Positions 1-29,106 of a stretch of DNA of 29,106 bases are shown piece after piece. The stretch covers positions 1 to 29,106 of the forward strand of contig NZ_FZOB01000017.1 in NCBI RefSeq assembly GCF_900188395.1. The letters are read 5' to 3'. The DNA is from Desulfurobacterium atlanticum (GTDB taxonomy: Bacteria; Aquificota; Aquificia; Desulfurobacteriales; Desulfurobacteriaceae). Position numbers and translations under genes: made by a program. Position 1 is the first letter of the stretch, and each line of letters starts with the position of its first letter. Below the pieces are notes generated by a model. That model had not been told where the DNA came from. It worked only from the letters and a program-made list of their open reading frames with translations, and ran no database searches.

Positions 1-429
1 GGTATGAATGGGAGAACACCTTTTGAGGTTTTAAAGAGTAAGTGGGATTGTTTGTTTAATCTTAATGTTGCTTGTTTCCCTGTTGTGCTGCTTGAGGATG
101 TTTTTGTGGTGGCTAATAGGCTGGGGGTATTGGAAAAGGGTGGGGAGAATGTGCTCACCCCCTACCTTTTGAGGAAAAATCACTCTTTTATTATCTTTTC
201 TCCTATAGTTCCCGTTTTCACTATTTTCGGCGGTAAGGGATGGTCTATTTCAAGAAGTATGTATCTGATTTCGTTGAAAGGGGACTCAAACTTTTTTCCG
301 GGAGTTATTGTGCATGTTGGCATTTCCCTTTTAAGACGGCACTTCCCTTTGTATACCTTGCCCTTTGATGTTATAAAGATAGCTAAAAGATTTCGGTTGT
401 ATTTTACTTTGATGTACGGTTTAAAGTAA
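1..429 (+). CDS. C-terminal part of an integrase-core (DDE) transposase, 5' end outside the window; probable remnant
   Basis: The open frame enters from the left edge and runs to a TAA at 427-429. Its first residues, GMNGRTPFEVLKSKW, resemble the segment after the last catalytic Glu in IS481/IS3-type integrase-core transposases (pattern N-G-x-T-P-x-E-V-L). The transposase-like part seems to extend to about base 165 (GGENVLTPYL). From base 180 the frame lies antisense to a secreted-protein gene, so the last ~85 residues are probably read-through into flanking DNA. A weak GGGTG/CACCC inverted repeat (138-142 and 156-160) sits where the element would end and could be part of an IS end. Family is recognised only from this short motif. 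It could also be a full-length element whose stop really is at 429. Confidence 0.45.
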   Translation, partial: GMNGRTPFEVLKSKWDCLFNLNVACFPVVLLEDVFVVANRLGVLEKGGENVLTPYLLRKNHSFIIFSPIVPVFTIFGGKGWSISRSMYLISLKGDSNFFPGVIVHVGISLLRRHFPLYTLPFDVIKIAKRFRLYFTLMYGLK

Positions 430-539
430 ACATAACCTTTACTGTTTTTCTGTAACCATCCAGTTTTAAAATTACCGGCGTAAGCTATGCTTATTCCTGA
501 AAGCAGAATAAACAAATTGAGAAGTATTCTTTTCACCAC
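180..539 (-). CDS. Small secreted protein of unknown function
   Basis: A 119-residue protein that I do not recognise. The first 21 residues form a typical Sec signal peptide (basic MVKR, hydrophobic LLNLFILLSGISI, then AYA before a likely cleavage site). The mature part is basic and beta-rich, with two Cys (in KCRLK and PTCTI) that could form a disulfide. The start is GTG at 539, which shares one base with the TAG stop of galE; an AAGG about 8 nt upstream can serve as ribosome binding site. It is the last gene of the polysaccharide operon, so a periplasmic or envelope role is plausible, but that rests on position only. The antisense frame from the transposase side overlaps it; the signal peptide and operon position favour this strand. 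Confidence 0.7.
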   Translation of the reverse strand: MVKRILLNLFILLSGISIAYAGNFKTGWLQKNSKGYVYFKPYIKVKYNRNLLAIFITSKGKVYKGKCRLKREMPTCTITPGKKFESPFNEIRYILLEIDHPLPPKIVKTGTIGEKIIKE

Positions 540-1513
540 TAAAACCTTCTATTAAGTTCCCACCTCCATGCAGACTTTATTATTATATCAAGTTCATCAA
601 ATTTTGGTTTCCAGTTGAGTGTTTTTTTGAGATTTGTTGGGTCGGCAATGAGAACTGCCGGGTCTCCAGGTCTTCTGTCGGTTTCTTCTACTCTAAAATC
701 TTTTCCTGTTATTTTTCTGACTGTATCAATAATTTCTCTGACAGAGTAACCTTTTCCGTATCCACAGTTAAACACCGCACTTTTGCCGCCACTCATAAGA
801 TATTCTAAAGATAGAAGATGAGCATCTGCAAGGTCGTTTACATGGATATAATCCCTTACACAGGTTCCATCAGGAGTAGGATAGTCTGTTCCAAATATGT
901 AAATCTTCTCTCTTTCACCTTTAGCTGTTTTTAAAATCAGGGGAATTAAGTGGGTTTCTGGATTGTGGGATTCCCCTATCAATCCTGAAGGGTCAGCACC
1001 TGCAGCGTTAAAATAGCGCAGTGACACGTAGTTTAATCCCTTAAAAGTTGAAAGGTCATTAAGTATTTTTTCAACACACGCCTTTGACTGCCCGTAAGGA
1101 TTTATCGGTTTTATCGGTTCAGTTTCAGGGATTGGGACGGTGACAGGATTGCCGTAAACTGCAGCGGTTGATGAGAATATGATCTTATCCACACCTGTTA
1201 TTTCCATGGCTTTTAAAAGACTTACCGTTCCAGAAACGTTGTTTTCATAAAAGGAAAGGGGATTTTTAACAGATTCCCCAACTTCTATGAAAGCTGCAAA
1301 ATGGATAACAGCGTCAGGTTTGAACGATTCAAAGATTTCAGTAAGTTTGTCTGTATCTTTAATGTTGCATCTGATAAATTGGGCATCTTTTACTGCCTCT
1401 TGATGACCGTTATAAAGGTTATCTATAACAAGAACTTCGTGATTCTTTTCTGTTAAAAGTTTTACCGTATGGCTTCCTATATATCCTGCGCCACCTGTAA
1501 CAACTATTTTCAT
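539..1513 (-). CDS. galE: UDP-glucose 4-epimerase
   Basis: A 324-residue extended short-chain dehydrogenase that interconverts UDP-glucose and UDP-galactose with bound NAD, supplying galactosyl donors for surface polysaccharide. Visible features are the N-terminal NAD motif GGAGYIG (G7, G10, G13), the Ser/Thr region FSSTAAVYG (114-121), the catalytic pair YGQSK (Y140, K144), the RYFNAAGADP stretch and the RPGDPA loop near the C-terminus. Length is normal for GalE (about 330-340). The frame could open at a TTG at 1528, but the GGAG ribosome binding site lies inside that extension, 6 nt before ATG 1513, so I choose 1513. It is fourth in the export operon, 20 nt after the YjbH-like gene. A related UDP-sugar epimerase specificity (for example UDP-GlcNAc) cannot be excluded. 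Confidence 0.93.
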   Translation of the reverse strand: MKIVVTGGAGYIGSHTVKLLTEKNHEVLVIDNLYNGHQEAVKDAQFIRCNIKDTDKLTEIFESFKPDAVIHFAAFIEVGESVKNPLSFYENNVSGTVSLLKAMEITGVDKIIFSSTAAVYGNPVTVPIPETEPIKPINPYGQSKACVEKILNDLSTFKGLNYVSLRYFNAAGADPSGLIGESHNPETHLIPLILKTAKGEREKIYIFGTDYPTPDGTCVRDYIHVNDLADAHLLSLEYLMSGGKSAVFNCGYGKGYSVREIIDTVRKITGKDFRVEETDRRPGDPAVLIADPTNLKKTLNWKPKFDELDIIIKSAWRWELNRRF

Positions 1514-1533
1514 CTTTTCTCCGGGCAAATTTA

Positions 1534-2199
1534 TTAAAATTTAAAGGTATAACTTATGTTCCCGCCTGCAGTGTTCCCTGTAAGATAATATCCGGTGATC
1601 TGGAGATTTTTAAACGGCATTATTTTTATTCCAACGTTTATATCAGAATCAGGTTTTTCCATGTAGGTTTTTAGAGTTTTCTCCCTGAAATTAGCATATT
1701 CAATAAGTATGGTAAATTTTGGATGGAAGAGAAGCTCTGCTCCTGTGAAAAATCCATTGTATATACCGCTTCCGTAGCCTACGGTGAAGGTTTGAGGAAT
1801 GAAAGTTTCAAAATATTTACTTATAGAGATGTAGAAACCATGGGAGAGAGCATCTTCTGATACACTTCCTCCGAAAGCGATTGCAGGGTATCTGTCAGTT
1901 TCTGGTAAAAACTGATATTTTAAGAGAAAATCTTTGTCTTCATTGTTTTCAATGTTATATCTTATAGCTGTTTCAAGGCCGGGTAATATTACAGTGTTTA
2001 GACCTAAAGATTTATAATGTCTGTTAAATGAGAACGATGGAGTAACACTTCTTTTTTGCTGGATATATGCAGATGGGGTAAAGAGGTATCCGGTAACTCC
2101 AAATTCTCCTACAGGATCTCTGTATGCTCCGTGGGCAGGACCATTGCTTACGAAAGTTCCTATGGTTAATACAGTTAAAAACAGTTTATCCGTTTTCAT
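1534..2199 (-). CDS. YjbH-like outer-membrane beta-barrel protein of the polysaccharide operon
   Basis: A 221-residue exported protein with an N-terminal signal peptide (MKTDKLFLTVLTIGTFVSNG, probable cleavage near AHGA). The mature part alternates polar and hydrophobic residues with many aromatics and ends in ISYTFKF, a C-terminal Phe as in outer-membrane barrels. The early motif GVTGYLFTPSAY resembles the 'G-G-T-G-x-x-x-x-P-S-A' start of the YjbH/GfcD family, which is encoded with polysaccharide secretion genes. It is much shorter than enterobacterial YjbH (about 700 residues), so it may be only the conserved barrel module. Its AGGGG ribosome binding site overlaps the stop of the upstream SLBB gene (9-nt gap), implying coupled translation. 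A specific transport function is not shown by the sequence. Confidence 0.6.
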   Translation of the reverse strand: MKTDKLFLTVLTIGTFVSNGPAHGAYRDPVGEFGVTGYLFTPSAYIQQKRSVTPSFSFNRHYKSLGLNTVILPGLETAIRYNIENNEDKDFLLKYQFLPETDRYPAIAFGGSVSEDALSHGFYISISKYFETFIPQTFTVGYGSGIYNGFFTGAELLFHPKFTILIEYANFREKTLKTYMEKPDSDINVGIKIMPFKNLQITGYYLTGNTAGGNISYTFKF

Positions 2200-2208
2200 G
2201 CTTTCCCC

Positions 2209-5067
2209 TTAAATGTGAGTAACTGTATATACTGTTAGTGCTGATTGATAGATTATCTGAATTACATCTTTTATTAAAGGCCTCCACATTGTTGGAACAT
2301 TGATTTTTGTAGGAACTATGACGGCATCTCCTGGCTGGAGCTTGTAACTTAGAATTTCAGACTCTTTACTTCCCCAGAGAAATCTTCTGTCTTTGCTGCT
2401 CCATGTAATGAGAGAATATTTTTTCTCGGTTGATGTTACCGTTGTTCCATCAGCTTTTATTATGAAGATGTTTTCTCTGTCTGCGTCTTTTGTGAGGCCA
2501 CCACACATTTTTAGATAATCTTCAACGGTCAATCCTTTGCGGTAAACGATTGCTCCTGGATTGTAAACTTCACCAAAAACAAGAACACTTGATGGAATTT
2601 TAGGAATAATTATCTGGTCTCCATCTTCAAGGAGGATGTTATAGGGAGAGTTTTTCAGTTTTTCAAGATCTTCTGGAACTTTTAGTCCTGTTATCCTTCC
2701 AGAAACCTGAGTTTTCTCCATAAGGTCAAGGAGTTTTCTTTTTGATTCAAAAGCACTCTGTCTTGCCTGAAGTTCCTCTTTTGTAAGGTCGGACTGCATG
2801 ATTCCAGCCTGCTCTTTTTCAAGTTCCTGTCTCATCTGTAAAATAGCTTGAGCGAGATGTTCCTTTTCCATCTGCTTGATAGAATTTCTGAGAATAATTA
2901 TTCCCTGAGGAAATGCTTTCTCTTTAAATCCTCCTGCTGCTTTTAAGACATCGTAAAGGGTTGTTTTTTCTGTAATTTTGAACACACCAGGTCTTTTTAC
3001 ATATCCTGCGACATTTACTTTTTCTACAATCTCTTCAGGAGAAATCTCTTTTATTATTATTCTATCTCCAGGATTTAGTGTTATGTTTGCAGCAGGATTG
3101 TTTTTGATTAGAAGGTCGTACAGATAGATAGTTGAGACACTTCTCTTTATAACTTCTGCTCCTGTTTCAGCTTTGACCTTTATATTTTCTGCCTCTTCAA
3201 CAGCTGCCGCACTTTTCCTTTTAGGTGCTTCCCTAAATATTTCCACTTTTAGGTTTTTTATTTCTCCTTTAAGTTTTACAGAAGCAATAGCAGTTTTAAG
3301 TTTTAGATTATCTCTGTACGGTATGTAGTGGGGGTTTTCCACAAGTCCTGAAACCTTGACAGGAGGATAGACATATTTTGGGTAGAATTTAACGACATCC
3401 AGAGCTTGAAGGTCTATATCTTTTGTTCCGTTTATTATATCTATAGGTGAAAATCTGATAATTTCCTTTATATTAAGAGTTTCAAGGTCTCTTCTGTCTA
3501 TTTCAGCGTAATAAAGGTTAGTGTTTATTGTTAACATATCTTTATTAAGTATTTGGGAAAGTTTCATGCCTGGTTTGTAAGCGTAGACACCCGGGTATTT
3601 AATTTCTCCTTCAACGACGAAAGCATCTTTAACTTTATTGAAATCTACCTTCTTAGTTTCTCCGAATTTGTAGAATACGATTGTGTCTTGAGGTTTAAGG
3701 GCTACATTTTCTTTTCCATTAAGGACATTTTCGGGGATAAAAGTGATATATTGAGGAGGAGTTCCATGTGGAAATTGCCTTATGATAAGTCCAAATTTCA
3801 TATTTGTATCAATAAGGAACATATCTGGAGTGAGTATTTGGGAAAGTTTCATGCCTGGTTTGTAAGCGTAGACACCCGGGTATGCTACATAACCCTTTAC
3901 AAGAACAGCATTTTGGGGAACTGTTATCATTTTCTTGATGATGACAAGATCGCCACTGTGCACTTTTTGAGAGATGAAGTTTTTGTCAGATAGAGATCCC
4001 TCTATAACTTTTGTTACTGTATTGTCAACATACCTTTGGATTGTTACTTTATATTTGTATGCAGATGGTAAAATACCGCCGGCCATATCTATTAAATCTT
4101 TCAGGGTCTCACTTCCCTTAAGTTCGTATATTGCCGGCCTTTTGACAGCACCGCCTATTCCAGCAACTTTTTTAACCGGAGGAATAAAAATTACATCTCC
4201 ATCTTTTAAACGGATATCAACAGGCATACCGTTAAGCAAAAGTTTATAAAAGTCTATCTTTATTGTTTTTAGACCTTTAGGAGTTTGTCTTCTTATAATC
4301 ACATTTCTCAGGCTTCCTGTTCCTTTTATACCTCCTGCCATCATTATTGCATCAATAACGGTGTTTGTTCCTGTTACGATAGTGGCACCGGGTCTATTGA
4401 CCTCTCCAGATACATATACCGGAAATGTTCTAAGTCTTCCAACAGTTAGTTTTATGTTTACCCCAAGAGCTTTAGAGATCTCTTTCTCTGCCTGTCCAAG
4501 TGTTTTTCCCCAGACATAAAAGACTCCAAGCCCTGGTATATAAACCTTTCCTTCCCTATCAACGACAAGTTTTGAAATTTGGGAGAGGTCAATGTTTGGA
4601 GGGTTGCCGATTACGTATATGAAAAGTTCATCCCCCGGTCCCAATACGTAGGTTTTGTCAACAGGTATTGATGTTGTCGGTTTTTTGAAACCTTTAAAGA
4701 AGCTGTAACCAAATTGTTGTAGATATGTTTTGAGAGATTTAGACCTTGCTGCGAAATCTTCTTCAATTGGCGATAATAGTTCCTGTTTTTTTGAGTAAGA
4801 GTTTTTTCTATTTTGCTGTTCAACAAAAAAGTTTGATGTAGCTTCCTTTTCAGAAAGTTTAGGTGAAACTGGAAAACTGTTTGTTCCATTTGAAGTAGTT
4901 TCTATTTTATCTTTTAATGTTGGAAAGTAAGAAGTATAATTGGTGGGGTTTTGAGGTGTTTGTGTGTGTGAAAAAGAGACAGGAAACATCTGCCCGTAAG
5001 CATTTATTATTTTTATATTACAAAAAGTAACAATGGTTGCTATTTTTAGTAGTGTTTTTATCTTCAT
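2209..5067 (-). CDS. Multi-SLBB polysaccharide export protein (Wza-like family)
   Basis: A 952-residue exported protein. Residues 1-25 look like a signal sequence, with no lipobox Cys. A low-complexity Ser/Thr/Asn-rich linker follows (to ~130), then the polysaccharide export domain at ~138-215 (LGPGDELFIYVIG, REGKVYIPGLG). About seven SLBB units come next, each opening with V-x-G-x-V-x-x-P-G (for example VYVSGEVNRPGA at 217, LVKGYVAYPGVY at 389, VVEGEIKYPGVY at 484, VAGYVKRPGVF and VFGEVYNPGAI later). A charged Glu/Gln-rich stretch interrupts the sixth repeat. The last 25 residues are hydrophobic (IIYQSALTVYTV). Wza has about 380 residues, so this is a greatly extended version. It should form or line the periplasmic/outer-membrane export channel. 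Start ATG 5067 overlaps the Wzz-like stop as ATGA. An exact internal DNA repeat is described separately. Confidence 0.88.
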   Translation of the reverse strand: MKIKTLLKIATIVTFCNIKIINAYGQMFPVSFSHTQTPQNPTNYTSYFPTLKDKIETTSNGTNSFPVSPKLSEKEATSNFFVEQQNRKNSYSKKQELLSPIEEDFAARSKSLKTYLQQFGYSFFKGFKKPTTSIPVDKTYVLGPGDELFIYVIGNPPNIDLSQISKLVVDREGKVYIPGLGVFYVWGKTLGQAEKEISKALGVNIKLTVGRLRTFPVYVSGEVNRPGATIVTGTNTVIDAIMMAGGIKGTGSLRNVIIRRQTPKGLKTIKIDFYKLLLNGMPVDIRLKDGDVIFIPPVKKVAGIGGAVKRPAIYELKGSETLKDLIDMAGGILPSAYKYKVTIQRYVDNTVTKVIEGSLSDKNFISQKVHSGDLVIIKKMITVPQNAVLVKGYVAYPGVYAYKPGMKLSQILTPDMFLIDTNMKFGLIIRQFPHGTPPQYITFIPENVLNGKENVALKPQDTIVFYKFGETKKVDFNKVKDAFVVEGEIKYPGVYAYKPGMKLSQILNKDMLTINTNLYYAEIDRRDLETLNIKEIIRFSPIDIINGTKDIDLQALDVVKFYPKYVYPPVKVSGLVENPHYIPYRDNLKLKTAIASVKLKGEIKNLKVEIFREAPKRKSAAAVEEAENIKVKAETGAEVIKRSVSTIYLYDLLIKNNPAANITLNPGDRIIIKEISPEEIVEKVNVAGYVKRPGVFKITEKTTLYDVLKAAGGFKEKAFPQGIIILRNSIKQMEKEHLAQAILQMRQELEKEQAGIMQSDLTKEELQARQSAFESKRKLLDLMEKTQVSGRITGLKVPEDLEKLKNSPYNILLEDGDQIIIPKIPSSVLVFGEVYNPGAIVYRKGLTVEDYLKMCGGLTKDADRENIFIIKADGTTVTSTEKKYSLITWSSKDRRFLWGSKESEILSYKLQPGDAVIVPTKINVPTMWRPLIKDVIQIIYQSALTVYTVTHI
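3548..3883. repeat. Perfect 51-bp direct repeat, two copies 285 bp apart, within the SLBB gene
   Basis: Bases 3548-3598 and 3833-3883 are identical over 51 bp by direct reading. A further 9 identical bases (aacatatct) lie just before each copy, separated from it by a short mismatched stretch. Each copy encodes YPGVYAYKPGMKLSQIL in the same frame, at residues 396-412 and 491-507 (95 residues apart). Identity at every synonymous position, while the flanking SLBB sequence has diverged, indicates recent duplication or gene conversion rather than selection on protein alone. Confidence 0.9.
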
Positions 5068-6281
5068 TGTTTTTCCTCCACGAGATCTCTTTTCTTGATA
5101 TTATCAAGCCACTCTTTGAAAAATGCAGCAAATATTCCAAGGAAGAGCCCTGAAATAAGGCCAACTGCCACTATAAGTTTTTTCTTTGGTTTTGCAGGTT
5201 TATCAGGGTCTGGTATGTACGGTGGGTCTATAACCTGGAATGAGATCTGCTCTTTCATCTCTTGAGCTTTTGCAAGTTCATACTCTTTCACAAGGGTTTC
5301 ATAAAGTCCCTGTGTTATGCCTATTTCTGTTTTAAGTCTCATAAGGTTAAATTGATAGTCCGGGACAGAAACATAGCTGTCTTCACCTTTAATATTGCTG
5401 AGTTGTTTCTCTATTTGAGAAAGTTCTCTTTTAATTTTTTCCTTTTCGTATGGTGTTAAACCTGGCTTTTCAAGGTAAGCTTTTAGCTTTTCCCGTTTTG
5501 CTATAAGACTTCCTTCCTTTTTTCCTTTCTCAATCTCATCTTCTGTAAAGGATAACATGGGGATTTCTCTTATCTTTCCCTGTGTAAACTCGGAATAGAT
5601 TTTCTGAAGTTTTTCAAGTCTTTTCCTTACCTGTTCAAGTTGTTTCCCAAGATATATTCTGTATTTTTTGGAAACGGTGAAAGTTTTCTCTTTTAAAATC
5701 TCTTCTGTTGCATTTAAAAGGTCGTTGGCTATTTTGTATGCCATAACAGGGTCTTTTTTAAATTCAACATTTATAGTTATCACGCCTGTTTTTTTATCCG
5801 ATGAGTAGGAGATAAGGTTCTTTAAAACTTCAGCTCCGTCAAGGACTGTTGGTGGCTTTTCATTTTCATTAAGTATCCACTTTTTTGTTTCATTGTCCCA
5901 TTTATCCTTAAAAAGGATAGGAAGTAAATTAAGGTCATTTACTATCTTTTCTCTTAAAATTCTACTTTGAAGGATGGATTCAACAGTCAGTCCAGACTGG
6001 CTCATCCCTGGAATGGACACAGGGAGGGATGATAACAGGGAGGAAAGTCCGCTTTTTTTCTCTCCACCAAGTGGCATTATGGAAACGTTGGTTTTATAGG
6101 TTTTAGGCAAAATGAAGCACAGAATAAGTGCTATTGCGGTAAAAAGAAATGTTGTTCCTAAGACTATCTTTTTTCTTTTTTTTAGTGTTAAATAAAGTTC
6201 GTAAAGGTCAATTTCATCATCTTCGTAATAAGGTGGTGTATATGCAGGTTCTTTGTCTCTCCAGTTTTCTTTTCTCTCCAT
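5064..6281 (-). CDS. Wzz/chain-length-determinant family inner-membrane protein, no kinase domain
   Basis: A 405-residue polysaccharide co-polymerase. After an acidic cytoplasmic N-terminus (YYEDDEIDLYELYLTLKKRK) comes a first membrane helix at ~39-59. A long periplasmic domain with predicted coiled coil follows (~200-330, rich in Glu/Lys/Leu), then a Pro-rich stretch (PPYIPDPDKPAKPKK) leading into a second membrane helix (LIVAVGLISGLFLGIFAAF) and a short basic tail. This is the classic Wzz architecture: it sets polysaccharide chain length and bridges to the export protein encoded next. No Walker-motif tyrosine kinase domain is fused, unlike Wzc. It is the first gene of the minus-strand operon; ATG at 6281, with GGGG about 9 nt upstream as a weak ribosome binding site. 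Confidence 0.88.
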   Translation of the reverse strand: MERKENWRDKEPAYTPPYYEDDEIDLYELYLTLKKRKKIVLGTTFLFTAIALILCFILPKTYKTNVSIMPLGGEKKSGLSSLLSSLPVSIPGMSQSGLTVESILQSRILREKIVNDLNLLPILFKDKWDNETKKWILNENEKPPTVLDGAEVLKNLISYSSDKKTGVITINVEFKKDPVMAYKIANDLLNATEEILKEKTFTVSKKYRIYLGKQLEQVRKRLEKLQKIYSEFTQGKIREIPMLSFTEDEIEKGKKEGSLIAKREKLKAYLEKPGLTPYEKEKIKRELSQIEKQLSNIKGEDSYVSVPDYQFNLMRLKTEIGITQGLYETLVKEYELAKAQEMKEQISFQVIDPPYIPDPDKPAKPKKKLIVAVGLISGLFLGIFAAFFKEWLDNIKKRDLVEEKQ

Positions 6282-6294
6282 TATAAAAAGCCCC

Positions 6295-6345
6295 AGATAA
6301 TTTTTATAGTGAAGCTTAATTATAGCAGGAAAATGTGAAAAAATT
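6295..6345 (-). promoter_or_regulatory. Candidate promoter of the polysaccharide operon
   Basis: In the 130-bp divergent gap between the Wzz-like gene and lepA, the minus strand carries a perfect TATAAT (6319-6324 on the plus strand reads attata) about 38 nt before the start codon. It is preceded by a T-rich stretch without a good TTGACA at the right distance. A start site near 6312 would give a short leader. Called from the -10 element only. Confidence 0.4.
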
Positions 6346-6375
6346 CTTTCGGTTTTTTTGTAAAAAGTTTATATT
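6344..6375 (+). promoter_or_regulatory. Candidate promoter of lepA
   Basis: A TATATT at 6370-6375 lies 36 nt before the lepA ATG, with only a weak TTCTTT-like -35 (6344-6349, spacer 20) in a poly-T/poly-A region. The ribosome binding site AGAGGG follows at ~6399-6404. Low-confidence call; the position between divergent genes is the main support. Confidence 0.3.
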
Positions 6376-6411
6376 CTCTAAAAACAGTTTCTTTTGTTAG
6401 AGGGTTGAGTT

Positions 6412-8211
6412 ATGATTGACAGAAGCAGAATAAGGAATTTTTGCATAATTGCCCATATAGACCACGGGAAATCAACGCTTGCAGATAGACTTCTTGAGTT
6501 TACGGGAACTGTTACAAAAAGGGAGATGAAGGAGCAGTTTCTTGATTCTCTTGAACTTGAAAGGGAAAGGGGTATTACTATTAAGCTTAATGCTGTAAGG
6601 ATGAACTACAAAGCTGATGATGGTAATGAGTATGTAATGCACCTTATAGATACTCCGGGACATGTGGATTTTTCCTATGAAGTTTCAAGAAGTCTTTCAG
6701 CGTGTGAAGGTGCACTTCTTGTTGTTGATGCGACGCAAGGGATAGAGGCACAGACAATAGCAAACTTTTTTCTTGCCCTTGAAGCAAATCTTGAGATAAT
6801 TCCGGTTATTAATAAAATAGACCTTCCTTCTGCAAATGTTGACTGGGTTAAAGAGCAAATAGAGGAGGTTCTGGGACTTGATAGTGATGAAGCTATCCTT
6901 GCAAGCGCGAAGGAGGGTATAGGAATAAAAGAGATTCTTGAAGCTATAGTTAAAAGGGTGCCCCCTCCAGAAGGTGATGAAAAAAAACCTTTGAAGGCGC
7001 TGATATTTGATTCTTACTATGATAATTATAAGGGAGTCATACCTTTTGTAAGGGTTTATGACGGTGTTTTAAAACCCGGGATGAGAATAAAGATGGTTTC
7101 CAACAATAAAGAGTTTGAGGTGGTGGAAGTTGGAACTCAAGCTCCTTTTATGAAGAAGCTTGATGAGCTTGGGCCCGGGGAAGTTGGTTATATAGCGGCA
7201 AATATTAAAAATATTGAAGATACACAGGTTGGCGATACGATAACAGATGCGGAAAATCCTACCGATAATCCGTGTCCGGGCTTCAGACCGGCAAAGCCTA
7301 TGGTTTTTGCAGGTCTTTATCCTGTTGATTCAGATAGGTATGAGGATTTGAAAGAAGCCCTTGAAAAGCTGAAGTTAAACGATGCGGCTCTCTTTTATGA
7401 GCCTGAAACGTCCGTGGCTCTTGGATTTGGCTTCAGATGTGGTTTTTTAGGATTGCTTCACATGGAAGTTATAAAAGAGCGCCTTGAAAGAGAGTTTGGT
7501 CTTGACCTTATAGCTACAGCTCCGAGTGTTACATATAAAGTAACATTGACAGATGGAACGGTTGTTGATGTTCAAAATCCTGCTGAGATGCCTCCAAAAG
7601 AAAAGATAGAGAAAGTGGAAGAGCCGTATATTCGTGCTTCAATAATAACGCCAGCAGATTATGTCGGTCCCATTATGCAGCTCTGTCAGGATAGGCGGGG
7701 GGAGCAGAAAGGTTTCAGCTATCTTGACCAGACAAGGGTTGAGCTTCAGTATGATATGCCTCTTTCCGAGATTCTCTTCGACTTTTTTGATAAATTGAAG
7801 TCGGTTTCCCGTGGTTATGCTTCCTTTGATTACGAACTTATAGGTTATAAACCTTCTGAGCTTGTTAAGTTAGATATTCTTATAAACGGTAAACCTGTAG
7901 ATGCCCTGTCTGTTATAGTGCATAAAGATAAGGCGTACCAGAGAGGGAAACAGCTTGTTGAAAAACTGAAAGAGATAATTCCAAGACAGCTTTTTGAGGT
8001 TGCTATTCAGGCTGCTATAGGAAACAAAATAATAGCAAGGGAAAATGTTAAAGCTTTAAGGAAGGATGTGTTGTCTAAATGTTACGGTGGTGATATTACA
8101 AGGAAAAAGAAACTCCTTGAAAAGCAGAAAGAGGGTAAGAAAAAGATGAAGATGCTTGGAAAAGTGGAAGTTCCTCAGGAAGCATTTATGGCCGTTTTAA
8201 AAGTGGAATAG
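6412..8211 (+). CDS. lepA: Elongation factor 4 (LepA), translational GTPase
   Basis: A 599-residue GTPase of the EF-G-like superfamily, normal length for LepA. It acts on stalled or mis-set ribosomes and in ribosome assembly. The G domain is intact: G1 [11 protein letters not shown]2 region [10 protein letters not shown]3 DTPGHVDF, G4 NKIDLP, G5 SAKEG. The LepA-specific C-terminal domain ends in [18 protein letters not shown] and MAVLKVE, typical of the family, and domain IV of EF-G is absent. Start ATG 6412 follows an AGAGGG. lepB follows after 53 nt, the same pair order as the lepA-lepB operon of E. coli. Confidence 0.97.
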
Positions 8212-8264
8212 TTTTGCAAGTTGTGATACTTTTTTGCTGTTATTTTTAGCTTGAGAGGTGTTTT

Positions 8265-8918
8265 TTGGAAGAGAAAAAGGAAAATAAAATTGTTGAAAAC
8301 ATAAAATCTTTTGCCGTTGCCATAGTTCTTGCTTTAATCATAAGGACTTTTATTGTTCAGTCTTTTCATATCCCTTCAGGTTCCATGGAACCGACCCTTC
8401 AAATAGGAGACTTTATTCTGGTTGATAAGGTGACATACCGGTTTAGAAGTCCTGAGCGGGGAGATGTTGTTGTTTTTAAGTATCCTCTTAATGAGGATGT
8501 TTATTATATAAAGCGGATTATAGGTGTTCCTGGAGATAAAATTCAGGTTATTGGTGGGAAACTTTACATAAACGGTAAACCTGTCAGATATGAAGAGGAT
8601 GGCACTTATTCTTATGTTGAGAATGGCCAAAGATTTACAGGGAAGCTTTTTTATGAGTTTCTTCCCAAAAAAACAGGGGGAGTTAAAAAACACTTTATTT
8701 TAAAAACAGGAGACGCCGGGGATAATACTACCGTTTTTACGGTCCCACCGGGAGAGTATTTTGTTATGGGGGATAACAGAAACAACAGCTATGATAGTAG
8801 GTTCTGGGGGTTTGTTAAGAGAGATAAAATAACAGGTATGGCAAGGATAATTTTCTTTTCCTGGGACTCAAACCGTTTTCTACCAAGGATTAGCAGGATA
8901 GGGAAAATAATTCAGTAG
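8265..8918 (+). CDS. lepB: Signal peptidase I
   Basis: A 217-residue membrane-anchored serine protease that removes Sec/Tat signal peptides on the outer face of the inner membrane. One N-terminal membrane helix (~13-32) is followed by the S26 family boxes: box B IPSGSMEPTLQIGD with nucleophile S40, box C RGDVVVFKYP, box D YYIKRIIGVPGDKI with general-base K83, and box E MGDNRNNSYDSRFWG. The start is TTG at 8265, chosen because GAGGTG ends 4 nt before it and the next residues match the short cytoplasmic tail seen in thermophile homologues. It probably shares the lepA transcript. Confidence 0.95.
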   Translation: MEEKKENKIVENIKSFAVAIVLALIIRTFIVQSFHIPSGSMEPTLQIGDFILVDKVTYRFRSPERGDVVVFKYPLNEDVYYIKRIIGVPGDKIQVIGGKLYINGKPVRYEEDGTYSYVENGQRFTGKLFYEFLPKKTGGVKKHFILKTGDAGDNTTVFTVPPGEYFVMGDNRNNSYDSRFWGFVKRDKITGMARIIFFSWDSNRFLPRISRIGKIIQ

Positions 8919-8928
8919 ATATTTTCCC
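8901..8928 (+). terminator. Hairpin over the lepB stop codon, possible weak terminator
   Basis: GGGAAAATA (8901-8909) pairs with TATTTTCCC (8920-8928) across a 10-nt loop that contains the TAG stop of lepB. The downstream sequence (ttccttgcg) has no proper T-run, so intrinsic termination would be poor. It may instead mark the end of the transcript or stabilise its 3' end. Confidence 0.35.
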
Positions 8929-8932
8929 TTCC

Positions 8933-8959
8933 TTGCGAGATTATGGTGTCGGATATAAA
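8933..8959 (+). promoter_or_regulatory. Candidate promoter for the metE-nrdG-nrdD operon
   Basis: TTGCGA (8933-8938) and TATAAA (8954-8959) are separated by 15 nt in the 100-bp gap before metE. Both elements are imperfect and the spacing is short. No riboswitch fits in this gap. Confidence 0.3.
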
Positions 8960-9008
8960 ATTCAATCTGCCAGAGGATACTCCATTTAAAAAAACCGAAT
9001 TTAGTTAG
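8943..9008 (+). CDS. Possible 21-codon upstream ORF before metE
   Basis: An ATG at 8943 opens a 21-residue frame beginning MVSDIKFNLPEDTPFKK and ending in TAG at 9006-9008. Its stop lies two bases before the AGGAGGAG ribosome binding site of metE. It contains no Met run, so a classical methionine-attenuation leader is not indicated. The upstream ribosome binding site is poor (gcgaga). It could be a leader peptide, a decayed N-terminus or chance. If the nearby TATAAA is the true -10, the start codon would be upstream of the transcription start and this frame would not be translated from that promoter. Confidence 0.2.
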   Translation: MVSDIKFNLPEDTPFKKTEFS

Positions 9009-9018
9009 GAGGAGAAGC

Positions 9019-11181
9019 ATGGTAAAAACTTACGCTTACGGCTTTCCGAGGCTTGGAAAGCAGAGAGAGTTTAAAACGCTTATTGAAAGTTACTGGTCAG
9101 GGAAGCTGACAGAGGAAGAGCTTAAAGAGGGAATTAAAAATCTTAACGAAAAAAGGGAAAAAACCTATAGATCTTATGTTGATGCATTTCCTCAAGGGGA
9201 GATGACACTTTACGATAATCTTTTTGATACAGCTCTTATTTTTGGGATTTATAAAGCCGATACTCTTGATGAGTATTTTTCTCTCTGCCGCGGTAAAAAT
9301 GCCCTTGAGATGACAAAATGGTTTAATACCAATTATCACTACCTTGTCCCGGATTTTGAAGGGAAAGAAAAAGAATTTTCCATTTCGTGGAACAAGCATG
9401 AGGAAATAAAAGAGAGCGCTTATCTTATTGGTCCTTTTACTCTTCTTAAACTTTCAAAGAATCTTCCAGAAGGGAAGTTTGCTGCCCTTTTAAAATCTCT
9501 TGCCTGTAAATATGCAGAATACTTTAAGCTTAACGGTTTTAAATCTGTTCATCTTGACGAGCCTGCTTTTGTTATGGAACTTTCTGATAAAGAGATAGAA
9601 GCTATAAAAGATGCTTACTCTGTTTTTGAAGATATTGATACGAAAATAAACGTGTTTACCTATTATGATAGTGTTGATAATCTTCAGTTTGTTTTTGACC
9701 TTCCTGTTGCAGGGGTGGGAATTGACCTTGTTCATGATAGAGGAGAAAACCTTTCACAGCTTGACTCTGTTGATCCTAAAGGTAAAACCCTTTTCGCAGG
9801 TGTTATTGATGGTAGAAATGTGTGGAGAGCAGACCTTTTTGAAAAAGCTGAAATTGTTAAAAAGCTTTCTGAAAAATTTGAAGTTGTAGTGACAAACGCC
9901 GCTCCTCTTTTCCATCTTCCTGTAAATTTAAAAGGAGCTACTCTTCCTGAAGAGCTTGTTGCAAAGGTGGCATTTGCAGAGGAGAAACTTAAAGAACTTA
10001 AACTTATTTCAGATGTTTTAGAAGGTGATGATGCCAAAGCAAAAGAGTGGGTTGAAGGTATAAGTAAAGCTTTTGGTGTGAGGGAGAATGTAAGGGAGAG
10101 AGTTAGAAATCTTACGGATGAGGACTTTAATAAAGCTGTTCCTTATGCTGAAAGAATAAAACTTCAGCAGGAGATTCTCAAACTGCCTCTTTTCCCTACA
10201 ACTACAATAGGAAGTTTTCCTCAGACTCAGGAGGTTAGAAGAGTTAGGCTCCTTAACAGAAAAGGACAGCTTGCAGATGAAGATTACAAAACATTTATAA
10301 AAGGTGAAATAGCCAAGGCTATAAAGATTCAGGAAGAACTTGGTGTTGATGTTTTTGTTCACGGTGAGTTTGAAAGAAGTGATATGGTTGAGTTTTTTGC
10401 CGAGAAGCTTGAAGGAATTGCTACTACAGGTAACGGTTGGGTAATCTCTTACGGGACAAGATCTTACAGGCCACCGATCATATTCGGGGATGTTGAGAGA
10501 ATAGAGCCCATGACTGTTGAAGAGATAGCTTTTGCTCAAAGTCTTACTGATAAACCTGTGAAAGGTATGTTAACAGGCCCTGTAACGATTATAGCGTGGA
10601 GTTACTGCAGGGAGGATATTCCTGTTTCCGAAGTTGCGTATCAAATAGGACTTGCTTTAAGAGATGAGATTGCAGACTATGAGAAGGCAGGTATTAAAAT
10701 TGTTCAGATAGACGAAGCTGCCTTTAGAGAAAAAGCTCCTATCAAGAAAAGAAACTGGGATGAGTATTTTGATTGGGCTGTTAAATCCTTCAGGGTTTGT
10801 CATGCAAAGTCAAAACCTGAAACTCAGATTCATTCTCACATGTGTTATTCAGAATTTGGAGAGATAATTGAGTATATTCTTGCAATGGATTTTGATGTTA
10901 TCTCCATTGAAGCTTCCCGTTCAAAAGGTGACATAATTGAAGCTTTTGAAAAGGTTAACTTTGACAGACAGATAGGTCTTGGTGTGTGGGATATCCACTC
11001 TCCTTATGTTCCTTCTGTTGATGAGATGAAGGAAATTGTTGAGAGAGCACTGAAAGTTATTCCAAAAGAGAACTTCTGGGTTAATCCGGACTGTGGTCTT
11101 AAAACTCGTCGCTGGGAAGAGTGTATCCCTGCAATAAGAAACATTGTTAAACTTGCCAATACTCTTAGAGAGGAGGCGTAA
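9019..11181 (+). CDS. metE: Cobalamin-independent methionine synthase
   Basis: A 720-residue enzyme that transfers the methyl group of 5-methyltetrahydropteroyl-triglutamate to homocysteine, the last step of methionine synthesis, in the cytosol. The double-barrel layout is complete: an N-terminal half beginning TYAYGFPRLGKQREFK, and a C-terminal catalytic half starting at LPLFPTTTIGSFPQT. The zinc/homocysteine ligands are H607 and C609 (HSHMCYSE), E631 (ISIEAS) and C692 (NPDCGLK). Their spacing is identical to H641, C643, E665 and C726 of E. coli MetE. Strong ribosome binding site (AGGAGGAG). The TAA stop overlaps the next start as TAATG, so metE is the first gene of an operon with the class III ribonucleotide reductase. 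Confidence 0.97.
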   Translation: MVKTYAYGFPRLGKQREFKTLIESYWSGKLTEEELKEGIKNLNEKREKTYRSYVDAFPQGEMTLYDNLFDTALIFGIYKADTLDEYFSLCRGKNALEMTKWFNTNYHYLVPDFEGKEKEFSISWNKHEEIKESAYLIGPFTLLKLSKNLPEGKFAALLKSLACKYAEYFKLNGFKSVHLDEPAFVMELSDKEIEAIKDAYSVFEDIDTKINVFTYYDSVDNLQFVFDLPVAGVGIDLVHDRGENLSQLDSVDPKGKTLFAGVIDGRNVWRADLFEKAEIVKKLSEKFEVVVTNAAPLFHLPVNLKGATLPEELVAKVAFAEEKLKELKLISDVLEGDDAKAKEWVEGISKAFGVRENVRERVRNLTDEDFNKAVPYAERIKLQQEILKLPLFPTTTIGSFPQTQEVRRVRLLNRKGQLADEDYKTFIKGEIAKAIKIQEELGVDVFVHGEFERSDMVEFFAEKLEGIATTGNGWVISYGTRSYRPPIIFGDVERIEPMTVEEIAFAQSLTDKPVKGMLTGPVTIIAWSYCREDIPVSEVAYQIGLALRDEIADYEKAGIKIVQIDEAAFREKAPIKKRNWDEYFDWAVKSFRVCHAKSKPETQIHSHMCYSEFGEIIEYILAMDFDVISIEASRSKGDIIEAFEKVNFDRQIGLGVWDIHSPYVPSVDEMKEIVERALKVIPKENFWVNPDCGLKTRRWEECIPAIRNIVKLANTLREEA

Positions 11182-11855
11182 TGCCCCTCTCCCCTTTTCT
11201 TGATGTTGACACTCCGATTACTTTTAAAGATCAACCTGGTGTTCAGTCAGCAGTTCTATACACGCACATACCCCTATGCAACCTTGAATGCTTTCAGTGC
11301 CATAATAAAGCCGGATTTGACCCATCTACTCAATTTGCTTCTTATGAAAAACTATTAGATAAACTTAATAAATTAAAACTTCTTGGTGTTGAATTGATAA
11401 TTGTATCTGGAGGAGAACCTCTACTTGAAAAAAGACTCAAGGAAGGTTTAAAATTTATCAAACAGTTAGGATTTTCTGTTAGAGTAGATACAAACGGCAC
11501 ATTGCCTGAAACAATAGAGCAGTTAATCAGGGAAAAAGTGGTGGATGGTTTTGCTTTGGATGTTAAAATTCCCATAAAATCTGTCTATTTTGATGACGAA
11601 ATTGAACGTTTTAATGAGATTTTATACTCAAAAAAAGAAAAAAACGAAAAGAAAATTAAGCTTTATGTTCAGAAAATAAAAAAATCTATAGAAAAAATTA
11701 AGAAACTTGCTATTGCAAATGATTTTCAATATACTATATTAAGAACAGTGAAATATCCTCTTCTAAAAGAGGAGGATATAGAAGAGATAAAGAGATTTGT
11801 GAGAGAAACGGGAATACCGTTTCAACTTAATCCTTTCTACCCTGTGGAGGCGTGA
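11181..11855 (+). CDS. nrdG: Anaerobic ribonucleotide reductase activating protein (radical SAM)
   Basis: A 224-residue radical-SAM activase. Its [4Fe-4S] cluster cleaves S-adenosylmethionine to install the glycyl radical on NrdD. The cluster motif CNLECFQC gives C33, C37 and C40 (C-x3-C-x2-C), followed by HNKAGFDP. The SAM-binding region SGGEPLLE is at ~76-83, and VDTNG and ALDVKIP follow. A Lys-rich insertion lies at ~150-180. Length and motifs fit the NrdG2/PflA-type activases paired with archaeal/Thermotoga-like NrdD. Start ATG 11181 overlaps the metE stop and its own TGA overlaps the nrdD start. Pairing with the next two genes makes the assignment firm, though sequence alone would also allow a generic glycyl-radical activase. 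Confidence 0.9.
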   Translation: MPLSPFLDVDTPITFKDQPGVQSAVLYTHIPLCNLECFQCHNKAGFDPSTQFASYEKLLDKLNKLKLLGVELIIVSGGEPLLEKRLKEGLKFIKQLGFSVRVDTNGTLPETIEQLIREKVVDGFALDVKIPIKSVYFDDEIERFNEILYSKKEKNEKKIKLYVQKIKKSIEKIKKLAIANDFQYTILRTVKYPLLKEEDIEEIKRFVRETGIPFQLNPFYPVEA

Positions 11856-13399
11856 TGAACAGATATTTCAGACTGATAGACCTTTTTATCGGTAATGATG
11901 ATATAGCAAGGAATAATGCTAACTTTGTCAGAGGAATACCTACTCTTGAACATGTTGTTGTCGGTGAAGTTATGAAAGATTACCTTTTTGATGTTATTTA
12001 TGATGGCCTTCCTGTAAGGATTCATCATGAAGAAGGATGGGCTTACCATCACCAAACTTATAGGCTTTCTGCTTACTGTATAGGTTTATCTTCAAAGGAT
12101 ATAGCTTTTTACGGTTTAAGAAGTAATGCGAAGAATGAAAGAAGAGCCGCGCCTCCGAAAAGACTTGAGACCCTTTTTATGCAGTGTGCAAATCTTATAT
12201 GTCTTGTTGCACAGGAGGTTTCAGGTGCCACATCACTTAACGATATCTCTACTGTAGCAGCCGGTTATCTTTACCATATGGAGAAAACCGGGAAAAAGAG
12301 ATATACGGACTATGAGCTTGAGAACATCTGGCAGGAGTTTTTGTATAACATAAATCTTCCGTTTAGAAGCGGAAACTCACCGTTTTCAAATATAACTCTT
12401 GATTTTGCTAAGCCGAATTCAAGGCTGAGAAAGGAACCTGTTATCTATGCCGGAGAGTTGCTCTCTTACACTTACGGAGATATTCCATCTGAATATTTTG
12501 ACAGAATAAATGAAGCTTTTATAAAAGCGATGAAAAGAGGGGATGCAGATAGTAATCCGTTTACTTTCCCTCTTATAACTGTGAATGTAACGGACGATTT
12601 TGATAAAGATAACCCTGCATGGAAGATGCTTTTAAAAGAGTCTGAATATTTTGGCGGTTTCTATGTTCAAAACTATAAAACTGCTCCGTTTGAAAAAGAC
12701 TCTGTCTATAAGAAGAAAAATCCTTATATAAAACCTTTTGATGAAGGGATGATTTACTCAAACTGCTGCAGGATGCTTTTTGATATTTCTCAGGTTGAGG
12801 CGGTTACAGGTTCAAATCCTTTCCATTCAGGTTCTGGAGTTGGTGGTATAGGTGTGTATGCCATCAATATGAACAGGCTTTTGTTCCTTGCGAAAACAGA
12901 CTTTGATCTATTAACGGCGATGATAGATTATGTTATGGATGTAGGAGCAAAAGCTCTACAGAGAAAAAGGGAGTGGCTGAAAAAACACTGGAACGATTTA
13001 TTCCCTTATTTATCTTTCTATCAGAAAGATGATAAATCTCTCTTTAACATTTTCTCAGTTGTTGGTGTTCACGAGGGAATGGTTAATGCTGGCTTTGAAG
13101 GTGGATTGTTTAATGATGAGGCAAAAGATTACGCTCACCGTATAGCTCAGTATCTTTATAAAAAGCTCCATGAGTTTATGGCAAGGGATCAGGTTCTTTA
13201 TTCTCTTGAATACGCTCCTTCAGAAAATGCTGCCTGCAGGATGGCAGAAAAGGATATCTCTTTTGCAAATGCTGTGGCTGAGGTTCTTTCTGGAGAGAGA
13301 GAAAAAGAACTTTCAGTTGATCCGGAACTTAATAGATTTATAGATAGAGCTCTTGAAAAGTTTGGAGAGCGTATATTTGATATACCGGTTGGGAGGTGA
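11855..13399 (+). CDS. nrdD: Class III (anaerobic) ribonucleotide reductase, N-terminal fragment with the catalytic barrel
   Basis: A 514-residue piece holding the ten-stranded barrel of NrdD, which reduces ribonucleotides to deoxyribonucleotides without oxygen. There is no N-terminal ATP-cone. Features include Cys-75 in RLSAYCIGLSS (a candidate for the top-of-barrel cysteine), ATSLNDIST (~125-133), NLPFRSGNSPFSNITLDF, YSNCCRMLFD (Cys-304/305), and the late SLEYAPSENAACRMAEKD followed by FGERIFDIPVG just before the stop. GTG at 11852 is a possible start, but ATG 11855, overlapping the nrdG TGA and 4 nt after GGAGG, is better placed. The frame ends at TGA 13397-13399; the remainder of NrdD follows in the same frame as a separate gene. 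Alone this piece lacks the glycyl radical and cannot be active. Confidence 0.9.
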   Translation: MNRYFRLIDLFIGNDDIARNNANFVRGIPTLEHVVVGEVMKDYLFDVIYDGLPVRIHHEEGWAYHHQTYRLSAYCIGLSSKDIAFYGLRSNAKNERRAAPPKRLETLFMQCANLICLVAQEVSGATSLNDISTVAAGYLYHMEKTGKKRYTDYELENIWQEFLYNINLPFRSGNSPFSNITLDFAKPNSRLRKEPVIYAGELLSYTYGDIPSEYFDRINEAFIKAMKRGDADSNPFTFPLITVNVTDDFDKDNPAWKMLLKESEYFGGFYVQNYKTAPFEKDSVYKKKNPYIKPFDEGMIYSNCCRMLFDISQVEAVTGSNPFHSGSGVGGIGVYAINMNRLLFLAKTDFDLLTAMIDYVMDVGAKALQRKREWLKKHWNDLFPYLSFYQKDDKSLFNIFSVVGVHEGMVNAGFEGGLFNDEAKDYAHRIAQYLYKKLHEFMARDQVLYSLEYAPSENAACRMAEKDISFANAVAEVLSGEREKELSVDPELNRFIDRALEKFGERIFDIPVGR

Positions 13400-13405
13400 T
13401 TTAAG
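13391..13405 (+). promoter_or_regulatory. Exceptionally strong ribosome binding site overlapping the nrdD stop codon
   Basis: GGAGGTGAT (13392-13400) matches nine consecutive bases of the usual complement of the 16S rRNA 3' end and lies 5 nt before ATG 13406. The TGA stop of the first nrdD piece (13397-13399) is inside it. This decides that the second piece has its own start and argues for termination-reinitiation rather than a sequencing error. Confidence 0.85.
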
Positions 13406-13939
13406 ATGGAAAAGACACAAAGAATTAAACCCAAAATCTGCGTGAATGGGGACCCTTCTTCAAGAAAAGTGTTTTTAACTTCAGGATTTCAGGCTCCATT
13501 TCAGGAGAAAGATCTTTTAGCACAGATAGACGTCAATTCTCACTTTCAAAGTTATGCTACAGGCGGGAGTATTTTTCACCTTTTCACGGCTGAAGAGATG
13601 ACACCGGAAGAGCAGGAGAAGTTGATATTTAACATCATTGATAATTTTCCTATTCAGTATCTTACAAAAACTCCATTTCTTACAACGTGTAATACCTGTG
13701 GGCATAAAATGGTTGGGAGAAAAACTGCGTGTGAAAGATGCAGTTCTGAGGATGTGACATTATGGTCAAGGCCAATAGGTTACTTTAGACCTGTTATGAG
13801 GGGTAAGATTTCTAAAGATTTTAAAGAAGCAAACTATCTTTTCTGGTTAAACGGCAGGGTGGAAGATTTTGCCACAAGGAAGGAAGTTAAAAAGGAAGAT
13901 GTTGAGCATATTCTTGAGGAATTAAATTCAATGATTTAA
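13406..13939 (+). CDS. nrdD: Class III ribonucleotide reductase, C-terminal fragment with zinc site and glycyl radical loop
   Basis: A 177-residue protein forming the C-terminal part of NrdD. The order is RIKPKICVNGDPSS and KVFLTSGFQAPFQEKDLLAQ, then SYATGGSIFHL (~49-59), the zinc ribbon CNTCGHK and CERC (C95, C98, C109, C112), and the radical loop SRPIGYFRPV with G125 as the expected glycyl-radical residue. It must associate with the upstream piece to make an active enzyme; NrdG would act on G125. It lies in the same reading frame as the first piece, with only TGA-TTT-AAG between them, and no conserved NrdD sequence seems to be missing at the junction. Followed by the operon terminator. Confidence 0.9.
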   Translation: MEKTQRIKPKICVNGDPSSRKVFLTSGFQAPFQEKDLLAQIDVNSHFQSYATGGSIFHLFTAEEMTPEEQEKLIFNIIDNFPIQYLTKTPFLTTCNTCGHKMVGRKTACERCSSEDVTLWSRPIGYFRPVMRGKISKDFKEANYLFWLNGRVEDFATRKEVKKEDVEHILEELNSMI

Positions 13940-13962
13940 AGTTTTTAATAGAGACTGTGGAG

Positions 13963-13989
13963 AGAGCCCCTTAGTAAGGGGCTCTTTTT
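13963..13989 (+). terminator. Rho-independent terminator after nrdD
   Basis: AGAGCCCCTTA (13963-13973) pairs with TAAGGGGCTCT (13975-13985), giving a GC-rich stem with a short loop, followed directly by a T-run (ttttattttg). It ends the metE-nrdG-nrdD unit. Confidence 0.92.
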
Positions 13990-13992
13990 ATT

Positions 13993-14029
13993 TTGAGCAA
14001 TTGGATTTTTATCATAAAATTACTTTAAT
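13993..14029 (+). promoter_or_regulatory. Candidate trpB promoter
   Basis: Two overlapping sigma70-like pairs are visible: TTGAGC (13993-13998) with TAAAAT (14015-14020), 16-nt spacer, and TTGGAT (14001-14006) with TTTAAT (14024-14029), 17-nt spacer. Either start site would lie near or after the TTG at 14032, which supports the downstream start chosen for trpB. Confidence 0.45.
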
Positions 14030-14067
14030 TTTTGAGTTTTACGGGAAATTTTATGGAGGATTTAAAA

Positions 14068-15273
14068 GTGTATAGATATCCTGACTCTAAAGGAAAATTT
14101 GAAATATTTGGCGGGAAGTTTGTTCCTGAGACTTTAATGGCCGCTATTTCGGAACTTGAGGAGAATTATTACAGATATAGAGATGATGAAGAGTTTCAGA
14201 GAGAGTTTAATACTCTTTTAAAAGAATATGTGGGAAGACCTACACCTTTACAGTTTGCCAGGGGCCTTTCAGAGTTTATAGGTGGTGGGGTTAAGATTTA
14301 TTTAAAAAGAGAGGATTTAAACCATACCGGGGCTCACAAGATAAACAATGCGCTTGGCCAGGCTCTTCTTGCTAAAAAGATGGGGAAAAAAAGGATAATT
14401 GCTGAAACGGGAGCCGGGCAGCACGGTGTTGCTACGGCAACAGCCTGTGCTTTTATGGGTCTTGAGTGTGTCGTTTACATGGGGGAAGAGGATGTTCACC
14501 GTCAGGCTTTAAACGTTTTCCGTATGGAGCTTTTAGGTGCTAAAGTTGCAGTTGTAAAAACTGGTAGCAAAACTTTAAAAGATGCTGTTAATGAAGCTTT
14601 AAGGGATTGGGTTACAAATGTTGAAACAACTCACTATATTATAGGTTCTGTTGTAGGTCCTCATCCCTATCCTGAAATGGTTAGAGATTTTCAGGCAGTT
14701 ATCGGGAAAGAAACAAAGGAGCAAATTCTTGAAAAAGAAGGAAGACTGCCGGATATGATTGTTGCATGTGTTGGTGGTGGCAGTAATGCTATGGGAATTT
14801 TCTATCCGTTTGTTGAGGATAAAGATGTTGAACTTATTGGAGTAGAGGCTGCTGGCTTTGGCCTTGAAATGGGAAAGCATGCTGCAAGTATCTGTAAAGG
14901 CTCTGTGGGTGTTCTTCATGGGGCTAAATCTTACCTTCTTCAAAATGAGGATGGTCAGATTTTGCCCACCCATTCTGTATCTGCAGGTCTTGATTATCCC
15001 GGTGTTGGTCCTGAACATGCTCTTTTACATTATATTGGACGGGCAAAGTATGATGCTGTTACAGATGAAGAGGCTATTAGAGCTTTTCAGGTGCTTTCAA
15101 AAACAGAAGGGATTATTCCTGCTCTTGAAAGTTCTCATGCTGTTGCCTGGCTTCTTAGAAATAAGGAATTAATAAAAGGAAAAGTTGTAGTTTTAAATCT
15201 TTCTGGTAGAGGAGATAAAGACGTTAATCAGATAAGGGATATTCTTGCTGAGAGGGAAGATTTAAAGATATGA
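14068..15273 (+). CDS. trpB: Tryptophan synthase beta subunit (TrpB1 type)
   Basis: A 401-residue PLP enzyme that joins indole and serine to make tryptophan, normally as an alpha2beta2 complex with TrpA. Motifs are [14 protein letters not shown] near the N-terminus, the TPLQFA segment, the PLP lysine in [32 protein letters not shown], the phosphate-binding GGGSNAMG and the C-terminal NLSGRGDKD. The frame opens at TTG 14032 and has ATG at 14053, but GGAGGA (14055-14060) lies 7 nt before GTG 14068, and a protein starting there ([16 protein letters not shown]) matches the usual TrpB N-terminus. No other trp gene is in the window, so trpA must lie elsewhere. The stop overlaps the next start as ATGA. 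Confidence 0.95.
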
Positions 15274-16496
15274 GAAACTCTAAAGTATTAGAAAGGTTAG
15301 AGTTTTTAAAGGTATTAAAAGATTGTAAAAGGAAGAAATGTGCCCTTTTCGTTGTGGATATAGATGATTTTAAGCTTGTTAATTTTTCATACGGTTACAG
15401 TATGGGAGATAGAGTTATAGCTGCTGTTGAAAAGAAATTGGTTGATGTAGTTGAAAAATATTTTTCAGAATGTGTTTTTGGTAGAGTAGGTTCAAATAGC
15501 TTTGCTGTATTGATGAAAGTTGTAGATAAAGAGCTTTCTTATAGAAGAATTGAAGAGATTTATACTAAGTACCTTGAAAGATTAAATTTCAAGATAGGAA
15601 GTGATTTTTTTTCTCTTACAACAAGTGCCGGAGTAGCTTTCTCCTTAGGTGTTGATGATGTGGGTAATCTTTTTAAAAAGGCAGAAGAAGCCCTTTATAA
15701 TGCAAAGAAAAGGGGAAAAAACTGTATAGTTTTTTCCACTAATAGTAGTTCTACCAGATTTGAAGAGATTCAGGAAATTAGAAAACGGCTTGTTGAAGCT
15801 ATAGAAAAGCGAAGTGTTGAGCCGTATTTTCAGCCTATCCTAAGTCTTAGGACTGGGAAGATATATGGATATGAAGTTCTTGCCAGGATTTTCTCAGAAG
15901 GAAAAGTTTTGAGAGGGGATTACGTTATAGATATTGCAAACACTTTTAATCTTATTCCTGAGATAGACAGAATTGTTTTTGAGAAAGCATCAAAGTATCT
16001 TGATAAGGGATATAAGCTCTTTTTTAACCTTTCAATGAAATACTTTTTTAAAGAACTTAACAATATCTGGAGAATGGTTAAAGACAGAGGATTAAACTCT
16101 TCAAATATAGTTATTGAGATAACGGAATCTCAGAAAGTTATGGAAATGAATGTAGCCAAAAGCATATTTCAAATTTTCAGGGATATGGATGCAAAAATAG
16201 CTATTGATGATTTTGGTTCTGGCTACTCCTCTTTCAGTTATCTTAAAAGATTTCCAGCAGACATTTTAAAGATAGATGGGGAATTTGTTAAGGGTGCTAA
16301 AAGAGATAAAAGGGATTTAACCATAATGAAATCTATAGTTGAAGTGGCAAGACCTTTTAGATTAAGAGTTCTTGCTGAATTTATAGAGGATGAGGAAGAT
16401 TATAGACTTATGAAAGAGATAGGGGTTTCACTTGGTCAGGGCTGGTTTATAGGAAAACCAAAACCTGAACCTTATGATGTGAGAATAGATATTTAG
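15270..16496 (+). CDS. Degenerate GGDEF-EAL protein, probable cyclic-di-GMP phosphodiesterase
   Basis: A 408-residue two-domain protein without membrane segments or an N-terminal sensor domain. The GGDEF-like half (~1-155) keeps the fold ([28 protein letters not shown]), but its signature is GSNSF (74-78) instead of GG(D/E)EF, so cyclase activity is unlikely. The EAL half (~165-408) keeps the catalytic set: E202 in YEVLAR, N253, E283 (IEITES), D313 and D314 ([10 protein letters not shown]), K334 (LKIDGEF), E370 and Q390 (GQGWFIGKP). Cleavage of c-di-GMP is therefore expected, with the degenerate GGDEF perhaps acting as a GTP sensor. The start overlaps the trpB stop by 4 nt, so it should be co-translated with trpB, an unusual partner. 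Confidence 0.88.
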
Positions 16497-16505
16497 GAGA
16501 ACGTT

Positions 16506-17330
16506 ATGAGAGAGCTACTTTTTGTTGCTATTACTACTGCTTTAAAAGCCGGTGATGCTATTATGAAAATTTATGAAAGAGATTTTACCGTGGAAGAGAA
16601 GGCTGATAATTCTCCTCTCACAGAGGCGGATAGAGTGTCCCATAAAATAATAGTTACTCATCTTCATGATTTTCCCGTTCTTTCTGAAGAGGGGAAAGAG
16701 ATTCCCTATGAGGAGAGGAAAAACTGGGAAAAGCTCTGGATTGTTGATCCCCTTGATGGAACTAAGGAATTTATAAAAAGAAACGGTGAGTTTACAGTTA
16801 ATATAGCTTTTGTTGAAAAAGGTGTTCCTGTTCTTGGTGTTGTTTACGCCCCTGCTATAGGAGTTCTTTATTACGGTGGTCAGGGTTTTGGGGCTTTTAA
16901 AGTGGAAAACGGGGATTTTTCTTTTCTTGAGGATATTACATCCAGTGAGGTTTTCTGGAGAGAGCTCTCAAAAGTGGCAGTTTCTCTACCTGTAATTGAT
17001 GATAGGAAAGAGATAGTTGTTGTTGCTTCAAGATCTCATAGAAATCCGGAAACGGAGGAATTTATAAGGCAGATTGAGAAAAAGTATGGAAAAGTTAAGA
17101 CAATTTCTCAGGGTAGTTCTTTAAAGCTTACTGCTGTTGCTGAAGGGAAAGCTGATGTTTATCCGAGAATTGCTCCGACAATGGAGTGGGATACAGCAGC
17201 CGGGCAGGCTGTTGTTGAAGCGGCAGGGGGGAAAGTTGTTGAGTATGAAACGGGGAATCTTTTAAGATATAACAAAGAGAACCTTTTAAATCCCTATTTT
17301 GTTGCTTTTAGAAAGGGGTTCTTTGTATGA
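16506..17330 (+). CDS. cysQ: 3'(2'),5'-bisphosphate nucleotidase (CysQ-like, inositol-monophosphatase fold)
   Basis: A 274-residue Mg-dependent phosphatase. CysQ hydrolyses 3'-phosphoadenosine 5'-phosphate, the by-product of sulfate assimilation and sulfotransfer. Metal-site motifs are present: the Glu of LSEEGKEIPYEER, the signature WIVDPLDGTKEFI (D-P-L-D-G-T), and EWDTAAGQAVVEAAGG near the C-terminus; the region DNSPLTEADR also fits. The TKEF variant after DGT is typical of CysQ rather than inositol monophosphatase. ATG 16506 follows AGGAGAACGTT, 9 nt after the stop of the EAL protein, so it is probably the third gene of the trpB unit. An inositol-phosphatase side activity is possible. Confidence 0.88.
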   Translation: MRELLFVAITTALKAGDAIMKIYERDFTVEEKADNSPLTEADRVSHKIIVTHLHDFPVLSEEGKEIPYEERKNWEKLWIVDPLDGTKEFIKRNGEFTVNIAFVEKGVPVLGVVYAPAIGVLYYGGQGFGAFKVENGDFSFLEDITSSEVFWRELSKVAVSLPVIDDRKEIVVVASRSHRNPETEEFIRQIEKKYGKVKTISQGSSLKLTAVAEGKADVYPRIAPTMEWDTAAGQAVVEAAGGKVVEYETGNLLRYNKENLLNPYFVAFRKGFFV

Positions 17331-17362
17331 AATAGACATTTAGTTTTTTAGCATATAATATA

Positions 17363-17391
17363 TTGACAACACCAGACAAGCTTTTTATAAT
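17363..17391 (+). promoter_or_regulatory. Consensus sigma70 promoter of the arsR-accD-folC operon
   Basis: TTGACA (17363-17368), exactly 17 nt of spacer, then TATAAT (17386-17391): both hexamers match consensus at all positions, and an A/T-rich stretch (gcatataatata) lies just upstream. Expected start about 17398. A promoter this perfect is usually either very strong or held in check by a repressor. Confidence 0.92.
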
Positions 17392-17410
17392 TTAAAACGA
17401 TCGGATTAAA
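17391..17410. promoter_or_regulatory. Palindrome over the transcription start, candidate operator
   Basis: The 20-bp sequence has the form TTTAA-NN-CGATCG-NN-TTAAA, with 16 of 20 positions symmetric by hand alignment. It begins at the last base of the -10 and covers the predicted start at ~17398. A bound dimer here would block the promoter. The adjacent gene encodes an ArsR-family repressor-type protein, so autoregulation is the simplest reading; this is inference. Confidence 0.5.
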
Positions 17411-17445
17411 ATTAATATTTTTTTATCTTTAAAAAGGAGGATTTA

Positions 17446-17763
17446 ATGGCAAAGTCAAAATCAAATTTACCGATACTTGATGAGAGAAAGCTTGAGGAAG
17501 GAGCTGAATGTTTAAAGGCTCTTGCGTCTCCTGTAAGATTGAAAATTCTTTTTAAGCTTAAAGAGCAACCTATGTGTGTAACGGACCTTGAGAAAGAGCT
17601 TGGCATTTCTCAATCTTCCCTTTCTCAGCATTTAAGGACTTTAAGGTATAAAGGAATAGTTGACAAGAAAAGAGAAGGGAATAAAGTTTACTATACAATA
17701 GCTTCTGATGCGTTTGTTCAGCTACTTGAAACGTTGCCACAGATCATATGTTTTAAAGGGTAA
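17446..17763 (+). CDS. ArsR/SmtB-family transcriptional regulator
   Basis: A 105-residue winged-helix protein, typical length. Family features are LKALASPVRLKILFKL (~23-38), the recognition region VTDLEKELGISQSSLSQHLRTLR (split here as positions 45-67) and the wing KREGNKVYYTI. Three cysteines are C22, C44 (in QPMCVTDL, at the place of the first Cys of the ArsR CVCDL motif) and C102 near the C-terminus. The full CxC arsenic site is absent, so the signal could be a metal, a thiol/persulfide or something else. Strong AAAGGAGG ribosome binding site. First gene of a unit with accD (5-nt gap) and folC. It probably represses its own promoter through the palindrome upstream, and so would influence fatty-acid and folate genes. 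Confidence 0.9.
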   Translation: MAKSKSNLPILDERKLEEGAECLKALASPVRLKILFKLKEQPMCVTDLEKELGISQSSLSQHLRTLRYKGIVDKKREGNKVYYTIASDAFVQLLETLPQIICFKG

Positions 17764-17768
17764 AGATT

Positions 17769-18626
17769 ATGTTCAGGAAATTGTTTAGAAAGGAAATTTC
17801 TCAAAGTGAGGATACAAAATCTACCGTTCCTTCCGGTTTATGGATAAAGTGTAATGAGTGTAAAAGTTTGCTTTTCAAGGGTGAGCTTGAGAAAAATTTG
17901 ATGGTCTGCCCGAAATGTGGTTTTCATTTTCCTTTAAGTGCGAAGGATAGGTTGTTTTACCTTTTTGATGATGGAGTGTATGAAGAGCTTGATGCAGAGC
18001 TTGAGCCAAAAGATGTTCTTGGCTTTTCCGACATTAAACCTTATACTGAAAGAATATCTTCTGCTCAGAGAAAAACAGGTTTAAAAGATGCTGTTGTTAA
18101 CGCTAAAGGTAAAATAGAGGGTATTGAATCTTTTGTTTCCTGTTTTGATTTTAAGTTTATGGGTGGAAGTATGGGCTCGGTGGTCGGCGAGAAGATTACA
18201 AGGAATATAGAAAGGGCTGCCGATGAAGGTAAACCTTTTATCTGTATCTCCTCTTCAGGAGGAGCAAGGATGCAGGAAGGGATAATTTCCCTCATGCAGA
18301 TGGCGAAAACATCAGCAGCCCTTGCTCGTCTTGAGGAAAGGGGGGTTCCGTATATATCTGTGCTTACCCATCCTACTATGGGTGGTGTATCAGCAAGTTT
18401 TGCGTTTTTGGGAGATGTGATAATTGCAGAGCCCGGAGCTCTGATAGGTTTCGCCGGCCCCCGGGTTATTGAACAAACTATAAAGCAAAAGCTCCCGAAA
18501 GGTTTTCAGAGGGCTGAATTTCTCCTTGAGCATGGTCTTATAGATATGGTTGTTGAAAGAGAAAACTTGAAATCGGTAATTGGACAGCTTCTTAAAACTT
18601 TCACCTCAAAGGTAAGTTCTGCGTGA
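17769..18626 (+). CDS. accD: Acetyl-CoA carboxylase carboxyltransferase subunit beta
   Basis: A 285-residue subunit that, with AccA, transfers the carboxyl group from biotin to acetyl-CoA, giving malonyl-CoA for fatty-acid synthesis. The N-terminal zinc ribbon is complete (C28, C31, C47, C50; WIKCNECKS and VCPKCGFH). The crotonase-fold core shows DAVVNAKGKIEG, SSSGGARMQEG, the PTMGGVSASFA stretch, GALIGFAGPRVIEQT and the conserved LPKGFQRAEFLLEHGLIDM. Length is normal. It begins 5 nt after the ArsR gene and ends in a GTGA overlap with folC. The accD-folC pair also occurs in E. coli; the ArsR gene in front is the unusual part. Confidence 0.97.
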   Translation: MFRKLFRKEISQSEDTKSTVPSGLWIKCNECKSLLFKGELEKNLMVCPKCGFHFPLSAKDRLFYLFDDGVYEELDAELEPKDVLGFSDIKPYTERISSAQRKTGLKDAVVNAKGKIEGIESFVSCFDFKFMGGSMGSVVGEKITRNIERAADEGKPFICISSSGGARMQEGIISLMQMAKTSAALARLEERGVPYISVLTHPTMGGVSASFAFLGDVIIAEPGALIGFAGPRVIEQTIKQKLPKGFQRAEFLLEHGLIDMVVERENLKSVIGQLLKTFTSKVSSA

Positions 18627-19837
18627 CAGCCTTTGAATCTTATTTCTTAAATAAAGAGTTTGTCTGGAAGCCTGGTCTTGAAAGAATTAAAAAGGCTGTG
18701 GCTTCTCTTGACTTTTCCTTTCCACCGTCTGTTATTGTTGCAGGAACTAACGGAAAAGGCTCAACTTCGTCGTTTATTGCGTCAATTTTAAAAGCCCACG
18801 GTGTTAGAACAGGTCTTTTCACTTCTCCTCATCTTTTAGAGTTTAATGAAAGGTTCAGAATTGATCTTGAACCTGTTGATACAGGTCTTCTTGATAGGGC
18901 TTTTCTGAACCTTTTACCTGTTATAGAGGAAAATAGTCTTACCTATTTTGAGGCTGCTTTTCTTCTTTCCCTTTATCTCTTTAAGGATTGTGATTTTGTA
19001 GTTTATGAGGTTGGGCTTGGGGGAAGGCTTGATGCAACAAACAGTATAGAGCATAACCTTGCTGTTATAACCCATATAGATTATGACCATAAGGATTATC
19101 TTGGAGAAACTATTGAAGAGATTGCAACAGAGAAGTTGCATGTTGTGAAAAATAGAATTCCGGTTGTTATTTCCCAGAACAGAAAAGTTGTTTTTGATAT
19201 TGCGACAGAGTTTACAGATGAGATTTACGCTTTTGGCAGTGATTTTAATGTTTTTTCTGTAAGAGTAACTTCTGAAGGCACTAAAGGAATTTACAGTGAT
19301 AAAGAAATAACATTTCCTTTTAACCTTTCTGTTTATGGAAAACATCAGGCAATAAATGCTGCCACAGGGATATTTACTGCGAAGAAAGTTTTGAAAGAAC
19401 TTTTGTGTCTGAAAGTTGATATTTCAAAGATTAAAGGTGCGGTTTCTTCTGTTACAATTCCCGGCAGGTTTGAGATTTTAAGGAGAAAACCGTTTTTTAT
19501 TGTTGATGTTGCTCACAACATTGATGCTGTAGGAAGGTTTGTTGAAACTTTAGGGATGTTAGGTATTTCAGTTGATATTGTTTATTCTGGATTAAAAGAT
19601 AAAGATTTTAACGCTATTTTTAAACTTTTTAAAAGCTACACAGATGAAGCAGGAACAGAGCTTTTTCTCGTTCCTATCAAAAATCCCAGGGGTTTTTCTT
19701 ACAAGGAACTTAAGGAGAAGTATGGAAAAGAAGCAACTGTTCTTGAAAGTTTAAAAGGAGAAGTTCTTAAAAAAGATGTGGCGGTTGTTGGTTCATTCTA
19801 TCTTATCTCTGATGTTCTTAATGGCAATTTCAAGTAG
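18623..19837 (+). CDS. folC: Folylpolyglutamate synthase / dihydrofolate synthase
   Basis: A 404-residue Mur-ligase-family enzyme that adds glutamate to dihydropteroate and to folates, with ATP. Motifs are the P-loop VIVAGTNGKGSTSSF (~37-51), the Omega-loop TSPHLLEFNERF, EVGLGGRLDATN, VITHIDYDHKDYLG, the substrate-Lys segment in ATEKLHVVK and the C-terminal ligase motif FIVDVAHN. Start GTG 18623 overlaps the accD stop. The 3' end overlaps the convergent trmD by 45 bp and no terminator hairpin is visible there. The polyglutamylated folate it makes is the substrate class used by MetE and PurH, also encoded in this window. Confidence 0.95.
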   Translation: MTAFESYFLNKEFVWKPGLERIKKAVASLDFSFPPSVIVAGTNGKGSTSSFIASILKAHGVRTGLFTSPHLLEFNERFRIDLEPVDTGLLDRAFLNLLPVIEENSLTYFEAAFLLSLYLFKDCDFVVYEVGLGGRLDATNSIEHNLAVITHIDYDHKDYLGETIEEIATEKLHVVKNRIPVVISQNRKVVFDIATEFTDEIYAFGSDFNVFSVRVTSEGTKGIYSDKEITFPFNLSVYGKHQAINAATGIFTAKKVLKELLCLKVDISKIKGAVSSVTIPGRFEILRRKPFFIVDVAHNIDAVGRFVETLGMLGISVDIVYSGLKDKDFNAIFKLFKSYTDEAGTELFLVPIKNPRGFSYKELKEKYGKEATVLESLKGEVLKKDVAVVGSFYLISDVLNGNFK

Positions 19838-20557
19838 CTTCTTTTCCTCTTCTGTCAATTTTTCTTCTTTTATAAGCTTCTTTATGGTTTCAGGGTTTTT
19901 TCTGTATGTTTTTTCAAAAGATTTTATTTTTCTCCACTCTTCTATCTTTTTATGATTACCAGAAAGGAGCACTTCAGGCACTTTCAACCCTTTAAACTCA
20001 GCAGGTCTTGTGTAGTTTGGATATCCCATAAGCCCTCTATCCATGAATGAGTCAGCCTTTAGAGAGTCTTCGCTTCCCAGCACTCCGGGAATAAGTCTGA
20101 TTGTGGCATCAAGGATAACCATTGCAGGAAGTTCTCCACCTGTTAGAACGTAATCTCCTATGGAGATCTCTTCATCTACTATAGATTTAACTCTTTCGTC
20201 AACACCTTCATATCTTCCGCATATTATAAGAATGTTGTCTTTTTTGGAAAGTTCAACAGCTTTTTTCTGAGTGAACGTTTCTCCCCACGGTTCTGTTAGT
20301 ATAACGTAAGGTTTCTTCTGCCGCTGTTTTACTACTTCTTCATATGCTCTAAATATTGGCTCTGGTTTAAGAACCATTCCGGGACCACCGCCGTATGGAA
20401 CGTCATCAACGGTTCTGTGTTTATCCGTTGTGTAATCTCTTAGATTATGAATTTTAAGGTCAACCTTTCCTGAGGAGATAGCTCTTCCTATAACTCCTTC
20501 TGATATAAATCCGGAGAAAAGATTTGGCAGCACTGTAAGAACGTCAAAAACGGGCAT
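19793..20557 (-). CDS. trmD: tRNA (guanine-37-N1)-methyltransferase
   Basis: A 254-residue SPOUT-class enzyme that methylates G37 next to the anticodon in tRNAs reading CUN, CCN and CGG, preventing +1 frameshifts. The trefoil-knot SAM site is clear: GGGPGMVLKPEP (~57-68), ILTEPWG, ICGRYEGVDERV and SIGDYVLTGGELPAM. The C-terminal domain includes the region around ADSFMDRGLMGYPNYTRP and PEVLLSGNHKKIEEWR. Start ATG 20557 overlaps the rimM stop (TAATG), the usual rimM-trmD order; rpsP and rplS, often adjacent in other bacteria, are absent here. Confidence 0.97.
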   Translation of the reverse strand: MPVFDVLTVLPNLFSGFISEGVIGRAISSGKVDLKIHNLRDYTTDKHRTVDDVPYGGGPGMVLKPEPIFRAYEEVVKQRQKKPYVILTEPWGETFTQKKAVELSKKDNILIICGRYEGVDERVKSIVDEEISIGDYVLTGGELPAMVILDATIRLIPGVLGSEDSLKADSFMDRGLMGYPNYTRPAEFKGLKVPEVLLSGNHKKIEEWRKIKSFEKTYRKNPETIKKLIKEEKLTEEEKKLLEIAIKNIRDKIE

Positions 20558-21117
20558 TACACAAGACCTTCTATGGGAGTTATTACGATTTTTTTGGCTT
20601 CTTTGTCAATCTCTTTTATAAACTGATTTATGAACGGTATCAGTGCTTCTTTTCCGTTTTCTTTTTCCACTACAAGGATGTGGCTTGCCGGCATTTCAAG
20701 AATCTCTTTTACTTTACCAACTTTTGTTCCATCTTCTGTTTCAACGATGGAATTTATAAGATCCTCAAAAAAGAATTCATCTTCCTCAAGGGGAATAAGT
20801 TCATTTTTCTTTATAAAAAGTGATGTATTGATAGCAGTTTCAGCACTGTTTCTATCTGTTATCTCTTTAAATTTTATTATGAAAAGGTTTTTGTAAGGTT
20901 TTACAGTATCAACTGTGAACGTTTTTTTTGAAACCCCTCTGTATCCTGTCAACTTTCTCGTTTCTTTAAGCTGTCTTTCAAAAATTTCCGTTTCAGGTTT
21001 AACCTTTACTTCTCCTTTTATTCCGTGAGCTCCAACAATTTTTCCTATTAAAACCTCATCTTTTTCAGGCTGCTTTTTTCTTCTTTCAAGAATCTTTTTA
21101 ATTGTTCTTTTTTTCAT
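20557..21117 (-). CDS. rimM: 16S rRNA processing protein RimM
   Basis: A 186-residue assembly factor for the 30S head; it binds S19 and aids 16S maturation. The family core starts at VLIGKIVGAHGIKGEVKV (~23-40), followed by the PRC-barrel half (FFEDLINSIVETEDG, GKVKEILEMPASHILVVE, ALIPFINQFIKEID). A basic N-terminal extension of about 22 residues (MKKRTIKKILERRKKQPEKD) precedes the usual start. I see no alternative Met inside it and only a weak GGGG before ATG 21117. The extension may contact rRNA, or the true start may be a later non-ATG codon. Confidence 0.92.
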   Translation of the reverse strand: MKKRTIKKILERRKKQPEKDEVLIGKIVGAHGIKGEVKVKPETEIFERQLKETRKLTGYRGVSKKTFTVDTVKPYKNLFIIKFKEITDRNSAETAINTSLFIKKNELIPLEEDEFFFEDLINSIVETEDGTKVGKVKEILEMPASHILVVEKENGKEALIPFINQFIKEIDKEAKKIVITPIEGLV

Positions 21118-21136
21118 CTGTTGCCCCGTTGTAAGT

Positions 21137-21157
21137 AAAGGGGGGATTTCCCCCTTT
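21137..21157. terminator. Symmetric G/C-rich hairpin between the thioesterase gene and rimM
   Basis: AAAGGGGG (21137-21144) and CCCCCTTT (21150-21157) form an 8-bp stem with a 5-nt loop. On the minus strand it begins directly after the thioesterase stop and ends about 20 nt before rimM. The following sequence (acttac) is not a T-run, so it is more likely an mRNA processing or attenuation hairpin than a full terminator. Confidence 0.45.
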
Positions 21158-21158
21158 G

Positions 21159-21710
21159 TTAGTTATCTTTATCTTCTTTGATTTTTTCTATGACAAACTT
21201 TTTGAGCCTTTCCTGAACGTCCTCTTCAGACTTTGGAGGTTCTGCTTCAGCGTGTGTAGCTTCTTTTATAAGACCTTTGGATTTTAGGTGTTCCAATACT
21301 TCTTTACCAAAACTTACAGGTCTTCCCTGTGGATCTATAAATATATGCTGGGTAAATCCAACAGCAAGAACAGCTTCGTCTCTTATAATTCTGTAGTCAA
21401 ACCTTATTCCTCTTGATTCTATGTTTGTTATGGCGGTTTCTATGGTTATAAGATCGTCGTAAACTATAGGTGCCATGTATCTACATGCAGTTTCCACAAC
21501 GGGCATAAGAATCTGTTTTTGCTGTAGAATTTGTTTGTATTCAATGCCAAGAGCTCGGAAAAGCTCTGTTCTTCCCCTTTCAAAAAGATGGAAGTAGTTT
21601 GCGTAGTACATAACGCCGTAAGCGTCTGTTTCTCCCATTGTAACTCTGTATTGCATAGTTCCAACTATTACCTGCTGTTCCTGCTGGTTTTGCTTCTGTT
21701 CTTCTGCCAT
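21159..21710 (-). CDS. YbgC-like acyl-CoA thioesterase (4HBT hot-dog fold)
   Basis: A 183-residue hot-dog-fold protein. The 4-hydroxybenzoyl-CoA thioesterase signature is present: ETDAYGVMYYANYFHLFERGRTE (given here as positions ~27-49; catalytic Asp in TDAYG, then the ANYFHLFE helix start). Features after it are RYMAPIVYDDLITIET and AVGFTQHIFIDPQGRP. The N-terminus is Gln-rich (KQNQQEQQ) and the C-terminus adds a charged ~35-residue tail beyond the usual ~135-residue YbgC. The substrate is unknown; YbgC members hydrolyse short or medium acyl-CoA or acyl-ACP. It lies 12 nt after purH with a good GGGAGGGAACT ribosome binding site. It is not next to tol-pal genes here. Confidence 0.85.
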   Translation of the reverse strand: MAEEQKQNQQEQQVIVGTMQYRVTMGETDAYGVMYYANYFHLFERGRTELFRALGIEYKQILQQKQILMPVVETACRYMAPIVYDDLITIETAITNIESRGIRFDYRIIRDEAVLAVGFTQHIFIDPQGRPVSFGKEVLEHLKSKGLIKEATHAEAEPPKSEEDVQERLKKFVIEKIKEDKDN

Positions 21711-21722
21711 AGTTCCCTCCCT

Positions 21723-23318
21723 TTAATGTCTGAAATGTCTTATACCTGTAAATACCATTGCGATGTTGTGTTCATTAGCAGCTTCTATAACTTCTTCATC
21801 TCTGATAGAACCGCCTGGCTGTATTATCGCTTTCACACCTACTTTTGCTGCTTCGTCAACACTGTCTCTGAACGGGAAAAACGCTTCACTTGCAAGAACG
21901 CAGCCTTCCATTTCAAGTCCCATCTCTTTTGCTTTTTTAGCTGCACATTTTGCTGCGTCCACCCTTGAAGTTTGTCCAACTCCTATTCCTATTGCAATGC
22001 CGTCTTTTGCGTAAACTACAGAGTTTGACTTTACCCATTTTACTACTTTAAATGCAAATAGAAGATCTTCCCATTCATTTTCATTCGGTTCTCTTTCTGT
22101 AACAACCTTTAACTTTTCAGGGTCAAGAGTTATAAGGTCTCTGTCCTGTACAAGCATTCCGCCTACAACTTTCCTGTAATCGAAAGGAGAGGTTTCCCCT
22201 TTATTTATTAACTTATCCATACTGTCTAATTTAAGTACTCTCAGGTTCTTTTTTGTTTTTAGAATGTCTAAAGCTTCTTCAGAGTAATCTGGAGCGATTA
22301 TACATTCATAAAACCTTTCTGTTATAAGTTTTGCAGTGTTTTCATCAACAGGACAGTTAAAAGCTATGATTCCTCCAAACGCTGAAACAGGATCAACTTT
22401 TAAAGCTTTTTCATAGGCATCGGAGGCAGAGTTGCCAATAGCTATTCCGCAGGGGTTTGCATGTTTTATAATGGCACAAACTTTCTCTTTGTTTGGGTCA
22501 AATTCAAGGACAAGGTTTAGTGCACCATCTATATCATAAATGTTATTAAACGATAACTCTTTCTCTCCGTGAATTTTCTTTGCGGTTGATATACAGGGTT
22601 CATCTATAAAGATTTCTTTGTAAAATGCGCCTCTTTGGTGAGGGTTTTCTCCGTACCTTAAATCCTGCACCTTTTCAAAAGTGATTGTTAGTGGATTTCT
22701 CATTTCTGGTGGCTCTGTTAAAAATTCGCCGTTTTCATTAACTTTAAAAAGATAGTCTGTTATTACAGCGTCATAGTGAGCTGTGAGATTAAAGGCTTTT
22801 TTTGCAAGATAAAATCTTGTTTTTAGAGAGATTTTTCCAGTTTGCTCCAATTCTTCTATTATTTTTTTATAATCGGAAGGATCTGTAACTATTGTCACAT
22901 ACTTAAAGTTTTTTGCTGCAGCCCTTACCATCGTTGGGCCACCTATATCTATATTTTCAATTATTTCCTCAAAAGATTTTTCACTTTTAACGGTTTCTTT
23001 AAATGGATAAAGGTTGACGACTACAATGTCTATCGGCTTTATTCCCAGGTCTTCCATTGTTTCAATATGTTCTGGATTATCCCTTTTTGAAAGAATTCCT
23101 CCGTGAACTTTTGGATGCAAAGTTTTAATCCTGCCTTCCATAATTTCAGGAAATTCTGTTAATTCTGATATTTCTTTAACCGGAACACCGTTTTCTTTAA
23201 GGAGCCTGGCAGTTCCCCCTGTTGAGATGATTTCAATGCCTAAATTGTAAAGAGATTTTGCAAAGTCCACTACACCTGTTTTATCAGAAACGGATATAAG
23301 GGCTCTTACAGGTTTCAA
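21723..23318 (-). CDS. purH: Bifunctional AICAR transformylase / IMP cyclohydrolase
   Basis: A 531-residue enzyme for the last two steps of purine synthesis: formyl transfer from 10-formyl-tetrahydrofolate to AICAR, then ring closure to IMP. The N-terminal cyclohydrolase domain shows ALISVSDKTG, ISTGGTARLL, GRIKTLHPKVHGG and NLYPF. The C-terminal transformylase domain shows LRYGENPHQ, the catalytic KHANPCG, AFGG and ASEAFFPFRDS, ending in FTGIRHFRH. Length is normal. The TTG start at 23318 is supported by AGGAGGT five bases upstream. It heads the minus-strand unit with the thioesterase, rimM and trmD. Confidence 0.97.
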   Translation of the reverse strand: MKPVRALISVSDKTGVVDFAKSLYNLGIEIISTGGTARLLKENGVPVKEISELTEFPEIMEGRIKTLHPKVHGGILSKRDNPEHIETMEDLGIKPIDIVVVNLYPFKETVKSEKSFEEIIENIDIGGPTMVRAAAKNFKYVTIVTDPSDYKKIIEELEQTGKISLKTRFYLAKKAFNLTAHYDAVITDYLFKVNENGEFLTEPPEMRNPLTITFEKVQDLRYGENPHQRGAFYKEIFIDEPCISTAKKIHGEKELSFNNIYDIDGALNLVLEFDPNKEKVCAIIKHANPCGIAIGNSASDAYEKALKVDPVSAFGGIIAFNCPVDENTAKLITERFYECIIAPDYSEEALDILKTKKNLRVLKLDSMDKLINKGETSPFDYRKVVGGMLVQDRDLITLDPEKLKVVTEREPNENEWEDLLFAFKVVKWVKSNSVVYAKDGIAIGIGVGQTSRVDAAKCAAKKAKEMGLEMEGCVLASEAFFPFRDSVDEAAKVGVKAIIQPGGSIRDEEVIEAANEHNIAMVFTGIRHFRH

Positions 23319-23378
23319 TATTTACCTCCTGTGGTATATTATTCAGGCTGAATTTTATCAAACTGAAGGGAGATTATC
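23319..23378. promoter_or_regulatory. 60-bp divergent control region between purH and the ligase-like gene
   Basis: Both genes start outward from this gap and each has its own ribosome binding site in it (AGGAGGT for purH, AAGGGAGA for the plus-strand gene). A/T-rich -10-like pieces are present (on the minus strand TTGATA, then TAATAT 14 nt later; on the plus strand ttttat), none with good spacing. At least one promoter must be here or inside the coding sequences. Confidence 0.35.
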
Positions 23379-24662
23379 GTGCCTGAAGTTAAAAAGCTTT
23401 TAGAGAAAGCCGGCTCGTCTCTGCTAACATTGAGTGTTTATCTTCTTGCTCTTACTATTCCTGTTTCTATAGCTGGAGATAATATAGCTATAGGTTTGGG
23501 TATTTTGGGCTTTCTTTTATTGTTTGTTTCCGGGAGTAGGATCTGTTTTCCGAATGTTAAGCCTCTTGGCTTATTTTTAATTCCGGAAGCTTTTGGTGTT
23601 TTGCTTTCAAAAAACGTATTAAAGGCGTGGCAGGAAACATCCTGGAATACCAATCTTGTACCGTTTTTCCTGGTGTATGATAGATTAAAGAGAGGTCTAA
23701 GTCTTGAAATGTTGATGAAGCTTCTGTCTTTTAGCTCTGTAGTGTCAGTTTTAGTGCTTTTATTTGAAGCTTTTACTCATAGAAGTTGGAAAAGCGTTTC
23801 TTTGGAGAGGATTTTTTCCGTTAAATTTTACATGGTTCCCGTAAGACCCGTAGGTTTTTTTGATCATCCTTTAACGGCAGCAGGGGTGTTAATTTTACTT
23901 TTTTTTCTATTTCTGGGTTTATTTTTTAAAGAGAAAAATAAACTTTATCTGATTACCACAATAAGTTTATTTTTTGGTGTTCTGTTAACTCAGAGCCGTT
24001 CATATTGGATAGGTGTTACCATTGGTTTAATACTATTTTTTTCCTTCATTTTCCGAAAAAAATCGTTCATTTACCTACCTATCTTTTTTACTTTGGTCGC
24101 TGGCTTGGTTTTTTCTGTTCCTTCCTTCAAAAATAGACTTAAAAGCATTACAGATACAAGACATAACATGAGTAATGTTATCAGACTTATAATCTGGCGT
24201 TCTCATCTGAGGGCGTTTGATGAGAAATTTTCTTTAAAGGAAAAGATTTTTGGGGCGCCAGTTGTTGGAAATGACTACTGTTGTGAATATATTCCGGAAA
24301 GTTATGAAGCTATTTTAAAGAAGAAACCGCCAAAGGTTGAGAATTTATGTGATAGAAATTTTTTCCACTGTTTAAGTCATAGTATATATGTAAGGTATCT
24401 GACGGATTACGGTGTTTTGGGAGTTTTAGGATATGTTTCTTTTATGGCATATTTAGTGGTGGTTAATCTTGTGTCTTTCCGCAGGTTTTTGGATCCGGTG
24501 TTCGCTGCTTTCAGCACAATGTATCTTGGATTTGCAGTGGCAGGTTTTTTTGAGAATAATTTTACTGATTCAGAGGTTAAAATCTGCTTTATGTTTATAC
24601 TTGGAATAAACTTTTATCTGCTTTCGCAAGTAAAGAATTCTACTAAGCGAGGTGTAAGTTAA
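23379..24662 (+). CDS. O-antigen ligase / polymerase-like membrane protein (WaaL/Wzy superfamily)
   Basis: A 427-residue polytopic protein with about ten hydrophobic segments. WaaL-type features are the LLTQSRSYWIGVTIG segment (conserved S-R before a membrane helix), the VIRLIIWR segment at the start of a large periplasmic loop (~250-335), HSIYVRYLTDYGVLGVLG after that loop (a His/Tyr pattern common in the family), and FFENNFTD near the C-terminus. Such proteins attach or polymerise undecaprenyl-linked polysaccharide at the outer face of the inner membrane. The loop has four close cysteines (DYCCEYI, NLCD, FFHC). GTG 23379 follows AAGGGAGA. It is translated just before a glycosyltransferase. 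Ligase versus polymerase cannot be decided from sequence alone. Confidence 0.8.
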   Translation: MPEVKKLLEKAGSSLLTLSVYLLALTIPVSIAGDNIAIGLGILGFLLLFVSGSRICFPNVKPLGLFLIPEAFGVLLSKNVLKAWQETSWNTNLVPFFLVYDRLKRGLSLEMLMKLLSFSSVVSVLVLLFEAFTHRSWKSVSLERIFSVKFYMVPVRPVGFFDHPLTAAGVLILLFFLFLGLFFKEKNKLYLITTISLFFGVLLTQSRSYWIGVTIGLILFFSFIFRKKSFIYLPIFFTLVAGLVFSVPSFKNRLKSITDTRHNMSNVIRLIIWRSHLRAFDEKFSLKEKIFGAPVVGNDYCCEYIPESYEAILKKKPPKVENLCDRNFFHCLSHSIYVRYLTDYGVLGVLGYVSFMAYLVVVNLVSFRRFLDPVFAAFSTMYLGFAVAGFFENNFTDSEVKICFMFILGINFYLLSQVKNSTKRGVS

Positions 24663-24663
24663 G

Positions 24664-25767
24664 TTGAGAAATAGAATAAGAGTTCTTGAGATAATAGACG
24701 GAGTTGGATGGTGCGGAACGAAAGAACAAACGTTCCTTATATCCTGTCAGCTTTCAAAATATTTTGATGTTGAGATGGCTCTTGCTTCTAGTAATAGGCA
24801 TCTAAGAGATAGGCTTGAAGGTAAAATACCGCTCCATTTTTTTCAGAAAGGTGAAGGGAATGAAAAGTTTGACTTTAATGTTTACAAGACTCTTTATAGA
24901 ATAATTAAAAATGGTAATTATGATGTTATTGTTCCAAATTCCTCTGGAGCTTTTAACTTTCTCCTGCCCATCTGGCCTTTTATAAAGAAAAAGCCAAAGC
25001 TTATAGGTATGAGAAGGTCGGGTTTTGTACCTTCTTTTCTATCTAAAAAATTTAAGTATGGAATAGCAGATGCTATTGTTGTTGTTTCAAAAGATGTGGG
25101 TTTAATGCTTAAAGAAAAAGGATTTTTCCCGGACAAAATTCATATAATAGAAAGTGGAATTGATCTTGAAAGATTTAAGCCGTCTGATAAATATAGAGAG
25201 GAAAAAAGGAGAGAGTTCAGAATTAGGTCGGGAGAAAAGCTTTTTGTCAATGTTGCGAATTTTCAACCTTGGAGAAAGGGACAGGATGTTCTTTTAAAAG
25301 CCTTTTCTAAAGTTGCAAGTTCTGGGTGGCGTTTAATGCTTGTAGGTCATGATACAGATTCAGCAGAAGCTCGTTCTCTTGCAAGACAGTTTGGGGTTGA
25401 AGATAAAGTTATTTTTGCTGGATTTAGGTCAGATATTGAGAAAATTCTTCAGGCGGCAGATTATTTTGTTCTTTCCTCAAATTCTGAAGGTATAGCAGGT
25501 GCACTTTTACAGGCTATGGCATCAGGGAAAGTTGTTATTTCCACCCTTGCAGGTGGTATAGGAGAGTATCTTAAAGATGGAGAAAACGGCTTTGCCGTTC
25601 CTGTGGGAGATGTTGATGGTCTGGCAGACAGGATGGTGAAAGCGGTTAATTTATCTTCGTCTCAATATGCTGAAATTTCTAAAAGGGCAGTTGAAACGGC
25701 AAAGAAATACTCTATTGAGGAAACGGGAAGGAAATGGAAAGAGCTTATTGAAAGTTTGTGTTCTTGA
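24664..25767 (+). CDS. GT4-family (GT-B fold) glycosyltransferase
   Basis: A 367-residue retaining glycosyltransferase, probably adding a sugar to a lipid-linked or LPS-core acceptor on the cytosolic face. Features are a Gly-rich N-terminal segment (IIDGVGWCGTKEQTF), AIVVVSKDV before the domain linker, ESGIDLERFKP (typical 'N-G-x-D-x-x-x-F'), NVANFQPWRKGQDVLLKAF, VIFAGFRSDIEKIL and the nucleotide-binding SSNSEGIAGALLQAMASGK. In the last motif the usual second Glu of EX7E is Gln (E275, Q283). The TTG start at 24664 lies 8 nt after GAGGTG, 1 nt past the stop of the ligase-like gene, so the two are coupled. Donor sugar unknown. Confidence 0.88.
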   Translation: MRNRIRVLEIIDGVGWCGTKEQTFLISCQLSKYFDVEMALASSNRHLRDRLEGKIPLHFFQKGEGNEKFDFNVYKTLYRIIKNGNYDVIVPNSSGAFNFLLPIWPFIKKKPKLIGMRRSGFVPSFLSKKFKYGIADAIVVVSKDVGLMLKEKGFFPDKIHIIESGIDLERFKPSDKYREEKRREFRIRSGEKLFVNVANFQPWRKGQDVLLKAFSKVASSGWRLMLVGHDTDSAEARSLARQFGVEDKVIFAGFRSDIEKILQAADYFVLSSNSEGIAGALLQAMASGKVVISTLAGGIGEYLKDGENGFAVPVGDVDGLADRMVKAVNLSSSQYAEISKRAVETAKKYSIEETGRKWKELIESLCS

Positions 25768-25815
25768 AAATTTGCACATTATTTAATAAATTCCCATCTT
25801 GCGATATAAGGCGGC

Positions 25816-25845
25816 TTGACAATAGGGTTTCTATTTGCTTATATT
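25816..25845 (+). promoter_or_regulatory. Promoter of the str operon
   Basis: TTGACA (25816-25821) and TATATT (25840-25845) with an 18-nt spacer (or TTATAT at 17 nt), start near 25852, about 24 nt before the rpsL ATG. The -35 is consensus. No ribosomal-protein autoregulatory structure is evident in the very short leader. Confidence 0.8.
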
Positions 25846-25875
25846 CAACCGCCAAACTATATAGGAGGAGATAGT

Positions 25876-26256
25876 ATGCCCACAATTAATCAGCTTGTTA
25901 GAAAAGGGCGTGAGAAAAAGATTAAACGCTCTAAATCACCGGCTCTTCAGGGTAACCCTCAGAAGAGAGGAGTTTGTGTAAGGGTGTTTACAACAACACC
26001 TAAGAAGCCAAACTCTGCTCTTAGAAAGGTTGCAAGGGTAAGACTTTCAAACGGAATTGAAGTTACAGCTTACATTCCAGGTATTGGGCACAACCTTCAG
26101 GAGCACTCTGTTGTTCTTGTTAGGGGCGGAAGAACTAAAGACCTTCCGGGTGTTCGTTATAAAATCATTCGTGGTGCCCTTGATGCTGCTGGAGTTGAAG
26201 GAAGAAGACAGTCAAGGTCTAAGTATGGAACTAAGAAACCTAAAGAGAAAAAATAA
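25876..26256 (+). CDS. rpsL: 30S ribosomal protein S12
   Basis: A 126-residue protein of the decoding centre. [12 protein letters not shown] at the N-terminus and the conserved [19 protein letters not shown] and [16 protein letters not shown] loops are intact; the lysines where streptomycin-resistance changes usually arise (TPKKPN and the region of [10 protein letters not shown]) are of the sensitive type. ATG 25876 follows AGGAGGAG. An upstream ATG at 25816 is in frame, but it would start inside the promoter. First gene of the str operon. Confidence 0.98.
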
Positions 26257-26265
26257 AATTTGTAG

Positions 26266-26748
<483 letters not shown>

Positions 26749-26775
26749 ATTTAAAAGAATTTGATGGAGGCCGTT

Positions 26776-28872
26776 GTGAGTAAGGCTGCTGCTAAACAGA
26801 TTAAAGTTCCACTTGATAAAGTTAGAAACATAGGTATTATTGCCCATATTGATGCGGGTAAAACGACTACAACTGAAAGGATTCTTTACTATACAGGAAG
26901 AATCCACAAGATAGGTGAAGTGCACGAAGGTGCTGCTGAGATGGATTGGATGGAGCAGGAGAAAGAGAGAGGTATTACAATTACCTCAGCTACAACAACC
27001 TGCTTCTGGAGAAACCATCGTATAAATATTGTTGATACTCCAGGTCACGTTGACTTTACAATTGAAGTTGAACGTTCTCTCAGGGTTCTTGACGGTGCTG
27101 TAACTGTACTTTGTTCTGTTGGTGGAGTTCAGCCACAGACAGAAACGGTATGGAGACAGGCTGACAAGTATAAAGTTCCAAGAATAATTTTTGTTAACAA
27201 GATGGATAGAATAGGTGCCAATTTCTTCCAGGTTGTAAATGATGTGGAAGAAAAGCTTGGTGCAAAACCTGTTCCTATTCAAATTCCAATAGGTGCGGAA
27301 GATAACTTTAAAGGTGTTGTTGACCTTGTAAGGATGAAAGCGATTATCTGGGAAGAGGAAACTTTAGGTGCTAAATTCCACGAGGAAGAGATTCCAGAAG
27401 ACCTTATTGAAACTGCTGAAGAGTACAGGGAAAAGCTTATAGAGGCTCTTGCAGATGTTGATGAAGAGATAATGATGAAGTATCTTGAAGGAGAAGAGAT
27501 AACAGAAGATGAGATAAAAGCTGCTATAAGAAAGGGAACTCTTGAAATTAAGTTTTTCCCGATGATTTGTGGTTCTGCTTTTAAAAACAAAGGTGTTCAG
27601 CCTCTTCTTGATGCAGTTGTTGATTATCTTCCTTCACCTCTTGATGTGCCTCCAATTAAAGGTATAAATCCAAAAACAGGAGAAGAGGAAGAAAGACCAG
27701 CTTCCTATGATGCTCCTTTCTCTGCTCTTGCATTTAAGATTCTTACAGACCCTTATGTTGGCCAGCTGACATTTATCAGGGTTTATTCGGGACTTCTTGA
27801 ATCAGGTTCTTATGTATTTAACGCAACAAGAGGGAAGAAGGAAAGACTTGCAAGGATTCTTCGTATGCATGCAAATAAAAGAGAGGAGATTCCAGTTCTT
27901 GGTGCCGGGGATATTGCTGCAGCTGTTGGACTGAGGGATACATATACCGGGGATACTCTTTGCGATCCTGATCATCCTATTATTCTTGAAGCTATGGAGT
28001 TCCCTGAGCCTGTTATATCTGTTGCTGTAGAGCCTAAAACTAAGGCAGACCAGGAGAAGCTCTCTCTTGCACTTCAAAAGCTTGCAAAAGAAGACCCTTC
28101 GTTTAGAGTTTCAACCGACCATGAAACTGGACAAACAATTATTTCTGGTATGGGAGAGCTCCACCTTGAAATTATTGTTGATAGATTAAAGAGAGAGTTT
28201 AACGTTGATGTTAATGTTGGTAAGCCTCAGGTTGCTTATAGAGAAACCATTAGAAAAGAAGTAACACAGGAAGGTAAATTTATCAAGCAGACAGGTGGTA
28301 GAGGTCAGTACGGTCATGTATGGCTTAAGATAGAGCCTCTTGAGCCTGGTAAAGGTTTTGAGTTCCATGAAACTATTAAAGGTGGTGTGGTACCAAAAGA
28401 ATACATCCCTGCTGTTGAGGCTGGTGTTAAGGAAGCTATGGAAACAGGAGTTGTTGCAGGTTATCCTATGGTGGATATAAAAGTAACGCTTTTTGATGGT
28501 TCATACCACGAAGTTGACTCTTCTGAAATGGCGTTTAAGATTGCCGGTTCTATGGCTTTTAAAGAGGGTGCTAAAAAAGCAAATCCTGTTCTTCTTGAGC
28601 CTATTATGGAAGTTGAAGTAACAACTCCTGAAGAGTTTATGGGCGATGTTATAGGTGATCTTAACAAGCGTCGCGGTAGAGTTCAGGGAATGGAAGCAAG
28701 AGGGAACGCGCAGGTTATAAAGGCTTATGTTCCACTTGCTGAGATGTTTGGTTACGCAACAGACCTTCGTTCTATGACTCAGGGAAGAGCAACATACATT
28801 ATGAGATTTAGCCATTACGAGGAAGTTCCGGCTAATGTGGCTGAACAGATAATTGGAGAAAGAAGTAAATAA
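26776..28872 (+). CDS. fusA: Elongation factor G
   Basis: A 698-residue translocase GTPase that moves tRNA and mRNA through the ribosome. The G motifs are complete ([38 protein letters not shown]). Domains II-V are present, with domain [17 protein letters not shown] and [15 protein letters not shown], and the C-terminal [17 protein letters not shown]. The frame can open at TTG 26761 or ATG 26764, but GGAGG (26766-26770) lies inside that extension, 5 nt before GTG 26776. A protein starting there ([20 protein letters not shown]) has the normal length. Third str gene, 27 nt after rpsG; a terminator follows. Confidence 0.98.
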
Positions 28873-28892
28873 AAAAGATTGAATTTTTGGAT

Positions 28893-28923
28893 AAAATCCC
28901 CCTTCTTTTGGGGGATTTTTCTT
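28893..28923 (+). terminator. Rho-independent terminator after fusA
   Basis: AAAATCCCCC (28893-28902) and GGGGGATTTT (28910-28919) form a perfect 10-bp stem around a 7-nt loop, followed by T-rich sequence (ttctta). It separates fusA from tuf. Confidence 0.93.
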
Positions 28924-28931
28924 ATAAGGTC

Positions 28932-28959
28932 TTTACAATTGCAGTGAAAGGAATATAAT
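28932..28959 (+). promoter_or_regulatory. Separate promoter of tuf
   Basis: TTTACA (28932-28937), a 16-nt spacer, then a perfect TATAAT (28954-28959). Start is near 28966, giving a leader of about 57 nt with an AGGAGG (29011-29016) before the tuf ATG. With the terminator just upstream, tuf is transcribed as its own unit. Confidence 0.82.
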
Positions 28960-29001
28960 TTCACCCTGCGAAAAATTTTTTGTTCTTTTAAAATGCAATA
29001 A

Positions 29002-29106
<105 letters not shown>

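Follow-up and report, generated by a model that had tools for sequence, protein, structure and literature searches.

Desulfurobacteriaceae encode the class III ribonucleotide reductase NrdD in two cistrons

A 29,106-nucleotide stretch of DNA from Desulfurobacterium atlanticum (here, the window) very probably encodes a functional class III ribonucleotide reductase (RNR), the anaerobic and oxygen-sensitive kind, whose catalytic protein, NrdD, is made from two cistrons that belong to a single operon, nrdG-nrdD(N)-nrdD(C); that the two products assemble and are active is what we infer. RNRs supply the building blocks of DNA and are required for DNA synthesis; class III NrdD has been described as a homodimer of single chains. 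The sequence-only reading of this stretch had proposed a working two-subunit enzyme, and that proposal is now strongly supported by conservation across the Desulfurobacteriaceae, a family of heat-loving anaerobic bacteria, by the ribosome-binding site of the C cistron, by purifying selection on both halves, and by the fact that no other RNR was found in the window's genus.

All genes of the operon lie on the + strand and are tightly spaced. Upstream is a gene for an NrdG-type radical-SAM activase (11181..11855; 224 amino acids; Pfam Radical_SAM PF04055, 5.9e-16), the stop of which overlaps the nrdD-N start at 11855. Its best NCBIfam match is NrdG2 (TIGR02495) at 113.9 bits, below the cut-off of 131; a neighboring activase gene is also found in relatives and viral contigs. 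The genes for the N subunit (11855..13399; 514 amino acids; Pfam NRDD 4.6e-61) and the C subunit (13406..13939; 177 amino acids; 6.3e-21) both belong to the NRDD family by sequence similarity, exceeding the curated cut-off of PF13597 and covering consecutive stretches of its profile (2-427 and 437-547 of 562). Against the NCBIfam equivalog TIGR02487, of which each piece covers a part, N scores 158.8 and C 69.7, below the cut-off of 326.35.

The N ORF ends in IFDIPVGR, with the gene end GGGAGGTGA followed by TTTAAG and then by the ATG of the C ORF, which begins MEKTQRIKPKICVNGD. The coordinates and ORFs agree with the earlier description of two NrdD pieces in the same frame with TGA-TTT-AAG between them, as does the position of the stop codon (13397-13399, + strand) inside a Shine-Dalgarno-like GGAGGTGAT (13392-13400, + strand), 5 nt upstream of the C ATG. 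This element occurs once in the window, both strands having been scanned, and none of the 20 window gene starts checked has a longer match to the anti-Shine-Dalgarno complement. The 3′ end of 16S rRNA was not found in the window's genome (G000; G and L numbers are our handles for genomes and loci); GGATCACCTCCTTT is present in four other genomes of the family. Just 3′ of the C gene lies a terminator-like hairpin with a T-run (13968..13990, + strand), one of a class that is not above background in the window (5 found versus a shuffled mean of 3.5).

The division of labor between the two pieces differs from that given in the sequence-only reading. The N subunit holds most of the alpha/beta barrel and the finger-loop cysteines and is without an ATP-cone; the last strand(s) of the barrel belong to the C subunit, as do the zinc site and the glycyl-radical loop. 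An AlphaFold2 model of the read-through chain, containing both pieces, reached pLDDT 87.4 and pTM 0.90; in it the TGA was read as W for modeling only, the alignment combined separate N and C rows with fused viral NrdD, and a joined chain does not test binding of separate chains. Residues 1-679 of the model superpose on the class III RNR 8p2s (Z 30.0, rmsd 2.6, 552 residues aligned), and the joined model also superposes on 4u3e (Z 29.1), in keeping with the barrel fold. The longest stretch below pLDDT 50 is residues 512-522, spanning the junction. In NrdD, the zinc ribbon comes after the last barrel strand (PMC4493059), and model strands 574-578 and 602-607 fall in the C piece; the cut therefore lies inside the barrel. 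The sequence-only reading had placed the break after the barrel end, which is wrong, and had described the radical loop as separated from the active-site barrel, which is inaccurate, since C carries barrel strand(s) too. The C piece is an obligate subunit and not a clean radical domain. Modeled alone, on a shallow alignment of only nine rows, it reached pLDDT 39.1, a low order that would fit, and does not prove, a need for N in order to fold.

Among the alternatives, the one that fares best is that C is a repair part or an exchangeable radical carrier and not simply half of an enzyme. It is a separate protein with a zinc site and a radical glycine, and the authors of work on YfiD, a known spare part of pyruvate formate-lyase, speculate about others and suggest such parts for further glycyl-radical enzymes (PMC8683613). 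However, the window's genome contains a single NRDD place, the split gene itself, and no full-length NrdD to repair; the barrel strand(s) in C and its poor order when modeled by itself also speak against the idea, and we consider it improbable.

Of 22 family genomes, 21, from seven genera, encode the C piece in an ORF of its own, the exception being a gene that runs into a contig end; the search of related genomes for split NrdD, suggested with the earlier reading, was thus run, and relatives are not all fused. Two cistrons throughout the family stand in place of a single catalytic polypeptide, making this a split variant. It is in the four genomes of the window's genus, and nowhere else in the family, that N and C share one frame; the stop there is TGA, TAA or TAA-TGA. 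Throughout the 17 genomes of the six other genera the frames differ, and most of the gene pairs overlap by about 11 to 17 nt, with the exceptions of one 1-nt gap, one of 61 nt and one of 337 nt. Eighteen of the 21 family junctions have GGAGG 4 to 8 nt upstream of the C ATG. The single stop in the window is the local form of this family-wide two-gene arrangement. The 337-nt gap (G013, L019) contains two small ORFs (L019 2043-2363, - strand) with hydrophobic, membrane-like sequences and no match above a curated family cut-off.

A split at the window's break position was not seen beyond the Desulfurobacteriaceae and related viral contigs among the matches listed, 20 of those genomes having been read; phage and plasmid records searched with the C piece gave distant NrdD only, annotated as NrdD genes, and no close relative. 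Inteins are present in some N subunits of the family (L086, L087, L088 and L093), between the finger-loop cysteines SNC/CRM (Pfam Intein_splicing and LAGLIDADG) and, in G004 and G021, before Cys75. An intein at the break itself was considered and rejected: there is no insert there, and the relatives' inteins are at these two other sites.

Contigs in IMG/VR, viral by that collection's own classification, carry the same NrdD split at 56 to 76% identity. The halves adjoin in L124, and in two others (L123, 4659-5354; L203, 2697-3350) the radical-SAM activase gene lies between them; therefore, the halves need not be translated in succession. On other viral contigs (L140, L160, L198 and L201), NrdD has a C-terminal glutaredoxin/thioredoxin-like fusion, for which a family match was run on L140 alone (Glutaredoxin).

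These junctions also bear on whether the TGA might be programmed for read-through, or for selenocysteine, to give a full-length NrdD. The window does have one in-frame TGA between the pieces, and the joined chain folds well in the model, but congeners have TAA or TAA-TGA at this point, the C ORF is out of frame in the 17 other family genomes, and viral copies have another gene between the halves. With no conserved in-frame TGA among relatives, we reject this explanation as very improbable, although the one in-frame stop found in the window's genus may allow low-level read-through. That an nrdD otherwise fused was recently broken by a nonsense mutation, or only seems broken through a sequencing error, as the window alone with its two ORFs, one frame and single stop might suggest, has next to no chance of being correct and is refuted by the family junctions: as the sequence-only reading had argued against a random mutation, all 21 family genomes with the C piece carry two ORFs, with varied stops, frames or intervening genes, and dN/dS is as low for C as for N.

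The N subunit has the finger-loop cysteine motif SNCCRM (12758..12775, + strand), of which C304, C305 and R306 are invariant when aligned with fused NrdD. In the C subunit, the four zinc-binding cysteines CNTC...CERC (13688..13741, + strand) and the glycyl-radical loop SRPIGYFRPV (13766..13795, + strand) are invariant in nine C pieces; the predicted radical glycine is codon 13778-13780, and the loop R and G are invariant against fused NrdD. The identity of the split NrdD to well-known NrdD is low. Every widely conserved NrdD residue is present in the split pieces, including the finger-loop cysteines, zinc ribbon and glycyl loop of class III, and the suggestion that no conserved sequence is lost at the break was borne out by alignments in which every conserved column is kept. 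Within the window's genus, dN/dS, where calculable, was 0.011 to 0.023 for N and 0.018 to 0.024 for C, and since several of these comparisons are near synonymous saturation, they are read as strong purifying selection and not as exact values.

None of the four genomes of the window's genus has a match to PF02867 (class I/II large subunit) or PF17975 (monomeric class II), and PF02867 matches are present in the other six Desulfurobacteriaceae genera. Judged from these two Pfam families and from assemblies up to 99.7% complete (that of the window's genome is 1.74 Mb and 99.7% complete), the two-piece NrdD appears to be the sole RNR of the genus. An RNR is essential and no other was found in the genus; therefore, the two-gene enzyme must be functional there, and this is the strongest argument for function. 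A dead enzyme, its C gene a remnant in decay, can practically be dismissed: nothing was found in its favor, and dN/dS near 0.02, conserved catalytic residues and the lack of any other RNR found in the genus stand against it.

How did the split arise? In a maximum-likelihood tree of 35 rows, rooted at the midpoint and with some long branches, the 13 split forms make up one clade (support 100/100) with fused relatives around it and the viral copies outermost within it; this pattern is explained if a fused ancestral gene was broken once. Among single-chain homologues, the second-type NrdD of other Aquificota (for example, L069 and L074) come nearest. They have about 40% identity over their whole length, the same conserved residues and the same C-terminal tail, but are one ORF of 666 to 701 amino acids and are without the extra N helix and the new C leader. 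By alignment with fused NrdD, the break falls in a variable linker; in the split forms, N has been extended at its end by about 25 residues that include a conserved helix, and C has acquired a short leader. The helix (residues 490-508; 13322..13378, + strand), confident in the model, is kept among split forms, is missing in the fused relatives and is a candidate docking element.

The two-cistron NrdD very probably came about and works as follows. One ancestral break in a variable loop divided a formerly single-chain NrdD. The finger-loop cysteine and the greater part of the barrel come from N, whereas C contributes the zinc ribbon and glycine loop together with the last strand(s) of the barrel. 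For the C cistron, ribosomes would use a strong Shine-Dalgarno site of its own, located here at the end of the N gene, either by reinitiation or by fresh initiation at the overlapping ribosome-binding site. The subunits would assemble into one NrdD-like N+C unit, presumably within a dimer; the adjacent NrdG would make the glycyl radical on C, and reduction would presumably proceed as in ordinary NrdD. The termination-reinitiation first proposed for this junction is partly supported: it agrees with the junctions of the window's genus and with the gene overlaps seen elsewhere, but it does not account for the 337-nt gap with its ORFs in G013 or for the activase gene between the viral halves of L123 and L203. 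These cases show that translation of the C cistron can begin independently.

Distinct from the window's break, another kind of split turned up in a wider sample. There, the NrdD body stops beyond the zinc site, and the glycyl-radical loop is a stand-alone ORF of about 50 to 80 amino acids, usually just downstream (L063, 1177-3460; L117, 2456-4829; L120, 2513-4800; L097-L113). Many NrdD bodies among the matches listed end at about profile position 525-536, and a convincing separate glycine-loop ORF lies just downstream or nearby in 14 of 20 loci, with a looser one in L115. Loop tails are also found in L102 (nearby) and L110 (about 1.6 kb away); none was found in the fetched stretches of L105 and L116, and G279, the genome of L105, has a separate loop match further downstream than the L105 stretch. 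In the Cupriavidus necator H16 plasmid pHG1 (L117), the NrdD body and a 66-amino-acid loop ORF are both annotated in the record, as is a 58-amino-acid loop ORF in Sulfuricurvum kujiense pSULKU01 (L120); Acidiphilium (L119) and Geoalkalibacter (L118) have fused forms.

Related arrangements were seen elsewhere. G135, from the same order and another family, has a 51-amino-acid loop ORF (L067, 2058-2213) beside an activase-like radical-SAM gene, and its intein-bearing NrdD body (L066, 3356-6832) is on a different contig. Two viral contigs have an NrdD body without the radical loop and a loop-like sequence downstream, about 90 nt away in L134 (body 3001-4752, loop 4840-4941) and 2 kb away in L154 (body 3001-4632, loop 6676-6783). 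A whole-length NrdD together with an extra loop-only ORF occurs in G203 (C3:59436-59546) and G372 (C52:6064-6159); these loop-only ORFs are possibly spare-part proteins.

The earlier suggestion that a damaged radical subunit could be exchanged is speculation. It would have the C subunit leave after oxygen damage to the glycyl radical and a fresh C take its place, with the separate origins of split bacterial NrdD reflecting selection for such repair; we regard this as unlikely. If it were true, an essential enzyme of DNA synthesis would be repaired by subunit swap. Together with the stand-alone glycyl-radical ORFs elsewhere, radical-subunit exchange becomes a testable question, and the two-gene enzyme offers a system, found in nature, in which radical storage and catalysis can be taken apart. 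An obligate two-gene and seemingly sole RNR indicates that a barrel cut ahead of its last strand(s) can remain functional. Annotation pipelines may label such genes partial or name both pieces alike.

No description of a split cellular NrdD was found in the open-licence literature searched. For class II, there is a precedent for a split cellular RNR in NrdJa/NrdJb of Pseudomonas aeruginosa, called the only instance in a non-viral organism, in which two operon-encoded polypeptides are both needed (PMC4520616). That is a B12 enzyme, however, and NrdJb is a cysteine-rich reductant domain with neither the radical site nor a part of the barrel; the class II catalytic subunit family, PF02867, was not matched in the window's genus. 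YfiD/GrcA is likewise a small separate protein carrying a radical glycine, but it supplements a complete enzyme of the same kind after oxygen damage (PMC8683613), whereas the C piece of NrdD is a permanent half with barrel strand(s) and, in the window's genome, has no complete NrdD alongside. Phage nrdD genes in more than one coding piece have been listed, for example, in Aeromonas phage phiAS4; these are ascribed to introns, inteins or unknown fragmentation in single phages and are not conserved in a cellular family (PMC3653736). The loop-ORF NrdD, such as that of Cupriavidus necator pHG1, is also a two-gene class III RNR, but there the zinc ribbon and the glycine loop fall on opposite sides of the break, and the NrdD is of a different subtype, whose core is preceded by an N-terminal domain.
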